64,000 nt of DNA from assembly GCA_021815405.1 (NCBI GenBank), contig JAKAGV010000001.1:124001-188000 (forward strand). Reading direction: 5' to 3'. This DNA is from Bacteroidota bacterium (GTDB taxonomy: Bacteria > Bacteroidota > Ignavibacteria > Ignavibacteriales > Ignavibacteriaceae). The position numbers and the translations under genes were made by a program. Below, piece by piece: positions 1 through 64,000 of this stretch (position 1 is its first letter; each line of letters opens with the position of its first letter). Under the pieces are notes generated by a model that was not told the DNA's origin, did no database searches, and saw nothing but the letters and a program-made list of their open reading frames with translations.

Positions 1-160
1 TAGACATTAAGAAAAGTTTTACTGGTAAAAGTTTACTGATTTTTCGCATTGTCATTTATTAAATGCTTGTTTTTATTTAATCCAAAACTAACTTGTTTTA
101 ATCTATCAGACAAAGAATTCTACGGCAAAGTTGACAAGAATAACAGTCGAATTTTATTAG

Positions 161-247
161 GCACAAACTTCTTACATCCAATCTCTTTATGATTATCAGA
201 TCGCCTACGAACAACTCAAACGGGCAATGAGAAAATTAAATAATTAA
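161..247 (+). pseudogene. TolC-family outer membrane efflux protein, C-terminal remnant
   Basis: An open stretch right after an in-frame TAG (158-160) encodes a peptide containing QSLYDYQIAYEQLKRAM and ends at TAA 245-247. This matches the usual C-terminal helix of TolC/OprM-type efflux proteins, in which SYLQALYDYQIA and LxRAxG recur. There is no start codon, and upstream sequence in this frame is closed, so only the tail of a decayed or deleted efflux gene is present. The family assignment rests on a short motif remembered from the family. The rest of the gene is not recognisable in bases 1-160. Confidence 0.4.
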
Positions 248-271
248 GCCGCTGAATAATATTCGACGGCT
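247..271 (-). terminator. Hairpin after the nitroreductase gene
   Basis: The arms AGCCG (247-251) and CGGCT (267-271) enclose a second stem, GAATA/TATTC. The hairpin lies just beyond the stop of the minus-strand nitroreductase gene and is followed on that strand by an AT-rich run. It is a plausible terminator, although the T-run is weak. Confidence 0.4.
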
Positions 272-280
272 CAATATTAT

Positions 281-790
281 TTACCAGCGGTTAAGATGAA
301 TTTTTTCTTTATGAAATCTATCCTCGTTTTCTTTTACTTCATCCGGGTAGCCAAGAGCAATTGCCGAAATGGGGATAATGTTTTCTGGTAAGCCATAATA
401 TTTTTTTATCCCATCAATAATGTCCTTATTTGGATATACACTTACCCACACTCCGCCAAGTCCTAATTCATGGATTGTAAGCAGTGCATTCTGTGTTGCA
501 GCAGAACAGCCCTGTACTAGGTAATCAATATTTATTTCCGACTTTGAATCTCCGCAAATAATTATTGCGAGAGGTGCCTGCAGCATCATTTCCGCATGAG
601 GATTTATTTTATTTATCTGATCAATGTCTTTCCTTTCTTCAAGTACAATGAAATGCCAAGGCTGGTAATTCATTGCCGATGGTGCATACATTGCAGCTTT
701 CAGAATAGTTTCAATTTTATCTCCGGAAATTTTTTGAGAAGTAAATTTCCGTATGCTTCTTCTTGTTTGGATTGATTGTAAAGTCTCCAT
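281..790 (-). CDS. Nitroreductase family protein
   Basis: A 169-residue FMN-dependent oxidoreductase of the compact nitroreductase family, predicted cytoplasmic. The N-terminal RRSIRKF (10-16) is the usual FMN-phosphate contact. SAMNYQPWHF (38-47) is the second flavin-binding segment. ELGLGGVWVS and IALGYP near the C-terminus complete the fold. The length fits the short single-domain subfamily, which uses NAD(P)H to reduce nitro-aromatics or quinones; the physiological substrate cannot be read from sequence. The gene ends at a hairpin and is followed upstream by an independently spaced oxidoreductase gene on the same strand, with a 50-bp gap. It could be co-transcribed with that gene. Confidence 0.85.
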   Translation of the reverse strand: METLQSIQTRRSIRKFTSQKISGDKIETILKAAMYAPSAMNYQPWHFIVLEERKDIDQINKINPHAEMMLQAPLAIIICGDSKSEINIDYLVQGCSAATQNALLTIHELGLGGVWVSVYPNKDIIDGIKKYYGLPENIIPISAIALGYPDEVKENEDRFHKEKIHLNRW

Positions 791-840
791 TAGTCCTTCC
801 TATTTAATTGTTAAAATTTAGTGTATTACAAAACTTATTG

Positions 841-1836
841 TCAAGGTTTATCGTGCTTCGGATAAACTAATCCACATTTTTTTCTAATTGCATCAAGAGC
901 ATCGATTAACTCAAGGCTGGCATCCCAGCTCATTAAATCACTCTGAATTTTTCCGGCTCGAATGCATTTTATGACTTCATCTGCTTCATAATTATAACCG
1001 TTACCCTTGAAGTCAAAGTTAAATAATTTTTCATTCCCTTTTGAATCGGTTAATCTGATATTGGTAGGGCAGAACCATTTATCTTCTAAAAAGATTTTTC
1101 CATTCTCTCCATGAACTTCAGCAATGATTGGGGTGTCCGCCAGGAATGATGAAAAAGTGACTGCGAGTGCTTCGTTATCATATTTAAAAGTTACGCTGCA
1201 GCTTCCGTCAACCTCTGTCTTGGTAAATCCTGCTGAAGAAAAAATTTCTTTTGGCTTTCCAAGAAGGAACATTGAAAGAAAAATATTGTAGATTCCGATA
1301 TCAAGCAGAGAACCGCCGCATAAATCTTTATTGAATTGCCTGTGTTCCGGTCCGTGAATAGATTTGAAAGAGAAGTAAGCAGTAAGAAGATTAACCTTTC
1401 CGATTTCACCGGAGTCGATGATTTCTTTTGTCTTAAGAATATTAGGCAGAAAGCGCGACCACAAAGCTTCCATCAAAAATAAATTTTTCTCCTTAGCCTT
1501 CGAAATCATTTGACGCACTTCGTTACCGTTTACGCCGAACGGCTTTTCACATAAAACATGCTTTCCATTTTCAAGGCACATCAAGGTATTTTCTAAATGG
1601 AGATTGTGCGGTGTTGCTACATAAATTACGTCAACGTCTTTGTCTTTTGCAGCGTCTTCGTAACTGCCGTATGCTTTTGATATTCCGAATTCAGACGCAA
1701 ACTTTCGGGCAGATTCAACCTTCCTTGAACCTACTGCGTATAATTCTGCTCCCTCAACAAACTTTAATGCATCGGCTAATTTGTGGGCTATGTTGCCGGT
1801 ACCTAAAATTCCCCATCTGATTTTTTCTTTATTCAT
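841..1836 (-). CDS. Gfo/Idh/MocA family oxidoreductase
   Basis: A 331-residue NAD(P)-dependent sugar or polyol dehydrogenase, cytoplasmic. The N-terminal Rossmann motif is GILGTGNIAHKLADAL (about 9-24). The family-typical EKP triad lies at 97-99 (CEKPFGVN), and the catalytic-region GGSLLDIGIYN follows in the C-terminal alpha/beta domain. The order and length fit the dihydrodiol dehydrogenase/xylose dehydrogenase branch (DHDH-like), but substrate cannot be assigned. The gene lies 50 bp upstream of the nitroreductase on the same strand and is divergent from the MFS transporter, so 1837-1916 likely carries both promoters. Confidence 0.88.
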   Translation of the reverse strand: MNKEKIRWGILGTGNIAHKLADALKFVEGAELYAVGSRKVESARKFASEFGISKAYGSYEDAAKDKDVDVIYVATPHNLHLENTLMCLENGKHVLCEKPFGVNGNEVRQMISKAKEKNLFLMEALWSRFLPNILKTKEIIDSGEIGKVNLLTAYFSFKSIHGPEHRQFNKDLCGGSLLDIGIYNIFLSMFLLGKPKEIFSSAGFTKTEVDGSCSVTFKYDNEALAVTFSSFLADTPIIAEVHGENGKIFLEDKWFCPTNIRLTDSKGNEKLFNFDFKGNGYNYEADEVIKCIRAGKIQSDLMSWDASLELIDALDAIRKKCGLVYPKHDKP

Positions 1837-1916
1837 AAATTTACCTTAAAATTTTACTCGGCAAAATTAATAAAAAATGTTTTTAACTTATATTTGTCTC
1901 CGTAATTTTTGATTTT

Positions 1917-3158
1917 ATGGAAACGAATCTTAATAGTACAGACGCATACGCATCGCTCAAGATAAAAGACTTTAAGTGGTTCGAGATTGCCAGGTTCCTT
2001 TTTACTTTCAGCACACAGATGCAGTCTTTGGTTGTCGGATGGCAGATTTACCAGATTACCCACAGTGCATTGTCACTTGGTTTTATAGGTTTAGCCGAAG
2101 CAATTCCCTTTTTTAGTATTACACTTTTTGCCGGACATGTTGCGGATGTTGTTGAAAGAAAAAAAGTAATTCTTATTTCGAACGTTGTTTATTTTATATG
2201 TGCAGTAATCTTGCTTTTAATTTCAACAAGATTAGATTTTGTCCTTGCTGAACACGGCGCATTTCCGATTTATCTTATAATCTTTACAACCGGGCTGGCG
2301 CGAGGATTTATGACGCCTGCGCAAACAGCATTTGCTGCTCAATTAGTTCCGCGCGAGCTGTTCGGTAATGCATCTACATGGAGCAGCCTTGCCTGGCAGA
2401 CTGCAGAAGTAACTGGTCCGGCTGCCGGTGGTTTGGTCTATGGCTTTGCAGGTGTAGGAACTGCATACATTATAGTTACTATTATGTCTGCGGCAGGCTT
2501 TATTTCATTTAGCATGATTAAGAATAAACCTGTCCCCGAACGTAAGTCTATTGAATCTATCTGGCAAAGCTTAAGAGGCGGAGTAAAGTTTGTTTTCAAC
2601 AACCAGATTATTTTAAGCGCCTTAACACTTGATATGTTTGCAGTATTTTTCGGAGGTGCGGTTGCGGTACTGCCTGTATTTGCGGATAAAATATTACATA
2701 TCGGCGCAAAAGGATTAGGATTCCTTCGCGCGGCGCCTGCTGTTGGTGAAATACTTATGTCTGTCTATCAGGCGCATCATCCTTTCTTTAAGAAGGCAGG
2801 CAGAAATCTGCTAATCTGTGTATTCGGCTTTGGGATTTCAATGATTACTTTTGCAATCTCACGAAATTTTTATCTTTCTATGTTTCTCCTTTTTATCAGT
2901 GGATTGTTTGATAATGTAAGCGTGATTATTCGTGCAACTATTATTCAGATTTTTACTCCGGATGAAATGCGCGGCAGAGTATCTTCAATAAACGGAATAT
3001 TCCTCGGTTCATCAAATGAACTCGGTTCGTTTGAATCCGGAGCCGCAGCTTCTATAATGGGATTAGTACCGTCGGTTATTTTCGGCGGGACAATGACGCT
3101 GCTGGTTGTAGCCGCAGTTAGAAGCTTAGCTCCCAAACTAAAAACACTCGAAATGTAA
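1917..3158 (+). CDS. MFS transporter, EntS-like exporter family
   Basis: A 413-residue inner-membrane major facilitator protein with about 12 hydrophobic segments. The N-terminal half has the MFS loop 2-3 signature as GHVADVVERKKVI (about 73-85), followed by LARGFMTPAQTAFAAQLVP in TM4-5. This wording is typical of the EntS/MFS_3 group of small-molecule or siderophore exporters. A TAnnTTTG match (TATATTTG, 1889-1896) lies upstream at a distance suitable for a short leader, though no clear -33 TTTG is found at 19 bp. The substrate is unknown. The gene stands alone. Confidence 0.85.
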   Translation: METNLNSTDAYASLKIKDFKWFEIARFLFTFSTQMQSLVVGWQIYQITHSALSLGFIGLAEAIPFFSITLFAGHVADVVERKKVILISNVVYFICAVILLLISTRLDFVLAEHGAFPIYLIIFTTGLARGFMTPAQTAFAAQLVPRELFGNASTWSSLAWQTAEVTGPAAGGLVYGFAGVGTAYIIVTIMSAAGFISFSMIKNKPVPERKSIESIWQSLRGGVKFVFNNQIILSALTLDMFAVFFGGAVAVLPVFADKILHIGAKGLGFLRAAPAVGEILMSVYQAHHPFFKKAGRNLLICVFGFGISMITFAISRNFYLSMFLLFISGLFDNVSVIIRATIIQIFTPDEMRGRVSSINGIFLGSSNELGSFESGAAASIMGLVPSVIFGGTMTLLVVAAVRSLAPKLKTLEM

Positions 3159-3284
3159 TTCTATAAAATCAAGTAAAAACTATTTGCTCTATTCTGAAAA
3201 AGTTTTCTGAGAATTCACGTTCCTTCTTTTCAATTTTAGTTAATGCCAAATGTTATAAATCAATTTTTAAAAAGAAAATAGAAC

Positions 3285-3292
3285 TATCTTTG
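3285..3292 (+). promoter_or_regulatory. Candidate Bacteroidota-type -7 box (TATCTTTG)
   Basis: TATCTTTG is an exact match to the TAnnTTTG -7 consensus and lies 31 bp upstream of the DinB-like start codon. The region where a -33 TTTG would sit holds a T-run rather than the exact motif, so the promoter is only half supported. Confidence 0.35.
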
Positions 3293-3323
3293 TCCACACA
3301 ATAAATTTTATTTGGAGGTATTT

Positions 3324-3824
3324 ATGAAGACGAACGTACTATGCGAATATTTTGCTAAAGAGCTTGCAATGGAAGAGCCGGCTTCAAGGAAATGTGTAGA
3401 GAGAGTACCTATGGAACTTAATACCTGGAAGCCTCATGAGAAGTCCATGCAGATGGGTTACCTTACATTGCTTGTTGCAGAGATTCCTTTATGGATTGCC
3501 AAAACTATTGAAGAATCTGTAATTGATTTTGCATCATTCAGCCATTTACAGCCGAAGACTAATGCTGAGCTTGTTAAGCATCTTGACGAAAACTTTGCAA
3601 GAGCTAAAAAAGCTTTAAAGAATTTTTCCGATGAAGGCTTAAATGAAATGTTCTATTTAAAGAACAAAGGCGAAACACTAATGAGTATGACCAAGCTTGA
3701 TATTGTAAGCTCATCAATTAACCACCTTGCTCATCATCGCGGACAGTTAACTGTTTATATGAGGCTGAACAATATTCCGGTGCCGTCTATTTACGGACCT
3801 TCGGCTGATGATCAAGGCTTTTAA
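3324..3824 (+). CDS. DinB family protein lacking the first metal ligand
   Basis: A 166-residue four-helix DinB/DUF1572-type protein. I chose the ATG at 3324 because GGAGG at 3314-3318 sits six bases before it; an upstream TTG would overlap that site. The C-terminal HLAHHRGQLTVYMR supplies the usual HxxxHR-type metal ligands. The first ligand, normally His in LAxHVAEIP, is Leu here (LTLLVAEIP), so the three-histidine site looks incomplete. Family members with full sites act as thiol-dependent enzymes; this one may be non-catalytic or bind metal differently. It is 75 bp upstream of an ABC ATPase gene on the same strand. Confidence 0.8.
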   Translation: MKTNVLCEYFAKELAMEEPASRKCVERVPMELNTWKPHEKSMQMGYLTLLVAEIPLWIAKTIEESVIDFASFSHLQPKTNAELVKHLDENFARAKKALKNFSDEGLNEMFYLKNKGETLMSMTKLDIVSSSINHLAHHRGQLTVYMRLNNIPVPSIYGPSADDQGF

Positions 3825-3899
3825 TTAGGATAATACAAAGTAGAAAGTGTTGATAAGCTTTATTCACTTAAGGCTTTGCTAAATTAGAGAGAAATTATA

Positions 3900-4679
3900 T
3901 TGATTATTAACATTGCTAATGCCTTCTATAAGAAGGATGACGTTTACATCTTAAAAAATATTAATTGGAAAGTTCAGCTAGGTGAACATTGGGCTGTCAT
4001 CGGGCTGAACGGTTCAGGCAAAACTTCACTTTTAAAATTAATTAACGGATACATTTTCCCTTCTTCAGGGGAAGTTACAGTTCTCGATAAGAAATTCGGT
4101 GAGTATGATTTCCGCGAGTTGAGAAAATCCATCGGCTGGGTTAGTTCGTTTTTGCAAGAATCACTTTATGCAAGCGAGACTGTCGAAGAGATTGTTATAA
4201 GCGGCAAGTATGCAAGCATTGGTCTATATGAAAAACCTGAGAGCTCAGAGTTCGATAAAGCTCATGAATTATTAGAACAGTTCGGCTGCGCTGATTTGCA
4301 AAAAAGATTGTATTATACTTTATCCCAGGGAGAGAAGCAGAAAGTAATTCTTGCAAGAGCTTTAATGAGCCAGCCGAAGCTTTTAATACTTGATGAACCT
4401 TGCACGGGTCTTGATATTTTTGTACGGGAAAATTTTCTTTCTTTAATTGAGGAGATTGGAAATGAAGCTAACTCGCCTACAATATTATACGTTTCTCATC
4501 ATATTGAAGAGATACTGCCTGTCTTTACACATGCACTCTTATTAAAAAACGGCGGCATTCATTCTTTTGGAAAGAAAGAAGATGTTTTAACGAAATCCAA
4601 TCTTACAAAATTCTTTGACAGAGAAGTTCAAGCTGTCTGGAATAACGGAAGGATATGGATACATGTAAAAGATATATAA
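3900..4679 (+). CDS. ABC transporter ATP-binding protein
   Basis: A 259-residue stand-alone ATPase. Walker A is GLNGSGKT (35-42), the signature is LSQGEKQK, Walker B is LLILDEPC, and the switch histidine lies in YVSHHIEEIL. No permease gene is adjacent, so it may work with a distant membrane partner or as a ModF-like single-domain ATPase; the ligand is unknown. The start is TTG at 3900, preceded by a purine stretch (AGAGAGAAA). No in-frame ATG near the N-terminus preserves the first beta strand, so TTG is the reasonable choice. Confidence 0.82.
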   Translation: MIINIANAFYKKDDVYILKNINWKVQLGEHWAVIGLNGSGKTSLLKLINGYIFPSSGEVTVLDKKFGEYDFRELRKSIGWVSSFLQESLYASETVEEIVISGKYASIGLYEKPESSEFDKAHELLEQFGCADLQKRLYYTLSQGEKQKVILARALMSQPKLLILDEPCTGLDIFVRENFLSLIEEIGNEANSPTILYVSHHIEEILPVFTHALLLKNGGIHSFGKKEDVLTKSNLTKFFDREVQAVWNNGRIWIHVKDI

Positions 4680-4791
4680 ATCATTCCTGTTTGTTGTTAT
4701 CTAATCAAAGTTAATATAATTTTACTTTCAGAAATCTAAAAGGATGGGGGATCATGCAGAAAAAAATATTAACAACAATTCTGAGGTCGTT

Positions 4792-5340
4792 ATGAATAAC
4801 TATTACAAATTCTTAAAGCTGATTTGCACTACGGCATTTCTGTGTCTTACATTTGTAAATCAAAAGATAGCTGCGCAGAATAATACCAATAATCCACCTA
4901 ACCGAGATTCTGTTTTAAATGCTGCCAGAGAGATGATAGCTGGTTTAACTTATTGCGCTTTAATTACAATGGATTCAACCGGCGGAATAAGTGCAAGGAC
5001 AATGAATCCTTTCTCTCCGGATGAAAATATGAATGTATGGATGGCAACTAACAAGCATACAAGAAAATATTTTGAGATAAAGAAAAATCCTAATGTTACT
5101 CTTTATTATGCCGACCATAGTAAAGTTGATGGTTATGTTTCAATAAAAGGCAAAGCAGTTTTAGTTGATGACATGGCTGTTAAACTAAAAATGAAAAGAG
5201 ATTACTGGAGTCAGGCTTTTCCGGATTTTAATGATTTAATATTAATAAAAGTGGTGCCTCAAAGATTGGAAATAATTTATTACAAGCATAAGCTGTACAA
5301 TGCTGAAGTTACGTGGGATCCGCCGGCAGTTGAGTTTTAA
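4792..5340 (+). CDS. Secreted pyridoxamine 5'-phosphate oxidase-like protein
   Basis: A 182-residue protein. Starting at ATG 4792 gives a signal peptide MNNYYKFLKLICTTAFLCL... ending near AAQ, and GAGG lies 6 bases upstream. The longer reading from 4744 would place 16 hydrophilic residues before the signal, so I rejected it. The mature part carries the split-barrel flavin-binding fold of the general-stress-protein-26 type (CALITMDSTGGISARTMNPF, then VWMATNKHTRKYFEIKKNPNVTLYY). Most relatives are cytoplasmic; an exported copy is unusual. Substrate and cofactor (FMN, F420 or haem) cannot be decided. It is probably monocistronic. Confidence 0.78.
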   Translation: MNNYYKFLKLICTTAFLCLTFVNQKIAAQNNTNNPPNRDSVLNAAREMIAGLTYCALITMDSTGGISARTMNPFSPDENMNVWMATNKHTRKYFEIKKNPNVTLYYADHSKVDGYVSIKGKAVLVDDMAVKLKMKRDYWSQAFPDFNDLILIKVVPQRLEIIYYKHKLYNAEVTWDPPAVEF

Positions 5341-5347
5341 TGTAATA

Positions 5348-5492
5348 TGAGTCCATTCTAAAAAGGTCATTCCCGTGAAAACGGGAATCTAAAGAGTTTA
5401 GTATTTGGAATAGATTTTCACTCCCCACTTTCGTAAGGATCGGTTTCGTGGGAATGACATTCCGGCTATTTTGGCTTTTTAGACCAGTCTCA
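5348..5492. repeat. MITE-like imperfect palindrome
   Basis: A 145-bp non-coding element. The outer arms are TGAGTCCATTCTAAAAAG and CTTTTTAGACCAGTCTCA, imperfect inverses of each other. Just inside are GTCATTCCC (5366-5374) and GTGGGAATGAC (5448-5458), and a small hairpin TTCCCGTGAAAACGGGAA lies within. The nested inverted design without an open reading frame is typical of dispersed palindromic elements in this phylum. I saw no second close copy in the window. Confidence 0.5.
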
Positions 5493-5507
5493 TAATAAAA
5501 ACCTAAT

Positions 5508-5865
5508 TAAAGTGGAGATTGGGATAGCGGTTTTTTAAAATTAGTTAGGATATTTAGGAAATTGAAATGGCTATTTGAAGAATGGAGTTGCCTATTTGAA
5601 GAATCGGAACAGCTATTTGAACAATTAGGATGCCTATTTGAAGAATTACCTTGTGAGTTTGAACAAATGGAATGGCAATTTGAAGAATTAGATCGGTAAA
5701 AATGTAAATTGGGGAGCCTATTTGTGATCTTATCTCACCTATTTGAAGAATTAACTATCCTAAAATGAAAATTAAGTCTGCCATTTGAATAGTATATCTT
5801 AGAATTTGAACAATTACCCGGATTATGTGACTTTAGTACTATCTTAAATGAATTAAAAACGAAGT
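5508..5865. repeat. Degenerate 21-bp tandem repeat, indel-free phase
   Basis: Units of the form CTATTTGAAGAAT-N8 recur with the TTTGA core at 5574, 5595, 5616, 5637, 5658, 5679, 5721, 5742, 5784 and 5805. These are all exact multiples of 21. Degenerate units fall at the intervening phases (5532, 5553, 5700, 5763, 5826, 5847). In one plus-strand frame the units read as heptads such as LFEEWSC, LFEQLGC, LFEELPC and QFEELDR, but stop codons (5508, 5697, 5766, 5793) break this frame and there is no start. I see no intact gene. The spacing equals seven codons, or two DNA helical turns. Confidence 0.75.
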
Positions 5866-5877
5866 TGTTTTAAAAAT

Positions 5878-5912
5878 AATCAAGCCGCTTTTAAATTTAA
5901 GGCGGCTTGATT
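5878..5912 (-). terminator. Rho-independent-type terminator of the gene at 5924-6664
   Basis: Perfect 11-bp arms AATCAAGCCGC (5878-5888) and GCGGCTTGATT (5902-5912) flank a 13-nt loop. On the minus strand the hairpin is followed by ATTATTTTT. It lies 12 bp beyond the stop codon of the minus-strand gene. It also separates that gene from the 21-bp repeat array. Confidence 0.75.
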
Positions 5913-5923
5913 TGATTGTTAGT

Positions 5924-6664
5924 TTAATTTTTCGAGGTAAATTTTAACTTACTTACCTGTTTATATTGAGGGCTGCCGGCGCCGTATACACTTTTAACAT
6001 AATCCTTTACTTTCTGTGCTACATCAACAAGCCCGGTAGTTTTAGTATATAAGACTCTGTCTCTTTCAATGCGGGCGTTATTAACGGCGGGGGTAAGATC
6101 TTTAACAGCTTTGTTTGTTGTTTTCATGTCTGTAAGAACTGCCGTTAAAGATTCAACAGTTAAATCGGTTTCGTTTGGTTTGTAGTTTGGCTGTCCTGAT
6201 AAAAGAGTAACAAGGCTGTTCATATTATCAGTACGGAGGTCGAAGCTCATCTGTGAAACCGAGATATTTTTAGAAGAGTCCGTTGCAGGTGTTTCAGGAT
6301 TTGTCGGCGGTGGATCTTCTTTACTTGATGACCGCTCGCCTTTTATCTTGTGAATGTAGGTTTCAGCATTTGAAACAATTTGTTCCGGAACGTCACTGGA
6401 ATTAAGAGCAGCTTTAACTCGTGTAACAAGTTTACTTAAAGGGCTGAAGGCTGCATTCCTTGCAGTTAATGCATTTTTGAATGGGAGCTCTGCATTTTTA
6501 AGAGCATCTAATGCATTTGCGGCAAGTGTTAAAAGTGAGTTTAGTGAAAGAATAGTAATTAAAGCTGATACGGGATTATATTTTGCGCCGAAGCCGACGC
6601 AGACTGCTATTAAGGCTTCAAAGTTCCCGACATTCTTTGCGTGCCCTGTTTCTGAGTTTGGCAT
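5924..6664 (-). CDS. Uncharacterised protein, YNPS-to-SPQYKQVS type
   Basis: A 246-residue protein with no signal peptide and no membrane segment. I recognise the layout as a recurring uncharacterised Bacteroidota-group protein but know no function. Two mostly helical halves (about 20-105 and 135-240) are joined by a Pro/Ser/Thr-rich linker (about 110-130: SSKEDPPPTNPETPATDSS). Conserved-looking wording is KYNPVSALITI (about 28-38), ISVSQMSFDLRTDNMNSL (about 133-150), YKPNETDLTVE, and a C-terminal SPQYKQVSKLKFTSK. The gene stands alone with its own terminator, downstream of which lies the 21-bp array. The linker suggests two similar domains in one chain, possibly a self-associating structural protein; this is a guess. 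Confidence 0.7.
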   Translation of the reverse strand: MPNSETGHAKNVGNFEALIAVCVGFGAKYNPVSALITILSLNSLLTLAANALDALKNAELPFKNALTARNAAFSPLSKLVTRVKAALNSSDVPEQIVSNAETYIHKIKGERSSSKEDPPPTNPETPATDSSKNISVSQMSFDLRTDNMNSLVTLLSGQPNYKPNETDLTVESLTAVLTDMKTTNKAVKDLTPAVNNARIERDRVLYTKTTGLVDVAQKVKDYVKSVYGAGSPQYKQVSKLKFTSKN

Positions 6665-6993
6665 AGAACTATTCCCTTATTGAATTAATAGAAAATTGTT
6701 TTTAATTACAATGTTAAATAGCAGAATACATTAAAAAGATGCAAATATTTTTAAAAAATATTTTTAGTTTTTCTTGCTAATTAGCAAGTAATATTTTTGC
6801 AGACAGATAATGCAGAACAGATATTGAGCGGCGTTTCAGCCTTTATTTATGGGGGTGGGATGGTGGTTAACATATTTAATAAATAGGAAATGATTTTCCT
6901 AATCTCAAACTATAAAATTTATCCGAGTAAATATTTTTTACTACTTTATAAAATTTATATATTACTGTTGTTAAAGATTCAATTGGTTAGTCA
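6665..6993 (+). other. AT-rich region preceding the CRISPR array, candidate leader
   Basis: This 329-bp non-coding stretch lies between the uncharacterised gene and the first repeat. The repeats read in the tracrRNA-compatible direction on the plus strand, so this is the upstream side of the array and may contain the leader. The last 100 bp are almost pure A/T. A perfect 16-bp palindrome, CTTGCTAATTAGCAAG, is at 6773-6788, about 110 bp from the start codon of the minus-strand gene, and could be an operator or a terminator. No exact TTTG-N19-TAnnTTTG pair was found here. Confidence 0.4.
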
Positions 6994-7568
6994 GTTGTGA
7001 GTTGCTTTCAGAATTTTCTTTGACAATATTTAAAACAACGACCAGGCGTCAGCCTTGCAAAAGGTAACAGTTGTGAGTTGCTTTCAGAATTTTCTTTGAC
7101 AATATTTAAAACAACTGACGGCAGCTATGAGCCAAAGCCCTCGAGGTTGTGAGTTGCTTTCAGAATTTTCTTTGACAATATTTAAAACAACTTGTTCAAG
7201 AGATTGTACTTTTCCATTTAAGTTGTGAGTTGCTTTCAGAATTTTCTTTGACAATATTTAAAACAACGCGGGTGTAAAACAGGTCTGATGGCTTTAAGTT
7301 GTGAGTTGCTTTCAGAATTTTCTTTGACAATATTTAAAACAACATTAATGTAGTACTTTCAAAATCTGATCGGTTGTGAGTTGCTTTCAGAATTTTCTTT
7401 GACAATATTTAAAACAACAATGCAATTAAGAATGCACCCGGTTTGCAGTTGTGAGTTGCTTTCAGAATTTTCTTTGACAATATTTAAAACAACTCAACAA
7501 ATGATATTGACGTTAGCTCAAAGTTGTGAGTTGCTTTCAGAATTTTCTTTGACAATATTTAAAACAAC
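6994..7568 (+). CRISPR. Type II-C CRISPR array, 8 repeats and 7 spacers
   Basis: Eight identical 46-bp repeats start at 6994, 7070, 7146, 7222, 7298, 7373, 7448 and 7523. Each begins GTTGTGAGTTGCTTTCAGAA and ends TATTTAAAACAAC. The seven spacers are 30, 30, 30, 30, 29, 29 and 29 bp long. The plus strand is the crRNA strand: the first 23 bases of the repeat pair with the anti-repeat of the tracrRNA at 13501-13522. No repeat is degenerate, so the trailer end cannot be told from repeat decay. No spacer resembles sequence I noticed elsewhere in the window. An open reading frame across the last repeats is only the translation of the repeat. Confidence 0.98.
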
Positions 7569-7643
7569 ATACCCCGAAATATGTCATTGAAACTAAAGGA
7601 CTTAGGTTCTTAATTAGGATTAAAAAAATATTGCCATAGATTG

Positions 7644-7700
7644 AAACTCATCCTCTTTCTCTCCTTCTCTTTTTAAGAGAAGGGGGTGGGGGTTGAGTTA
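7644..7700. repeat. GAACTCA-type hairpin element, copy 1 (short)
   Basis: AACTCATCC opens and GGTTGAGTT closes a short element with the hairpin CTTCTCTT-TTT-AAGAGAAG (7664-7671/7675-7682). It lies between the array and cas2 and overlaps the cas2 stop codon (complement of 7698-7700). It belongs to the family described at 8040, 8522 and 9594. As a hairpin between convergent transcripts (crRNA on plus, cas operon on minus), it could also act as a two-way terminator. Confidence 0.65.
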
Positions 7701-8030
7701 AAATAGCTCTAATTGGTGCGGCTCTACAAAGCCGCTGTCCTCCTTCTTCTTTCCATAAAATATTTCCATCATTCCAAACTGCTTATCCGTTACGCTTAAG
7801 ATTCCCACATGTCCCTTTTCCGGTAGTATGCTTTTAATCCTTTTTACATGCACATTTTTATTCTCCCGGCTTGAGCAGTGCCGTACATATATTGAAAACT
7901 GGAACATTGAAAAGCCGTCCCGCATCAGTTCTTTTCTGAAATGAGCGTAGGCTTTCTTCTCCTTCGCCGTTTCGGTCGGAAGGTCGAAAAATACTAATAT
8001 CCACATAATACGGTATTCGTTAAATCTCAT
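7698..8030 (-). CDS. cas2: CRISPR-associated endonuclease Cas2
   Basis: A 110-residue Cas2 of the type II-C Bacteroidota form. It is the structural partner of Cas1 in the spacer-integration complex. MRFNEYRIMWILVFFDLP sets the first beta strand with Asp16, and FSMFQFSIYVRHCSSRENKNVH and VGILSVTDKQFGMMEIFYG follow the family order. I chose the ATG at 8030: the open frame extends 18 codons further, but that extension is only translated hairpin element. There is no good Shine-Dalgarno site before this ATG, so translation may depend on coupling or on the upstream hairpins. It is last in the minus-strand order cas9-cas1-DUF559-cas2. Confidence 0.93.
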   Translation of the reverse strand: MRFNEYRIMWILVFFDLPTETAKEKKAYAHFRKELMRDGFSMFQFSIYVRHCSSRENKNVHVKRIKSILPEKGHVGILSVTDKQFGMMEIFYGKKKEDSGFVEPHQLELF

Positions 8031-8039
8031 AAGCGTTGG

Positions 8040-8135
8040 GAACTCATCCCCCGACCCCTTCCCTTGCGAAGGGAAGGGGTGCAATTTCTGAGTTCCCCCT
8101 CTCTTCTCAAGAGAGGGGGTTAGGGGGTGAGTTCC
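8040..8135. repeat. GAACTCA-type hairpin element, copy 2 (full, two hairpins)
   Basis: The element opens with GAACTCATCCCC and closes with GGGGGTGAGTTC. It holds two near-perfect hairpins: CCCCTTCCCTT-GCG-AAGGGAAGGGG (8055-8079) and CCCCCTCTCTT-CTC-AAGAGAGGGGG (8095-8119). The right 35 bp (8101-8135) are repeated exactly at 8557-8591. It fills the gap between cas2 and the DUF559 gene and supplies the last codons and stop of that gene. It aligns with the reverse complement of the copy at 9594-9678. Confidence 0.8.
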
Positions 8136-8506
8136 TTTTCAATTTGCTGTAATACTTTGTTTATATCTTTCAATACTTCCTCATTCTTAAATCTTATTAC
8201 TTTAATGCCCAATAAGTTTATAACCTCAGTTCTTAATGCATCTTTATCTATTTGGTTAGCATGGTATCCGCCGTCTATTTCAATTACCAATTTATTCTCA
8301 AAGCAATAGAAGTCCGCTATATAAAAAGTTTCTATACCCAGCAGATCATAAAAAAGAGGAAACTGCCTATAAAATTTTTTGCTGAGTAATTTTCGGTTCC
8401 TAAGTCTTTGCCACAATCTGTCTTCTGCTTTTGTTGAGTTTTTTCTTAGTTCTCTGCATAAAGTTTGCGCAACCAATATTAGTTTAGGATTTTTAGATAG
8501 ACTCAT
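8120..8506 (-). CDS. DUF559 (VSR-like) endonuclease inserted in the cas operon
   Basis: A 128-residue PD-(D/E)XK-fold nuclease of the DUF559 family, related to very-short-patch-repair endonucleases. The N-terminal ELRKNSTKAEDRLWQRLRNRKL and FYRQFPLFYDLLGIE are family hallmarks. The catalytic core is IADFYCFENKLVIEIDGGYH, giving Asp65-X10-Glu76-X-Asp78. IKVIRFKNEEV closes the fold. The start is the ATG at 8506, preceded by AAAGGAG; the longer open frame is translated hairpin repeat. The last residues (ELTP) and the stop are encoded by the flanking hairpin element. It lies between cas1 and cas2, not a standard II-C component, so it looks like a cargo or mobile cassette rather than a CRISPR gene. 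A role in adaptation is not excluded. Confidence 0.88.
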   Translation of the reverse strand: MSLSKNPKLILVAQTLCRELRKNSTKAEDRLWQRLRNRKLLSKKFYRQFPLFYDLLGIETFYIADFYCFENKLVIEIDGGYHANQIDKDALRTEVINLLGIKVIRFKNEEVLKDINKVLQQIEKELTP

Positions 8507-8521
8507 ATTACTACTCCTTTT

Positions 8522-8591
8522 GAACTCATCCCGTGTAATTTCGGTGCGTTCGCCTTCTCTTCTCAAGAGAGGGGGTTAGGGGGTGAGTTCC
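8522..8591. repeat. GAACTCA-type hairpin element, copy 3 (rearranged)
   Basis: It opens with GAACTCATCCC (8522) and closes with GGGGGTGAGTTCC (8591). The right 35 bp (8557-8591) are identical to 8101-8135 and contain the CTCTT-CTC-AAGAG hairpin; the left hairpin of the full element is replaced by unrelated sequence. On the minus strand, its distal end GAGTTCAAAAGGAG gives the DUF559 gene its Shine-Dalgarno site. With copy 2 it flanks the DUF559 gene as direct repeats. Confidence 0.8.
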
Positions 8592-8598
8592 CATGTGG

Positions 8599-9579
8599 TT
8601 AAGCGGTGTGTTCATACATATCCGGATACAATATTTTCCTCGCTTCCCCCGCAAAGCATTTTGCAAGCGAAGCCGTTGTACGCTGTACACCTACCATCAA
8701 TGGACTCCTTTCGCCGTCTATTATTATTTCAATTACCGGTATTTCAAGAAGCTGCTTTTTTATTGAAGTGCTCAGCTCCTCAAAGTCCTCGCCGTTATTT
8801 ACTACCTCTAAAACAATTTTATCTACATAAGGACGGAACGGTTCCATTATATCGTCGGCAAGGCAGTATGCGTTATATTTATTATGATGATGAATACCCA
8901 GTGTAGGCAGTAAACCCGAAGCGACAAGCGCGCGCGCTACTATTGCCCTTAATACAGCATACCCGTAATTCAAAAGATTATTAGGCGGCATTCCGTACCG
9001 ATCTCTTTTAAATTCAAGTTCACCGGGAAAAAGATTTCCCCAGTAATATGCAGCGGCTCTTCCCTCAAAATTATCCGGGTCACCCGAGCGTACATCCTTT
9101 GCCCATTTAAGCATGTTAACAACTTTTATTTTATTCTTGTTTAACAGCCATGCCTGGTTCTTAATCTTTGCAGCGATTGTCTGCTGCCATAATTGTTTTC
9201 TTAATGGTACCGAGCTTTCAATTTGTGCCTGAAATCTTTCGCTTTGAATTTGATTAACCGATAACGGCAAAAACAATCCTACTGGTAAATGGGAGTTATC
9301 GCACGAAACAACAGCAGTATTATTTTCAAGAAGGGAAGAGAGCAGTCCTTGTGTAATTGTTATCTGACCGGAGTCTAAAATTATTATTCCAATATCTTCA
9401 ATAGGTATGGAGTTTTGATTTGATCTGTTTTTGTATTTATCATTTTTATCGGGTTCATCGGGCGGGTCATCTTCAGCATTAGATTTATCGTTTCCGTTGC
9501 CGGGTAACTTTATTATTAGCTGGTCGTCTTTTTTACTTAGGTATGCCGGGTTCCCAAAATATAATGTTCGTTTAATCAT
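8599..9579 (-). CDS. cas1: CRISPR-associated endonuclease Cas1
   Basis: A 326-residue Cas1 integrase of type II-C. The family core is intact: Glu172 in DNFEGRAAAYYW, His230/231 in LPTLGIHHHNKYN, and Asp242/243 in LADDIMEPFRPYVDK, which form the metal site. The N-terminal beta domain has IPIEDIGIIILDSGQITIT (58-76). An unusual hydrophilic Asn/Asp/Pro/Lys-rich stretch of about 30 residues (27-56) lies between beta strands where homologues have a short loop. The start ATG is preceded by AAAAGGA, supplied by the end of the hairpin element at 9594. It is co-oriented with cas9, whose stop is 112 bp upstream. Confidence 0.95.
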   Translation of the reverse strand: MIKRTLYFGNPAYLSKKDDQLIIKLPGNGNDKSNAEDDPPDEPDKNDKYKNRSNQNSIPIEDIGIIILDSGQITITQGLLSSLLENNTAVVSCDNSHLPVGLFLPLSVNQIQSERFQAQIESSVPLRKQLWQQTIAAKIKNQAWLLNKNKIKVVNMLKWAKDVRSGDPDNFEGRAAAYYWGNLFPGELEFKRDRYGMPPNNLLNYGYAVLRAIVARALVASGLLPTLGIHHHNKYNAYCLADDIMEPFRPYVDKIVLEVVNNGEDFEELSTSIKKQLLEIPVIEIIIDGERSPLMVGVQRTTASLAKCFAGEARKILYPDMYEHTA

Positions 9580-9593
9580 AATTATTTCCTTTT

Positions 9594-9678
9594 GAACTCA
9601 CCCTAAATCCCTCTCTTACAAAGAGAGGGACTTTTAAAACCCCTTCCCTTTACAAGGGAAGAGGCAGGGGATGAGTTC
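9594..9678. repeat. GAACTCA-type hairpin element, copy 4 (full, inverted)
   Basis: It opens with GAACTCACCC and closes with GGGGATGAGTTC. Hairpins are CCCTCTCTT-ACA-AAGAGAGGG (9609-9629) and CTTCCCTT-TAC-AAGGGAAG (9643-9661). The order of the two hairpins is reversed relative to copy 2, and the reverse complement of this copy aligns with copy 2 over its full length. It occupies the whole cas9-cas1 gap and contains no open frame, so it is a solo element. Confidence 0.8.
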
Positions 9679-9690
9679 ACACCGCCGGTT

Positions 9691-12600
9691 TTATGTTGCC
9701 GAAACAATTTCTCCCAAATGATTTAATTTAATTTTGTGTGGATTTAGTAATTCTAATGATCCTAAACTTTGTACTTGATAAAATCTTTTACTAGCTCTTG
9801 AATTATTATCGTCATTAAGTTGTGTTTCCAAATGATGACGGAAAAATATTTCCATTTGCTTCCCATTGTAAAATATTTTTTGAACGCGGTATAAATAATT
9901 ACTTATTGATTTGTAATCATTATTAGAAGCTACTTCCTCATACATCTCATCATTCATTCCAAGTATAAACATTTCATTTTGCTGAAAGCTTTCAACATAT
10001 GTCCATTTGCTATCCGGTAATTTTTCGAGGAAACTTTCAGGATATTTATCTTCATCTAAAAGAATTTTATCAATTACTTCGACCGGATTTTTTATAATGA
10101 TTGGTAAGTCGTATTTCTTTCTTTCTACTGCATGCCAGAATGAGCAAATACTTAATTGTTTATTGCCTTGTTCATCTAAATAAATTGCAAGGTGATGATT
10201 GTTGCCCGGTTTTACAAAACCAATTTCCTTTCCGCTTTCATCCTTCTTAACGGGTTCTACAGCGGAGAGACCTGTAAAACATCTAACTGTTTTTATGGGA
10301 ATTTTTAATTCTTCGTTGTACCAAACGGGATTGTTTTCCAAATCTTTAAATGCCTCTTTTGTTTTTAGATAGTTTCCGTCTTTATCATATAATCTATTTT
10401 TAATCTTTTCTTTTATGGTTTTATCAATTACGTAACTAAGAACCCTAAGTGCTTTTTCTTCATTTTCTTTACCATCAAACAACATACCTTGTCCGGCACC
10501 AAGAGGATATTTAATAACAATTTCTTCTTTATAACATGTGCCATATTGAAGAATTTTAGTTTTGTCTTTATCTAAAAATATAGGTTCTTTCTTTAGAGAG
10601 GCGGTTGCTTTCTTAACATCATTATTAAATAAATTGAGTCTCTCTTCAACAAGATTTTTTATGTAAGGCTTAAAAATTAATTCGGGATTTTCAAAAAGAT
10701 ATTTCACCGGTTTTTCTTTTTCTATTGTTTTTATTTTACCATATACACTTTCTTCACTTAGTGAACCTCTCGGTATTATTATACCTGTTTGGGCTACAAT
10801 TTTTTTACCGCCCTTTTTAACTTTTCTTTTGCCGATTGAGGCAACCTTCTTACCAGGCTTAAAAGAAACTAAAATCTTTTCTGCTTCTTTTTCTACTTCT
10901 TTAGTAGTAAAAGGTTTAACTGATAATATATAGTTTTCCAATAAATTTTTTCTCTTATCAAAATTATATTTAGCAGACTCAATCTCTTTCATAATGTCAT
11001 TGCGTACCTTGCTGCTGTTAAGTTTGTTGAACCTTTGAATGTACCCCTGCTTAGTACATGCAATGGTAAGGGCGTCAATAGCATGATGCCTGTGGTCGTC
11101 TCGTTTTGACCAATCTTTAATATTTTCTTTTTTATCAACACTTCCATCATTATTAATTTCAATTGTTTCCGTTAATCCGAGTTCTCGGTATTTGGGCAGT
11201 TGTAAGTTCATTAATACATCATCCCATCCCCAAAGGTGTCTTAATTCTGATGTCACGTTTCCACTTGTAGCCCAAACATTATAGCAAATGCTTTGCAATA
11301 TTTCACGAGCTTTTCTTGAAATGTATTGAGTTTGACGTAATTGCCTATCGATGAAATCATTAGGAATTTTATCTCCCGGCATAAGTAATTTATCCCTTTT
11401 TGTTTTACCGATAATATGATTTTTGAAAAGCGTATTTATTCTTTCCACATAATCATTAAATTCCACCTCTGATTTTGAACGCATAAAATCAAAAGCTGTC
11501 TGGTCTTTTTTGTTTGCATTACACTTCCTATGGGCTAAAGTTTTATTGCTCTGTGAATCATCAAATAATTTAGATTTCGGAATTATGTGTTCAACCTCTA
11601 CTTCTTCTCCAAGAATTGCTGCGGTAAATGAAATTGGCTGTCCGCAATATATGCATATCGCATTCTGTTTTTTTTCGTCATTAGAAATTTCATGAAAAAG
11701 GCGCCATTTAATAATGTTGTTTCTTGTTGCCCTTAATCCGAATTCAGCCAATTCACGTTCTATTATTTTATTTTCTCGTTCCCTTTCATTTAGGCTTTTA
11801 TAAGTTTCATTTCTTTCTTCCTTACTCTGTTTTAATTCTCTGGCAAGTTCTATTCTTATTTCTTCCGGTTTGCCATATCTATCTATAATTGTATTTACTA
11901 TATTCACCATTTGGTTAAGTATCTTTTCAACTACTGGCTGCCTTAAACTATTTTTCTCTATTGGCTTTAACTTATCCAATAATTTTCTTTCATAGTTTTC
12001 TTGTTTTGTTAAGGAATTAGAATGGTTATATCCAGCATAAGAACATGCATCGCTGTATATATCACCTTCCATTAGGAAAGGAAGAATTTTTCTAATTGCT
12101 CTATGAGATTTATTGCCGAAACCAAGCTTAGTAAAATCAAGCGATGATAATTTTTGTGCTGCATTTATTGGAAGATTGAAATTCTTGATTAATGCATTCT
12201 TACATTCTTCTTTATCGGAAATTGAATAAACTGTATGCCAAAGTTTGTAGTACGGCTGTTCTTCAACATTTGGCAAAACTATTTTTCTCTGTTTAGAATT
12301 AATTATTTCACCACTTTCTTTATCTATAAGATATCCTTCTTCGCCTTTTTCTTCTATTTCTATTTTGAGTTTAAAAAGATTTTCATATTGTGTTAACTCA
12401 TCAAAACAATTCATCATATCGACTTTAACTTTGTTACCCTGCAGACCATTTGCAAGTTGTTTATTGCCGTAAACTTCATCTTTCTTTAATTCAAGTATTT
12501 TCAATAACTCGGCATAACTTAATTTTTCATGAGTATCCATGTATTCAAATATCTTTTCCTTTTTTCCCAAAGATATTTCTATTTGCTCGCCTGTTTTCTT

Positions 12601-13452
12601 TTTTAATGAAATGTTATTTATCATTTCCCAGATTTTACCAACTTGGAATAATGGTGAGCTTTTAGGTGCTACATTGGGTCCTACGAATAATTCTTTCTCT
12701 CCTTCATTAATTTTAATAGTTGTCCAGAATCCTTCAAATTCACAAATAGAAACCAACCCTTTTTGAGATTTCAATTTTCTCTGATAGTAGATTATTTCGT
12801 CTCTAATTTTACTTATCAGATCATCTGTTAGTATTTCAGGATAATAATTTTGCTGGTTTTTTAGAATTGTATTGTATTCTTCAATGTAAGCTTCACGGGG
12901 AAATACTTGTTCTTTAATTCTGTAATGTTCATCATTAACTAATTCTTCATAGAATTTTTGTCCTATTGTTTTGCTTTCTTCTTTTAATTTTTCATATCTG
13001 CTTTTTACAGCGGCAACGTACTCTGTATCTTTTTTATCAAGATTGGCTTCGCTTCTACTGCTTTTATAACCTCTTTTTTGATTTAAATGCAATAGCACTC
13101 TTCCAATTTCTTTGAGCGATAATTGTTTATTAACTGCATCACTTCTAATTTCCCATAATTTAAGCTTATACAGCTTTATTAAATCAACATCCGGCAGCAT
13201 ATCATTCTGTTTAAGTATGGAAATAAGATTTTGCCGTCTTAGCTGATAACGATCGTAACCTTTTCTTTGTGTCCTTTTAGTTGTCCTCTTTTGGTTTTTT
13301 GAAATTGCATTTCCTTTGGTAAATTCATCTTTATCATCAGTAGTCAGCGGAATTATTCTGCTGCCCATTCCTAAAATTTTATTTTCTTCTTCATCAATTA
13401 GTGCCCATCCAATTGAAGAAACCCCCAAATCAAGTCCTAAAATTTTTTTCAT
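9691..13452 (-). CDS. cas9: CRISPR-associated endonuclease Cas9, type II-C
   Basis: A 1253-residue RNA-guided DNA nuclease with all catalytic parts intact. RuvC-I is ILGLDLGVSSIGWALID with Asp8. The Arg-rich bridge helix is KRTTKRTQRKGYDRYQLRRQ. RuvC-II is IRIELARELKQ with Glu535. HNH is EVEHIIPKSK with His622, framed by CIYC and HRKC zinc-knuckle-like pairs. RuvC-III is DDHRHHAIDAL with His789/His790 and Asp793. The C-terminal third contains VKPGNNHHLAIYLDE and the YRVQK...FRHHLET block typical of Bacteroidota-group II-C Cas9, presumably the PAM-interacting part. It is shorter than many enzymes of that group (about 1400 or more). There is no csn2 or cas4, hence II-C. The start has AAAAGG 8 bases upstream. 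PAM is not readable from sequence. Confidence 0.97.
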   Translation of the reverse strand: MKKILGLDLGVSSIGWALIDEEENKILGMGSRIIPLTTDDKDEFTKGNAISKNQKRTTKRTQRKGYDRYQLRRQNLISILKQNDMLPDVDLIKLYKLKLWEIRSDAVNKQLSLKEIGRVLLHLNQKRGYKSSRSEANLDKKDTEYVAAVKSRYEKLKEESKTIGQKFYEELVNDEHYRIKEQVFPREAYIEEYNTILKNQQNYYPEILTDDLISKIRDEIIYYQRKLKSQKGLVSICEFEGFWTTIKINEGEKELFVGPNVAPKSSPLFQVGKIWEMINNISLKKKTGEQIEISLGKKEKIFEYMDTHEKLSYAELLKILELKKDEVYGNKQLANGLQGNKVKVDMMNCFDELTQYENLFKLKIEIEEKGEEGYLIDKESGEIINSKQRKIVLPNVEEQPYYKLWHTVYSISDKEECKNALIKNFNLPINAAQKLSSLDFTKLGFGNKSHRAIRKILPFLMEGDIYSDACSYAGYNHSNSLTKQENYERKLLDKLKPIEKNSLRQPVVEKILNQMVNIVNTIIDRYGKPEEIRIELARELKQSKEERNETYKSLNERERENKIIERELAEFGLRATRNNIIKWRLFHEISNDEKKQNAICIYCGQPISFTAAILGEEVEVEHIIPKSKLFDDSQSNKTLAHRKCNANKKDQTAFDFMRSKSEVEFNDYVERINTLFKNHIIGKTKRDKLLMPGDKIPNDFIDRQLRQTQYISRKAREILQSICYNVWATSGNVTSELRHLWGWDDVLMNLQLPKYRELGLTETIEINNDGSVDKKENIKDWSKRDDHRHHAIDALTIACTKQGYIQRFNKLNSSKVRNDIMKEIESAKYNFDKRKNLLENYILSVKPFTTKEVEKEAEKILVSFKPGKKVASIGKRKVKKGGKKIVAQTGIIIPRGSLSEESVYGKIKTIEKEKPVKYLFENPELIFKPYIKNLVEERLNLFNNDVKKATASLKKEPIFLDKDKTKILQYGTCYKEEIVIKYPLGAGQGMLFDGKENEEKALRVLSYVIDKTIKEKIKNRLYDKDGNYLKTKEAFKDLENNPVWYNEELKIPIKTVRCFTGLSAVEPVKKDESGKEIGFVKPGNNHHLAIYLDEQGNKQLSICSFWHAVERKKYDLPIIIKNPVEVIDKILLDEDKYPESFLEKLPDSKWTYVESFQQNEMFILGMNDEMYEEVASNNDYKSISNYLYRVQKIFYNGKQMEIFFRHHLETQLNDDNNSRASKRFYQVQSLGSLELLNPHKIKLNHLGEIVSAT

Positions 13453-13463
13453 CTTATTTACCT

Positions 13464-13494
13464 TTTGTATTTTAAAAAATATTTTCTAAATTTC
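13464..13494 (+). promoter_or_regulatory. tracrRNA promoter, TTTG-N19-TAAATTTC
   Basis: TTTG (13464-13467) is followed after exactly 19 bp by TAAATTTC (13487-13494), one mismatch from the Bacteroidota -7 consensus TAnnTTTG. A start about 6-7 bp downstream falls at 13500-13501, the first base of the anti-repeat. The spacing and position fit a dedicated promoter diverging from cas9. Confidence 0.6.
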
Positions 13495-13498
13495 CCAC

Positions 13499-13583
13499 AG
13501 AAATTCTGAAGCAAATCACAATAAGGATTATTCCGTTGTGAAAACATTTACAGTAGTCCCGGTTTAACCGGGATTGCTGTTTT
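13499..13583 (+). ncRNA. tracrRNA of the type II-C system
   Basis: The anti-repeat 13501-13522 pairs with the first 23 bases of the CRISPR repeat. There is one mismatch (repeat base 8, G opposite A), one bulged U and a terminal G-U pair; the rest are Watson-Crick. Next comes AAGGATTATTCC, a small nexus hairpin (GGA/TCC), then GTTGTGAAAACA. The RNA ends in the hairpin CAGTAGTCCCGG-TTTAA-CCGGGATTGCTG (13551-13579) with two G-U wobbles and a TTTT tail. Order anti-repeat, nexus, terminal hairpin is the canonical layout, so the RNA is on the plus strand, divergent from cas9. Length is about 83 nt. Confidence 0.88.
13551..13583 (+). terminator. Terminal hairpin of the tracrRNA
   Basis: Twelve-bp arms (13551-13562 and 13568-13579) with a TTTAA loop are followed by TTTT. 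It serves both as an RNA 3' hairpin and as an intrinsic terminator. Confidence 0.8.
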
Positions 13584-13812
13584 AAACATTCCTCAGTTCC
13601 ACTTAATAAAAAAATTTTATAACTGCGTAAGTTTTATTCATGCAAGACAACCCTGTCCATATAATTCCCGCTGTATTTTACAAATTCATTTTCTAATTCT
13701 ACTTCAACTTAAAGAATATTTCGTACAAATAAAATCACTCATAAATAATTTTAAATTGCTTTTCTTTGCTAAGGTTAAATTCAAATTTGACATTAAGCTT
13801 TAGGAGAAGCAT
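13584..13812. other. Intergenic region without recognisable content
   Basis: This stretch lies between the tracrRNA terminator and the membrane protein gene. It is AT-rich and no open frame or clear inverted repeat was seen. A promoter for the downstream gene is presumably here but could not be placed. Confidence 0.4.
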
Positions 13813-14637
13813 ATGACCGAAGCGATTACAGTTGAAAGATCAAGACTTTATCGTGCGGTAAGCACTTTGCTGAATTCCGGAAAATTAATTTTCTCATTTG
13901 CTATTATTTCTTTGGGAATAGAGACAATTTTATGCGGGATATTACCCGGCACTTTGCTTACCGCATCAAATAAAGAAATTCCTGTAATTCCCTGGCTGCC
14001 GGCAGTTCCATTGATTGCCGTATTATCAGGTGCACTTTTGGTTCTATGCGGTGCGGGGCTTATATCAAAGAAAAGAGAATTTATTTTGGCAATAATACTT
14101 GGCGGATTTTTTTTACTCTTCACGATATTGATTAATGTCCCTAATAATATTGCAAACATAATGAGCATCTCACTCCGTACGCGCTTATTTGAGCCTTTGA
14201 CTATTGCATGCTTAGTTTTTCTTCTACCCGGTTTAAGCAGTATGCCGAAATTGATTGTAAAGATTAGCCGCCATTTACTAGCTCTTTCTCTTATAATTTT
14301 TGGCATCGATCATTTTCTTGCTCTGAAACCTATTGCTACTCTTATTCCTAATTGGATTCCGTTTCATGTATTTTGGGTTGCCTTCTTTGGGATAGGTTTT
14401 ATTGTTTCGGGTTTAAGTATAGCTTTAAAATTATTTGATCGATGGGGCGCCGCATGTATCGGGGCAATGTTTGCAATATGGGTAATTACACTTCATCTTC
14501 CAAGAGTTTTAGGTTTATATCCAATACCCGGAGCTTCGGGTGATCCTAATGAATGGTCCAGTCTGTTTATTGCAATTGCTATGTGGGGAGGTTTGTGGGC
14601 TTATGCAAATTCTTCCCGCGGCACCGAAGAGAAATAA
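13813..14637 (+). CDS. Multi-pass membrane protein, DoxX-like
   Basis: A 274-residue inner-membrane protein with about eight hydrophobic helices arranged as two four-helix halves (about 25-125 and 145-265). The second half, HLLALSLIIFGIDHFL...FWVAFFGIGFIVSGLSIAL, resembles DoxX/DUF6 small-membrane proteins. The ATG is preceded by TAGGAGAAGC. No catalytic residues can be named. It is about 100 bp upstream of the creatininase-family gene on the same strand, possibly co-transcribed; a functional link is not evident. Confidence 0.65.
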   Translation: MTEAITVERSRLYRAVSTLLNSGKLIFSFAIISLGIETILCGILPGTLLTASNKEIPVIPWLPAVPLIAVLSGALLVLCGAGLISKKREFILAIILGGFFLLFTILINVPNNIANIMSISLRTRLFEPLTIACLVFLLPGLSSMPKLIVKISRHLLALSLIIFGIDHFLALKPIATLIPNWIPFHVFWVAFFGIGFIVSGLSIALKLFDRWGAACIGAMFAIWVITLHLPRVLGLYPIPGASGDPNEWSSLFIAIAMWGGLWAYANSSRGTEEK

Positions 14638-14741
14638 TTAATTATGATGAAGATTAGAAAGAGACGGGAGAGGTAAATTGAAAAATTTTCATGAGATATT
14701 TTTTAGTACCGAAATAATTAATCTTAACTTAGGAGATGAAT

Positions 14742-15503
14742 ATGCGACCTTACATATTAGCTGAGAGTTACTGGAAAGATATTAAAGAACAAAAAATTGA
14801 TTTGGCAGTACTTCCCTGGGCTGCAACCGAAGCTCATAATTATCATCTTCCTTATGGTACCGATATAGTTGAAACGGAACGCATTGCTGCGGAGGCTGCT
14901 AAGATTGCGTGGGAAAAAGGTGCAAAGATTTCCGTTCTTCCTGCTATACCGTTTGGGGCTAATACCGGTCAGTCGGATATAACTCTTGATATCAATCTAA
15001 ACCCTTCAACACAATCAATTATTCTTGAAGATATAATAAGCGTATTACACCGACAGAAAATAAAAAAGTTTTTAATAATTAACGGACACGGCGGAAATAA
15101 TTTTAAACAAATTCTTAGAGAATTAGGATTAAAATTTCCCGAAGTATTTTTAGCTTCATGCGATTGGTATGCGGCAGTTAATAAAAAAGATTATTTTGAA
15201 AATTCCGGCGACCATGCGGATGAAATGGAAACAAGTTTAATGCTTTATATTGCACGTGATCAAGTGCTTCCTCTTTCCAAAGCCGGTGATGGCAGAGAGA
15301 AGAAAATAAAAATTACCGGTATAAATGAAGGCTGGGCATGGACTGAAAGGAAATGGTCAAAGGTAACTGAGGATACCGGTATCGGAAATCCGAAAAAAGC
15401 TTCGAGAGAAAAGGGAGAAAAATATTTTAATGCGGTAGTCGAAAAGGTTGCACAGTTATTTATAGAAATTGCTTCGGCAGATTTGGAAAAACTTTATGAG
15501 TAA
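14742..15503 (+). CDS. Creatininase family amidohydrolase
   Basis: A 253-residue cytoplasmic metallohydrolase of the creatininase/mycofactocin-MftE superfamily. I chose the ATG at 14742 because AGGAG (14731-14735) is six bases upstream; the ATG at 14736 abuts it. The metal ligands Glu30, His32 and Asp41 lie in ATEAHNYHLPYGTD. NGHGGNN supplies His116, and GDHADEMETSLM supplies a late Glu. Family members cleave cyclic or linear amides (creatinine, formamidopyrimidines) or trim peptides; the substrate here is unknown. The 3' end overlaps the convergent PAP2 gene by 10 bp. Confidence 0.85.
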   Translation: MRPYILAESYWKDIKEQKIDLAVLPWAATEAHNYHLPYGTDIVETERIAAEAAKIAWEKGAKISVLPAIPFGANTGQSDITLDINLNPSTQSIILEDIISVLHRQKIKKFLIINGHGGNNFKQILRELGLKFPEVFLASCDWYAAVNKKDYFENSGDHADEMETSLMLYIARDQVLPLSKAGDGREKKIKITGINEGWAWTERKWSKVTEDTGIGNPKKASREKGEKYFNAVVEKVAQLFIEIASADLEKLYE

Positions 15504-16141
15504 TCATTACTTTGTTCATTGTTCCTTTCATACAAATACCACAAAGTATAAGTAACACCAAAACCGAGGTAGGCACCGGCAATAACATCGCTTATGAAAT
15601 GATAGTCCGTTGCGATAAGTGCAAAGGCAAGAAGAGCAAGGATAATTGTTACTAACTTTCTGAATTTTGGAAAATATAGAATAAGTGAAGTCCCGAAAGC
15701 GACGAAGACAGTCATATGTCCGGATGGGAAGCTACCCCCGCCATGAAAATTAAAGAATTTGAAAACGGGAGACTCATGATGAATAAGCCAGTCGCGCGGT
15801 GAAATTCTGCCAAAAATAATTTGAAGCATCATCTTAATTAAATAGGATAATGGCAATGTTGTTGCTGCAAGTCTTAGGAATTTCTCTTTAACATCTATCT
15901 TTTTCTTTACAAAGCGAAATAGATAGATTATCCACATTAAAATAGTTCCGCCAACTACAATAGCGGATAAAAAGTCCGGTATGTTCTCGGTTGCCGTATG
16001 CAACGGGCGGATAGATCTAATAATTATCATTATCCTTGCGGCAACCCCGGTATCAAGAAAATGAATACTTATTATTGTGGCTATGATTACCAAGAAGGTT
16101 AGTTTAAACCAAAATACAGCCGATGTTTCTTTTCTATCCAT
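15494..16141 (-). CDS. PAP2 family phosphatase, membrane-bound
   Basis: A 215-residue lipid phosphatase-like protein with about five membrane helices. It has the three phosphatase motifs: a degenerate KX6RP-type segment (KMMLQIIFGRISPRD), PSGH in GGSFPSGHMTVF, and the SX(n)H-type segment in DYHFISDVIAGAYLG. Such enzymes hydrolyse undecaprenyl diphosphate or phosphatidylglycerophosphate at the periplasmic face of the inner membrane; BacA-independent undecaprenyl recycling is the most common role. Its last codons overlap the end of the convergent creatininase-family gene by 10 bp. Confidence 0.85.
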   Translation of the reverse strand: MDRKETSAVFWFKLTFLVIIATIISIHFLDTGVAARIMIIIRSIRPLHTATENIPDFLSAIVVGGTILMWIIYLFRFVKKKIDVKEKFLRLAATTLPLSYLIKMMLQIIFGRISPRDWLIHHESPVFKFFNFHGGGSFPSGHMTVFVAFGTSLILYFPKFRKLVTIILALLAFALIATDYHFISDVIAGAYLGFGVTYTLWYLYERNNEQSNDYS

Positions 16142-16480
16142 TTACTTCAATTGTTTCGGCAGTTACTATTTGAATGGACCCGATTTTTTTCTGCATTCGA
16201 ATAAATGAAATATATCTTGTAAAGAATTTAAATATACTCCTCAAAATTACAACAATAATATTTATCATCCATACAAAGAGTGATTTTATTTTTTATTATG
16301 CCTGTTCATTCCAGCCCGATAAAAAAAGACGGTTCTGCTAAAAATTTTAGAATAACCATGTTCCGTTCTTCATATTTTGTTTAGATAATTGATAGGATTT
16401 TTTTAATTTTATCGCCAATATAGAAAATTCACTATATAGTATAATTAATTTTTTTTCAATACAATTTATTTGGAGCTATA
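16142..16480. other. Intergenic region, divergent promoters presumed
   Basis: This 339-bp AT-rich gap separates the divergent PAP2 and M13 peptidase genes. The only open stretch is a 28-codon frame at about 16298-16384 with no Shine-Dalgarno site and no recognisable product. No hairpin or repeat of note was found. Confidence 0.4.
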
Positions 16481-18526
16481 ATGCTTGTTTCTAAATTAAA
16501 AGTTTTTGTTTTTTGTCTTCTTCTGTTTACTTCAGGTATAGCGATAAACGCATTCTGTCAGACAGATAACGGAGATGAAATAAATAAAAAGGATATGGAT
16601 ACAACTGTCAGCCCGACAGTTGATTTCTTTAAGTATGCAGATGGTACATGGCTTAAAAATACCGAAATACCTGCTGCCTATCCTGCTTGGGGTTCTTTCT
16701 ACATTCTTAACGATGAAAACCTAAACAAGATAAAAAATATTTTAGCCGGACTGGAAAAACAATCCGGTTTTAAGAAGGGAACAAGTGAACAGCTTGTCGG
16801 AGATTTCTATTATACTGGTATGGATACAGCAAAGATTGAAGAAGAGGGCTATAAGCCAATTGAAAAAGATCTTGAAGCTGTAAGTGCAATAAATAATTTA
16901 AAAGAATTTTATAAAGAGCTTGTGAAAGTTCAGCTAGGATTCTCCAATCCGTTGTTCTCTTTCGGATCAGGTGCGGATGCAAAAAACAGCAAGATGAATA
17001 TTGCCCAGCTTTGGCAGAGCGGGCTTGGTATGCCAGACCGTGATTATTATTTAAAAGATGATGAAAATACGAAAGCCACAAGAGATAGTTATCTTCAGCT
17101 TATGAAGAAATCATTCGTTCTTACCGGCTACGATGAAACAAAGGCTGATAATACTGCACAATCAATTTTGGATTTGGAAACACGGCTTGCAACAACTTCT
17201 ATGCCGCGAGTTGAAGAACGCGATCCGCATAAGATTTATCATAAGATGACTGTTAAAGAATTAATAAGCTTATCTCCTGATTTTGGATGGGACGAATATT
17301 TTACTTTAATGGGTGTTAAGAATCCTGGTGATATAAATGTTGCACAACCGGATTTCTTTAAAGAAATCAGCAATGTAATTAAATCCACACCGCTTGATAC
17401 TCTTAAAGAATATTTGAGATGGAATATAATCCGTTCAGCAGAGCCTTATCTAAGCCATACATTCGAAGAAGCAAGTTTTGATTTCTACGGAAAAGTATTA
17501 AACGGAACGACGGTTATGCAGCCGCGCTGGAAAAGAGTTCTCGGTGCAATTAACGGAGGAATAGGAATGGAGCTTGGTAAACTGTTCGTAAAAAAATATT
17601 TTCCGCCGTATGCAAAAAAGCGAGCGCTTGAGTTAGTTCATAACCTGATGGCTTCATTGAAGAACAGGATTGAAAACCTTGATTGGATGAGCCCTGAGAC
17701 AAAGAAAGCCGCTCTAGTTAAATTAGCTGCTTTCACTGTTAAGATTGGTTATCCTGATAAATGGAAAAGTTACAAGGGCTTGGATATAAATCGAGATTCC
17801 TATTTTGGAAATGTTATGAACGCTTCAATCTTTAATACAAAAAAAGATCTGGCAAAGATTGGCAAGCCGGTTGATAAGACTGAATGGGGAATGACGCCAC
17901 AGACTGTTAATGCTTATTATAATCCTCAGAATAATGAAATTGTTTTTCCTGCAGGAATTCTGCAGCCGCCTTTCTTTGATCCCAAAGCCGATGATGCAAT
18001 TAACTACGGCGGCATCGGATGCGTTATCGGTCATGAAATGACACACGGCTTTGATGATGAAGGCAGAGAATACGATGCACACGGCAATATGAAGGATTGG
18101 TGGACCAATAAGGACGCGGAGAATTTTGATAAGAGAGCAGAAAGAATCGTAGATCAATTTGATAATTACATTGCGGTTGATACTTTGCATGTGAACGGCA
18201 AATTAACTGAAGGTGAAAACATTGCCGACCTTGGCGGTGTTAACGTTTCATTTGATGCATTCAAGAAAACGGCTGAATACAAGGGTGGAAAGCCTATAAA
18301 CGGATTTACTCCCGCGCAAAGGTTCTTCCTTTCTTATGCAAATATCTGGAAGATGAAAACCCGACCCGAAAGAATGAGACTTCGTGTTAAGATAGATCCG
18401 CATTCTCCTGAACATTATAGAGTTGACGGACCATTAAGCAATACACCAGGTTTCTGGCAGGCTTTTAATGTAAAGCCAGGAGATCCGATGAGGATGCCTA
18501 AAGATAAATTAGTTAAGATTTGGTAG
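16481..18526 (+). CDS. M13 family zinc metallopeptidase (neprilysin/PepO-like)
   Basis: A 681-residue secreted endopeptidase. Residues 1-27 form a signal peptide (MLVSKLKVFVFCLLLF...AFC). Peptidase_M13_N (about 45-420) opens with VDFFKYADGTWLKNTEIP. The catalytic domain carries VIGHEMTHGFDDEG (zinc ligands His518 and His522) and GENIADLGG (Glu579). NAYYNPQNNEIVFPAGILQPPF is the family's hallmark. The substrate is short peptides in the periplasm or outside the cell. The length is normal for the family. TTGGAG lies ahead of the ATG. A near-perfect hairpin at 18549-18589 follows the stop. Confidence 0.93.
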   Translation: MLVSKLKVFVFCLLLFTSGIAINAFCQTDNGDEINKKDMDTTVSPTVDFFKYADGTWLKNTEIPAAYPAWGSFYILNDENLNKIKNILAGLEKQSGFKKGTSEQLVGDFYYTGMDTAKIEEEGYKPIEKDLEAVSAINNLKEFYKELVKVQLGFSNPLFSFGSGADAKNSKMNIAQLWQSGLGMPDRDYYLKDDENTKATRDSYLQLMKKSFVLTGYDETKADNTAQSILDLETRLATTSMPRVEERDPHKIYHKMTVKELISLSPDFGWDEYFTLMGVKNPGDINVAQPDFFKEISNVIKSTPLDTLKEYLRWNIIRSAEPYLSHTFEEASFDFYGKVLNGTTVMQPRWKRVLGAINGGIGMELGKLFVKKYFPPYAKKRALELVHNLMASLKNRIENLDWMSPETKKAALVKLAAFTVKIGYPDKWKSYKGLDINRDSYFGNVMNASIFNTKKDLAKIGKPVDKTEWGMTPQTVNAYYNPQNNEIVFPAGILQPPFFDPKADDAINYGGIGCVIGHEMTHGFDDEGREYDAHGNMKDWWTNKDAENFDKRAERIVDQFDNYIAVDTLHVNGKLTEGENIADLGGVNVSFDAFKKTAEYKGGKPINGFTPAQRFFLSYANIWKMKTRPERMRLRVKIDPHSPEHYRVDGPLSNTPGFWQAFNVKPGDPMRMPKDKLVKIW

Positions 18527-18978
18527 AAATTTTTAAATACTCAATTCTAGATACTGGATACTCGATTTTAAATCGAGCATCCAGTATCTGGAATCGATAA
18601 TCATTCATAATCTACATATAGTTACATATCTTTACATCCATTTACAAATTTCTTACTTCAACATTAGTATTTTTCTTAAAAGAAATTTTAAAAAATATTT
18701 ATTCCCATCATTGAGAAGACAATACTAACTTTCATTTAAAAAATTTGAGATTGGGAGTTGGAATAATATTTGGGAATAAATGTTTCAACAAACATGTCTA
18801 CGCTTAAGGATCTACACCATTTTACGATACCGGATTCTCAAATCAAGGTTTCGTGATTACAGCAACGACATTTATAGATACTTTTAATAAACTTGGTAGT
18901 ATGCAATTACAATTTGTAATCATACTTCACATGATATAAAATTCTGTTAAATCAATAATAACTTATTGGAGGTTCTCG
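18527..18978. other. Intergenic region with a 20-bp-arm hairpin
   Basis: AGATACTGGATACTCGATTT (18549-18568) and its inverse at 18570-18589, with one mismatch, form an almost perfect hairpin just after the M13 peptidase stop. It lacks a T-run, so it is more a dispersed palindrome than a classical terminator. Similar words (ATACTGGATACTCGAT-like) appear near 24990, 47955 and 53195. The remaining 380 bp hold no supportable gene. Confidence 0.5.
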
Positions 18979-20319
18979 ATGTCAGATATAGTCAAGGACT
19001 TAAAAGTCTTTACTATTGCAATAGGGCTTATAATTTTATCTTTCACCAATGTCTCTTATTCAATACCGAGTTTTGCACGGCAGACAAATCTTCCGTGTAG
19101 TACATGTCATTATGTTTATCCCGAGCTTACTCCTTTCGGAAGATTGTTTAAGCTGAACGGATATACTATGACAGGTATAAAAACGATTGAATCTACGTAT
19201 AAGGAAGAAAGTACCAATTTAAAACTTTTAAGCATGCTACCGATTTCAGCTATGATTCAGGGCTCGCATAATAAAATTGCTACTTCTATTCCTGGTGTTC
19301 AGAATGATGTAACCGAATTTCCCCAACAGTTCAGTTTGTTTATTGCCGGGGCTATCTCACCGAACTTTGGTTCTTTCATCCAGGTAACATACGATGATCA
19401 ATCGGGGCAATTCAGTCTTGATAATACAGATCTGAGGTTTGCGGATCATACAACACTTTTTGATAACGATCTTTTGTACGGAGTAACATTAAATAACAAT
19501 CCAACGGTTCAGGATGTTTGGAACACAACACCAGCATGGGGATTTCCTTACGTTTCATCGGCAGTTGCCCCGACGCCCGGCGCAAGTCCTATAATCAATA
19601 ACCTTGGCGGACTCGTTTCCGGACTTGGAGCTTATGCACTTTATAATAACTTAATTTATGGAGAATTTAGTTTATACCATGTTACTAAACAAGGCGATGT
19701 TCCTGAAACGGCTGCGGATTCATCAATGACTTTAGCCGGATATGCGCCATACTGGAGAGTTGCGCTTCAGCAGCAGTGGGAGACTGACTATATCGAAGTT
19801 GGTACTTTCGGAATGGCTTCACAATTTTATCCTACGGGTATCAGCGATCCGAATACAGATAAATACACAGACATTGGTTTTGATGCGCAGTATGAAAAGA
19901 CTTTAACCAATGGTGCAATTATAGCGCATACATCATACATTACTGAAAAGCAGACTCTCGATGCAACATATGCTGCTGGGGGTTCGTCTAATCCATCGTT
20001 AACATTGAACCAGTTTAAGATAGATGCAAGTTACAACTTTCCGGTTGGGGTTGCTTTTTCGCTGGGTTATTTTGCAACGAGCGGAGGAAGTGATGCCATT
20101 GTGTACTCACCAACACCGGTTACTGGTTTTAACAATAATACTCCGAACAGCAACGGTGAAATAGCACAAGTTACTTACTTGCCTTGGTTGAATACCCAGT
20201 TTTCTGTTCAGTATGTCTTTTACAGCAAGTTCAATGGAAGCAGTAATAATTACGATGGCGCAGGCAGAAATGCTTCGGATAACAATACATTATATGTCGT
20301 AGGTTGGGTCGTATTTTAA
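18979..20319 (+). CDS. Outer-membrane barrel-like protein with one c-type haem site
   Basis: A 446-residue exported protein. A signal-type hydrophobic segment (about 10-28) is followed by FARQTNLPCSTCHYVYPELTPFGRLFKLNGY, so a single CxxCH haem-c site (Cys40, Cys43, His44) lies at the start of the mature chain. The remainder is rich in alternating polar/aromatic strands (GSFIQVTYDDQSGQFSLDNTDLRF and similar), and the chain ends in VVGWVVF, typical of an outer-membrane barrel. The combination suggests a porin-cytochrome that moves electrons across or at the outer membrane; this is inferred. It heads the cytochrome cluster 18979-22962, and GGAGG precedes the ATG. Confidence 0.75.
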   Translation: MSDIVKDLKVFTIAIGLIILSFTNVSYSIPSFARQTNLPCSTCHYVYPELTPFGRLFKLNGYTMTGIKTIESTYKEESTNLKLLSMLPISAMIQGSHNKIATSIPGVQNDVTEFPQQFSLFIAGAISPNFGSFIQVTYDDQSGQFSLDNTDLRFADHTTLFDNDLLYGVTLNNNPTVQDVWNTTPAWGFPYVSSAVAPTPGASPIINNLGGLVSGLGAYALYNNLIYGEFSLYHVTKQGDVPETAADSSMTLAGYAPYWRVALQQQWETDYIEVGTFGMASQFYPTGISDPNTDKYTDIGFDAQYEKTLTNGAIIAHTSYITEKQTLDATYAAGGSSNPSLTLNQFKIDASYNFPVGVAFSLGYFATSGGSDAIVYSPTPVTGFNNNTPNSNGEIAQVTYLPWLNTQFSVQYVFYSKFNGSSNNYDGAGRNASDNNTLYVVGWVVF

Positions 20320-20367
20320 TTAGATTCCATATTTTTAAAACAAATGAAAAATCTTAAGGTGAAAAAA

Positions 20368-20847
20368 ATGAAGTTAATATATTTTATATTAGTAATTCTT
20401 GTATTTGCTTTCATTAGCTTAACTGTAATCGAAGCAAAGCAAATAGAGAAAAGTGCAAACTCAAATTATTCTGCTGTAGATACAGCAAAAGCTAAGCAAA
20501 AAAAGCCAACCGAGGCAGAAGTTGGAATTGGTCCAATAAAGGAAGTTGATCTTGGTCCTATCAACAAAAGCATGGTGAACGAAGGTAAAAATATTTTTAA
20601 TACAAAATGCTTTGCTTGCCACCGTCTTGACACCAAGCTGGTTGGGCCTGCATTAAAACCTATTGTAAAAAAGCTGCCGCCGGTATATCTAATGAATTAC
20701 TTGTTGAATACTACTGAGATGCAGAAGAAGGATCCTCAACTAAAGAAACTCATTAAAGAATTTAACGGTATCCTGATGCCAGACCAACAGTTGACTGAAA
20801 AGCAAGCGCGTTCTGTCCTGGAGTATTTCAGGACTATTGAAAAATAA
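20368..20847 (+). CDS. Monohaem c-type cytochrome
   Basis: A 159-residue periplasmic cytochrome c. I chose ATG 20368, with AAGG eight bases upstream, rather than the one at 20344; this gives a clean signal anchor MKLIYFILVILVFAFI. The haem site CFACH is at Cys81, Cys84 and His85. MPDQQLTEKQARSVLEYFRTIEK holds the likely axial Met and the C-terminal helix of class I cytochromes. It is paralogous to the next gene (shared NYLLNTTEMQKKDP block). It is likely a soluble electron shuttle for a terminal oxidase or for the porin-cytochrome upstream. Confidence 0.88.
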   Translation: MKLIYFILVILVFAFISLTVIEAKQIEKSANSNYSAVDTAKAKQKKPTEAEVGIGPIKEVDLGPINKSMVNEGKNIFNTKCFACHRLDTKLVGPALKPIVKKLPPVYLMNYLLNTTEMQKKDPQLKKLIKEFNGILMPDQQLTEKQARSVLEYFRTIEK

Positions 20848-20852
20848 TTGAT

Positions 20853-20976
20853 CACTGAAGTTAGGTAAGAACATAAATATGTCATGCTGAACTTGTTTCA
20901 GCATCTAGAAATGGTCAAAAATGAGATTCCGAAACAAGTTCGGAATGACAAAAACAATATTTTGCGTAAATTCAGT
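20853..20976. repeat. MITE-like palindrome, copy A
   Basis: Ends ACTGAAGTTA and TGCGTAAATTCAGT form imperfect terminal inverted repeats. Inside are TGTCATGCTGAACTTG...AGCATCT and AGATTCCGAAACAAGTTCGG...ATGACA. The element at 39610-39735 is its near-inverse copy. It is non-coding and sits directly after a gene end. Confidence 0.7.
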
Positions 20977-20999
20977 TAATCACAACAATCCTCTAAAAA

Positions 21000-21036
21000 T
21001 TAAGGCGGTTTAATTTTAAGCCGCCTTAACTATTTT
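21000..21036 (+). terminator. Rho-independent terminator after the first cytochrome
   Basis: The arms TTAAGGCGG (21000-21008) and CCGCCTTAA (21021-21029) flank a 12-nt loop and are followed by CTATTTTT. With copy A of the MITE, this separates the two cytochrome paralogues transcriptionally. Confidence 0.7.
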
Positions 21037-21174
21037 TAAATTACCTAGAAAACTTTATCATTTCATTTTTTGTTTCATCTCACAGTAGAGATAAGTCTAG
21101 ACGTCTATTTTTGAGCAACAATATTATTTTTATCAGTAATTAAAACAAGTCTTACTCGCTCTGAGGGATACTTA

Positions 21175-21696
21175 ATGAAATTAAAATATTTACTATACAT
21201 AATCGCGGTATTAGCATTTATTAATTATTCGTGTGTTAATCCAAAATATAAAGATCAAACACAGCCGCCTCCGGACAATTCGGAAGCACCGGTATCTAAA
21301 CCACAGCCGAAAGTTGAAACTGCAAAAACAAGTCAGCCGCCTGCTGTTTCAAAGTATGAATTCCCTGATGATAATGGAATTGGACCGATTAAGAATGTTA
21401 CAATTGGACCAATTGATCCAAAGCTAGTTGCTGCAGGTTCAAAAATATTTAATACAAAATGCATTGCATGTCATCAGCTTGATACAAGATTGGTCGGACC
21501 GCCATTAAGAAACATAACAAAGAAAAACACTCCGGAATTCATAATGAATTATCTTTTGAATACGACCGAGATGCAGAAGAAGGATCCGATAATGGCAAAG
21601 CTGGTCGATGAATATAAAATTTTAATGCCGGATCAACAGCTTTCACAAAACGATGCAAGAGCTGTTCTGGAATATTTTCGCTCTGTTGAAAAATAA
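21175..21696 (+). CDS. Monohaem c-type cytochrome lipoprotein
   Basis: A 173-residue paralogue of the preceding cytochrome. The signal ends in FINYSC, a lipobox-like site that would lipidate Cys20. A Pro/Gln-rich tether (about 28-62) leads to the haem domain with CIACH (Cys96, Cys99, His100) and MPDQQLSQNDARAVLEYFRSVEK. The membrane-tethered/soluble pair suggests two stages of one electron path. Duplication is recent enough that the NTTEMQKKDP block is preserved. Confidence 0.88.
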   Translation: MKLKYLLYIIAVLAFINYSCVNPKYKDQTQPPPDNSEAPVSKPQPKVETAKTSQPPAVSKYEFPDDNGIGPIKNVTIGPIDPKLVAAGSKIFNTKCIACHQLDTRLVGPPLRNITKKNTPEFIMNYLLNTTEMQKKDPIMAKLVDEYKILMPDQQLSQNDARAVLEYFRSVEK

Positions 21697-21728
21697 TTTT
21701 TTTCTTTTCAATTTATCAGGTAGAATTG

Positions 21729-21774
21729 AACCGGCAGTCCTTTTGCGGGTTGGAAGGATGCCGGTTTCTTTTCT
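21729..21774 (+). terminator. Terminator after the cytochrome lipoprotein
   Basis: AACCGGCAGTCCTT (21729-21742) and AAGGATGCCGGTT (21754-21766) pair with a one-base bulge and are followed by TCTTTTC. This is a strong hairpin just after the stop codon. Confidence 0.7.
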
Positions 21775-21813
21775 ACTTATCCATATATTTTAATTCATTT
21801 TAGAGGTAGGCTT

Positions 21814-22962
21814 ATGCTCATTAAAAAATCTTTTCAAGTAAGCTTTTTATTATTAATTGGAATTTCTTTTTTGTTCCTTACTACTGGATGGGTAACATTA
21901 AGACCTAGTGCAATCCTTAAGAATAATGATCAGAAAAGTAAAAAAGAAAAAACTACAGATGAAGTTTTCAAAAATATTAAGGTGTTGAAAGGAATGCCAG
22001 CATCGCAGTTAATGCCAACTATGCATTTCTTTGAAGCTTCACTCGGATTCGACTGTTCGAATTGCCACGTTCGCGGGCATATGGACAGCGACAAAAAACC
22101 CGAGAAGAGGAAAGCTCGTAAGATGATTAAAATGATGGAGGCAATTAACAAGGATAGTTTTGAAGGCAAACAGATAGTCACATGCTTTACTTGCCATCGA
22201 GGTAATCCCGATCCGCAAACAATTCCAACTGTTATCACTGCCTCAATGATGAAAGAAAGAAGAGAGGAAGCAAAAACTGCCGAAGAAGAAATTGCTGTTC
22301 CAAACAGATTAAATACACCTGAAGAAATTATAGCAAAGTATCAGCAAGCTATTGGCGGCAAAGCAGCGTATGAAAAATTAACTTCGCTTAAGTTTGAAGG
22401 AACTGTCGATAATGGAAATAACAGAACTTCAAAGATTTCGATCATTCAGAAAGCTCCCTCATATTTTTATTCATCTCTGACATATCCTTTTGGAGAAATT
22501 GTAAAAGGTTATAACGATTCCGAAGGCTGGGTAAAGAGTCCTCGCGGCGTTCAACAACTTGAAGCGGGAGATGAACAAGACATTAAGCTTGCTGCAGATT
22601 TTTATGCACCGATGAATATCTTAAAAGATTATTCTGCTCTGAAGTTTAGTGATGTTGATCTACTTAATGCAGATACGGTTTATGTAGTTGATGCCCGTTA
22701 TTCAAATATCAGAAGATTCAAATTTTATTTTGATGTTTATTCCGGTCTGCTTCTGCGTAAAATTCAATATGATAAAACACTGCTAGGTGAACTTCAAACT
22801 CAGACAGATTATAGTGATTACCGAAATGTTAACGGAGTTCTATTCCCATTCGAACTTCATGTCGCTGACTTTGAAAACAACATGAAAATAAAATTCAGTA
22901 ATGTTGCTGCGAATACTGAAGTGGATACTAATATATTTAATATGCCTCCCAAAACGAATTAA
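21814..22962 (+). CDS. Photosynthetic-reaction-centre cytochrome c-like dihaem protein
   Basis: A 382-residue exported protein. A signal anchor (about 8-28) precedes a two-haem domain of the CytoC_RC type: MPTMHFFEASLGFDCSNCH (Cys81, Cys84, His85) and IVTCFTCHRGN (Cys124, Cys127, His128), with Met-rich helices between them as likely axial ligands. The C-terminal half (about 170-382) is a lipoprotein-sorting-type beta domain (AIGGKAAYEKLTSLKFEGTV...FPFELHVADFENN). Such proteins are widespread in non-phototrophs of this phylum. AGAGG lies before the ATG. A hairpin at 22989-23017 follows. Confidence 0.87.
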   Translation: MLIKKSFQVSFLLLIGISFLFLTTGWVTLRPSAILKNNDQKSKKEKTTDEVFKNIKVLKGMPASQLMPTMHFFEASLGFDCSNCHVRGHMDSDKKPEKRKARKMIKMMEAINKDSFEGKQIVTCFTCHRGNPDPQTIPTVITASMMKERREEAKTAEEEIAVPNRLNTPEEIIAKYQQAIGGKAAYEKLTSLKFEGTVDNGNNRTSKISIIQKAPSYFYSSLTYPFGEIVKGYNDSEGWVKSPRGVQQLEAGDEQDIKLAADFYAPMNILKDYSALKFSDVDLLNADTVYVVDARYSNIRRFKFYFDVYSGLLLRKIQYDKTLLGELQTQTDYSDYRNVNGVLFPFELHVADFENNMKIKFSNVAANTEVDTNIFNMPPKTN

Positions 22963-23127
22963 CAATTCAAAATGAATTTATGAGCGTATGATTGCATGAT
23001 TTAATTTCATGCAGTCATGCTATCATAAATCCAAACATTCTTCGTGCTTTATTTAAGAAAATTTTTTATCTTTAAGTGTAATTAAATATCACTAATAATT
23101 TTTTAATGAAAGATGGGAGTTCATACC

Positions 23128-23625
23128 ATGAATAAAACGGAAGATAATTTGAAGACGGCATTCGCAGGCGAAAGCCAGGCGAATCAGAAATACAATGCAT
23201 TCGCGAAGAAAGCAGAAAAAGAAGGTTTCCCGAATGTGGCAAGATTATTCAGCGCGGCAGCACAGGCAGAAAAGATTCACGCTGAAGGTCATTTGCATTC
23301 ACTTGATGGAATAGGCTCAACTAAAGAAAATCTTAAAGCAGCAATTGCCGGTGAAACCTATGAATACACAGAAATGTATCCTCCAATGCTTGAAACTGCT
23401 AATGAAGAAAATCATAAAGCAAAGAGAATGTTCGGATATGCTTTAAAAGCCGAGGAAGTTCATGCAAAACTGTATAAGATGGCTTTGGAAGCAGTTGAAA
23501 AAGGAAAAGACCTAGGCGAAATTGAAATTTATGTATGCCCTGTATGCGGCAACATTGAATTTGGAAAACCGACAGAGGACTGCCCGATTTGCGGAACTAA
23601 GGCAAACAAATATTTAGTAGTATAA
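23128..23625 (+). CDS. Rubrerythrin
   Basis: A 165-residue cytoplasmic diiron peroxidase. I chose ATG 23128 because GGGAG (23115-23119) is eight bases upstream. The N-terminal four-helix ferritin-like domain has AFAGESQANQKY and AIAGETYEYTEMYP repeats that carry the diiron glutamates. The C-terminal rubredoxin-like domain has CPVCG and CPICG for a single Fe(SCys)4 site. It reduces hydrogen peroxide with electrons from rubredoxin or NAD(P)H and marks an organism with a strictly or facultatively anaerobic life. It is the first of three closely spaced plus-strand genes. Confidence 0.93.
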   Translation: MNKTEDNLKTAFAGESQANQKYNAFAKKAEKEGFPNVARLFSAAAQAEKIHAEGHLHSLDGIGSTKENLKAAIAGETYEYTEMYPPMLETANEENHKAKRMFGYALKAEEVHAKLYKMALEAVEKGKDLGEIEIYVCPVCGNIEFGKPTEDCPICGTKANKYLVV

Positions 23626-23645
23626 TAATCTATCAGAAGGAATAA

Positions 23646-24005
23646 ATGAAACAAACATTAAGGTACGAAGAGCTAGGCATGTTCTGTTTATCTATCTTGC
23701 TTTTTAATATGCTCGGATACTCATGGTCGTTATTCCTTCTGTTGATTTTAACCCCAGATATTTCGATGCTCGGTTACTTAATAAATTCAAAAATAGGCGC
23801 AGCAGCATACAATGTGTTTCATCATAAAGGTATTGCTGTATTGCTTTACTTAATCGGGACTTTAACATTTAATTATATTTTTATACTTGCGGGCATAATT
23901 ATATTCGGTCATTCGAGCCTAGATCGTTTCTTAGGCTTCGGACTAAAATATTCCGATAATTTTAAGCATACTCATCTAGGAGTGATAGGCGAGAAACATA
24001 TTTAA
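23646..24005 (+). CDS. DUF4260 family membrane protein
   Basis: A 119-residue protein with three or four membrane helices. The family pattern is clear: [24 protein letters not shown] in the middle and [26 protein letters not shown] at the end. The conserved His pairs and Asp residues near membrane ends suggest a metal or proton site, but no function is known to me. It lies 20 bp after rubrerythrin and is probably co-transcribed; AGAAGG precedes the ATG. Confidence 0.85.
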
Positions 24006-24066
24006 CGTTGTTGAATCTACTTATAAAATTTTGCATCTTACTTTGCAAAGAAAGGACGGAAAGAAA

Positions 24067-24402
24067 ATGAAATACACAGTTGAAGGAACGGACACGAATT
24101 TTGAACAGGAAGTGTTAAAATCCGATGTACCGGTTTTAGTAGATTTCTGGGCACCATGGTGCGGACCCTGCAGAATGGTTGCACCTATTGTTGATGAACT
24201 CGCTCAGCAGTACGAAGGAAAGCTCAAAGTGGTAAAGCTAAATACTGATGAGAACCAGGAAGTTGCGATCAAATACGGAATAAGAAGTATACCTACGATT
24301 GGAATATTTAATAACGGTCAAGTTGTTGATGGAGTAATTGGTGCGGTTCCGAAACATATGCTTGAAAGTAAAATAAAACCGTACATTCACGAAATAAATT
24401 AA
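24067..24402 (+). CDS. trxA: Thioredoxin
   Basis: A 111-residue cytoplasmic thioredoxin with WCGPC (Cys32 and Cys35), [13 protein letters not shown] and the cis-Pro segment [13 protein letters not shown] chose ATG 24067; the open frame begins with a TTG 12 codons earlier, but that extension is not part of the fold. It probably forms an oxidative-stress group with rubrerythrin. The terminator 24411-24434 follows. Confidence 0.95.
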
Positions 24403-24410
24403 ATTGATTA

Positions 24411-24434
24411 GGGCAAGTCTTCTTGCCCTTTTTT
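24411..24434 (+). terminator. Terminator after thioredoxin
   Basis: GGGCAAG (24411-24417), a TCTT loop and CTTGCCC (24422-24428) are followed by six T. This is a textbook intrinsic terminator, ending the rubrerythrin-DUF4260-thioredoxin group. Confidence 0.93.
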
Positions 24435-24445
24435 AATTAAGGAGA

Positions 24446-24907
24446 TCAGTCCTCAATTCTTACCCTGTCTGAAATTTCATTTTTATCACCAGGTTTGACA
24501 GGAAAATGCGCACTTAAAACTTTTCCAACCTCAGTAAGCCCGTGCAATATTCCTTTACAGAATTCCCCCTTTACGAACATTCCTTGCATATCATCTCTAA
24601 TTGAATCCCAAACAGATTGCGAGACTTTCTTATTTATGCCATTGTCTGCCACAATATAAAATTGTCTGTCTTCAAGAAGAATAAAAATAAGTATGCCGGT
24701 GCTATCTTTGGTTTTATTTATTCCTAGGCGAATAAATTCTTCTTGAGCAAGCTCACGGATGTTTTTTTTCTTTTCAAGTAAGTGCCGGTGTTCTTTTATA
24801 GTTACACAGATTTCCCCTGAAGTTGTCTTTTCAATTTCTTTAATTCTGTTAGTTATTCGAAGCAGCTCATCATCATCTACGAAGTGATAAATCAAGCGTT
24901 TTTCCAT
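24446..24907 (-). CDS. TPM domain protein
   Basis: A 153-residue protein of the TPM_phosphatase (Psb32/YgcG) fold without a signal peptide or membrane segment. Typical wording is IKEIEKTTSGEICVTIKE (about 22-39) and DSTGILIFILLEDRQFYIVADNGINKKV (about 67-94), followed by MQGMFVKGEFCKGILHGLTEVG. Many relatives are membrane anchored and neighbour a LemA gene; neither holds here. Its biochemical role is not established. It is convergent with thioredoxin and shares the terminator region. Confidence 0.8.
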   Translation of the reverse strand: MEKRLIYHFVDDDELLRITNRIKEIEKTTSGEICVTIKEHRHLLEKKKNIRELAQEEFIRLGINKTKDSTGILIFILLEDRQFYIVADNGINKKVSQSVWDSIRDDMQGMFVKGEFCKGILHGLTEVGKVLSAHFPVKPGDKNEISDRVRIED

Positions 24908-24983
24908 TTTTACATCTCCGCGTAAAATCTATTTTTCTTTGAATAAAAGTATAAAAGAGGACGGTGAATAACAACTGGAAGAT

Positions 24984-25031
24984 ATTGATTCGGGATGCGC
25001 GATACACAATTATCTAGCATCCTGAATCAAT
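24984..25031. terminator. Hairpin after the DUF4097 gene
   Basis: Fifteen-base arms (24984-24998 and 25017-25031, ATTGATTC(G/A)GGATGC type) pair with one G-U. It lies 10 bp beyond the minus-strand stop at 25041. It belongs to the same loose family of ATCC/CGAT-containing palindromes as 18549-18589. Confidence 0.55.
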
Positions 25032-25040
25032 AAATAAATT

Positions 25041-25982
25041 TTATTTGCTTCTTACAATAATATCTCCACCGGAGGATTTTACGACCAGTGGATTACCACC
25101 GTTGTTAAGCTGGGCTTCATATTTACTTGCAGAAATATTCTGAGCATTTGTTGCTGCGAAATTGCATTTAATATCACCGCCGGAAGCATACATTTTTGCA
25201 TCCGCTGCAAAATTAGCGGGAAGCTGCACATTTACATCACCGCCTGATGATGCTAAGTCAATTCCGTAATTGTTACCGGAATAAATTAAAGAAACCTCAC
25301 CGCCGGAAGTATGCGCTCTTACCTTACCGTTGCTTCCATTCAAAAATATATCTCCGCCTGAGGTTGAAGCATCAACATTTCCATCAAACTTAACAATATG
25401 AACATCTCCGCCGGAAGTTTTGAACTCGAGATTACCCGCAGAATTTGTTGAGCTTACATCTCCGCCGGACGTGGAAACAAATGTCTCGCCGTTCGTATTT
25501 TTCAGTTTAATATCTCCTCCTGAAGAATGAAGTTTAATCTTTCCATTTAGATTGCTTAATAAAATATCTCCGCCGCTTGTAGAAACTTTAACATTATAAT
25601 TATCAGGCAATACAACTTCAAATCTTAATTTAACTTCCGAACCGAAGTTAAAGAAATTCCACCCATCTCTTCTTTTAGCAATAACCGAAACACCTTCATC
25701 TGAATTTTCATACTTAATGTTGACTTTTTTCTCGGTTTTTTCATCTCCTAAAACTTTAACAATTACCTGCGGTTCATTCGATGTTGAAATTATAACATCA
25801 CCTGAAGATGCTTCCAGATTGAATTCTTTACCTGGAGAAGTATTAAATGTTTTTTCTTCAATAACTGAATAATGCGAGTTATCAAACTCCATGTAAGGTC
25901 CGCATGCAAATGTACTAAAACTAAGTAAAACGAATATTACAGGAAGAAATAGAGTCATACAAAATTTTATAATATTTTTCAT
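25041..25982 (-). CDS. Exported DUF4097 beta-helix-like repeat protein
   Basis: A 313-residue exported protein. The signal segment (about 5-25) ends in FSTFAC, a weak lipobox. The body is a solenoid of about ten 17-20-residue repeats built on (S/A)SGGD(I/V), for example TSGGDILLSNLNGKIKLHSS and TSGGDVHIVKFDGNVDASTS. This is the DUF4097/adhesin-like beta-strand repeat, predicted to form a right-handed beta helix or roll. Members often sit with anti-sigma factors or LiaF-type proteins; none is adjacent. A role in envelope stress sensing or adhesion is conjecture. It ends at the hairpin 24984-25031. Confidence 0.85.
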   Translation of the reverse strand: MKNIIKFCMTLFLPVIFVLLSFSTFACGPYMEFDNSHYSVIEEKTFNTSPGKEFNLEASSGDVIISTSNEPQVIVKVLGDEKTEKKVNIKYENSDEGVSVIAKRRDGWNFFNFGSEVKLRFEVVLPDNYNVKVSTSGGDILLSNLNGKIKLHSSGGDIKLKNTNGETFVSTSGGDVSSTNSAGNLEFKTSGGDVHIVKFDGNVDASTSGGDIFLNGSNGKVRAHTSGGEVSLIYSGNNYGIDLASSGGDVNVQLPANFAADAKMYASGGDIKCNFAATNAQNISASKYEAQLNNGGNPLVVKSSGGDIIVRSK

Positions 25983-26233
25983 AGTTCGTCTCCAATTGAT
26001 TTTACATAATTAGACTTTAATACATACGATTGGGTTACTAATGATATCTTTACTGTGAAGATATATTTTCTTTTTGATTGAAGTCATTTTTATTTGATTT
26101 ATGGTTGATTGGATATTTTACCGGTAGAATGAGACGTTTCTTATTTTTAAAAATATGTTGAAGAGATTAAACAAATTTCAAATGAATTGTTAAATTTGTT
26201 TCCTATTTGACCGGAAATTAGTTAATCATCAAA

Positions 26234-26833
26234 ATGACGTTTATGAAAAAATATCTTCAACTTTCTGCTGCATTTTACGTTTTCTTTTCACTGGTAGTAA
26301 TCACCTCGATAAAAGCACAAGAGAATGGCGCATTTGGCGCTCCGGTTCTAAAATATACATCGATATCAGGACAAGGTGCACTTTTAGCTGGCGGCAGATT
26401 CGGATGGATAATAAATAGAAGCTTTGTAGTCGGCGGTGGAATCTACAGCCTTGTAAGTCAGGTAAAAGCAAATTCAATAGATCCGGTTAGCGGGCAAGAA
26501 TTTATGACAGCATTCAACTATGGCGGATTGGAATTTGAATATGTTTTCTTATCCGATTTGGTGGTTCATGCTACATTGGATATGCTGTGTGCTGGCGGTG
26601 GTTTAAGCATGAACGTTTCGGATAGAAACGTTCCTCACACTAGTTATTATGGTCAAGACTTGTTGGTCTGGGAACCTGGGATAAATTTGGAAACTAACAT
26701 TGTAGATTGGCTTCATATAGATGCCGGCATAAGCTACCGGCTTATATCAAGCTTTAACAGCTATAACAGTGTAAGCAAAAATGATCTGCAAGGATTGAAT
26801 GGGATATTAACTTTTAAATTTGGCAGTTACTAA
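26234..26833 (+). CDS. Outer-membrane beta-barrel protein, small
   Basis: A 199-residue exported protein. The signal peptide (MKKYLQLSAAFYVFFSLVVI...AQ) starts at the Met at position 4, so ATG 26243 is an equally possible start. The rest has alternating hydrophobic strands (YTSISGQGALLAGGRFGWIINRSFVVGGGIYSL) and ends LTFKFGSY, a typical terminal barrel strand ending in an aromatic residue. An eight-stranded OmpW/OmpA-like barrel is likely. It precedes the DUF2279 gene by 18 bp, so the pair is likely co-transcribed. Confidence 0.7.
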   Translation: MTFMKKYLQLSAAFYVFFSLVVITSIKAQENGAFGAPVLKYTSISGQGALLAGGRFGWIINRSFVVGGGIYSLVSQVKANSIDPVSGQEFMTAFNYGGLEFEYVFLSDLVVHATLDMLCAGGGLSMNVSDRNVPHTSYYGQDLLVWEPGINLETNIVDWLHIDAGISYRLISSFNSYNSVSKNDLQGLNGILTFKFGSY

Positions 26834-26851
26834 ATCCTCATTGAAATATTT

Positions 26852-27934
26852 ATGATAAACAAGATTATGCAATTTAATTTCAACTACTCAATTTCAAAAT
26901 ATATTTTTTCCTCAATCATGTTAACTGCAGTTGTTTTGATAAGCTGCAGATCATATGCATTTAGTAATATTACTTTCCCTGATTCCTCAAATATTTTCCT
27001 TGCAGACTCTTCCAATATAAAAGACTTTGTACCACTCTCGCAGTTTACCTATGCTGGTCAAAGACGCTATACAATGGATGGTTCTCTGCCAAGACTGGAT
27101 ACAAAGATAAATCCTGTTACTACTTCTATACTTGGAGGAATTTATCTGGGAACACTTGTATGGCTTCATATTCATCAGCAGAATGCATGGTGGAGCGGTC
27201 AGAGAGGTCCTTTTCATTTTGAAGAAGATTGGGTTTCTGCACTTCAGGTTGATAAAGCTGGGCATGCTTTTGGCGGATATATGACTTCTTATGTAATGAG
27301 CGAAGGTCTAATGGCTTCAGGATTTTCATGGAATGAGGCTACTATTCTCGGAAGCGCCTTCGGACTTGCGTATCAAACTTATGTGGAAACGGAAGACGGC
27401 TTTGCGAAAGAATGGGGCTTCAGCCCCTCAGACTGGTACTTTGATGCACTTGGTCCAATTTTCTTTATATCGCAGCATTACGTTCCTGCACTTCAAAACA
27501 TAACGCCTAAATGGCAATATGTTCCTTCTGAATGGACAGGAGAGCCGATAATAAATCGTCCGCGTACTTTTATAGATGATTATAACAGTTCAACGTTTTG
27601 GTGGTCGCTTAATGTTTACCATATTCTTCCGGAAAATTTAAAGAAGTACTGGCTTCCGTGGCTTAATATTGCTGTCGGTTACGGAGCCGATGCAATTGAT
27701 GTAAAGTTTAATCCTAATGGACCTCCGGATCAATTATCCCAAAGAAGATATATAATTGGATTGGATTATAATTTAATTCAGCTTTTACCCTCCGGTAGTC
27801 CTTTCTGGAATTGGTTACGGCAAAGTCTGGATTTCTTAAAATTTCCATCGCCTGCTTTGGAATTTACACAGAGCGGAACAAAGTTTAAGCTGCTCTATCC
27901 GTTTAGAATTAATTTAGGCGGTATCAAATTTTAA
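26852..27934 (+). CDS. DUF2279 family envelope protein
   Basis: A 360-residue exported protein with the DUF2279 (YfiM-like) core at about 125-205: WVSALQVDKAGHAFGGYMTSYVMSEGL, then WNEATILGSAFGLAYQTYVETEDGF and WGFSPSDWYFDALGPIFF. The conserved DKxGH, E and D positions sit near membrane-embedded helices. Relatives are predicted outer-membrane or lipoprotein factors. The C-terminal part, ending LLYPFRINLGGIKF, looks like barrel strands. The function is not established. It is paired with the small barrel gene upstream. Confidence 0.8.
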   Translation: MINKIMQFNFNYSISKYIFSSIMLTAVVLISCRSYAFSNITFPDSSNIFLADSSNIKDFVPLSQFTYAGQRRYTMDGSLPRLDTKINPVTTSILGGIYLGTLVWLHIHQQNAWWSGQRGPFHFEEDWVSALQVDKAGHAFGGYMTSYVMSEGLMASGFSWNEATILGSAFGLAYQTYVETEDGFAKEWGFSPSDWYFDALGPIFFISQHYVPALQNITPKWQYVPSEWTGEPIINRPRTFIDDYNSSTFWWSLNVYHILPENLKKYWLPWLNIAVGYGADAIDVKFNPNGPPDQLSQRRYIIGLDYNLIQLLPSGSPFWNWLRQSLDFLKFPSPALEFTQSGTKFKLLYPFRINLGGIKF

Positions 27935-27946
27935 TTTAATGCAAAA

Positions 27947-28822
27947 ATGATTTTCAACAAAGATTATAAAATAGTCTTAGGCGGAGAAGGATTTCAAAAC
28001 CGAAAGATGAGCAGGTTTGAGATTCAATTTGCAACCGAAATGGCTGTTAGGGAACGATGGAATCCCCGGTCACTACGATGCCGGATGTTTTTATGATGCT
28101 GATTCTGACGGATATTTTAGCGGTACAATAAATCGTATGCCGATAGTATGTATTTCAGCGGTAGCTTATAGAGATAAATTCGGTTTTTATATTGTCAAAC
28201 CTGAATTCAGAGGCAAAGGATATGGAATCCAGCTGTGGAATACTGCTATTGATTACCTGAAAAGAGTCGAATGCATCGGGCTTGACGGGGTTATTGATCA
28301 ACAAAAAAATTATATGGAATCAGGTTTCAAACTTTATTATAGGAATATTCGTTTTGATGGTAAAGCTGCCTGATCAAAGATGAAGTCTAAAAAATTAATT
28401 GAGCTTTCTAAAATTCCATTCAAGTCTGTTTTGAAATATGATAACAAATTCTTTCCAGCTGAAAGGATAGAGTTTCTTAGAGGCTGGCTTCGACAGCCGG
28501 GCAGTTTTGCATACGGTTTAATTGAGAATGATAAATTGAAAGGTTATGGTGTAATTAGGCACTGTAGAGTAGGTTAAAAAATAGGACCTTTATTTGCGGA
28601 GAACTTAGGCATTGCCAAAGAAATTTTTATCAAGCCTACTTCTCTTATTAAAAAAGATTCACCGTTTTATCTTGATATCCCTGAGGTCAATCTGGATGGA
28701 TTGAATCTAGCAGAAGAATTTAAGATGAAAAAAGTATTTGAGACAGCAAGAATGTATCCGGGTAAAGAGCCGAACGTACCAATAAAAAAATCTTTGAGGT
28801 AGCTACATTAGAGTTGGAATAA
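27947..28822 (+). pseudogene. GNAT family N-acetyltransferase, inactivated
   Basis: The reading starts MIFNKDYKIVL at 27947 and reaches VRERWNP, then shifts by one base at the CCCC run (about 28068-28071) into GHYDAGCFYDADSDGYFSG. The acetyl-CoA site KPEFRGKGYGIQLW and GFKLYYRNIRFDGKAA are intact. An in-frame TGA (28371-28373) is followed in the same frame by the second domain SKIPFKSVLKYDNKFFPAER...YGVIRHCRVG. A second in-frame TAA (28575-28577) is followed by KIGPLFAENLGIAKE...FETARMYPG. A final slip in the A-run near 28785 separates the original end FEVATLELE. Four lesions in one gene show it is dead; short frames here are fragments, not genes. Confidence 0.87.
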
Positions 28823-28963
28823 CTGCGTTGAGAAAAAATGTAAAGAAGTTTGGAGTTTGTCATCAGCCTTTTTAGATTAGTGGTATTCCTTAATGTTTGA
28901 TAAGATGTTCAGCAAATTCAATTAATCTCTATTTAATTAATAATTTATAGGAGAGGATTGTGC

Positions 28964-29893
28964 ATGGGAATCTCCAGAAACATTTTACTTTGGGGTTCAA
29001 AAAATACCTGGCTTCTTAATCATGTTCCGAACTATAGCTTTGTGCGTCGAGCTTTGAAGCGTTTCATGCCGGGAGAAAATCTTTCTGATGCTGTTGAAGC
29101 AACAAAGATGCTTAATCAAAAAGGAATTCCTACCGTTTTTACACGCTTAGGTGAAAACATAACTCAAATGAGCGAGGCTGAAGAAGTTAAGTGTCATTAT
29201 CTAGATATGTTCGAAAAAATAAAGGATGAGAAAATTCAAACGGAAGTTTCACTTAAATTAACTCAAATCGGTCTTGACCTTTCTTTTGATAAATCGCTCG
29301 AATTCTTTAATGAAATTGCTGCTGCAGCTAATAGCATAAACAACTTTGTCTGGATTGATATGGAAGGAAGTTCGTATACTAATGTTACTCTTGACTTTTA
29401 CCGCCGCACAAAAAAGATTAATGCGAACACCGGTGTATGTTTACAATCTTACTTGAGGCGAACTGAAAATGATCTTGGAAATCTTTTAAATATAAAACCA
29501 AACGTCAGACTTGTTAAAGGCGCGTACAGTGAGCCGTCTGAAATTGCTTTTACTAATAAACAAGATGTGGATAAAAACTATCTTAAGATAGCAAAAATTC
29601 TTCTCACACAAATAAAAGAAAATGATATTACGGCTGTTTTCGGTACACATGACTTAAAAATTATTGGCGAAATAGAGAGACTTGCTGCAGAGATAAACGT
29701 ACCGCATGATAAATTAGAATTTCATATGCTTTATGGAATTAAACCAAACGAGCAGATCCGTCTTGTTAATGAGGGCTACAAGCTGAAAGTTCTAATCAGT
29801 TATGGTAAGGCGTGGTATCCCTGGTATATGCGTCGTCTTGCCGAGCGTCCCGCAAACGTAGGTTTTGTTTTGAAGAATTTAATTATGCAATAA
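28964..29893 (+). CDS. Proline/hydroxyproline dehydrogenase (PRODH domain)
   Basis: A 309-residue single-domain FAD-dependent PRODH. I chose ATG 28964, with AGGAGAGG ending seven bases upstream. The TIM-barrel segments are TEVSLKLTQIGLDLS, FVWIDMEGSSYTNVTLDFYRR, VCLQSYLRRTENDL, VRLVKGAYSEP and the C-terminal YPWYMRRLAERPANVGF, which carries the usual substrate-binding YxxRRxxER. It is standard for the family and lacks the P5C dehydrogenase domain of PutA. Immediate followers are a HOGA-like aldolase (50 bp) and an AGXT-like transaminase, so hydroxyproline may be the physiological substrate; sequence alone cannot separate it from proline. Confidence 0.9.
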   Translation: MGISRNILLWGSKNTWLLNHVPNYSFVRRALKRFMPGENLSDAVEATKMLNQKGIPTVFTRLGENITQMSEAEEVKCHYLDMFEKIKDEKIQTEVSLKLTQIGLDLSFDKSLEFFNEIAAAANSINNFVWIDMEGSSYTNVTLDFYRRTKKINANTGVCLQSYLRRTENDLGNLLNIKPNVRLVKGAYSEPSEIAFTNKQDVDKNYLKIAKILLTQIKENDITAVFGTHDLKIIGEIERLAAEINVPHDKLEFHMLYGIKPNEQIRLVNEGYKLKVLISYGKAWYPWYMRRLAERPANVGFVLKNLIMQ

Positions 29894-29943
29894 GAATTAA
29901 GTATAGTTGTATGAATTTAAAATTAGAGAAAGAATTTTAACCG

Positions 29944-30846
29944 ATGGAAAAATCTAAAAAGTTGGAATTAAAAGGCATCATGCCTCCAATAGCAACGCCA
30001 TTTATAAATGATGAAATTGCTTTTGATAAACTTGCCAAAAATATTTCGAAGTGGAATAGAACAAATTTAAGCGGTTACGTAGTTTTCGGGTCAAATGGAG
30101 AGAGCGCTTTCCTTACGCGAGAAGAAAAGCTGAAGCTTATTGAAGCGGTGAAAGAATCCAAATCTTCAGATAAAAAGCTAATTGCCGGTACAGGCTCTGA
30201 TTCAATTAAAGAAACAATTAGCTTATCGAACGAAGCTGCAAAACGCGGCGCAGATGCTGCTTTGATTCTCACGCCTTCATATTATAAAAGCCAGATGAAA
30301 GCTGAAGCCTTCATAAAATATTTCACGGCTGTTGCAGATGAAATTACGATCCCGATTCTTATCTATAATGTTCCAAAGTTTACAGGAGTAAACATTGAGC
30401 CGGAAACCGTTGCCAAACTTTCTGAACATTCTAATATTATTGGAATTAAAAACAGCGATGAGAATATTGCACATCTTTCTGAGATTATTCATCTGACACC
30501 AAAAAATTTTACTACAATTGTTGGAACAGCGTCAATTCTTTTTGCCGGTTTATGTGCGGGTGCAGCTGGTGGAATTCTTGCGCTTGCAAACATCGCTCCT
30601 GATAAGTGTGTGAGAATAGTCGACCTCTTTAATAAAGGAAAACTTGATGAAGCAAAAAATTTGCAGATGACTTTGCTGGCTGCAAACAAAGCTGTAACGG
30701 CAAAGTACGGTGTACCTGGACTAAAAGCCGCAATGGATATTACCGGTTACTTCGGAGGCATGCCGCGTTCTCCTTTGAGTACGGTTACCGAAGATCAACA
30801 AAAAGATATTATTTCAATTTTAAAGAAGTCTCAGATTCTAAACTAA
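29944..30846 (+). CDS. 4-Hydroxy-2-oxoglutarate aldolase-like (DapA/HOGA family)
   Basis: A 300-residue class I aldolase of the DHDPS/NAL fold. GSNGESAFLTREEK (49-62) has the carboxylate-binding loop, YNVP includes Tyr141, and GIKNSD contains the Schiff-base Lys169. The C-terminal AANKAVTAKYGVPGLKAAMD...GYFGG is much closer in wording to animal HOGA1 (which has NAAVTRRFGIPGLK and GYYGG) than to bacterial DapA. HOGA splits 4-hydroxy-2-oxoglutarate into glyoxylate and pyruvate, the last step of hydroxyproline breakdown. The flanking PRODH and glyoxylate transaminase genes fit that role. A lysine-biosynthesis function is the alternative. Confidence 0.82.
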   Translation: MEKSKKLELKGIMPPIATPFINDEIAFDKLAKNISKWNRTNLSGYVVFGSNGESAFLTREEKLKLIEAVKESKSSDKKLIAGTGSDSIKETISLSNEAAKRGADAALILTPSYYKSQMKAEAFIKYFTAVADEITIPILIYNVPKFTGVNIEPETVAKLSEHSNIIGIKNSDENIAHLSEIIHLTPKNFTTIVGTASILFAGLCAGAAGGILALANIAPDKCVRIVDLFNKGKLDEAKNLQMTLLAANKAVTAKYGVPGLKAAMDITGYFGGMPRSPLSTVTEDQQKDIISILKKSQILN

Positions 30847-30869
30847 AAAGATTATAAGAGGAATTTGTA

Positions 30870-32000
30870 ATGGAAACTAAAACATTTAATCCACCCAAAA
30901 GAATTTTACTTGGACCAGGTCCTTCAAATGTACATCCGCGGGTGCTTGAAGCAATGGCTCGACCGACAATTGGTCATCTCGATCCTGCATTTGTCGAACT
31001 AATGGAAGAAATAAAATCATTACTGCGTTATACATTTGAAACTGAAAATGAAATTACATTTCCTGTCTCTGGTCCGGGTTCAGTTGGAATGGAAACATGC
31101 CTTGTAAATTTGGTTGAGCCGGGAATGAAAGTAGCAGTCTGCGTTAATGGAGTTTTCGGCGGAAGGATAAAAGAAATTGTAGAACGCTGCGGTGCTCAGC
31201 CAATAGTTGTTGAAGCTGATTGGGGCAGCGCAATCGATAAGCAAAAGTTTGAAGATATTTTGAAATCAAATATTGATGTTAAATTAACTGCGTTTGTCCA
31301 TGCTGAGACTTCAACCGGAGCTCAATCAAACATAAAAGAGCTTACGGAGATTTCTCACAAATACAATTGTTTAGCTATTGCTGATACTGTTACTTCGCTC
31401 GGAGGCATCCCGGTAAAAGTTGATGAATGGAATCTTGATGCTGTATATTCCGGAAGCCAGAAATGTCTTTCATGTCCTCCGGGATTATCTCCTGTAACTT
31501 TTAATGAGAGAACATTGCATGCAATCAAGAACAGGAAGACAAGAGTTCAAAGTTGGTTTATGGATATAAATTTAATTATAAGCTATTGGGGTAGCAGTTC
31601 TCGCAGGTCATATCATCATACTGCACCAATAAATGCTCTGTACGGTCTGCACGAAGCATTATTACTGTTAAAAGAAGAAGGATTGGTAAATTCATGGAAG
31701 CGGCACAAACTTAATAGCGAAAAATTAATAAGCGGACTGAAGGATCTCGGTCTTAATACTTTTGTAAAGGAAGAGGATCGATTGCCGGAGCTGATTACAG
31801 TTAAAATTCCGGACGGTGTTGATGATTTGAAAGTAAGAAATTTTTTGCTTGAAAAGCATAATATTGAGATTGGTGCCGGTCTAGGTTCTCTTTCCGGAAA
31901 AATCTGGCGAATAGGTTTGATGGGTTATTCTTCTAATGAGGAAAATATTTCGAGATGTCTTGCAGGCTTAAGAGAGGCGTTGGAAAAATTCAAAGCTTAA
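30870..32000 (+). CDS. Alanine-glyoxylate aminotransferase (AGXT type)
   Basis: A 376-residue class V PLP aminotransferase. LLGPGPSNVHPRVLEAM (13-29) is the family opening. HAETSTGAQ (144-152) and AIADTVTSLGGIPVKVDEW (169-187) hold the cofactor-binding Asp. SGSQKCLSCPPGLS contains the PLP lysine, Lys198. MDINLIISYW and SYHHTAPINALYGLHEAL follow as in animal AGXT, and IEIGAGLG...WRIGLMGYSS closes the chain. It would convert glyoxylate to glycine with an amino donor such as alanine or serine. It lies 23 bp after the aldolase gene, with GAGG before the ATG, so operon membership is near certain. Confidence 0.92.
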   Translation: METKTFNPPKRILLGPGPSNVHPRVLEAMARPTIGHLDPAFVELMEEIKSLLRYTFETENEITFPVSGPGSVGMETCLVNLVEPGMKVAVCVNGVFGGRIKEIVERCGAQPIVVEADWGSAIDKQKFEDILKSNIDVKLTAFVHAETSTGAQSNIKELTEISHKYNCLAIADTVTSLGGIPVKVDEWNLDAVYSGSQKCLSCPPGLSPVTFNERTLHAIKNRKTRVQSWFMDINLIISYWGSSSRRSYHHTAPINALYGLHEALLLLKEEGLVNSWKRHKLNSEKLISGLKDLGLNTFVKEEDRLPELITVKIPDGVDDLKVRNFLLEKHNIEIGAGLGSLSGKIWRIGLMGYSSNEENISRCLAGLREALEKFKA

Positions 32001-32039
32001 TTTTTTTTATTGTGGAAAGAATAACTTATCTAATTCATA

Positions 32040-32807
32040 TTATTTGTCTGTTTTTTTAACTGAAAGTTTTTCCTTTATCCATTGAGGTCTATCGGTGGTT
32101 ACTCCATCAACTCCTAATTGAATTAAACGATCGGCTTCTTTATAATCATTAACTGTCCAGATGAATAATTTTAGCCCTGTAGATTTTATTCTATCTACTA
32201 AATCCTTGTTGATTAATTTATGCCATTTAATATCAAGACCGTTAAGTTTCTTTTCTAACGTTCTGGAAATGATTTCATCTTCGTTTGACTTCCAAAAGCG
32301 AAGCGCGCTTCTTCCAGAATTTCTTAGCCAAAAGACTTCGGACTTCGGGATATAAATTTTAGATAGAGACATTGTCTTAAAATTAAATCCGATAAGTTTT
32401 ATTTGTTCAGATTTTAATTTACTTCTCTTTATAACTTTTGAAATAGGAGGTAATATATCTTTACCACACTTTATCTCTATAAAAATCTGTTTGCCGCGCG
32501 GAACGATATCAAGCACTTCTTCAAGCAAAGGTATTTTTTGATCTTTCCACTGATTACCTTTGTAACTGCCTACATCAAGCTTTCTTAAAGATTCAAATGT
32601 TTGCGCACTTACTTTCTTATAGACACCTGAAATTCTTTTTGTATTCCTGTCATGAATAACTACGATTTGATTATCAGCAGTTAAGTGCACATCAATTTCA
32701 ACAGCGTCAGCCTTCCTTTGCCAGGCAAGATTAATTGAAGCAAGTGTATTTTCCGGTGCGTCAAAAGATTCGCCGCGATGAGCAATTATTATAGAACGAT
32801 TAAGCAT
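32040..32807 (-). CDS. Glycerophosphodiester phosphodiesterase
   Basis: A 255-residue cytoplasmic GDPD-family TIM barrel. IIAHRGESFDAPENTLAS (catalytic His10 and Arg11), DAVEIDVHLTADNQIVVIHDRNTKR with the metal-binding Glu, Asp and second His, and IFIEIKCG are in standard order. LFIWTVNDYKEADRLIQLGVDGVTTDRP closes the barrel. It hydrolyses deacylated phospholipid headgroups to glycerol-3-phosphate and alcohol. There is no signal peptide, as in UgpQ. It is convergent with the AGXT-like gene. Confidence 0.92.
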   Translation of the reverse strand: MLNRSIIIAHRGESFDAPENTLASINLAWQRKADAVEIDVHLTADNQIVVIHDRNTKRISGVYKKVSAQTFESLRKLDVGSYKGNQWKDQKIPLLEEVLDIVPRGKQIFIEIKCGKDILPPISKVIKRSKLKSEQIKLIGFNFKTMSLSKIYIPKSEVFWLRNSGRSALRFWKSNEDEIISRTLEKKLNGLDIKWHKLINKDLVDRIKSTGLKLFIWTVNDYKEADRLIQLGVDGVTTDRPQWIKEKLSVKKTDK

Positions 32808-32924
32808 ATTCGGATTTATTCAATAAACTTATTTATTAGTTTAGATTTTGCTTCTGCGATGTAAATTTAATTTCAACTTAAAAAGATATAAAAAATTTTC
32901 TTTCTTTATCGGGATCAATTTTAT

Positions 32925-34844
32925 TTATTCATTTTGCTCAAACCGGCTTATAATAGTCATATTCTGATAATTACAGAAATCTTTTCCCTCGGCAGTGAAT
33001 AAATAATCAAGGCGGTTCTTATAGAACTCAGTTATTTTACCGCGAACCATTTTCAGTGTGCTGTTAAGAAAGTGGTTTTGTTCTGTAAAAGGTTCCCCTA
33101 GAATTGCAGCTGCAGACGGAATCCATCTTTTAGGAAATAAGCCTTCGAATTTTCCGCCTTCTAAAAATTGATTTATTTCAGATTCCAAAAGTTTTACTAC
33201 CGCTTTTTGTCCCCCTATTTCTTTGCATGAAAGATTCTTTTCTTTCATCCATCGTAAAATTGATTCTTTGTTAGGTACAAGAAGCGCCGCAGTGTAAGGC
33301 GATTGATTATTATAAAGCATAATCTGATCAATGTAAATTGAATGTTCGGTCAGTGCTTCTTCGATTCCTTCAGGACTGTATTTCTCGCCGTCGTTCGCTA
33401 TTAGCAGACTTTTATCCCTTCCGAGCACGAATAAAAATCCATCTTCATCAACATAGCCAATATCTCCAGTAAAAAGCCAACCGTCTTTAATTGTTTCACT
33501 AGTTGCTTTTTCATTTTTCCAGTAGCCAGCCATTACGTTCTCTCCTTTAACAACTATCTCACCCTTCTCTCCTTGAGGTAATTCATTCCCTTCATCGTCG
33601 CAAATTTTTAATTGAAGATTAGGAACTAAACTGCCTGATGAACCGAGCTTGTGTTTTTGGGGAACATTTGCAGAAATAATTGGAGCGGCTTCAGTCAATC
33701 CGTAACCTTGAAACATCGGGATACCAATTGCATAAAAGAATCGTTGCAATTCAATATCCAATAAAGCTCCACCGCCGATAAAAAATTCCAGCTTGCCTCC
33801 AAAGTTTTGTCTAATTTGGCTGAAGATTAATTTATCGTAAATAGCGTAAAGCGGCTTCTTTAATTTTTGAAGTCCTTTTGCTTTGTTCCAGCCTTCCTTG
33901 TTATAACCATAAGCAAACTTTAGCGCCTTATTAAAGAGCTTTTCAACTTTCGGACCTTTTTCATGGATACCTTTCTCGATGCTCTTTCTAAAATTTTTTG
34001 CAAGTGCAGGAACACTTAGAAGAAATGTCGGTTGGGTTTCTTTTATGTTGACGGGAATATTTTTTAAAGTCTCAATAACAGATTTACCGGTTTGAACAGA
34101 AGCCATGCTGGCACCATTATTCATCAATGTATAAATGCCTGCTGTGTGTGCAAATGCATGATCCCATGGAAGAATTAATAGTGAAACATATCTTTCCGGA
34201 ACATCTAGTATAGCAGAAGCTTGCTCGACGTTGGCGGTATAATTGCGGTGAGTTAAAATAATTCCTTTGGGATCGGCAGTTGTACCTGAGGTATAACAGA
34301 TATTTGCATAATCATTTTCTTTAATCGAACTCCATCTTTCCTCAAATTCTTTTTGATGATCGCATAAATACTCTTCACCTAATTTTAATACTTGATTGAT
34401 GGGTAGTTCATCTTCTTCAATTGAATTTGTTAGATCAAGCAAAATTGTTTTTTCAAGATCAGGTAAATCATTTTTAATCTTTCTTATCTTTTGCAATTGA
34501 CTTTGAGAAACGATAGCGAACTTGCATCCTGAATGAGCTAGCCTGAATTTCAAATCGGAAAGTTCATCAATCTTAACTGATATTGGAACGTTGACAGCGC
34601 CAGTATAAAGTATTCCAAGCTCACTCATTACCCAGAAATTCTTTCCTTCAGAAATAAGAGCTGCGCGGTCGCCATGATTCAATCCCAGTTGAATGAGACC
34701 GGCAGCAAAATTGTAAACCATTTTTTTCATTTGATCATAAGTAGTGCCTTCATATTTAGAATTGTTTTTCTCCCACATTAAAATGTTGCTGGAATATTTC
34801 TTAACGCTTTCCTCGAAAAGATTCGGCAAAGTTCGTTCGCTCAT
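32925..34844 (-). CDS. Long-chain acyl-CoA synthetase (AMP-binding)
   Basis: A 639-residue adenylate-forming enzyme. ICYTSGTTADPKGIILTHRN (about 181-200) is the AMP/P-loop motif, QGYGLTEAAPIISAN the second motif, and GWLFTGDIGYVDEDGFLFVLGRDKSLLI the hinge and A8 region. TLKMVRGKITEFYKNRLDYL ends the chain. It activates fatty acids to acyl-CoA for beta-oxidation or phospholipid recycling. The length is normal for the FadD/FAA type. A strong site, AAGGAGG, precedes the ATG. It is transcribed divergently from the FAH-family gene. Confidence 0.92.
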   Translation of the reverse strand: MSERTLPNLFEESVKKYSSNILMWEKNNSKYEGTTYDQMKKMVYNFAAGLIQLGLNHGDRAALISEGKNFWVMSELGILYTGAVNVPISVKIDELSDLKFRLAHSGCKFAIVSQSQLQKIRKIKNDLPDLEKTILLDLTNSIEEDELPINQVLKLGEEYLCDHQKEFEERWSSIKENDYANICYTSGTTADPKGIILTHRNYTANVEQASAILDVPERYVSLLILPWDHAFAHTAGIYTLMNNGASMASVQTGKSVIETLKNIPVNIKETQPTFLLSVPALAKNFRKSIEKGIHEKGPKVEKLFNKALKFAYGYNKEGWNKAKGLQKLKKPLYAIYDKLIFSQIRQNFGGKLEFFIGGGALLDIELQRFFYAIGIPMFQGYGLTEAAPIISANVPQKHKLGSSGSLVPNLQLKICDDEGNELPQGEKGEIVVKGENVMAGYWKNEKATSETIKDGWLFTGDIGYVDEDGFLFVLGRDKSLLIANDGEKYSPEGIEEALTEHSIYIDQIMLYNNQSPYTAALLVPNKESILRWMKEKNLSCKEIGGQKAVVKLLESEINQFLEGGKFEGLFPKRWIPSAAAILGEPFTEQNHFLNSTLKMVRGKITEFYKNRLDYLFTAEGKDFCNYQNMTIISRFEQNE

Positions 34845-35035
34845 TTACTCCTCCTTAATCCAGTTGAAAAAATAATTTAAAGCTGGGTGAATAATACTTT
34901 TAGAACTTAAGTAAATCAAGATTCATTTATAAAAATTTTAAATAATAAATTGGAATACAGAGTAAACATCTTTTAAAAAGAATTTTTATTTTTGCTTCGA
35001 TCAATGTATTATGGACAATAACAGGTATTAAAAAG

Positions 35036-35881
35036 ATGAGACTAGCAACATTAAAAGATAATTCAGTTGTAATGATTACAAAAAGCGGCGTTATTAATTT
35101 GAACCAACTCGGTTTCAATGGAAGTATGCTGGGTCTGATCCTTGCAGGGGGAAATGAATTGGAAAGGATAAAAAGCAAAGCCTCTGAAATTACCGGAGGT
35201 GAAGCATTGAAGCCTGAAAGCTTATCTGCACCAATTAAAAATCCATCAAAGATTGTTGGTATTGGCCTAAATTATTCAGATCATGCAAATGAAACGGGAT
35301 TAGAAATTCCCAAATCACCTTTGATATTTGCAAAGTTCAGCAGCTCAATTATTGGTCCTGCTGATCCTATAATCATTCCGGAGGCAGTTACTAAGAAAGT
35401 TGATTATGAAGCGGAGCTTGGAGTTATAATCGGGAAACGCGCAAAAAATGTTTTACCGAAAGACTCACTTGATTACGTATTTGGTTATTCAATTATTAAT
35501 GATATTTCCGCACGCGATATCCAGTTTGGAGATAAGCAATGGACTAGAGGAAAATCATTAGATACTTTTTGTCCTATTGGTCCTGTAATTGTATCCAAAG
35601 ATGAAATTCATGATCCTCAAAATCTTGAAATAGGCTGCGAAGTTAACGGTGAGATTCTTCAGCAAAGCAATACAAAGAATATGATATTTAGCGTAGCAGA
35701 ATTAATCTCAGAACTTTCGCATTCATTTACTTTTGAACCGGGAGATGTAATTGCGACCGGAACTCCCGGAGGTGTAGGTTACAAAAGAAATCCACCGATT
35801 TATTTGAAGCGCGGAGACATAGTTCGAACATGGATAAAAGGTATAGGCGAGATGATAAATCAGGTTGACTCTGTTAAGTGA
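35036..35881 (+). CDS. Fumarylacetoacetate hydrolase family protein
   Basis: A 281-residue metal-dependent hydrolase/isomerase of the FAH family. After a short N-terminal domain (1-70), KIVGIGLNYSDHANETG (about 75-91) gives the usual His, and KVDYEAELGVIIGK (about 121-134) gives the metal-binding Glu pair. FGYSIINDISARDIQFGDKQWTRGKSLDTFCPIGP is highly characteristic, as is EPGDVIATGTPGGVG. Relatives include 2-hydroxyhepta-2,4-diene-dioate isomerase, acylpyruvate hydrolase and oxaloacetate tautomerase; substrate is not determinable. Confidence 0.88.
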   Translation: MRLATLKDNSVVMITKSGVINLNQLGFNGSMLGLILAGGNELERIKSKASEITGGEALKPESLSAPIKNPSKIVGIGLNYSDHANETGLEIPKSPLIFAKFSSSIIGPADPIIIPEAVTKKVDYEAELGVIIGKRAKNVLPKDSLDYVFGYSIINDISARDIQFGDKQWTRGKSLDTFCPIGPVIVSKDEIHDPQNLEIGCEVNGEILQQSNTKNMIFSVAELISELSHSFTFEPGDVIATGTPGGVGYKRNPPIYLKRGDIVRTWIKGIGEMINQVDSVK

Positions 35882-36097
35882 TTTTAAATAATTTTATACA
35901 AAAGATTAAAATAGATTCAATATATACAGCGGGATAAATGTAAAAAGGGTTCGGAGATCTTCTAATTTTCATTCTGCAAAATTAATTAGTTAATCAATTA
36001 TAAATTCAATTTTAAATTTTAGTTTATGTCCGAGTATTATGCCGGACAGAAACGAGATAAACGACTTTATTATTAATTATTTTTGATAGCGTAGCAA

Positions 36098-36760
36098 ATG
36101 AAAAAATCAATATTGTTCTTGTTGATGTTTACATTTATTTCAATCAATAAATTAAATGCGCAAACGTACGGATTGGACAAGTTTCGCTTAATGGATTAAA
36201 TATGTATGCCGATAATTATCTTCGAGAAACGGCAAATGAACTTAGATTCATAAGGCATGAAGGAATGATTGAGGGTGTCGATGTTCAATTAAATTATTCT
36301 AATCTTTATTTATCAGGCTACGATATAATATTTGAGCAACTCTATACATTAGGAAATCTGTACTTTAATTACAGTCATCAGATGGATTTAAATTCTCAGT
36401 TAGAATTCAACGTATCAGTAAGCGGAGGTCCGAATGTAATAAACTCTCCTTCGGTGACTCAAAAGTATGCATTTAGTACTTCAGCAAGTTACACCTATGA
36501 AATGACCGATAGATTAGTAACATTACTTTCTGATTCTTTTTCATAGCAATACCAAAACGGCTTAGCTGATTTTAGACATATTCTAATGTACTGAGCTTCT
36601 CTTTTCATTACTTTGTCCAAGATAATATATCGTTCAATACTTCTTATAGCTAGAATTATTATAGCTCGAACTTCTTTTTAGCAGCTCAACAATCCATTCA
36701 AAGTATAAATTCCATAGATGCCGGATTAATTTATTACTTCGAAAGAGGATTTTTGTATAA
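36098..36760 (+). pseudogene. Outer-membrane barrel-like protein, frameshifted remnant
   Basis: A signal peptide MKKSILFLLMFTFISINKLN...AQTYG starts at 36098 but runs into TAA within 30 codons. In another frame GQVSLNGLNMYADNYLRE follows, so a frameshift lies near 36170. The second segment continues to SDSFS and a TAG (36544-36546), with strand-like motifs VDVQLNYSNLYLSGYDIIF. Beyond it, frames resembling NISFNTSYS...NYYSSNF and SIDAGLIYYFERGFLY persist to about 36760. It was once a beta-rich envelope protein of about 200 or more residues. The family is not recognised. Confidence 0.65.
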
Positions 36761-37149
36761 ATAAAACTAAAATAATCCTAAACCTGAATTTCTTAGCCGT
36801 CGGCAGGCTGAGCAGTGTTTCTGCCTGCCAAATTATTAAATGAATATTATTGAAAATTATTTTTAATTTCTCATCCGGGTAGTCTGTGGCTTCGTTGAGG
36901 AAACCAAATTTTTCTACACGGCAAAAATTACCAACTATAAGCTACCAGATAAAAGATTTTAGACTTGGATCTTTCGGATCTAAAGTTCTATTTAATCTTA
37001 AGGGTAAAAGAAATTAATTTGAATACTTCTTGCGAATTGTGTATTTATGAAATGGGACTTAATTCTAATATTGTAAAAAATTATCATTTAGTTCTAGTAA
37101 CTTTTCTTTTTATTGAAAGTCTAAATAACTGTTAACCGAGAGATTTCCA
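36761..37149. other. Intergenic region, no gene supported
   Basis: AT-rich sequence with a short GGCAG...CTGCC inverted repeat (about 36801-36829). No open frame with coding character is seen. It may include further decay of the upstream barrel gene. Confidence 0.4.
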
Positions 37150-37380
37150 ATGTGCAAAGAAATTTACAAAGAGAACGTGCATACAACATGTCCGTTCTGT
37201 TCAAAAGAATTGAACATGGTATGGGTTTGCAAAGTTGAATCAATTATCGGGACACGATACATTTATTTTTGCAGTGAATGCCAGAAGAAATTATGTATCT
37301 CAAGCGAGCAGAATGTTAATCTGAGTTTTGATAACACTTCGCTTGCTGCAAATAATGGCACAGTTCATCCACTATACTAA
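37150..37380 (+). CDS. Small zinc-ribbon-like protein
   Basis: A 76-residue protein with TTCPFCSKELN (about 13-23) and IYFCSECQKKLC (about 38-49). The two Cys pairs, CPFC and CSEC, are spaced as in a zinc ribbon or knuckle. A short polar tail follows. No signal peptide or enzyme motif is present. It could be a nucleic-acid or protein-binding accessory factor. The ATG has CGAGAG upstream, a weak Shine-Dalgarno. It lies between two independently oriented larger genes. Confidence 0.6.
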   Translation: MCKEIYKENVHTTCPFCSKELNMVWVCKVESIIGTRYIYFCSECQKKLCISSEQNVNLSFDNTSLAANNGTVHPLY

Positions 37381-37476
37381 TCTTACCTTCATTCTTAAAT
37401 GTATTCATTCCAAAATTTTATAATTTAATTTTCACTTCTTTTTAGTAAATTCTTACACAACAAATATCCAATTCCG

Positions 37477-39594
37477 ATGAAACAAGTTTTTTTAGTTTCA
37501 TTTATCATCTTGGTTTTTTCGTATGTAGTTTTTAGTCAGTACTTACAACCTGGCCCCGCAGATTATTATGAAAATGGAAAGTCTGCACTTCTAAAAAATG
37601 ACATTAAAAGTGCGGAAGTTTATTTCAAAAAATCAATTAGGGAAAATGAAGATGCGCCTTCAATGTATGAGTTAGCCAAAATCTATTATGATAGGAACAC
37701 AATCCGGGGAAGGACATTGGCTCGTGAGCTATTAACTGACGCAATCTATAAAGAGCCAAAAAATCTTTCCTACCGTTACTTACTTGCCGATGTTTATAAA
37801 AAGTTCAGCGACCATATGGCTTACGGAGTTTACAAAGATATTATCAAGATCGACAGCACTTCGCCGAAAGCACTTTACAACCTTGGAAGAATAGATGCGG
37901 GTGACTTTAATGATTATCATAACTCAGTCATATCCGAAGGTCGATATGAAACTTTAAGTCTCGAAAATTATGCACAGGAATCATTTAGATCAGCAAAAAA
38001 TTATTTAGAAAAAGCGATCAAATATGATTCTACTTATACGGAAGCTTATCTTCATTTAAGTTTTTTGTTTGAAGATAACGGAAAAATTCCGGAAGGGATT
38101 CAAGTTCTGCAAAGGGCTGAGCAGCTCTTCCCGGAGGATAAAAATGTTCATTTATATCTCGGGTTGCTTTTTTATGAAAATTCCCGGATAGACTCAGCTT
38201 TCAGAGAATATCAAACTGCATTGTCTTTAATGTCCGATTCGGAACGAACTGATTTTACTTTTAACTCGGTGAAGGAAGTCATTAAACCGGCGCTCGGAGA
38301 TCAATTTAAAAAATATTCCGACGAACAATTAAAGCAGGTAATAAAATATTTCTGGAATATTTCTGATCCGCTTTATTTAACAAGTTATAATGAACGTCTG
38401 CTTGAACATTATTCGCGCGTTGCTTATGCCGATTTACGTTTCAGCGAGCCAAAAAAACATATTCCCGGCTGGAAAACGGATAGAGGTGAAATTGTTCTCC
38501 GTTACGGCGAGCCTCTTAAGAGGGAACGGTTCAGACCATTCATCAATGCCGGCGGAAGCACACGCATAAGCATGAAGACGGATGTCTGGTATTACAAATA
38601 TTTTACTGTGGGATTTACCGATCAATTTATGAATGGAAATTATATTTTCAGCGAGCCTCTGCCGGGCGATAGATTCGTTCCGCAATTTGGCGGCGATACT
38701 CCGATGCTTGTAGATTATTTGAGAAAAATTCAGTTCCAGATTTATACTCCTAAGTTTGAGGGACCTACATTCAAAGTGCCTTATGATATTGCACAATTTA
38801 AGAGCAATGAGTTTAATTATACCGACGTCTATGTGTATTATGGAATCGATGCAAATGATTCGCTGAGAACCGGCAGCTTTTACCATGAAAAGTATAAGTG
38901 GGGGTTATTTTATTTTGATACTTTGCACGATCCAATTTTTACGGACAAAGGTGAAATCGATTCAATAAGCGCAAAACATAAAGTAGATATAAAGGGCGGA
39001 GAAAATCTGCTTGTTAATTCACTTGATATGACTGTCTACCCGGATTCAGGTCAGTTAGCTTTTGAGCTTGAAAGAAAATCCGACAACGGTGTTTCTTCAA
39101 ATCATATTCCTTTTTATCCGAAGAAATTTAGTTTGAAAAATCTGGATATAAGCAACGTAATTTTAGCTGCTAAATTAAGTCAAGATTCAAGCGATGTGCT
39201 TCCGCTAAAAAGAAATGGTTATTCGATGCTTCCAAATCCTGCCAGTATATTTTCAACAGGAAAGCCGATTTATGTTTACTACGAACTTTATAATTTAGGA
39301 GTAAACCAAAACAATCTTAATGATTTTGAGCAGAAATTAATTGTAAGAAAGAAAGATGAAAATTCTGGAATAGGCAAAGCTATTAACTCCGTTTTGAATG
39401 TTGTCGGTCTTGGCAAGAAAAAGGAAGAAGTTACTATTACCACTAAATACCAGACTCACGGCAGAAGCTCTCAAGTAAATTTTCAGCTTAATATGCACAA
39501 CTATCAGCCTGGAGATTATGTTGTTACTTTCCTAATCACTGATCTAATTTCAAAACAAGAAATCAGCAAAGAAGTAAAGGTAACTCTTCGCTGA
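37477..39594 (+). CDS. GWxTD domain-containing TPR protein
   Basis: A 705-residue exported protein. The signal peptide (1-20) is followed by TPR-like helices (about 25-270: YYENGKSALLKNDIKSAEVYF, AYLHLSFLFEDNGKIPEGIQVL, VHLYLGLLFYENSRIDSAF). The GWxTD signature occurs as IPGWKTDRGEIVLRYGEPL near residue 331. The C-terminal half is beta-rich. The domain is named for this motif and is common in Bacteroidota, Ignavibacteria and Acidobacteriota; no function is established. It likely acts as a periplasmic or outer-membrane assembly factor. Confidence 0.88.
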   Translation: MKQVFLVSFIILVFSYVVFSQYLQPGPADYYENGKSALLKNDIKSAEVYFKKSIRENEDAPSMYELAKIYYDRNTIRGRTLARELLTDAIYKEPKNLSYRYLLADVYKKFSDHMAYGVYKDIIKIDSTSPKALYNLGRIDAGDFNDYHNSVISEGRYETLSLENYAQESFRSAKNYLEKAIKYDSTYTEAYLHLSFLFEDNGKIPEGIQVLQRAEQLFPEDKNVHLYLGLLFYENSRIDSAFREYQTALSLMSDSERTDFTFNSVKEVIKPALGDQFKKYSDEQLKQVIKYFWNISDPLYLTSYNERLLEHYSRVAYADLRFSEPKKHIPGWKTDRGEIVLRYGEPLKRERFRPFINAGGSTRISMKTDVWYYKYFTVGFTDQFMNGNYIFSEPLPGDRFVPQFGGDTPMLVDYLRKIQFQIYTPKFEGPTFKVPYDIAQFKSNEFNYTDVYVYYGIDANDSLRTGSFYHEKYKWGLFYFDTLHDPIFTDKGEIDSISAKHKVDIKGGENLLVNSLDMTVYPDSGQLAFELERKSDNGVSSNHIPFYPKKFSLKNLDISNVILAAKLSQDSSDVLPLKRNGYSMLPNPASIFSTGKPIYVYYELYNLGVNQNNLNDFEQKLIVRKKDENSGIGKAINSVLNVVGLGKKKEEVTITTKYQTHGRSSQVNFQLNMHNYQPGDYVVTFLITDLISKQEISKEVKVTLR

Positions 39595-39609
39595 CAAAAG
39601 TCATTTAAT

Positions 39610-39735
39610 AACTGAAGTTACGCAAAATGAATAAATTGGTCCATTTGTCATGCCGAACTTGTTTCGGAATCTTTATTTTTAAGCTGTTTTTAGATGCTGA
39701 AATAAGTTCAGCATGACAATTGCGTAACTTCAGTT
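39610..39735. repeat. MITE-like palindrome, copy B
   Basis: It has perfect 15-bp terminal inverted repeats, AACTGAAGTTACGCA (39610-39624) and TGCGTAACTTCAGTT (39721-39735). Inside are TGTCATGCCGAACTTG...CGGAATCT and AGATGCTGAAATAAGTTCAG...ATGACA. Relative to copy A (20853-20976), the GCTGAA and CCGAA halves are swapped, meaning this copy is inverted. It sits between convergent genes. Confidence 0.75.
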
Positions 39736-39783
39736 AATAATTATTCGATTCTAAAATGAATAACTATCGAATGATCTAAATAT

Positions 39784-42249
39784 TTATTGCGGATCTACCA
39801 GTTCCATATCCTCCAGCGGAAGCATTGGCAATGGTTTTCCGTTGTTTTCAAATCTAAACTTCAAGTCTTCAAAAATCTTTTCAGTTTCTGTATTTATTAA
39901 ACCTGAGTCTGTACCTGTTTCAAGACCAAACGGCTTTGGAATAAAAGCATTAAAATTAATTAAGCCAGGTTTTGGATATTCAATTATTTTATAAGATTTA
40001 ATTTTTATGCCGGCTTTTACCGCCGCAATATTTATAGCATCGGAAAGTCCGCCGAGAACATCTACAAGTCCGTTCTTCAAACCTGCTTCACCGGACCAGA
40101 CTCTTCCTTGCCCGATAGAATCAATATGACTAAAAGTAGTTTTTCTTCCGGAAGCAACTTTAGCTACAAATTCTTTATAATAGCTTGTTATAATTTGTTC
40201 AGCCTTCTGCTGTTCCAAAGGAGTTAGATTTCTATCAGGAAGAGTGACGCCGATAAATGGAACAGTAAATCCAAAACCAAGGTCTGCATGTTCACCTCGT
40301 TTTACGAAATCAGTTGTTACGCCGATTTTACTATCGAAGCTTTTATTGTAAGCCCATCCTCCGATTACACCAATCGAACCTGTTAGAGTCATCGGTGCGG
40401 CAACAATTGTATCGGCATACATTGAAAGCCAGTAGCCGCCGGAAGCCGCAACCGATCCTTGCGAAATAATTACAGGTTTTTTCTCTTTGCATTTTATTAA
40501 TGCTTCCGCAATAATATCGGAAGCGAGACCATCTCCGCCGGGTGAATTAACTCTTAACACTACGGCTTTAACATCTGGATTATTTGCTGCAGCATTAACA
40601 TCATTTACAAGCTTCCGTGCATCAATGCCTTCATCCATCGCGCAAATGCCTAAAGCGTAGATAACCGCAATCTTCGGCTTCTCACCCCAGTGATTATCAT
40701 TTGGTAAATTAAATTTTTCAAGCGAACCGGCGCCGACAAAACCTTCATTTTTGCCTTCAAGCTTGTTAACAATTTCTTTTACTGCATTCCATCTTCCCAG
40801 TGTATCGGCAAGCCCGGCTTTTAATGCTTCATCAGCAGTGAATAAAGTTTGGTTGTTTACCATATCATCAAATTTTGCACGGTTAATTTTACGACCGCTG
40901 CAAATTTCGTTTTTAGCTGTCTGATAAAAATTATCTACTAAATCCTGATACTGAATGCTGTCAGCCCGGCTCATCTTATCTCTTGAAAAAGTTTCAAAAG
41001 CAGATTTGTATTTAAAGTAGCGTAGATCAGTAAAGCCAATACCAAGCTTATCAAGCAAATTTTTATAATATTGTCGACCGAATAAAAATCCTTCAAGAGT
41101 AATTGTGCCTTCCGGGTCCATAACAATCTTATCTGCAACAGAAGCTAGCGTATAATCTTGTATACCTGCTCGGTCAATAAAAATTACAACGTGCTTTCCG
41201 GATGCTTTGAATTTTTTCAGCTCATGCCGGAGTTCCCAGAGACCTTCGTAACTTATCTGCATTCCGGAAGTATTTATTGCAATTCCGGCAATTGTGTTAT
41301 CATTTTTTGCAGCGTCAATTGCTTCAATCAGATTTAAAAGAGTATTTGAATTGTCAAACAATTTATATCTCTGGTACTTCAATTGCCCTAGTAAATTCAA
41401 ATCCAGATAGTTTTCCTTTTTGAACATTCCGTGGAAAACATTTCTATCATATTCACCGAACCGGATTCCATATGTGTTAAAAGAGTTCTTACCATCGTTA
41501 TCAAAATGGGCTCCGGAAGAAACTCCAAAGCTGCCGAAGCTAAGTTCAACCCCAACTGTTAAAAATTTTGTGTTGAAATATCTTCCCGTTATTCTTACGC
41601 CAGGTAATGCTTCAAATGATGCGCCTGCACTCCATTTGTTTTCTTGCGGATAATAATTTTGTTTAATTGAATAATCGCCGAACAAAGAAAAGAATTCATC
41701 TCCAAGAGGGCGGACTGCTGCATCAATAATTCCCTCATCTCTTCCGGAACCAGGAAGATTACCAATCAAGCCGAGTGAGAAATATTCATTAGGTCTGTAA
41801 AGAGTTCCTATTGTAATAAGATTTGATGCATTGAATGCAGAGACATTACCGGAATTCATTGCATAGCTGAAGCCTAAACTGAAAGATTCATTTCCGAACG
41901 CGCTTGAAATTTTATAGTTGGTTAAATTGGCGCGGGGAATTTTTGAATTAACGGCCGCAAAACCGAAGTGAGGAACTGCCGTAAACAATCCCCAGTTATC
42001 GAGGTTGTTCAAATTGCCCGACTTACTGCTCCAGGTAAAAAATATATTTGGTCCGTTTACAGTAGATAACAATGCAGGATTCGCATAACCGTACAATCCA
42101 TACTTCATCGCACCCGGTGAAGTGAGCCCGTATTCATCAATCGAATAATAATTTGTTAGACTTGACTGTCCGGCAGGTAAACTCGATTGAGCTGAAATAA
42201 AAGAAACGAAAAATATACAGATGATAATCGTCATCAGAATAGACTTCAT
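39784..42249 (-). CDS. sppA: Signal peptide peptidase SppA with N-terminal barrel-like domain
   Basis: An 821-residue protein. I chose the ATG at 42249 with GAGG upstream; this gives the signal MKSILMTIIICIFFVSFISA. Residues about 20-270 are beta-strand-rich (WGLFTAVPHFGFAAVN, FSLGFSYAMNSGNVSAFNAS, FLTVGVELSFGSFGVSSG), resembling outer-membrane barrel strands. The C-terminal 500 residues form two SppA protease repeats: FKYKSAFETFSRDKM with catalytic Lys415, and GSVAASGGYWLSMYAD with catalytic Ser603, in the 67K-type arrangement. The protease cleaves membrane-embedded peptides or lipoproteins. Fusion to a barrel would put it on the outer membrane instead of the usual inner membrane. It is divergent from the MlaF-like gene. 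Confidence 0.85.
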   Translation of the reverse strand: MKSILMTIIICIFFVSFISAQSSLPAGQSSLTNYYSIDEYGLTSPGAMKYGLYGYANPALLSTVNGPNIFFTWSSKSGNLNNLDNWGLFTAVPHFGFAAVNSKIPRANLTNYKISSAFGNESFSLGFSYAMNSGNVSAFNASNLITIGTLYRPNEYFSLGLIGNLPGSGRDEGIIDAAVRPLGDEFFSLFGDYSIKQNYYPQENKWSAGASFEALPGVRITGRYFNTKFLTVGVELSFGSFGVSSGAHFDNDGKNSFNTYGIRFGEYDRNVFHGMFKKENYLDLNLLGQLKYQRYKLFDNSNTLLNLIEAIDAAKNDNTIAGIAINTSGMQISYEGLWELRHELKKFKASGKHVVIFIDRAGIQDYTLASVADKIVMDPEGTITLEGFLFGRQYYKNLLDKLGIGFTDLRYFKYKSAFETFSRDKMSRADSIQYQDLVDNFYQTAKNEICSGRKINRAKFDDMVNNQTLFTADEALKAGLADTLGRWNAVKEIVNKLEGKNEGFVGAGSLEKFNLPNDNHWGEKPKIAVIYALGICAMDEGIDARKLVNDVNAAANNPDVKAVVLRVNSPGGDGLASDIIAEALIKCKEKKPVIISQGSVAASGGYWLSMYADTIVAAPMTLTGSIGVIGGWAYNKSFDSKIGVTTDFVKRGEHADLGFGFTVPFIGVTLPDRNLTPLEQQKAEQIITSYYKEFVAKVASGRKTTFSHIDSIGQGRVWSGEAGLKNGLVDVLGGLSDAINIAAVKAGIKIKSYKIIEYPKPGLINFNAFIPKPFGLETGTDSGLINTETEKIFEDLKFRFENNGKPLPMLPLEDMELVDPQ

Positions 42250-42363
42250 AACAACCTCTCTTTCTTTTAACAATCAAAACTAATGAGAATTAACGGATTA
42301 AAAAATTTTATAAATTATTTTCAGTATTTTAAGGAAGAAAAATTTTAATATTAAACATCCGGT

Positions 42364-43095
42364 ATGATAGAAATAGTTAATCTTCATAAAAGCTTCGGCG
42401 AAAACAAAGTACTTAACGGCGTTAATCTAAAAATAGAAAAGGGAGAGACCATTGCAATTATCGGCAAAAGCGGCTGCGGCAAAAGTGTATTGATAAAACA
42501 CATTGTCGGCTTGCTAAATCCTGATGAAGGATATGTTAAAGTTGAAGGACAGACTGTAAGCGAGCTTACCACAAAAGATCTTTACGAAATGAGAAAGAAA
42601 TTCGGATTTCTTTTTCAAGGAGCGGCGTTGTTTGATTCGATGACGGTAGGCGAGAATGTTTCTCTCCCGCTTGTTGAATCCAGCAATGGATATTCAAAGG
42701 AAAATATTGAAAAAATAATTGCCGAAAAGCTTGAGCTTGTCGGCTTGCCCGGAACTCAAAACTTGAAGCCTGCAGAATTATCCGGTGGAATGAAAAAAAG
42801 AGTCGGGCTTGCAAGGGCGTTGGTTACAAACCCGGATTATATTCTTTATGATGAACCGACAACCGGTCTGGATCCGATTATGTCGGATTCTATTGACGGT
42901 TTGATAAAAGAGCTCAGCCAAAAATTAAGCGTCACTTCTGTCGTAGTTACTCATGATATGTACAGCGTTAAAAATGTTGCGAACCAGGTAGCGATGATGC
43001 ATGAAGGTGTCATCCATTTTACCGGTTCACCCAACGAGCTTCTGGAGTCAAAAGACAATGTGGTGATTGACTTTATAAAAAGGACATGGGTGTAA
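42364..43095 (+). CDS. MlaF-like ABC transporter ATPase
   Basis: A 243-residue ATPase of the Mla/Ttg2A lipid-transport group. Walker A is GKSGCGKS (34-41), the signature LSGGMKKRVGLARAL, and Walker B ILYDEPTTGLDP. The MKKR signature variant and PELSGGMKKRVGLARA are characteristic of MlaF. It would energise retrograde phospholipid traffic between membranes together with MlaE and MlaD-type partners, but neither is adjacent in the window; the genes may lie elsewhere. Alone on this strand with 115 bp to divergent sppA. Confidence 0.85.
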   Translation: MIEIVNLHKSFGENKVLNGVNLKIEKGETIAIIGKSGCGKSVLIKHIVGLLNPDEGYVKVEGQTVSELTTKDLYEMRKKFGFLFQGAALFDSMTVGENVSLPLVESSNGYSKENIEKIIAEKLELVGLPGTQNLKPAELSGGMKKRVGLARALVTNPDYILYDEPTTGLDPIMSDSIDGLIKELSQKLSVTSVVVTHDMYSVKNVANQVAMMHEGVIHFTGSPNELLESKDNVVIDFIKRTWV

Positions 43096-43195
43096 TAATA
43101 AAAATATAGAACCTACCTGTAAACTTTTCAAATAAAATTTCGATAACATGGTTTAAGATTCCTGATTCTTGAAAAGGCATTTGGTCCTTGATTAT

Positions 43196-43227
43196 TTTGT
43201 GTCACAGTATTTGCTTATATTAGTTTG
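43196..43227 (+). promoter_or_regulatory. Candidate TTTG-N20-TTAGTTTG promoter
   Basis: TTTG (43196-43199) is followed after 20 bp by TTAGTTTG (43220-43227), one mismatch to the TAnnTTTG -7 box. It would start a transcript about 60 bp ahead of the small gene at 43293. Confidence 0.4.
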
Positions 43228-43292
43228 TACTTTTAAGAGAACTTCTTCGAAATAGCTTAATTTAATAAGCGATTTCTAAGGAGTAGAATGTT

Positions 43293-43661
43293 ATGCTAAA
43301 AGTTGTATTTGTTTACGAAAGCCGCCAGAGTGAATTATTACCAAGGTTTCTGGAGTTATTTTTTAATTCCCAAAAGAGTACTTTAGAAAGTGGATCAGAA
43401 GTTTTGGAACTAATTAAGATCGAAAAACCAAAGCTTGTCTTTTTTGATTTTGCAAAGTCAATTAATAAAGGAGGAGATTTAACCGAATCCCTTTTAAATT
43501 TTGGCATTGGTGTCCAGTTTCATGTATATTTAATTAAAATAAGTCCTGCAAATTTCATTTTGTATCAAGTACTATTTCAAAAAATATCTGAATTCTTTAA
43601 GGATCATTTTGGTCACCATCATAAAGGAAAGGGAATTCAGGAAGCTTTCGGGAAAAGATAG
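43293..43661 (+). CDS. Uncharacterised protein, receiver-like fold
   Basis: A 122-residue cytoplasmic protein. Strands LKVVFVYES (2-10) and KPKLVFFDFAKS (49-60) match beta1 and beta3 of CheY-like receivers, and the LELIKIEK helix precedes beta3. The phosphoacceptor position could be the Asp in FFDF, but the acidic pair of beta1 is absent (VYES) and the C-terminal half is atypical, so it may be a degenerate receiver. It ends with a basic/His-rich tail (FGHHHKGKG). AAGGAG precedes the ATG. Confidence 0.55.
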   Translation: MLKVVFVYESRQSELLPRFLELFFNSQKSTLESGSEVLELIKIEKPKLVFFDFAKSINKGGDLTESLLNFGIGVQFHVYLIKISPANFILYQVLFQKISEFFKDHFGHHHKGKGIQEAFGKR

Positions 43662-43811
43662 ATTTAAGTAATTTCAGATTTTTAATTTCATTTAAAGCCG
43701 AGATATTTAAAAGAATTTCTCATCAAGATTGTTATTGGATTTTGGCTTATATTTTTTATATGAGTTAAATTTGTTATGTAAAATTTAATTATTATAAAAA
43801 AATTAAAAGTG

Positions 43812-44291
43812 ATGGGAAAGCAAATCTCAATTGTTGAAGTAATCCAGTTAATGTTAGCACCGGGATTGATGATATCTGCCTGCGGATTACTTCTTCTCAG
43901 CATGAACAATAAATATTCGTTAGTTGTAAATCGGATTCGTCTACTTAATGAGGAGAGAAGAAAATTCTTCAGCAAAGCCGGCGAAAGGGATTTCAATTAT
44001 GAAGAGAATATAAGACTGGAAAGCATTTCTATGCAGCTTACCAAGCTGGCTTTCAGAGTTAAGCTGGTCCGCAATGCAGTGTTATCTTACACTCTGGCAG
44101 TAGCATTTTTCGTTTTAACTTCGCTCTTTATCGGACTGGAATATGTATTGGGAAGTGAGAGTCTAAATTATCTGGTAACAATTCTTTTTCTTGCCGGTAT
44201 GCTGCTGGTACTTCTGGGAGTAATCTACGCGGCTTACGAATCCAAGAAAGGTTACGATATTATCCGGCTGGAAGTAAAGATTGAAGAATAA
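43812..44291 (+). CDS. DUF2721 family membrane protein
   Basis: A 159-residue protein with three hydrophobic helices: IQLMLAPGLMISACGLLLLSM (about 9-29), VLSYTLAVAFFVLTSLFIG (about 95-113) and LVTILFLAGMLLVLLGVIYAAYE (about 124-146). A conserved cytoplasmic loop contains NRIRLLNEERR. This arrangement is the DUF2721 signature. Function unknown. The gene precedes aat by 24 bp and may be co-transcribed with it. The ATG is at 43812; a GTG lies just before it. Confidence 0.82.
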   Translation: MGKQISIVEVIQLMLAPGLMISACGLLLLSMNNKYSLVVNRIRLLNEERRKFFSKAGERDFNYEENIRLESISMQLTKLAFRVKLVRNAVLSYTLAVAFFVLTSLFIGLEYVLGSESLNYLVTILFLAGMLLVLLGVIYAAYESKKGYDIIRLEVKIEE

Positions 44292-44315
44292 TTTTTCCTG
44301 TATTAATTTTGATCT

Positions 44316-44918
44316 ATGAACAGGAAGAAAAACATTGAGCCTGACGATTTCCTAAAGCCGCTAAATATGATCCGGCTTTATTCAAGCGGAGCCTTTCCGA
44401 TGGCTGATGAAAACACTGGAGAAATTAACTGGTACATGCCGGAGATACGTACGGTCATTCCGCTGAACAATTATAACATTCCGCGTTCCTTCCGGAAAGA
44501 AATCCCTAATTTAGATTTTGAAGTGCGTTTTGATTTTGATTTTCTTCCGATTGTTAAGGGATGCGCCTCTCGCAATAAAACATGGATTTCACAGGAACTA
44601 ATTGATGCCTATCTCCGGTTGAAAAATCTCGGGCATGTTCACACTGTGGAAACCTGGAAGGATAACAAATTAGTTGGCGGACTTTATGGTATAACTTACC
44701 AGGGTGCGTTTTTCGGAGAATCAATGTTCTCGCGCGTTACACAAGCTTCCAAATTTGCGCTGGTAAAATTAATAGAACATTTAAATGAAAAAGAATTTGT
44801 TCTTCTCGATGTTCAATATATGACAGAGCATCTGCGGATGTTCGGCGCAAAAGAAATTTCTTTCAGAGAATATAACCAGCTTCTTCTTAAGGCTTACGGA
44901 AGAGACTGTGAGTTTTAA
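44316..44918 (+). CDS. aat: Leucyl/phenylalanyl-tRNA-protein transferase
   Basis: A 200-residue cytoplasmic enzyme that transfers Leu or Phe to proteins with N-terminal Arg or Lys, marking them for ClpAP. YSSGAFPMADENTGEINWYMPEIRTVIPL (22-50), then WISQELIDAYLRLKNLGHVHTVETW, GGLYGITYQGAFFGESMFSR, and LLDVQYMTEHLRMFGAKEISFREY are all hallmark blocks. Length is standard. It lies 24 bp after the DUF2721 gene. No clp gene is present in the window. Confidence 0.95.
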   Translation: MNRKKNIEPDDFLKPLNMIRLYSSGAFPMADENTGEINWYMPEIRTVIPLNNYNIPRSFRKEIPNLDFEVRFDFDFLPIVKGCASRNKTWISQELIDAYLRLKNLGHVHTVETWKDNKLVGGLYGITYQGAFFGESMFSRVTQASKFALVKLIEHLNEKEFVLLDVQYMTEHLRMFGAKEISFREYNQLLLKAYGRDCEF

Positions 44919-44952
44919 AATTAAGATCTTTAATCTTCCTTCTTAAATCGAT

Positions 44953-46143
44953 TTACTTAATTAGAATAAGTTCCTTCTGAGGCTTGGATAAAAACTCGCA
45001 TCCGTTTTTTGTAACTACAACTTCTTCTTCAATAGTTGCTGTTCCATAGTCCTCAACATAAAGTCTTGGCTCGATAGTATAGACTTGAGATTCTTCTATT
45101 TTCAGAAAAGGCAGGTCACCGTACTTTTCCCAGTGAGGGAAAAATCCGCCGCCGCCATCATGGGCTTCTCTTCCTACTTGATGACCAAGTCCATGCGGGA
45201 ATTCTTCATAACCATTTTGCACAATGTAATTTCTAGCAATGCTGTCCATATCTAATCCTGTAACACCAGGTTTAAGATTATCAGCAACTTTCTGGATTGA
45301 ATCCCGGATTACATCGAAACCTTTTTGAACTGCTGCTGGAGCTTTGGTTTCGCCGTCTTTTAGAATGTACCAGGTTCTTTGTAAATCCGAACAATAGCCA
45401 TGATACTTAATTCCAAAATCCATGTTAACGAAATGACCTTTTTCAACTTTTCTTTCGCTTGGTGCAGCATGGGCACTCTTAGCCTCCGGACCGGTAAATA
45501 CGGAAGGACAGTGATCTTCTTCCCAGGCTAATCCGAATCCGCGCTTAGCAGTTATTTCTTTAACAAAGTTTGAAATTTCAATTTCACTTCTTCCCGGCTT
45601 TATAAATTTAGTTGTTTCATCAAAAATCTCAAGCGTTATTTTAATAGCCTCTTTCATTATATCGAGTTCTGTTTGGGATTTTCTACCGCGAAGAGCAGAA
45701 ATTATTTCTTCTGATGAAATAAGCCTGTTGCCAAAGTCAGTTCCTTTAAGATGCTCAAGCAGGATTAAGTACATGCCGTGTGTAAGTCCGTCTGCAAGAT
45801 TTGAGTTCTTCGAAAAATTAACAGCAATATTTTTTGGATTCTTTTTAGCTAAATATTCATTCAATGGTTCTCTTATTGATTTAACATATCCGATAACATT
45901 TTTATATCCGCTGAATCTTTCAAAGTTTTCAACTTCAAGTGAGCCGACAATTGCAGTAGTATCGCCTTCTTTGTTTATCATTAAAGCAGACTGCCATGTG
46001 CAGCCTACGCCTCCAATCATATCCATTGCAGGATCTTTTATTGTACCGCTTTCACGAACAAATGTCATCCAGAGGTCAATGTCTTTTTCATTTAAGATTT
46101 GAATTGCCTGAGCAATTTTTTGTTTTATAATCTCATTTACCAT
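44953..46143 (-). CDS. M24 family Xaa-Pro aminopeptidase-like metallopeptidase
   Basis: A 396-residue cytoplasmic peptidase. I chose the ATG at 46143 with GAGGGAATC upstream; the longer frame adds 18 unlikely residues. The N-terminal creatinase domain (1-165) leads to the pita-bread catalytic domain. VNMDFGIKYHGYCSDLQRTW gives the two metal Asp, HGLGHQVGREAHDGG the His, IEPRLYVEDYGTATIEEEVVV the two Glu. It removes N-terminal residues before Pro or acts on dipeptides. It is divergent from gdhA, from which it is separated by a structured leader. Confidence 0.9.
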   Translation of the reverse strand: MVNEIIKQKIAQAIQILNEKDIDLWMTFVRESGTIKDPAMDMIGGVGCTWQSALMINKEGDTTAIVGSLEVENFERFSGYKNVIGYVKSIREPLNEYLAKKNPKNIAVNFSKNSNLADGLTHGMYLILLEHLKGTDFGNRLISSEEIISALRGRKSQTELDIMKEAIKITLEIFDETTKFIKPGRSEIEISNFVKEITAKRGFGLAWEEDHCPSVFTGPEAKSAHAAPSERKVEKGHFVNMDFGIKYHGYCSDLQRTWYILKDGETKAPAAVQKGFDVIRDSIQKVADNLKPGVTGLDMDSIARNYIVQNGYEEFPHGLGHQVGREAHDGGGGFFPHWEKYGDLPFLKIEESQVYTIEPRLYVEDYGTATIEEEVVVTKNGCEFLSKPQKELILIK

Positions 46144-46410
46144 GATTCCCTCATATTTTTTTGAGTTTCCGAAAAATTTTATTTGAAAATCTACCAAATA
46201 AGATTCAAAAATACTATTTCAACTACCAGAAGAAATTTCTTAAATAAGTTAAAAACGTTTTAAACATTACCTTTGTTAATAAAGACGAAGTCAATTGAAA
46301 GCTTCAAAAGTTTAAAAGGTGATGTAGTAAATAGGGGCTTAAGGTATTTACTGCGGATGAGTTTTTTTACTTTTTAATTACTAATTTTCATCAAGTTAAT
46401 AAACAAATTT

Positions 46411-46529
46411 CCGGAAGCAGTCGGGAGTAACCCGCAGAAACTTCCGCTGAAAAGATGAAGCAGCAAGTTTTACTACTTCATCAGCCACAAGCGAAAAGCG
46501 GAATATCTAAATTCCCGTTAAAGCTTCGG
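46411..46529 (+). promoter_or_regulatory. Structured leader upstream of gdhA
   Basis: Several nested hairpins precede gdhA. CGGAAG (46412-46417) pairs CTTCCG (46441-46446), enclosing CGGG-AGTAA-CCCG (46422-46434). GATGAAG (46454-46460) pairs CTTCATC (46476-46482). CGGAAT pairs ATTCCCG across 46499-46517. An outer CCGGAAGC (46411-46418) could instead pair GCTTCGG (46523-46529), mutually exclusive with the first stem. This switch-like potential fits a cis-regulatory RNA or ncRNA. I recognise no known riboswitch core. Confidence 0.45.
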
Positions 46530-46572
46530 AAAATTTAACAGATTTTATAAATTAAACATTAGAGAGTTTTTT

Positions 46573-47913
46573 ATGTCAGATTATTCAAAAAAATTATTGG
46601 CAGAAGTAAAGGCAAAAAATCCAAATGAGCCTGAATTTCATCAAGCAGTGGAAGAAATTGTTGAGTCTTTGGAGGTTGTATTAGAGCGTCATCCGGAATA
46701 TCGCTCAGCAAAAATACTTGAGCGCATGGTGGAGCCTGAAAGATTAGTAATGTTTCGTGTTCCATGGATGGACGACCAGGGAGAAATTCATATCAACCGC
46801 GGTTTTAGAATTGAAATGAACAGCGCAATAGGTCCATACAAAGGCGGGCTTAGATTTCACCCTTCAGTTAACTTAGGCATTTTAAAATTTTTAGCATTCG
46901 AACAGGTTTTTAAAAACAGCTTAACAACTCTTCCGATGGGCGGAGGTAAAGGCGGTTCCGACTTTGACCCTAAAGGCAAAAGCGATAACGAAGTAATGCG
47001 TTTCTGTCAGAGCTTCATGAATGAACTTTATCGACATATCGGACCGGATACTGATGTTCCTGCTGGAGACATCGGCGTTGGTGCAAGAGAGATTGGTTTT
47101 CTTTTTGGTCAATACAAAAAATTGAAGAATGAATTTACCGGCGTATTGACAGGTAAAGGATTAACCTGGGGCGGTTCATTAATACGTCCAGAAGCAACTG
47201 GTTACGGCGCTGTTTATTTTGCTCAAGAAATGTTGAAGACTAAAAACGCCGACGTTGAAGGAAAGACCTTTGCTGTTTCAGGATTTGGAAACGTGGCGTG
47301 GGGAGCAGTTCAAAAAATTACTCAACTTGGCGGAAAGGTTGTAACTCTCTCCGGTCCGGATGGATTTGTCTATGACAAGGATGGAATTAAAGGCGAAAAA
47401 ATCGACTTTATGTTGAAGTTAAGATCAAGCGCTAATGATAGAGTTGAGGATTATGCCGATAAATTCAAAGTGGAATTTCATCCCGGCAAAAGACCCTGGG
47501 GTGTGAAGGTTGACGTTGCTATGCCATGCGCAACTCAGAATGAACTCTTTCCTGAAGATGCTAAAGAATTAATTAAGAACGGCTGCATGTGCGTTTGCGA
47601 AGCTGCAAATATGCCGACAACTTTAGAAGCTTACAAAATTTTCAAAGAAGCCGGAATGCTTTTCGCTCCGGGTAAAGCTGCAAATGCCGGAGGAGTTGCC
47701 GTGTCCGGCTTAGAAATGGCTCAAGACAGTATGAGATTACCGTGGCCAAAGGAAGAAGTTGATCATCGCTTGCACCAAATTATGTCTAAGATACATGAAA
47801 CATGCCTTTCAACTTCAGAAAGATTTGGAACACCGGGCAATTATGTTAATGGTGCAAACATTGCCGGCTTCCTGAAAGTTGCAGATGCAATGCTTGATCA
47901 AGGTTTAGTCTGA
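46573..47913 (+). CDS. gdhA: NADP-specific glutamate dehydrogenase
   Basis: A 446-residue hexameric-type GDH of the small (about 450 residue) class. GPYKGGLRFHPSVNLGILKFLAFEQVFKNSL is followed by LPMGGGKGGSDFDPKGKS, which contains the catalytic Lys. AGDIGVGAREIGFLFGQYK and the Rossmann segment FAVSGFGNVAWGAVQKI follow, then PGKAANAGGVAVSGLEM. It makes glutamate from 2-oxoglutarate and ammonium. ATTAGAGAG precedes the ATG by ten bases. The structured 5' region suggests expression control. Confidence 0.95.
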   Translation: MSDYSKKLLAEVKAKNPNEPEFHQAVEEIVESLEVVLERHPEYRSAKILERMVEPERLVMFRVPWMDDQGEIHINRGFRIEMNSAIGPYKGGLRFHPSVNLGILKFLAFEQVFKNSLTTLPMGGGKGGSDFDPKGKSDNEVMRFCQSFMNELYRHIGPDTDVPAGDIGVGAREIGFLFGQYKKLKNEFTGVLTGKGLTWGGSLIRPEATGYGAVYFAQEMLKTKNADVEGKTFAVSGFGNVAWGAVQKITQLGGKVVTLSGPDGFVYDKDGIKGEKIDFMLKLRSSANDRVEDYADKFKVEFHPGKRPWGVKVDVAMPCATQNELFPEDAKELIKNGCMCVCEAANMPTTLEAYKIFKEAGMLFAPGKAANAGGVAVSGLEMAQDSMRLPWPKEEVDHRLHQIMSKIHETCLSTSERFGTPGNYVNGANIAGFLKVADAMLDQGLV

Positions 47914-48030
47914 TCCGTACTACGGATACCTTCTTACAAGGAGGTGAAATAGATCCTAGATACTTGATACTCGATATTTGAAAAGATAATTCTAAGTTAG
48001 AGATTGAGAATCAGAAATCTCTTTTAAGTT

Positions 48031-51000
48031 ATGAATGACAGTGATAAAAATAATTCGGTAGATAAGTTCAACTTGCCGGATATCGAGGATATTTTCAGCA
48101 GCCGCATTAAAGAGTTCCAAAAATTAATGCGGTACAAAATCCGCGAGATTCTCCTTGTCTCCAGTCTTTACGATTATTATCTATTCGAAGAAGACGGAAG
48201 ACTCTATGAACTTTTGCGCGAAGAGTATCAAGTATTAAACCTAAGCCAGGCGCCGGAGATAACTCATGTTGCTACCGGCGCAGAAGCTTTTGAACTTGCA
48301 GTCTCTGATAATAATTTCGATCTGATTATTACTACTCTGCACGTTGAGGATATGCATCCGGTTAGGTTTGCACAGATGATACGCAGGGCAGGCATAACAG
48401 TTCCAATCATCCTGCTTGCATACGACAACAAAGAACGAAAAGAATTAACCTCCAACTACGACACATCAATTTTTGATAGAATTTTTATCTGGCAGGGGGA
48501 CTTCCGTTTAATCATCGGAATAGTAAAATATGTTGAGGACAAAATAAATGTCGAGAATGATACTGCCGCAGTGGGAGTACAGGTAATTATTCTAGTTGAA
48601 GACAACGTAAAATTTTATTCTACATATCTCCCGCTTATTTATACAGAAATATTCAAGCAATCTCAGCGTCTTATTTCTGAGGGAGTAAACATTACCCATA
48701 AGTTTCTGCGAATGAGAGCCAGACCTAAAATTCTTCTTTGCACTACTTATGAAGAAGCCTGGGAATATTATACAAAATATGAAGAATATATTTTAGGAAT
48801 AATAACCGACAGCAACTTTAGGCATTTTGGTGTAAGAGATCCTGAAGCAGGTATTAAGTTTGCCAAAACAGTTAAAGCCCGCCACGATGATATTCCAATA
48901 CTGCTGCAGTCCAGCAATCCTGATTTTGAAACCAAAGCCTTTGATGCAGGTGCATCTTTTCTTTTGAAAGGCTCACCTAAACTTCTCCATGAGTTACGGG
49001 ATTTTATGATGAACAATTTCGGTTTCGGAGATTTCATCTTTCAAAATCGTGATGGTAAAGTTGTAGGCAGAGCTGCAAATATGAAGATTCTCGAAGAGCA
49101 GCTAAAAATAGTTCCCGATGAAAGCATTCTATATCATGCAGAGAGAAATCATTTTTCGAAATGGCTTAAAGCAAGAACAGAATTCTGGCTGGCTCATAGA
49201 CTTCGTCCAAGGAAAGTTTCCGAGTTCAAATCAGTTACTCATTTAAGGGAAGACTTAATAAATTCAATTGGGATTTACCTTGAGCTGCGGCTAAGAGGAA
49301 TTATAACAGACTTTGATAAAGAAACTTTCGATCCGAAAAACAGCTTTGCAAGAATTGGCAGCGGTTCGCTCGGCGGCAAGGCAAGAGGTTTAGGTTTCGT
49401 CAACACGTTAATCAACAACAATAAAATCCGCTACAAGTTTGATAATATTGAAATTTCCGTACCTTCCGCAATTGTAATTGCAACTGATGTGTTTGATCAA
49501 TTTCTTGAAGATAATCATCTTGATGTTTTTACACTTAGCAGCTATTCCGATACTGAAATAACAAGAAAGTTTACAGAAGCAACAATTTTTCCAAAAGAAA
49601 TAAAAAACAAACTTCTCGATTTTCTAAATACTATCAATGAACCGCTTGCGGTGCGCTCATCAAGCATGCTTGAAGATTCCCAGTTCCAGCCGTTTGCCGG
49701 TGTATATCAAACTTTCATGATTCCGAATAATAATCCGGATATCAATATACGTCTCGAAGAGCTTCTGCATTGCATCAAAGGTGTTTATGCATCCACGTAT
49801 TATAAAAAAGCTCAGGACTATATGAAGGCAACCTCATACAGGCTTGAAGAAGAGAAGATGGCAGTTATTGTTCAGAGGCTTGTTGGCTCTTGCCACAGCG
49901 AGAGATATTACCCTGACTTCGCCGGAGTAGCGAAGTCTTATAATTTTTATCCCGTGCCTCCTCAAAAATCTGTTGATGGAATTGCTTTGGCAGCACTTGG
50001 GCTTGGTAAACAAGTAGTTGATGGAGGAAATGCGGTAAGGTTTTGTCCAAAATATCCAAAACATCTTCTCCAGTTTTATTCAACTAAAGAAACCATCCGC
50101 AATGCTCAGCAGGAATTTTATGCTCTTGATATAAACGGACGATTGAATCCCAATCCAACTCATCCGCCGGATCAATTGGTAAAAAGATATGATTTATCAA
50201 AAGCGGAGGAAGACAATACTTTATTTTATGTCGGTTCCACATATTCAATTGAAAATGACGCGGTGTATGACGGAATTTCAAGACAAGGCAGACGCATCGT
50301 TACTTTTGCCCCGGTATTGAAACAGAATACTTTTCCTCTACCGGAAATACTTGAGTTGCTTTTGAACCTTGGCTCTTGGGGAATGGGAGTGCCTGTAGAA
50401 ATTGAATATGCAGTTAATCTAGATTTGCCTGAAGATCACCCTAAAGACTTTGCGATACTTCAGATGCGTCCACTTGTTATTAGACAGGAAGTTGAAGAAC
50501 TTGATGTTGATAATTATAAGCCCGAAAATTTAGTTTGCATCAGCCAGCAGGTTCTCGGAAACGGAGCTGTTAATGACATTCATGATATTGTTGTTGTCGA
50601 TATACATAAGTTTGACCGATCAAAAAGTATAGAAGCTGCTGCAGAAGTCAGCCGGATGAATTCAAAGCTGTTGAATGAGAAGAAGCCGTACATTTTAATC
50701 GGTGTCGGACGCTGGGGTAGCATGGATCATTGGCTTGGAATTCCGGTAACATGGGATATGATTTCAGGAGCCTCGGTTATAGTTGAATCCGGTTTCAAGG
50801 ATATGAATGTTACTCCATCTCAAGGATCGCACTTCTTTCAAAACATTACTTCATTCAGAGTTGGATATTTTACTGTTGGAATTGATCATAATACTGAGTT
50901 TGTGGACTGGGAGTGGCTTTCAAAACAGCCTGTGGTGGAAGAAATGAAATTTACAAAGCATTTATATTTCGAAGATCCGATTTCGGTAAAAATAAATGGT

Positions 51001-51039
51001 AGAAAAAATAAAGGGATAATTTTAAAGCCAGTAAAATAA
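48031..51039 (+). CDS. Receiver-domain and PEP-synthase-like (PPDK_N) fusion protein
   Basis: A 1002-residue cytoplasmic protein. Two receiver-like modules occupy about 35-175 (ILLVSSLYDYYLFEEDG, DLIITTLHVEDMHP) and about 180-335 (VQVIILVEDNVKFYSTYLPL...GIITDSNFRHFG, IPILLQSSNPDFETKAFDAGASFLLKG). The ATP-binding half of PEP synthase/PPDK follows (about 435-840): IGSGSLGGKARGLGFVN, EPLAVRSSSMLEDSQFQPFAGVYQTF and EIEYAVNL...ILQMRPL. The PPDK phosphohistidine swivel (GGxxSHAA) and PEP-binding TIM barrel are absent. It probably phosphorylates or senses via ATP under response-regulator-like control; the partner is unknown. It lies 117 bp after gdhA. Confidence 0.82.
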   Translation: MNDSDKNNSVDKFNLPDIEDIFSSRIKEFQKLMRYKIREILLVSSLYDYYLFEEDGRLYELLREEYQVLNLSQAPEITHVATGAEAFELAVSDNNFDLIITTLHVEDMHPVRFAQMIRRAGITVPIILLAYDNKERKELTSNYDTSIFDRIFIWQGDFRLIIGIVKYVEDKINVENDTAAVGVQVIILVEDNVKFYSTYLPLIYTEIFKQSQRLISEGVNITHKFLRMRARPKILLCTTYEEAWEYYTKYEEYILGIITDSNFRHFGVRDPEAGIKFAKTVKARHDDIPILLQSSNPDFETKAFDAGASFLLKGSPKLLHELRDFMMNNFGFGDFIFQNRDGKVVGRAANMKILEEQLKIVPDESILYHAERNHFSKWLKARTEFWLAHRLRPRKVSEFKSVTHLREDLINSIGIYLELRLRGIITDFDKETFDPKNSFARIGSGSLGGKARGLGFVNTLINNNKIRYKFDNIEISVPSAIVIATDVFDQFLEDNHLDVFTLSSYSDTEITRKFTEATIFPKEIKNKLLDFLNTINEPLAVRSSSMLEDSQFQPFAGVYQTFMIPNNNPDINIRLEELLHCIKGVYASTYYKKAQDYMKATSYRLEEEKMAVIVQRLVGSCHSERYYPDFAGVAKSYNFYPVPPQKSVDGIALAALGLGKQVVDGGNAVRFCPKYPKHLLQFYSTKETIRNAQQEFYALDINGRLNPNPTHPPDQLVKRYDLSKAEEDNTLFYVGSTYSIENDAVYDGISRQGRRIVTFAPVLKQNTFPLPEILELLLNLGSWGMGVPVEIEYAVNLDLPEDHPKDFAILQMRPLVIRQEVEELDVDNYKPENLVCISQQVLGNGAVNDIHDIVVVDIHKFDRSKSIEAAAEVSRMNSKLLNEKKPYILIGVGRWGSMDHWLGIPVTWDMISGASVIVESGFKDMNVTPSQGSHFFQNITSFRVGYFTVGIDHNTEFVDWEWLSKQPVVEEMKFTKHLYFEDPISVKINGRKNKGIILKPVK

Positions 51040-51154
51040 ATCAGAATTATACTAATCATCATATTTTTTGTAGAGCATAAAGCAAAGCGCAAAGAGTTCC
51101 GCACGTTAAGCTTTTAGCTCTTTGCGCTTTCCAAAAGCATATTTCTATTTATAA

Positions 51155-52987
51155 TTATGGCGCTTGAATTACAGCAACTTCAAACGGCTTCAACTTAAAT
51201 GAAACTATGCTGATAAGCGGTCCGCCGTATTTTACAAATGAATCATCTTCCTTTACAGTTAACAAAATATTGTTTGCGAGTTCTTCCCAGCCTTTAGCAG
51301 GAACTTTCTTTGTAAACCTTAAAGACAAACTTTCTTCTTTATCCCCCATATTATAAAGTACATACTGGTTCTGTCCATACAAATACATTCCAACATGTCC
51401 CGGACCATCCAATTCAACTCCAAGCTCTTTTGAGAATGAGCTGCGGATATTGTTAAGTATATCGGTTGGCAGTTGAAGAAGGTCATAATAATCATCAGGC
51501 AAATTCAATATGTAAACTGTGCCCTTATAATATGGAGTTGTAAATAAAATTCCGTAATCATAATCTTTCTTTATTAAGGCAAGTTGACGGACGCCAGGCC
51601 AGGTAGTAGTCTTTATAGCTTCAAATGAAAACGGGTTCGATGCTTTTATTTCTCTTTCTCTAAATCCCGGTTCATAAATTCTAAATTCGGAAGAAGAAAC
51701 TGTACCTCCAAAGTCAACCAAGCTCAATGTATTTTTAAACTCGGAATTCTGAAGCTTCTTCCACAATCCCCATGTCATGAAAACGTCTTTACCGTTTTTC
51801 AATCTGTCAATCATTTCATTTGCAAGATCTGCATCTTTCAAAGAGTTAAGAGTGAAGATTGCATTCTTGCTTTCTTTTGGAAATACAGCAACCGGATTTA
51901 ACGGAATCCCGGCCATGCCGAGATAACCAAAAATATTATACTCGCCGGTGGAACCATAAGGCAGATAAATCGGAACTCCGCGCGTTTCACCTTTAATCAA
52001 GCCTGCAACCTTGTTAAACTCAGGAAGCATTTTTACAAAGTGCGGATATACATCGCTTGATGGATTAGCCGAATATAACTGTCCGGCGCACCAGAGTATT
52101 ATTTCAGGAGATTTAGCAAAGACCGCCTGCCAGACTTCGGCATTGTAATCATTGTATGCGCCTTTCATGCCGTAATTATCGAGCCAGGAACCAATCCACT
52201 TTGAAGGTTCGACACTTGAATACCACTTCTGAAAAATATATCCGCTGTAAATGGGAATATGCTGGTCTTGAGTTTCAGGAACCCGGGTTTCAATTCCAAC
52301 TGCCATCTTATCAAATTGATGTGTTTCATTGTAAACATCATAACCATTCTCCGGAAAGCCTTCATACCAGTTAGGATATTTGATGATAACATTTACTTTA
52401 GGATTAACTTCTTTTGCAGGATCAATGATATATTTCTTTGATTGCTCAAGGAGGAGTTTAGTACGGTATTCAGCCCAGGATTGATTACCGCGATCTTCAA
52501 TACTTTTGGGATCAGTAGCGGTTGTAAAAAGCCAATCATCCAGAATAATATTATCGAAGACTTTTGCTAACGATTGCATCCGGCTTTTTAGAGATTCAAG
52601 ATCGTCGGCATTATTATAAGTTGAAGTACCGCCTTTAGGTGAAACCGGCACCATGGAGCCGGAAACTTTAATTCCCATTGATTTGAACTTATCGGAAATC
52701 TTCTTTAACAGTTCAACATTTACTTCACCGCGGCTGCTTCCTTCAAGATAAACTCTTTCAGGTTTAATAGGCGCAAAGTAATCCATTGCTTTTTGGAATT
52801 GAGCCGGATCTGCAAGCAGATGCTCGATATCGTAAGATGTAAAATATATTGCGTATTTGAGATGCGTCCAGTTTCCCGTTTTATCAGCATTATTATCCTG
52901 CTGACTGAAAGCTGAAGATGAGAAAAAGGATACTAAAATTACAAGTACTAAAATAATTGTAAAATTTTCCGGTATAAGATTTTTCAT
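51155..52987 (-). CDS. Secreted glycoside hydrolase-like TIM-barrel protein
   Basis: A 610-residue exported protein with a signal peptide (about 5-28, ending AFSQQ). The first 300 residues read as a TIM barrel: ERVYLEGSSRGEVNVELLKKISDKF, VSGSMVPVSPKGG, FDNIILDDWLFTT and VNVIIKYPNWYEGFPENGYDVYN. The remaining half holds a class I glutamine-amidotransferase-like fold (about 330-450) and a beta-sandwich tail ending in LKPFEVAVIQAP, as in many family 29/42/97-type glycosidases. Exact GH family not recognised; D at NIILDDW and E in LEGSS are possible catalytic positions. AGGAG precedes the ATG. Confidence 0.65.
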   Translation of the reverse strand: MKNLIPENFTIILVLVILVSFFSSSAFSQQDNNADKTGNWTHLKYAIYFTSYDIEHLLADPAQFQKAMDYFAPIKPERVYLEGSSRGEVNVELLKKISDKFKSMGIKVSGSMVPVSPKGGTSTYNNADDLESLKSRMQSLAKVFDNIILDDWLFTTATDPKSIEDRGNQSWAEYRTKLLLEQSKKYIIDPAKEVNPKVNVIIKYPNWYEGFPENGYDVYNETHQFDKMAVGIETRVPETQDQHIPIYSGYIFQKWYSSVEPSKWIGSWLDNYGMKGAYNDYNAEVWQAVFAKSPEIILWCAGQLYSANPSSDVYPHFVKMLPEFNKVAGLIKGETRGVPIYLPYGSTGEYNIFGYLGMAGIPLNPVAVFPKESKNAIFTLNSLKDADLANEMIDRLKNGKDVFMTWGLWKKLQNSEFKNTLSLVDFGGTVSSSEFRIYEPGFREREIKASNPFSFEAIKTTTWPGVRQLALIKKDYDYGILFTTPYYKGTVYILNLPDDYYDLLQLPTDILNNIRSSFSKELGVELDGPGHVGMYLYGQNQYVLYNMGDKEESLSLRFTKKVPAKGWEELANNILLTVKEDDSFVKYGGPLISIVSFKLKPFEVAVIQAP

Positions 52988-53232
52988 TTTGTACTCCTAA
53001 AAGTTAATGATTAATTAATCGGAGCTGCTCCAAATGAATCGATTACCGGTTTACCAGCTTATAAGCTGATTCTCTATATCTCAGAACGGTCTTTCTTCAA
53101 ACCAAATTTATTTTTAAAAATAATCAAGCGCAAGCCAGATGCTAGATTTTTATTCTTCCTTTCTTGATATTCAAAACATAGAACTTTAAAGTATCTTGCA
53201 TCGAGCATCCAGTAACTTGCATTGAGAATTTA

Positions 53233-53646
53233 TCAATTTAAACTTGTATATAGTTTGGGAATTTTATCAAGTGTGCCGGCTTGATGAAGTAATTTTATCT
53301 CTACTAAATTTTGTATTGAAGCCGGCAGCAATGACCTAACGGAATTTATATCTGGACAGTTAGCAGTCATATACACCGCACCACTGAATAATGAACTATG
53401 ATTTTGTTCAAAAGGGCATACACAATTCGGATCTTCGTACATTTGTAATTGTTCGTTTGAAGACTGCATTAGTTCGTATGGGCAAACTCCGGCAGAACTT
53501 GGGATTGTAATTAGATAGGTCCTTATAACTTCGGTCTTCTTTACATTTTTATCCTTGGGCTGGCTAATCAAGGCTGACCCTAAAAATAGAATAGGAAACA
53601 GGGACAAAAAAACAATGCCTTCGACAAATAAAATCTTCTTCTTCAT
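53233..53646 (-). CDS. Uncharacterised exported cysteine-containing protein
   Basis: A 137-residue protein with a hydrophobic N-terminal signal (about 7-28). The mature part holds four Cys: VCPYELMQSSNEQL, PNCVCPFEQNHSSL and TANCPDI. CPYE and CPFE are similar, so paired disulfides or a metal site are possible. No family is recognised. It is isolated, with 245 bp to the previous gene and a divergent neighbour (mnmA). Confidence 0.5.
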   Translation of the reverse strand: MKKKILFVEGIVFLSLFPILFLGSALISQPKDKNVKKTEVIRTYLITIPSSAGVCPYELMQSSNEQLQMYEDPNCVCPFEQNHSSLFSGAVYMTANCPDINSVRSLLPASIQNLVEIKLLHQAGTLDKIPKLYTSLN

Positions 53647-53852
53647 AAAGGTATCCTTCGCTATGTTGGTGAAATTAATTTATCCGCAAAGATAATTTCA
53701 CATACAAGCTAATTCCTTTTGCTTTTATAATCAAGAATTAAATAAGATAGATATAACTCAAATCACCTTTCATTTTCCCTTGATTCAAAGAAAAGGCTTA
53801 TAATTTATTCTGCCTTTGGTTATTTTTGAAAACTTAATTAGAAAATGATTTT

Positions 53853-54902
53853 ATGAAGATTGCAGTTTTATTGTCCGGCGGTGTCGATAGTTCAGTAGCA
53901 TTACGTTTGTTGAAGAAAGAAGGACATGACATCACAGCCTACTATTTGAAGATATGGCTCCAGGATGAATTTTCATTTCTCGGCGATTGCCCATGGGAGG
54001 AAGATCTAAATTATGCGCGAGGCGTTTGCAAACAAGCAAATGTTTCTTTAGAAGTCCTTCCGCTGCAAACTGAATATTGGGAGACTGTGGTAACTTATAC
54101 AATCTCCGAGATTAAAGAAGGACGTACTCCAAATCCGGATATGTTTTGCAACAGCTTGATTAAGTTTGGTCAGTTCTACGACAAGATTGATAATTCATTT
54201 GAGAAAGTTGCAAGCGGACATTATGCAAGGCTGGAATTTGATGGTAATAAATATCAGTTAAAAACAACACCGGATAAAGTGAAGGACCAGACATATTTTC
54301 TTGCTTACCTTACGCAGCAGCAGCTTTCGCGGGCATTTTTTCCTCTTGGAAATTTAAACAAAAAAGAAGTTAGAAAGCTTGCAATGGAATTCGATCTTCC
54401 GAATAAAGATAGGAAAGATAGCCAGGGAATTTGCTTCCTCGGTCAGATAAAATTTAATGAATTTGTAAAACATCATCTTGGAGAAATTAAAGGCGACATT
54501 GTCGATATTGACAGCGGAAAGAAAGTTGGCGAGCATAACGGATATTATTTCTATACAATAGGACAGCGCTCGGGTTTAGGTTTATCCGGCGGACCTTGGT
54601 ACGTTGTGAAGAAAGATGTTGTTAACAATATAATTTTTATTTCACGAGAGAATCTTGCTAAAAAAGCTAAAGATACTTTTACGGTTGGCAAGTTTAACTG
54701 GATATCACAAAAAGTTCCTGCGAAGAAAGATTTATCTGTAAAGATTAGGCACGGAGCTAATTATTACGGATGCTCTCTTAATTTTATTGATGAAGGAATT
54801 GCCGAAGTAAAATTGAACAAAACAGACCAGGGAATAGCTCCGGGGCAGTTTGCAGTTTTTTACGATGACGATTTATGCCTTGGCGGAGGAGTGATACTAT
54901 AG
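53853..54902 (+). CDS. mnmA: tRNA-specific 2-thiouridylase
   Basis: A 349-residue cytoplasmic enzyme that makes 2-thiouridine at wobble U34 of tRNA Lys/Glu/Gln. It has the PP-loop LLSGGVDSS (6-14), RTPNPDMFCNSLIKFG with catalytic Cys99, ASGHYARLE, and DSQGICFLGQ with Cys194, the two Cys that shuttle sulfur. GQRSGLGLSGGPWYVV and the C-terminal beta-barrel end the protein. The length is standard for bacterial MnmA. It is a lone gene; sulfur relay partners are not in the window. Confidence 0.96.
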   Translation: MKIAVLLSGGVDSSVALRLLKKEGHDITAYYLKIWLQDEFSFLGDCPWEEDLNYARGVCKQANVSLEVLPLQTEYWETVVTYTISEIKEGRTPNPDMFCNSLIKFGQFYDKIDNSFEKVASGHYARLEFDGNKYQLKTTPDKVKDQTYFLAYLTQQQLSRAFFPLGNLNKKEVRKLAMEFDLPNKDRKDSQGICFLGQIKFNEFVKHHLGEIKGDIVDIDSGKKVGEHNGYYFYTIGQRSGLGLSGGPWYVVKKDVVNNIIFISRENLAKKAKDTFTVGKFNWISQKVPAKKDLSVKIRHGANYYGCSLNFIDEGIAEVKLNKTDQGIAPGQFAVFYDDDLCLGGGVIL

Positions 54903-54911
54903 CGAATAGAG

Positions 54912-55000
54912 TTCAAAACGGCTACAGAATTTTTTAACCTTTGGAGCGCTAAGGGAATATAGGGTTCAAATACATATTTTTAATTTGCGCTGTAGCCTAC
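54912..55000. repeat. Inverted repeat downstream of mnmA
   Basis: GGCTACAG (54920-54927) and CTGTAGCC (54991-54998) face each other across 63 bp. The copy of GTTCAAA on both sides (54911 and 54968) strengthens the symmetry. It has no open frame and sits between convergent genes. It may be a dispersed palindrome or a weak terminator. Confidence 0.35.
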
Positions 55001-55137
55001 AATAACAATTTTAAAATTTTTACAACAGGTAAAGATTTTGAAAGATTTAAGAAAATAATTCCAATCAAACTATTTTAATTATAGACAAAAGACATGAATG
55101 TTATTGGCAATTTAAAAGAAAGACTTAAAAGCTGAGT

Positions 55138-55950
55138 TTACACATACAACGCGCTTCCAAAATCTCTTCTATGTCTGATTGTAATTTCATTTTCTTCACC
55201 GAGATATTTGAAAATAGCAATGCAAGCTTTTCTTGCACCATCATCGTCTAAAGCTCTGTCGTTACGGATCACTTCAATAAACTTATCTAATGCCGCATCA
55301 AAGTTTTGATTTTGAATGTCTCCGATTGCTTCAAGATATAAATTCTTTAACGGACTATCAGCCAAGCTATCCGGATTATTTTTAAATTCCATTAAACGGG
55401 AAATTGTTCTGAGTGAATCAACAACTGCAAAATTTTCAGAACCTTCGTCAAGGCTTTCAATAATGCTTAAACTTTTCTTGTTGTCCGTAAATAAAAGCAG
55501 CTTTGCAAGCATTACCTTAGCTTTTTCATTATCGGGTTCCTGCTTTAGAATATTTTCTAATACCTTGACTGCCTTATCGGTTTCCCCGGTGGAGATTAAT
55601 GTTTCAGCGACAGCAAGTTGATTTCCGTTTTTACCCGGAATGACTTTCTTAAGCCAGTCTTTAATCATATTTTCGGGCAAAGCACCAACAAATTCATTTA
55701 CCACTTTCCCTTCGGAAAATAATTTTACGTTAGGAATGCTTCTGATGCCGTATTTGGCGGCTAAATCCGGGTATTCGTCTGAATTTATTTTTACAAGCTT
55801 CCAATCCTTTGCTTCGGAAGCAAGCTTTTCAAGAACCGGACTTAGCCTTTTACAAGGTCCGCACCACTCTGCCCAGAAATCTACAAGGACCGGAGTTTTA
55901 TAGCTGGTTTCTAATACATCATTTTCAAAATCATTCATGTCGAAATTCAT
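55138..55950 (-). CDS. Thioredoxin-TPR chaperedoxin (CnoX/YbbN-like)
   Basis: A 270-residue cytoplasmic protein. The N-terminal thioredoxin domain (1-105) has VDFWAEWCGPCKRLSPVL, with Cys30 and Cys33 intact, and YGIRSIPNVKLF with the cis-Pro. The C-terminal half (about 115-270) is helical repeat, including NQLAVAETLISTGETDKAVKVL and EPDNEKAKVMLAKLLL, as in YbbN/CnoX. E. coli CnoX binds unfolded proteins and hands them to GroEL; its Cys pair is degenerate (SxxC) while this one is a complete CGPC. Confidence 0.9.
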   Translation of the reverse strand: MNFDMNDFENDVLETSYKTPVLVDFWAEWCGPCKRLSPVLEKLASEAKDWKLVKINSDEYPDLAAKYGIRSIPNVKLFSEGKVVNEFVGALPENMIKDWLKKVIPGKNGNQLAVAETLISTGETDKAVKVLENILKQEPDNEKAKVMLAKLLLFTDNKKSLSIIESLDEGSENFAVVDSLRTISRLMEFKNNPDSLADSPLKNLYLEAIGDIQNQNFDAALDKFIEVIRNDRALDDDGARKACIAIFKYLGEENEITIRHRRDFGSALYV

Positions 55951-56236
55951 TTTAATAAGCCTCTAATAATTAATTTTGGTAAAAATAAATTTTACAGTAA
56001 AAATTAGATGTGACTTTTATTTTGAAGTTTCAAACCAACTTAAATATTTAATTGCATTTTTACCGAATCCCAAATAAAAGCCGTCTGAAAAATAAAATAT
56101 CCATTCATCACTTAACAGTACGAAGAGTTTAAATACTTTTTAATCTTTGCCGCGCGGAAAATTAAATATCGTATAAAGCTTTAGTAACCATAAACTAAAA
56201 CTTCAGTCTAATTTAATTATTTATAGAAATGTTGAT
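55951..56236. other. Intergenic region between divergent genes
   Basis: This gap holds the promoters of the CnoX-like gene (minus) and the DUF5916 gene (plus). It is AT-rich; no repeat, hairpin or short gene was recognised. Confidence 0.4.
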
Positions 56237-58423
56237 ATGAAAAGAAAACTACTTTTTTTAATTGTTCTTTTTAGCGCTTATGGCTTTGCTAAGAGCGATA
56301 ATCCTGGCAAGAAATTAATAGTGAAAAAAACAAATGCTGAAATTAAATTAGACGGAGAGATTGACCCAATTTGGAGCACCGCAGATTCCGCAACAGATTT
56401 CTTCCAGCTTAATCCTTATTACGGTAAAAAACCGACTTGGCCAACTGTCGCCAAAGTGTTAACGACAGATGATGCGCTTTATTGTCTTATTATTTGTTAT
56501 GAGGACAGCAACTATATTCAGCCGTTTACGGGTACACTTGATAATACGACCGGCGAATATGTTTCAATGATGCTGGATACTTTTGATGATGATAAAACCG
56601 CATACAAATTTATTGTCACGGTCTCCGGCGTAAGAAGCGATTGTATTCTTTTGGACGATGCGAGAAACAGAGACTATAGCTGGGATGGAATCTGGTTTGC
56701 AAAAACCAAAATTTATAAATGGGGCTGGGTTGCCGAAATGAAAATTCCTTACAAATCGATTCAATATAATAAAAAATTAAGCTACTGGGGCTTAGACTTC
56801 GATAGATGGATTCCGGCTGCTAATTCCGAAGATTTATACTGGAATAAATATGAAAAGAATGAAGGACAGAGAGTATCTAAGTTTGGTGAATTAGTCTTCA
56901 AGGATTTTAAACCAAGCGTAAAAGGACTAAACCTTGAGATTTATCCGGTTGGTGTTGCTAAAGCAAATTATCTGGAAGACGGCAAATACAAAATTGATTT
57001 GAATGCTGGTCTTGATGTTATGTATAATCCTTCATCGGAGCTTAAATTTCTTTTAACAGCAAATCCAGACTTCGCACAAATAGAAGCCGATCCTTACCAA
57101 TTTAACATCTCGCAGTACGAAACATATTATAACGAGCGAAGACCTTTCTTTACGGAAGGCAGCGAAGTCTTTACAGCTTCGGGGAAAGAGAATAACACAG
57201 GTTTTTACTCACCGCTTGAATTATTTTATTCCAGAAGAATAGGAAAAAAGCTTCCGGATGGAAGTGAAGTTCCGCTGATTCTTGGAACTAAAGCTTTTGG
57301 AAGATTAGGCACCTGGTCTTACGGCGGATTTCTTGCGGAGACCGGACAAAAGAATTATATAAATGATGATACTGAAGCCACGGAGCCGCAAGCTCTTTTT
57401 GGCGCTGTAAGAATTAAAAAACAATTTGGCGAGAACTCGTCGATTGGTACTTTGGATGTTATTAAACAAACGAAAGATACAACTTACGGTGTGCTGGATA
57501 TTGACGGCGCATTCAGACAATCTTCATGGCAGCTTTCATATCAGCTTGCGCGATCAGTTATAAATAACAGTGGAGATTATGCTGCATCGGTTGGATTTGT
57601 TTCTCCGGGAAAGCATTGGTGGATATTAGGAAGAAACAGATATTTCGGAAACAATTTTAATATCGACCAGGTTGGATATGTTCCTTGGACCGGCACTGCA
57701 GAAGTTACATGGCTTACCGGTCCTATATGGTATTTTGACGAAGGCTATATAAGCCAGATCTTAGTGCTGGGAGGCATCTATACAAATTATAAACATGTTG
57801 AACATTATACCGACAGGTCAGTAGTTCTGGATTTTAATATGGGATTTAGAGACAACTGGCGTTATGAGATTACTTTGATTTCCGGTAAATCCAAAGATCA
57901 GGGAATAAAGTATAATTCGTATGAAATAGATTATAACGGTGGCTTTAATATTAGCCCAAAGTGGAACGCTGATTTTTATGGGGGTTATTCCAAAACATAC
58001 AATTTTAACCGCGATTATGTTGCATTCTATACCTGGTTCGGTGCGGACTTCCAATGGAATGCAAGCGATATTCTGCAGCTGGGAACTTCATATAACATGT
58101 GGGTTGAAGGAAATCCAGCCGGCGGCGTAGAAGATATTACATACGATGCACGTCCATATTTTTCAGTTACACCGGTAAATAATCTTAATTTGCGATTGTA
58201 CGTGGATAATTTATATGATGCTTCTTCACAGCATCTTGAGCAGTTAATCAGCGGATTTCTATTCTCATTCAATTTCTCACCTAAAAGCTGGATTTATTTT
58301 GCTTACAATGAACTTGATAACAGAAGCGACCAATATGATGCAGCCGGAAATTTACTGCCGACAAAGATGCATGTTGCAGCAAGAGCCGGGGTTTTCAAGA
58401 TAAAATATCTTTATTATTTCTAA
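56237..58423 (+). CDS. DUF5916 outer-membrane protein with CBM9-like domain
   Basis: A 728-residue exported protein. The signal peptide (about 1-20) is followed by a carbohydrate-binding-module-9-like beta sandwich (about 28-200: NAEIKLDGEIDPIWSTADSATDFFQLNPYYG, EYVSMMLDTFDDDKTAYKFIVTVSG, WVAEMKIPYKSIQY). Residues about 210-728 are DUF5916, rich in beta strands, with FLLTANPDFAQIEADPYQFNISQYETYYNERRPFFTEGSEVF as the family hallmark. A membrane barrel with a sugar-binding plug is suggested, perhaps for polysaccharide uptake; substrate unknown. Confidence 0.87.
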   Translation: MKRKLLFLIVLFSAYGFAKSDNPGKKLIVKKTNAEIKLDGEIDPIWSTADSATDFFQLNPYYGKKPTWPTVAKVLTTDDALYCLIICYEDSNYIQPFTGTLDNTTGEYVSMMLDTFDDDKTAYKFIVTVSGVRSDCILLDDARNRDYSWDGIWFAKTKIYKWGWVAEMKIPYKSIQYNKKLSYWGLDFDRWIPAANSEDLYWNKYEKNEGQRVSKFGELVFKDFKPSVKGLNLEIYPVGVAKANYLEDGKYKIDLNAGLDVMYNPSSELKFLLTANPDFAQIEADPYQFNISQYETYYNERRPFFTEGSEVFTASGKENNTGFYSPLELFYSRRIGKKLPDGSEVPLILGTKAFGRLGTWSYGGFLAETGQKNYINDDTEATEPQALFGAVRIKKQFGENSSIGTLDVIKQTKDTTYGVLDIDGAFRQSSWQLSYQLARSVINNSGDYAASVGFVSPGKHWWILGRNRYFGNNFNIDQVGYVPWTGTAEVTWLTGPIWYFDEGYISQILVLGGIYTNYKHVEHYTDRSVVLDFNMGFRDNWRYEITLISGKSKDQGIKYNSYEIDYNGGFNISPKWNADFYGGYSKTYNFNRDYVAFYTWFGADFQWNASDILQLGTSYNMWVEGNPAGGVEDITYDARPYFSVTPVNNLNLRLYVDNLYDASSQHLEQLISGFLFSFNFSPKSWIYFAYNELDNRSDQYDAAGNLLPTKMHVAARAGVFKIKYLYYF

Positions 58424-58522
58424 TTATTAACATTTCAGCAATTTAATTCGATAATTGATTTAGGATAATAGTATCTATCCCTCATTATAGGAAGATACTA
58501 TTATTCTTAGATATTTTATTGA

Positions 58523-60376
58523 ATGATTATGAATAGTGAAGAAATAATACTAAACAGCGATCTTGATGAAAGTACTTTTCCAGGGATGCAAATTTCCAAA
58601 TTTCAGAACCTGGCGAAGGAATTTTTTCAGTTCGATGTTTTTGATGATCAAGATACGGTAAAGAAAATTAAGGAGGCTGCAAGGAATTATAGTTTCAATT
58701 TGCCGCAGGAGTTCCGGGAGATTTTTATACGGTATGAAGATGCGCCAATATACTGGATACTGCGCTCACCATTAATGGAACAATTGGAAAATATTTACAA
58801 ATCTTTAACATATAACAGCGCGGGTCAAAACATTTACAAATCTGCAAGAGAATTTTATACTAAATGGATAATTATAAAATCGCAGAATGAAAAGAAATAT
58901 TTTGCGGCATCATTTCTAAATGCGGTTGAAAAGAAATCGAATAAGAATAATTTTATATTCCAAGTAATGCAGGCTGTAATATTATCTTATGAGAAACAGC
59001 TGTTTAATCCATCGATAGCAATTGAACTTCTTGAACGTTCCAAAGAAATTTTAAATGACGTAAGGCTAGATGAAACAAATAGAGATGAGATTTCGTATTT
59101 AATTAACCTTTACAGCGGCTTTGTTTACTTAAATCAAAAAGATTTGCCGCAGGCTAAGATAAAATTTTCCCAAGCAATTCCATTAAAGTCTAACGGCATT
59201 ACAGCCAAGTTTTATAATGCTTTGGTTGATGTTCAATTGAGCCAGAGTATAATATCAGCAGAAGTTTTGAGTGATCTTTACAATTATGATTTAGGACGAT
59301 TAGAATTTGCCATCGAGTCTAATGATGTAACAATGATTGATTATTTTCTTAAAACTTCTGCAATGCGAAATTTGTTTTATTATCCTGAATTTGCTGCGTC
59401 GTACGAAGTAATCCTTAATTTCCTCAACTCAGCAAAGAACAGCAGTGATATAGATTTGAAAATGATTCATGGTAAAATAAATACCTTTAAGAATTTAGAT
59501 ATTAATGAATACTACACAGAAAATGTTATAAAGGATTTAGCTTTCTTCGATAAGGTTATTGAAAATTTCAGAGATAATGCAAATGTGATATTTATTGGTG
59601 CAATGTCCAAGTTTCAGGAAAAGTTCAACCGGACAGCCCAAGAAATTACGAAAGTAATTAGGAATAAATATTTTGCACAAATAAAAGAAAAACTCAATAT
59701 TTATGATAAAGAGATCCAGGATAAGCTGAATGATATTCAGATGCTTACTCGAAATTTTGAAGAGCAAAAACAGAAGCTCAGAGAAAAACTAGATCACAGT
59801 TTAAAAATTATAGAAAATAGGGCGCATGAAAATATCGCTTTACTTGAAGAAAGAATAAAAAATCTCCAGTTTGTTCAAAGCTTAAATCCGGCATTAACAT
59901 TTAAGAATGCAATGACTTATAATTTCATTTTATCAGTCACGGTATTTTTGATGGGCGGGTGTGCAGGCTATTCAAATAGTTTTATGAGTAATATAAATAA
60001 GACAAACAATCTTCTGTCAATTGTTTTAATTACCGGTTTAAAATGGGGAATAATAGCGTTCACAGTAGGTTTGGTCATTTCCATAATTTCGGCAGGGTTA
60101 GCGGTGCTCGAAAGTTCTAACCAAAGGCAAAGATTGCAGCAGGCAATTAAGTCGCTGAAAGATGAAAAGGAATATCAAGTAGATTATTTTAAAAAAGAAT
60201 TTGAAAGGAACAACAAAGAGAGCGAGGAAAAATTTAATAAAACAATTGAAGACAAAAAGAAGCGAATAAATGAGGTAAAAACCGAGCGTGATAAGCAGGA
60301 AAAAATCTATAATGAAGATGCCGAACAGAAAATCAGGGAAGAATCTAAGAAGTTGATGGAGCTGATAGAACTGTAA
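58523..60376 (+). CDS. Uncharacterised coiled-coil membrane protein
   Basis: A 617-residue protein without a signal peptide. Residues 1-280 are helical with TPR-like wording (SIAIELLERSKEILNDVRL, LPQAKIKFSQAIPLKSNG). Two coiled coils flank two membrane helices: about 365-455 (NIYDKEIQDKLNDIQMLTRN, LDHSLKIIENRAHENIALLE), TM helices at about 472-490 and 503-530, then a Lys/Glu-rich coil to the end (RLQQAIKSLKDEKEYQVDY). The architecture suggests a cytoplasmic scaffold tethered to the membrane; no catalytic motif. Start ATG 58523 or 58529. Confidence 0.65.
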   Translation: MIMNSEEIILNSDLDESTFPGMQISKFQNLAKEFFQFDVFDDQDTVKKIKEAARNYSFNLPQEFREIFIRYEDAPIYWILRSPLMEQLENIYKSLTYNSAGQNIYKSAREFYTKWIIIKSQNEKKYFAASFLNAVEKKSNKNNFIFQVMQAVILSYEKQLFNPSIAIELLERSKEILNDVRLDETNRDEISYLINLYSGFVYLNQKDLPQAKIKFSQAIPLKSNGITAKFYNALVDVQLSQSIISAEVLSDLYNYDLGRLEFAIESNDVTMIDYFLKTSAMRNLFYYPEFAASYEVILNFLNSAKNSSDIDLKMIHGKINTFKNLDINEYYTENVIKDLAFFDKVIENFRDNANVIFIGAMSKFQEKFNRTAQEITKVIRNKYFAQIKEKLNIYDKEIQDKLNDIQMLTRNFEEQKQKLREKLDHSLKIIENRAHENIALLEERIKNLQFVQSLNPALTFKNAMTYNFILSVTVFLMGGCAGYSNSFMSNINKTNNLLSIVLITGLKWGIIAFTVGLVISIISAGLAVLESSNQRQRLQQAIKSLKDEKEYQVDYFKKEFERNNKESEEKFNKTIEDKKKRINEVKTERDKQEKIYNEDAEQKIREESKKLMELIEL

Positions 60377-60622
60377 GAAAAAAGTCAGATAAGGCAGAGC
60401 AGAAGCAATTAAAGGGTATGCAAAGGGTTTTCACAGAGCTTTCAGATTCATAATTAAAACCAATCAGAGAGAAATCAAAGAGAAATCAGAAGACAGCTTA
60501 AGAGGGGAAACAAAGTGGCTAAAATTAGCCAAATTACCAAAAATTACTTTTCATTAAATAAGTAAAACGATATTAAACGTAATTATTTCTATGGTATGAA
60601 ATTAGTAGTTTTAAAATGCTAT

Positions 60623-61756
60623 ATGCCTTTAAAAATAGATTATCTTGTAGTTGGCTCCGGACTTACCGGAGGAACTATAGCTCGTTTGCTTCATGAAAGC
60701 GGACGCGAGGTTTTACTATTGGAAAGGCGTAATCATGTCGGCGGTAACGTACATGATCATTTTCATCCTTCCGGTATAAGGATTCATACCTATGGTCCGC
60801 ATTATTTTAGAACAAACTCTGAAATGCTCTGGAATTTTGTAAACCGGTTCTCTTCATTCTATAAATATGAACCTTCTCTAAAATCATTTGTTGATGGTAA
60901 CTTCGAAAACTGGCCTGTTACCGGCAGCTACATAAAAAAAACTGTCGGTATAAACTGGAAACCGTCATTTTACGGTATCTCGGCAAATTTTGAAGAAGCT
61001 TCCTTAAAGATAATGCCTGAAGAAATTTATCTTAAATTTGTAAAAGGTTATACTGAAAAGCAGTGGGGAGTAAATGCAAAAGAGCTTTCCGCCGAGCTTG
61101 TTAAAAGATTTGATGTAAGAGAAGACGACGAACCGCGCCTGATGAGACATAAATATCAAGGCATCCCTTCTAACGGATACGCTGAGTTTACAAGAAATCT
61201 AGTTGAAGGTATTCCGGTCTTATTAAACGTGAATTATCTTACGAACAAAGATATGTTCGATGTAAAGAAAAAATTAATTTATACCGGCCCGGTTGACGAG
61301 TTTTATAATTTCCAATACGGAAAACTGGAATACCGCGGACAAAAAAGAGAACATACATATTTTGAGGATATAAATTATTACCAGCCCTGCGGACAGGTAA
61401 ATTACCCTATGCCTGAACACGGAAAGCATATTAGAGCTTTGGAATGGAAGCATATGATTCCGAAAGAATTTTCAGACAAAATAAAGGGAACGGTTATTAC
61501 AAAAGAAATTCCGTTTACACCCCAATCTACAGATGAATACGAATATCCTTTCCCTAGTGAGCGGAACAAATTATTATATAAAAAATATGAGGCCAAAGCA
61601 CGTGAAGACACAAAACTGCTTACATGCGGCAGGCTCGGCGAGTATAAGTATTACGATATGGATCAAGCTATTGCCAGAGCAATGGAACTGTCAAATAAAA
61701 TAATTGAAAACGAATATGCTGCAGAAGAAAATTACAGTACTAGTTTATCTTCATAA
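60623..61756 (+). CDS. glf: UDP-galactopyranose mutase
   Basis: A 377-residue flavoenzyme that converts UDP-galactopyranose to UDP-galactofuranose for surface polysaccharide. The FAD-binding motif is DYLVVGSGLTGGTIARLLHE, followed by VLLLERRNHVGGNVHD. IHTYGPHYFRTNSE, EKQWGVNAKELSAELVKRFDVR and YTGPVDEFYNFQYGKLEYRG are diagnostic blocks with the active-site arginines. I chose ATG 60623 because the flavin domain begins right after it; nine more residues could be read upstream. It overlaps the start of the downstream glycosyltransferase locus by about 41 bp, as expected for an O-antigen-type operon. Confidence 0.94.
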   Translation: MPLKIDYLVVGSGLTGGTIARLLHESGREVLLLERRNHVGGNVHDHFHPSGIRIHTYGPHYFRTNSEMLWNFVNRFSSFYKYEPSLKSFVDGNFENWPVTGSYIKKTVGINWKPSFYGISANFEEASLKIMPEEIYLKFVKGYTEKQWGVNAKELSAELVKRFDVREDDEPRLMRHKYQGIPSNGYAEFTRNLVEGIPVLLNVNYLTNKDMFDVKKKLIYTGPVDEFYNFQYGKLEYRGQKREHTYFEDINYYQPCGQVNYPMPEHGKHIRALEWKHMIPKEFSDKIKGTVITKEIPFTPQSTDEYEYPFPSERNKLLYKKYEAKAREDTKLLTCGRLGEYKYYDMDQAIARAMELSNKIIENEYAAEENYSTSLSS

Positions 61757-63932
61757 TAACATGGACACTATTGAAGCCTGTATAAGCTCAATAATTAATT
61801 CCTTATCTAAAGTACTTAAAAATATAATAGTCATTGATGATGGCTCAATAGACGGCGGCGGCGAATTACTACAATCATTCGGCAACATTAAAATTGTGCG
61901 CCACGGATTTATTGGAATTGCAAAATCAATAAACAAACTGCTTGCACAAATAGGCGATGATGATATTGTAAGGATAAACGGTGATGTTATAATTAAAACA
62001 GAAGACTGGCTGGAAGAATTTCAAAAAGCAGCTTATGCAAACAACCAAGTAGGAATTGTTGGCGCTAGATTATTATTGGCTGACGATAGAATTGAAACCG
62101 ACGGAAGAAATTTTATTAATGGAATCGGTTATGAAGAAAGACATCTCAATCTTAATGCATTTAAGGAAAATGGGGCTTGTAAAAAACAAATTTTGGAAGT
62201 CGATTCAGTTAGCAGTGCATTTTGCTATTATAAAAACGAAGTAATAAAGAAGAACGGCTATTTTGATGAAAATTATTTTCCGCTGCATGCTGAAGATGAT
62301 GATTATTGTGTAACTGCAAGAAAAAATAATTTTTCAGTTGTATGCAATTCCTTCATCCAGGTTTATCATTTTATTTCAGTTAGGACGCCAACAGACTTAC
62401 CAATAGATAAAAAGTATGAAGATTTGGAAAAAATTATTTAAGACGGCAAGAGTCTTATACAGCAAGAGCATTTCAACTACTGGAAAGAAAAATGGGGTTG
62501 GAACCCCAAATATCCGGACTTAAATTTTATAAGATCGATATACAGAAATACAAAAATTTGCTGGAACATCGGTGAAAAACTGAGAAATAAAATAAGTGAT
62601 GAATTCCCGACCGTAGATGTATGTATAGTTACCTGGAATAACCTACCGTTACTAAAAAATTTGATGAACTGCCTTTTAAAAACAGACTATCCAAGCGAAA
62701 AATTAAAAATTTATATAACAGATAACGGCAGCAATGACGGCACGTTGGAATATCTAAACGATTTAAGTAAAAACTTTATATTCCAAGTCTTCCCGGAGTT
62801 TTTAAAAATTAACAGCGGTGTACCGTACGGATTAAGCCCGTTAATATTACAAGGAAGCGCTGAGCTTGTAGCTATGCTTGATGATGATATAACTCTTCCA
62901 TCTAATTGGCTGAAAGAACTTGTTAAAATATTTTCCAAAAGACCTTATTGCGGAATGACGGCACCAAAAATATTAAATGACAATTCGGTTAATACAATTC
63001 AGAATTCAGACTTCCAAATGCTACCTTCTTACCAGGCGCATGAAATTGAATTAGACAATGGACAAGCAAATTATATAAGCAGAACATCGCATATCAGAGG
63101 TTGTTGCAATCTTTACCAAAGAGATGTGTTTAGCAATTGCGGATTATTCGATATAAAATTTAGCCCAAGCCAATTTGACGATCCAGATCATCAAATAGCA
63201 GTTTTAGCCAGAAGTTACGAAATAATTTAATATGGATATTTGGGAATTACACACAAGCTAAATAGCGGTATTAACAACTCCTACTCTTTAAAAAGCAATA
63301 TGGAGGCAAACCGGACAAAATTATACGGTAAGTGGGGAGAAAATATTTATTTTATTCTGGACAAGTCAATTGCAGACTCTTTTGAAGGAAGATTGATTAG
63401 CTTAGAGTGGGAAGTCAAATTTAATAAAAATAATGTTCATAACTATTCCTTTCCGGAAAATGTAAAAAATACAATCGCCGGAATAATTGATATTAAATAT
63501 TTAAAGAAAGAAGAATATCAACAGCTAATTACTTCAATGCTAATTGGTTCATTGCAAATGTATAAATCAAAAAACTTAGCTAACCCGTTAAATGCTTTGC
63601 ATACGTCCTTAAGTCTCGCACCTGCTAATATTCAATTACTTATATTGCTTTCAATTGCATATATGCGTGTATGAGACAAAAAGAAGGTTGAGCATTTTAA
63701 AAATATTATTAAGATTCTTAATAAAGGCAACCTTAACAAATTAAAACTGCAAATTGAATTAGACAGCGAGTTAAAAGGGATAAAACTAAATATTCAACAT
63801 TTACTTAAGCAGTACTCTTTAGAACAAATTATTGAAAATCAATATATGAGTAATCAGTTTAGCAATGCCGAACTGATCTTTAACTTGATGTCATTTTAGA
63901 TTATTGAAGCATTAAAGGATGGTAAACCATAA
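61716..63932 (+). pseudogene. Tandem GT2 glycosyltransferase gene interrupted by nonsense codons
   Basis: One reading frame runs from the ATG at 61716 through TAA (62439-62441), TAA (63228-63230), TGA (63672-63674) and TAG (63897-63899) to TAA 63930, with no frameshift. Segment 1 is a GT2-fold domain (ITVLVYLHNNMDTIEACISS, VIDDGSIDGGG, ARLLLADDRIETDGR). After the first stop QQEHFNYWKEKWGWNP continues, then a second GT2 domain (VDVCIVTWNNLPLLKN, ITDNGSNDGTLEYL, VAMLDDDITLPSNW). Segment 3 continues GYLGITHKLNSGI to a helical region. As an intact gene it would be a protein of about 735 residues. It could make a polysaccharide using UDP-Galf from glf, but looks inactivated. Confidence 0.75.
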
Positions 63933-64000
63933 AAGCAAAAAGTTTGTTTAGTATAGAATGAATATAAGATCAGTATAAAATCAGTATGAAATAAGTATAA
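63933..64000. other. Window edge, short near-tandem repeat
   Basis: Words ATCAGTATAAA and ATCAGTATGAA follow each other, with related ATAAGATC and ATAAGTATAA. No gene start is visible in the final 68 bases. Confidence 0.3.

What the first reader, a model, noticed from the sequence alone, without database searches (positions are those of the whole stretch)
8040..8591. DUF559 nuclease cassette inside the cas operon, flanked by exact 35-bp direct repeats
Seen: a 128-residue DUF559/VSR-like nuclease gene (8120-8506) sits between cas1 and cas2. The same 35 bp occur at 8101-8135 and 8557-8591. The flanking elements supply the gene's ribosome site and its last codons and stop. Known: II-C operons are cas9-cas1-cas2 without this gene. 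Inference: the nuclease and the hairpin elements form a mobile unit, comparable in logic to REP sequences and their RAYT transposase, with DUF559 as the possible mobilising enzyme. It could also be a recruited adaptation helper.
Basis: partly seen in the sequence, partly recalled or inferred. Interest (0 to 1): 0.8.

Follow-up and report, generated by a model that had tools for sequence, protein, structure and literature searches.

The report
Mobile nuclease gene with hairpin ends
A small gene for a probable DNA-cutting enzyme, bracketed by DNA hairpins, sits between two CRISPR genes; the same pairing of enzyme family and hairpins turns up in many bacteria, often inside other genes, so it looks like a little-known kind of mobile element and may explain where a long-known orphan repeat of E. 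coli comes from.

Summary
A DUF559 gene sits between cas1 and cas2, bracketed by an exact 35-bp (really 36-bp) repeat. The repeats are halves of two hairpin doublets (GAACTCA...TGAGTTC). The hairpins have a pyrimidine arm, a purine arm and a mirror-image third purine strand: the architecture of BoxC/'intrastrand triplex' repeats, which have no known mobiliser.

Such hairpins lie within 400 bp of 60 of 70 DUF559 domains but only 1 of 30 RAYT transposase domains, and are about 80-fold denser within 300 bp than beyond 1 kb. Related empty sites exist: 27 of 30 Cas1 loci lack a recognisable DUF559, and two methionine-synthase genes lack insert and hairpins while same-genus copies carry both. DUF559s from metH, hsdR and cas1-cas2 each form one clade (those from leuS do not), while occupied hosts are scattered on host trees. 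The fold matches homing endonuclease I-Bth0305I.

Best reading: a largely site-specific, homing-endonuclease-like mobile element with triplex-type hairpin ends; lone doublets are probably remnants or satellites. It is not a conserved CRISPR adaptation helper. Cutting and movement are inferred, not shown.

The parts
8120..8506 (-). DUF559 (YcjD-like, PD-(D/E)XK superfamily) nuclease gene, 128 aa
   Evidence: Pfam PF04480 E 6.5e-33; AlphaFold model pLDDT 86, best PDB folds 3hrl (NGO0050) and 3r3p (I-Bth0305I)
8037..8593 (.). whole inserted unit between cas2 and cas1, bounded by a 41-nt inverted repeat (83% complementary)
   Evidence: the repeat finder I1; absent from related empty cas1-cas2 junctions
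8040..8134 (.). hairpin doublet on the cas2 side (95 bp, GAACTCA...TGAGTTC); holds the gene's last codons and stop
8522..8590 (.). hairpin doublet on the cas1 side (69 bp, second hairpin degenerate)
8100..8135 (+). copy 1 of the exact direct repeat (36 bp)
8556..8591 (+). copy 2 of the exact direct repeat (36 bp)
8095..8131 (+). BoxC/TM-like potential intrastrand triplex element: pyrimidine arm, loop, purine arm, TTA, mirror purine strand (8 of 9 mirror matches)
8553..8587 (+). second BoxC/TM-like element
9594..9678 (.). gene-less hairpin doublet (85 bp) between cas9 and cas1, REPIN-like
7644..7698 (.). degenerate hairpin element behind cas2
8599..9579 (-). cas1 (type II)
   Evidence: TIGR03639
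7698..8030 (-). cas2
   Evidence: PF09827, TIGR01573; start codon read from the sequence
9691..13452 (-). cas9, 1253 aa
   Evidence: TIGR01865 E 2.8e-154

Best explanation
The unit 8037-8593 is a small mobile element: one gene, a DUF559 nuclease, between ends made of triplex-type (BoxC/TM-like) hairpins. It behaves much like a homing-endonuclease element. DUF559 lineages are tied to particular places (the cas1-cas2 junction, the linker before the B12 domain of MetH, one place in HsdR) and are gained and lost there, together with their hairpins. Shown: the unit, its tie to the hairpins, empty sites, clades that follow the insertion site in three of four groups tested, scattered occupancy. Inferred: the nuclease cuts the empty allele or the hairpin DNA, and repair copies the element in. 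Also inferred: recombination between the direct repeats can delete the gene and leave one doublet, as perhaps in L094 and at 9594-9678. In the cas operon the element is a passenger, not an adaptation gene.
For: Density: 69 pyrimidine/purine hairpins within 300 bp of 40 DUF559 domains (2.9 per kb) against 22 beyond 1 kb (0.03 per kb). Control: 36 of 40 DUF559 loci and 1 of 30 RAYT loci, from an overlapping set of genomes, have one within 400 bp; also 24 of 30 further DUF559 loci and 11 of 14 loci outside Bacteroidota. Third strand: 46 of 72 hairpins have a mirror tail of at least 7 of 9, against 4% with shuffled tails. Empty sites: cas1-cas2 gaps of 8, 11 and 19 bp in L091, L097 and L090; the strict hairpin scan rings in 3 of 3 Cas1 loci with DUF559 and 3 of 27 without; MetH pairs within one genus, G035/G333 and G361/G019, where the insert brings its hairpins. 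Site: DUF559 from metH (8), hsdR (4) and cas1-cas2 (3) each form one clade (SH-aLRT 94, 99, 98). The 8 occupied MetH need 8 changes on the MetH tree, at least 5 forced by starred branches; one clade for the three occupied Cas1 is rejected, p 6e-8. Fold: I-Bth0305I. Weak PADLOC match to a homing endonuclease model, E 1.4e-4.
Against: No cutting or movement is shown. The four leuS-borne DUF559s at the editing-domain site are not one clade (2 changes), and in three Deinococcus species DUF559 sits at different places in the same gene cluster. The protein is little more than a catalytic domain, whereas I-Bth0305I forms a long multi-domain structure (PMC3943268 passages). 11 of 173 genomes without DUF559 carry 5 or more CCCTCTC hairpins, and no DUF559 was found at 18 loci from six of them. 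In family f30 the genome-level association is absent (8 of 19 against 3 of 10, p 0.69). Loss from a common ancestor instead of repeated gain is not excluded: within the metH clade the DUF559 tree follows host taxonomy roughly. No target-site duplication could be defined. 10 of 70 loci had no hairpin by the strict test.
Confidence: 0.6

Rival explanations
1. Transposition with REPIN-like logic: the DUF559 nuclease, or a host enzyme acting on the single-stranded hairpins, copies the doublets and the gene-bearing form to new sites in general; fixed sites arise because few sites are tolerated.
For: Gene-less doublets occur (9594-9678, L094), also as inverted pairs about 90 bp apart in G371. Genomes with a strong DUF559 more often carry the hairpin pattern (96 of 162 against 38 of 173; within the window's order 24 of 28 against 0 of 9 have two or more). 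leuS-borne copies are not one clade.
Against: DUF559 lineages from metH, hsdR and cas1-cas2 sort by insertion site, which free transposition does not predict; the own genome has only 5 pattern hits in 5 Mb.
Confidence: 0.21
2. The hairpins are mobilised by a RAYT (Y1) transposase in trans, and DUF559 is a passenger.
For: The own genome has 5 Y1_Tnp matches; a Y1 gene with its own palindromes occupies the same cas1-cas2 slot in L089.
Against: Only 1 of 30 RAYT loci has this hairpin type nearby; 6 of the 39 genomes searched have no Y1_Tnp match (G003, G062, G081, G130, G172, G218), and all 6 have a DUF559 locus with such a hairpin.
Confidence: 0.06
3. DUF559 is a functional accessory of the CRISPR or other defence operon (adaptation helper or restriction nuclease), and the hairpins only punctuate the operon.
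For: Three cas operons carry it at the same place; several other host genes are defence genes (HsdR, HsdM-like, Eco57I-type, BREX-like); weak matches to methyl-directed restriction enzymes.
Against: 27 of 30 Cas1 loci lack a recognisable DUF559; the copy in L093 is interrupted (two frames and a run of N); other hosts are MetH, LeuS and a methylmalonyl-CoA mutase.
Confidence: 0.08
4. The DUF559 gene homes into pre-existing BoxC-like hairpins; they are its target and not part of the element.
For: L094 keeps a doublet at the slot without the gene, in the same genus as L093.
Against: The two empty MetH linkers aligned (L175, L176) and the empty cas1-cas2 gaps L090, L091 and L097 contain no hairpins.
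Confidence: 0.1

Closest known systems
I-Bth0305I and the EDxHD homing endonucleases
   Same: Related nuclease domain by sequence profile (3r3p, E 2.2e-4) and by structure (Foldseek E 2.2e-4); copies tied to conserved genes
   Different: I-Bth0305I is a mobile-intron protein and binds very long DNA sites as a multi-domain enzyme (passages). Here I recognised no intron or intein, and in 27 of 70 loci DUF559 lies in an uninterrupted frame of at least 600 aa
BoxC / PIT / TM intrastrand-triplex repeats (Holder et al. 2015, PMC4666352)
   Same: Pyrimidine arm, purine arm and mirror third strand; the window copy has the TTA second loop of their type A (passage); a TMECO-consensus copy begins 168 bp behind the DUF559 gene ycjD of E. 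coli K-12
   Different: The window copy has TT/AA where TMECO has CC/GG, so it does not match the strict consensus; the authors report no link to transposons, phages or plasmids (passage), and the paper is not among the 14 that name DUF559
REPINs and RAYT transposases
   Same: Palindrome doublets, gene-bearing and gene-less forms
   Different: No Y1 transposase; different palindromes; lineages tied to sites. REPIN papers seen as search listing only
Rickettsia palindromic elements (recalled; search listing only)
   Same: Palindromes that insert in frame into protein genes (recalled)
   Different: No nuclease gene known in them (recalled)
E. coli ycjD
   Same: A DUF559 gene with a BoxC copy close by; present or absent between strains (PMC12817139 passages)
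   Different: No hairpin by the strict test within 400 bp; the other allele holds the eefRABCD operon, not a clean empty site

Membership tests
DUF559 (PF04480) | Match above the curated cut-off | tested here: met
   113.3 bits against 20.6
EDxHD / PD-(D/E)XK nuclease | Nuclease fold | tested here: met
   3hrl and 3r3p by profile and by structure
EDxHD / PD-(D/E)XK nuclease | Catalytic residues in place | tested here: inconclusive
   E28, D65, E76, D78, H82 and D89 are invariant in 8 sequences; mapping them to EDxHD is my own reading, not computed
Homing endonuclease element | Lineage tied to one conserved site | tested here: inconclusive
   Met for metH, hsdR and cas1-cas2 (each one clade), not for leuS (2 changes) (quick tree, 108 columns)
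Homing endonuclease element | Patchy among hosts, with empty alleles | tested here: met
Homing endonuclease element | Cuts the empty allele and is copied in by repair | not testable with these tools
   needs biochemistry
Homing endonuclease element | Housed in a self-splicing intron or intein (usual, not universal) | tested here: not met
   7 host frames scanned: Pfam finds DUF559 but no intein domain. Introns were not searched for; the frames are open through the insert
BoxC / TM intrastrand triplex | Pyrimidine arm, purine arm, mirror third strand | tested here: met
   8 of 9 mirror matches at 8095-8131; 46 of 72 hairpins at DUF559 loci against 4% shuffled
BoxC / TM intrastrand triplex | Strict TMECO consensus CCCTCNCCCN3-6GGGNGAGGGN3GGGNGAGGG | tested here: not met
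   The window copy has TT/AA in place of CC/GG (consensus; sequence)
BoxC / TM intrastrand triplex | Forms a triplex | not testable with these tools
   needs CD or NMR
REPIN / RAYT | Associated gene is a Y1 (TnpA_REP) transposase | tested here: not met
   The gene is DUF559; RAYT loci carry other palindromes
REPIN / RAYT | Inverted pair of palindromes as the short form | tested here: met
   9594-9678, L094, G371 pairs
Insertion sequence | Terminal inverted repeats with target duplication | tested here: inconclusive
   41-nt inverted repeat found; no duplication could be defined in two same-genus pairs
CRISPR adaptation gene | Conserved at this place in related operons | tested here: not met
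   3 of 30 Cas1 loci

The most novel reading that the evidence does not exclude
DUF559/YcjD nucleases are the driving enzymes of a bacteria-wide class of minimal mobile elements whose ends are DNA-triplex-forming hairpins and which home, stop-free and in frame, into fixed sites of housekeeping and defence genes without splicing out. The orphan BoxC/PIT/TM repeats known since the 1990s are their gene-less remnants or satellites, and the genome instability reported around those repeats is a footprint of DUF559 cutting.
Probability: 0.4. Interest if true: 0.92.

Novelty: new variant of a known kind. Interest (0 to 1): 0.8.

Why it matters
It would give a common nuclease family of unassigned role (strong match, E below 1e-15, in 162 of 395 genomes of this phylum; also E. 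coli ycjD) a role as a selfish element, give the BoxC/triplex repeats an enzyme to test, and describe homing without an intron or intein, where enzymes such as MetH or LeuS appear to tolerate a nuclease domain inside them. It also warns against reading genes inside cas operons as CRISPR functions: among the 30 Cas1 loci the cas1-cas2 junction holds DUF559 in three, a Y1 transposase in one and a GIY-YIG nuclease gene in two.

Tried and rejected
Adaptation helper: rejected on occupancy (3 of 30). RAYT in trans: rejected on the control (1 of 30). Hairpins as ordinary terminators: hairpins of other make-up are about 2.5-fold denser within 150 bp than far away, the pyrimidine/purine ones more than 100-fold. 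Hairpins confined to the cas operon in the own genome: first thought so (and notebook entry 1), then corrected; 3 of 5 pattern hits lie elsewhere (C11 twice, C31). Orphan hairpins marking another enzyme: 18 loci from hairpin-rich genomes without DUF559 held no DUF559; some open frames recurred, several of them from overlapping loci, and one family in three loci (L158, L159, L168) was not followed up. Paper searches for DUF559 with palindromes, repeats, homing or mobility showed nothing that links them, judged by titles and starts of abstracts; the library lacks most subscription journals.

Rows dropped or limits: 8 of the 30 empty MetH loci held were dropped because my motif was not found, leaving 22 empty and 8 occupied; further empty genomes had no locus fetched. 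The DUF559 tree has 83 rows, 108 columns and a quick search. 60 genomes with weak DUF559 matches were left out of the two-way tables. The 70 DUF559 loci are among the best-scoring matches, not a random draw, and some genomes give several. The 30 Cas1 loci are the best of 60 matches, and DUF559 there was sought with the window's protein only (E up to 1e-4). L092 (G224) looks like the same genome as L011: the DUF559 tree uses L011, the Cas1 tree L092. The 14 loci outside Bacteroidota were picked by me from 37 plasmid records. In one search the right-hand border of three RAYT loci at contig ends was wrong; the repeat with correct borders gave the same 1 of 30.

Full report
What is there. The window's type II CRISPR operon runs on the minus strand: cas9 (9691-13452), cas1 (8599-9579), a DUF559 gene (8120-8506), cas2 (7698-8030), then a CRISPR array (about 6994-7568). 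The reported 35-bp direct repeat is real and exact, one base longer than stated, with copies 456 bp apart. Each copy is one half of a doublet: GAACTCA, a hairpin, a spacer, a second hairpin, TGAGTTC. In gene orientation the order is doublet, DUF559, doublet. The outermost ends form a 41-nt inverted repeat. A gene-less doublet of 85 bp lies between cas9 and cas1, and a degenerate element lies behind cas2.

What the hairpins are. They have a pyrimidine arm, a purine arm and, at one side, a purine tail that mirrors the purine arm. The window copy at 8095-8131 mirrors in 8 of 9 bases with the linker TTA. [quoted passage not shown] abstract, first part of the introduction and passages seen). Those authors did not find the E. 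coli motif associated with transposons, phages or plasmids (passage). The window copy does not meet their strict E. coli consensus.

Is the hairpin tied to the nuclease? In 40 DUF559 loci with up to 10 kb on each side, such hairpins occur at 4.6 per kb within 150 bp of the domain, 1.2 per kb at 150-300 bp, and 0.005 to 0.08 per kb beyond 1 kb; hairpins of other make-up run at 0.84 per kb within 150 bp and 0.26 to 0.46 further out. Within 400 bp, 36 of 40 DUF559 loci have one (20 on both sides), against 1 of 30 RAYT loci from a set of 39 genomes that includes those of the 40 DUF559 loci (Fisher p 3e-14). Of 30 further DUF559 loci 24 pass; three of the six misses (L029, L037, L047) show shorter-stemmed versions by eye. 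Outside this phylum 11 of 14 chosen loci pass (Cyanobacteriota, Deinococcota, Alpha- and Gammaproteobacteria), at 2.2 per kb within 400 bp against 0.14 per kb at 1-3 kb. One of the three misses is the E. coli ycjD locus, where a copy with the TMECO consensus begins 168 bp behind the gene in K-12. The mirror third strand is present in 46 of 72 hairpins near DUF559, against 4% with shuffled tails.

Genome level. In 395 genomes, 96 of 162 with a strong DUF559 match have the pattern CCCTCTC(3-10)GAGAGGG, against 38 of 173 with none. Within the window's order, 24 of 28 against 0 of 9 have two or more. Against this: in family f30 there is no difference (8 of 19, 3 of 10), and 11 DUF559-free genomes have five or more. 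These tables are not corrected for relatedness, and they count the hairpins at DUF559 itself.

Empty sites. Of the 30 best Cas1 loci, three have DUF559 between cas1 and cas2: the window, L092 and L093. The strict hairpin scan rings in all three and in 3 of the 27 others (L094, L096, L105). Of the ten gaps read base by base, L090, L091 and L097 measure 19, 8 and 11 bp, without hairpins. L094, from the same genus as L093, has a doublet but no gene. L089 has a Y1 transposase gene with other palindromes at the same place, and L110 and L111 have GIY-YIG nuclease genes there. In methionine synthase, 76 of 80 genomes of four families gave a match; in 8 the two halves are 399-546 bp apart and hold DUF559, in the other 68 they adjoin or nearly so. 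Pfam confirms the domain order in L066. Two pairs within one genus show occupied and empty alleles, and in both the insert brings its hairpins. By eye all eight have C-rich/G-rich palindrome-like sequence on both sides of DUF559.

Site specificity. On a DUF559 tree of 83 rows, the eight metH-borne, four hsdR-borne and three cas-borne copies each fall into one clade (SH-aLRT 94, 99 and 98; the first falls short of the star), although the metH and hsdR hosts span several families. The four leuS-borne copies do not (2 changes; one origin is not ruled out by starred branches). On the MetH tree (22 empty, 8 occupied) the label needs 8 changes, 5 of them forced by starred branches, as many as with shuffled labels. 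On the Cas1 tree, one clade for the three occupied loci is rejected with p 6e-8 (some long branches). Such behaviour is that of homing-endonuclease genes. Old insertion with many losses remains possible, and the metH clade follows host taxonomy roughly.

Host genes. In 27 of 70 loci DUF559 lies in an open frame (stop to stop) of at least 600 aa (lengths limited by the stretch fetched). Thirteen frames were scanned with Pfam, NCBIfam or both. The hosts named are MetH, LeuS (L046 and L085, at different places), HsdR (with a GIY-YIG domain as well), a methylmalonyl-CoA mutase/MeaB fusion, UvrD-type helicases, an Eco57I-type methylase, and PurQ-type FGAM synthase with DUF559 at its end. Weaker matches are HsdM-like and other methylases, and one frame (L018) matched DUF559 only. 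The other members of each group were joined by BLAST. The hairpins are translated there, for example as PSPQPSPSGRG or LPFGEGRG.

The enzyme. A model of the window protein (pLDDT 86) matches 3hrl (a putative endonuclease, NGO0050) and the catalytic domain of the homing endonuclease I-Bth0305I, by profile and by fold. YcjD was placed in the PD-(D/E)XK superfamily with Vsr as a profile match (PMC1189080 passages). EDxHD homing endonucleases appear to use two-metal hydrolysis (PMC3943268 passages). Residues E28, D65, E76, D78, H82 and D89 are invariant among eight relatives.

How it most likely works. Shown: the unit, its association, empty sites, site-bound lineages in three of four groups. Inferred: DUF559 cuts an allele without the element, and repair copies element and hairpins across; recombination between the direct repeats can remove the gene and leave a doublet. 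What the hairpins do is open: recognition site, protection of the occupied allele, stop-free linker, or a second route of spread. The cas operon is one of many hosts.

Novelty. DUF559 is named in 14 papers of the library, seen as search listings; the searches for links to repeats, palindromes or mobility showed none. The kind, a homing-endonuclease-like element, is known; triplex-type hairpin ends and in-frame residence without splicing are, as far as these searches go, not described for it.

Noticed in passing
L110 (G304:C1) and L111 (G091:C26), between cas1 and cas2: GIY-YIG nuclease genes (PF01541, E 3.7e-9 and 3.7e-15) fill the same slot in two further genomes. With DUF559 and the Y1 gene of L089 this makes the cas1-cas2 junction look like a hot spot for single-gene nuclease elements.
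   Followed up: partly
L089 (G267:C52), between cas1 and cas2: A Y1/RAYT transposase gene with its own REP-like palindromes occupies the same slot (PF01797 E 7.2e-25; sequence).
   Followed up: partly
L055 (G263:C27), HsdR open frame: Besides DUF559, a GIY-YIG domain lies inside the same HsdR frame (residues 251-316): two nuclease domains in one restriction gene.
   Followed up: no
L152 and L156 (E. coli sapF-fabI): ycjD (DUF559) of K-12 is replaced by the eefRABCD efflux operon in O157:H7 and ATCC 25922 (PMC12817139 passages). The E. coli control genome did not ring for PF04480; whether it is a strain without ycjD is not known.
   Followed up: partly
G390, G086, G125, G001, G371, G087: Genomes without a DUF559 match but with 10 to 55 such hairpins; in G371 several lie as inverted pairs about 90 bp apart, in G390 some repeat about every 203 bp.
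   Followed up: partly
window 5553-5816: A row of degenerate repeats in a 21-bp register (TTTGAAGAATT...) in a stretch without a listed open frame of 60 aa; perhaps a decayed coding repeat.
   Followed up: no
window 5924-6664, minus strand: A 246-aa open frame next to the CRISPR array without any Pfam match.
   Followed up: no
Deinococcus plasmids L205, L209, L214: DUF559 with hairpins sits at different places within the same hpa (4-hydroxyphenylacetate) gene cluster in three species.
   Followed up: no
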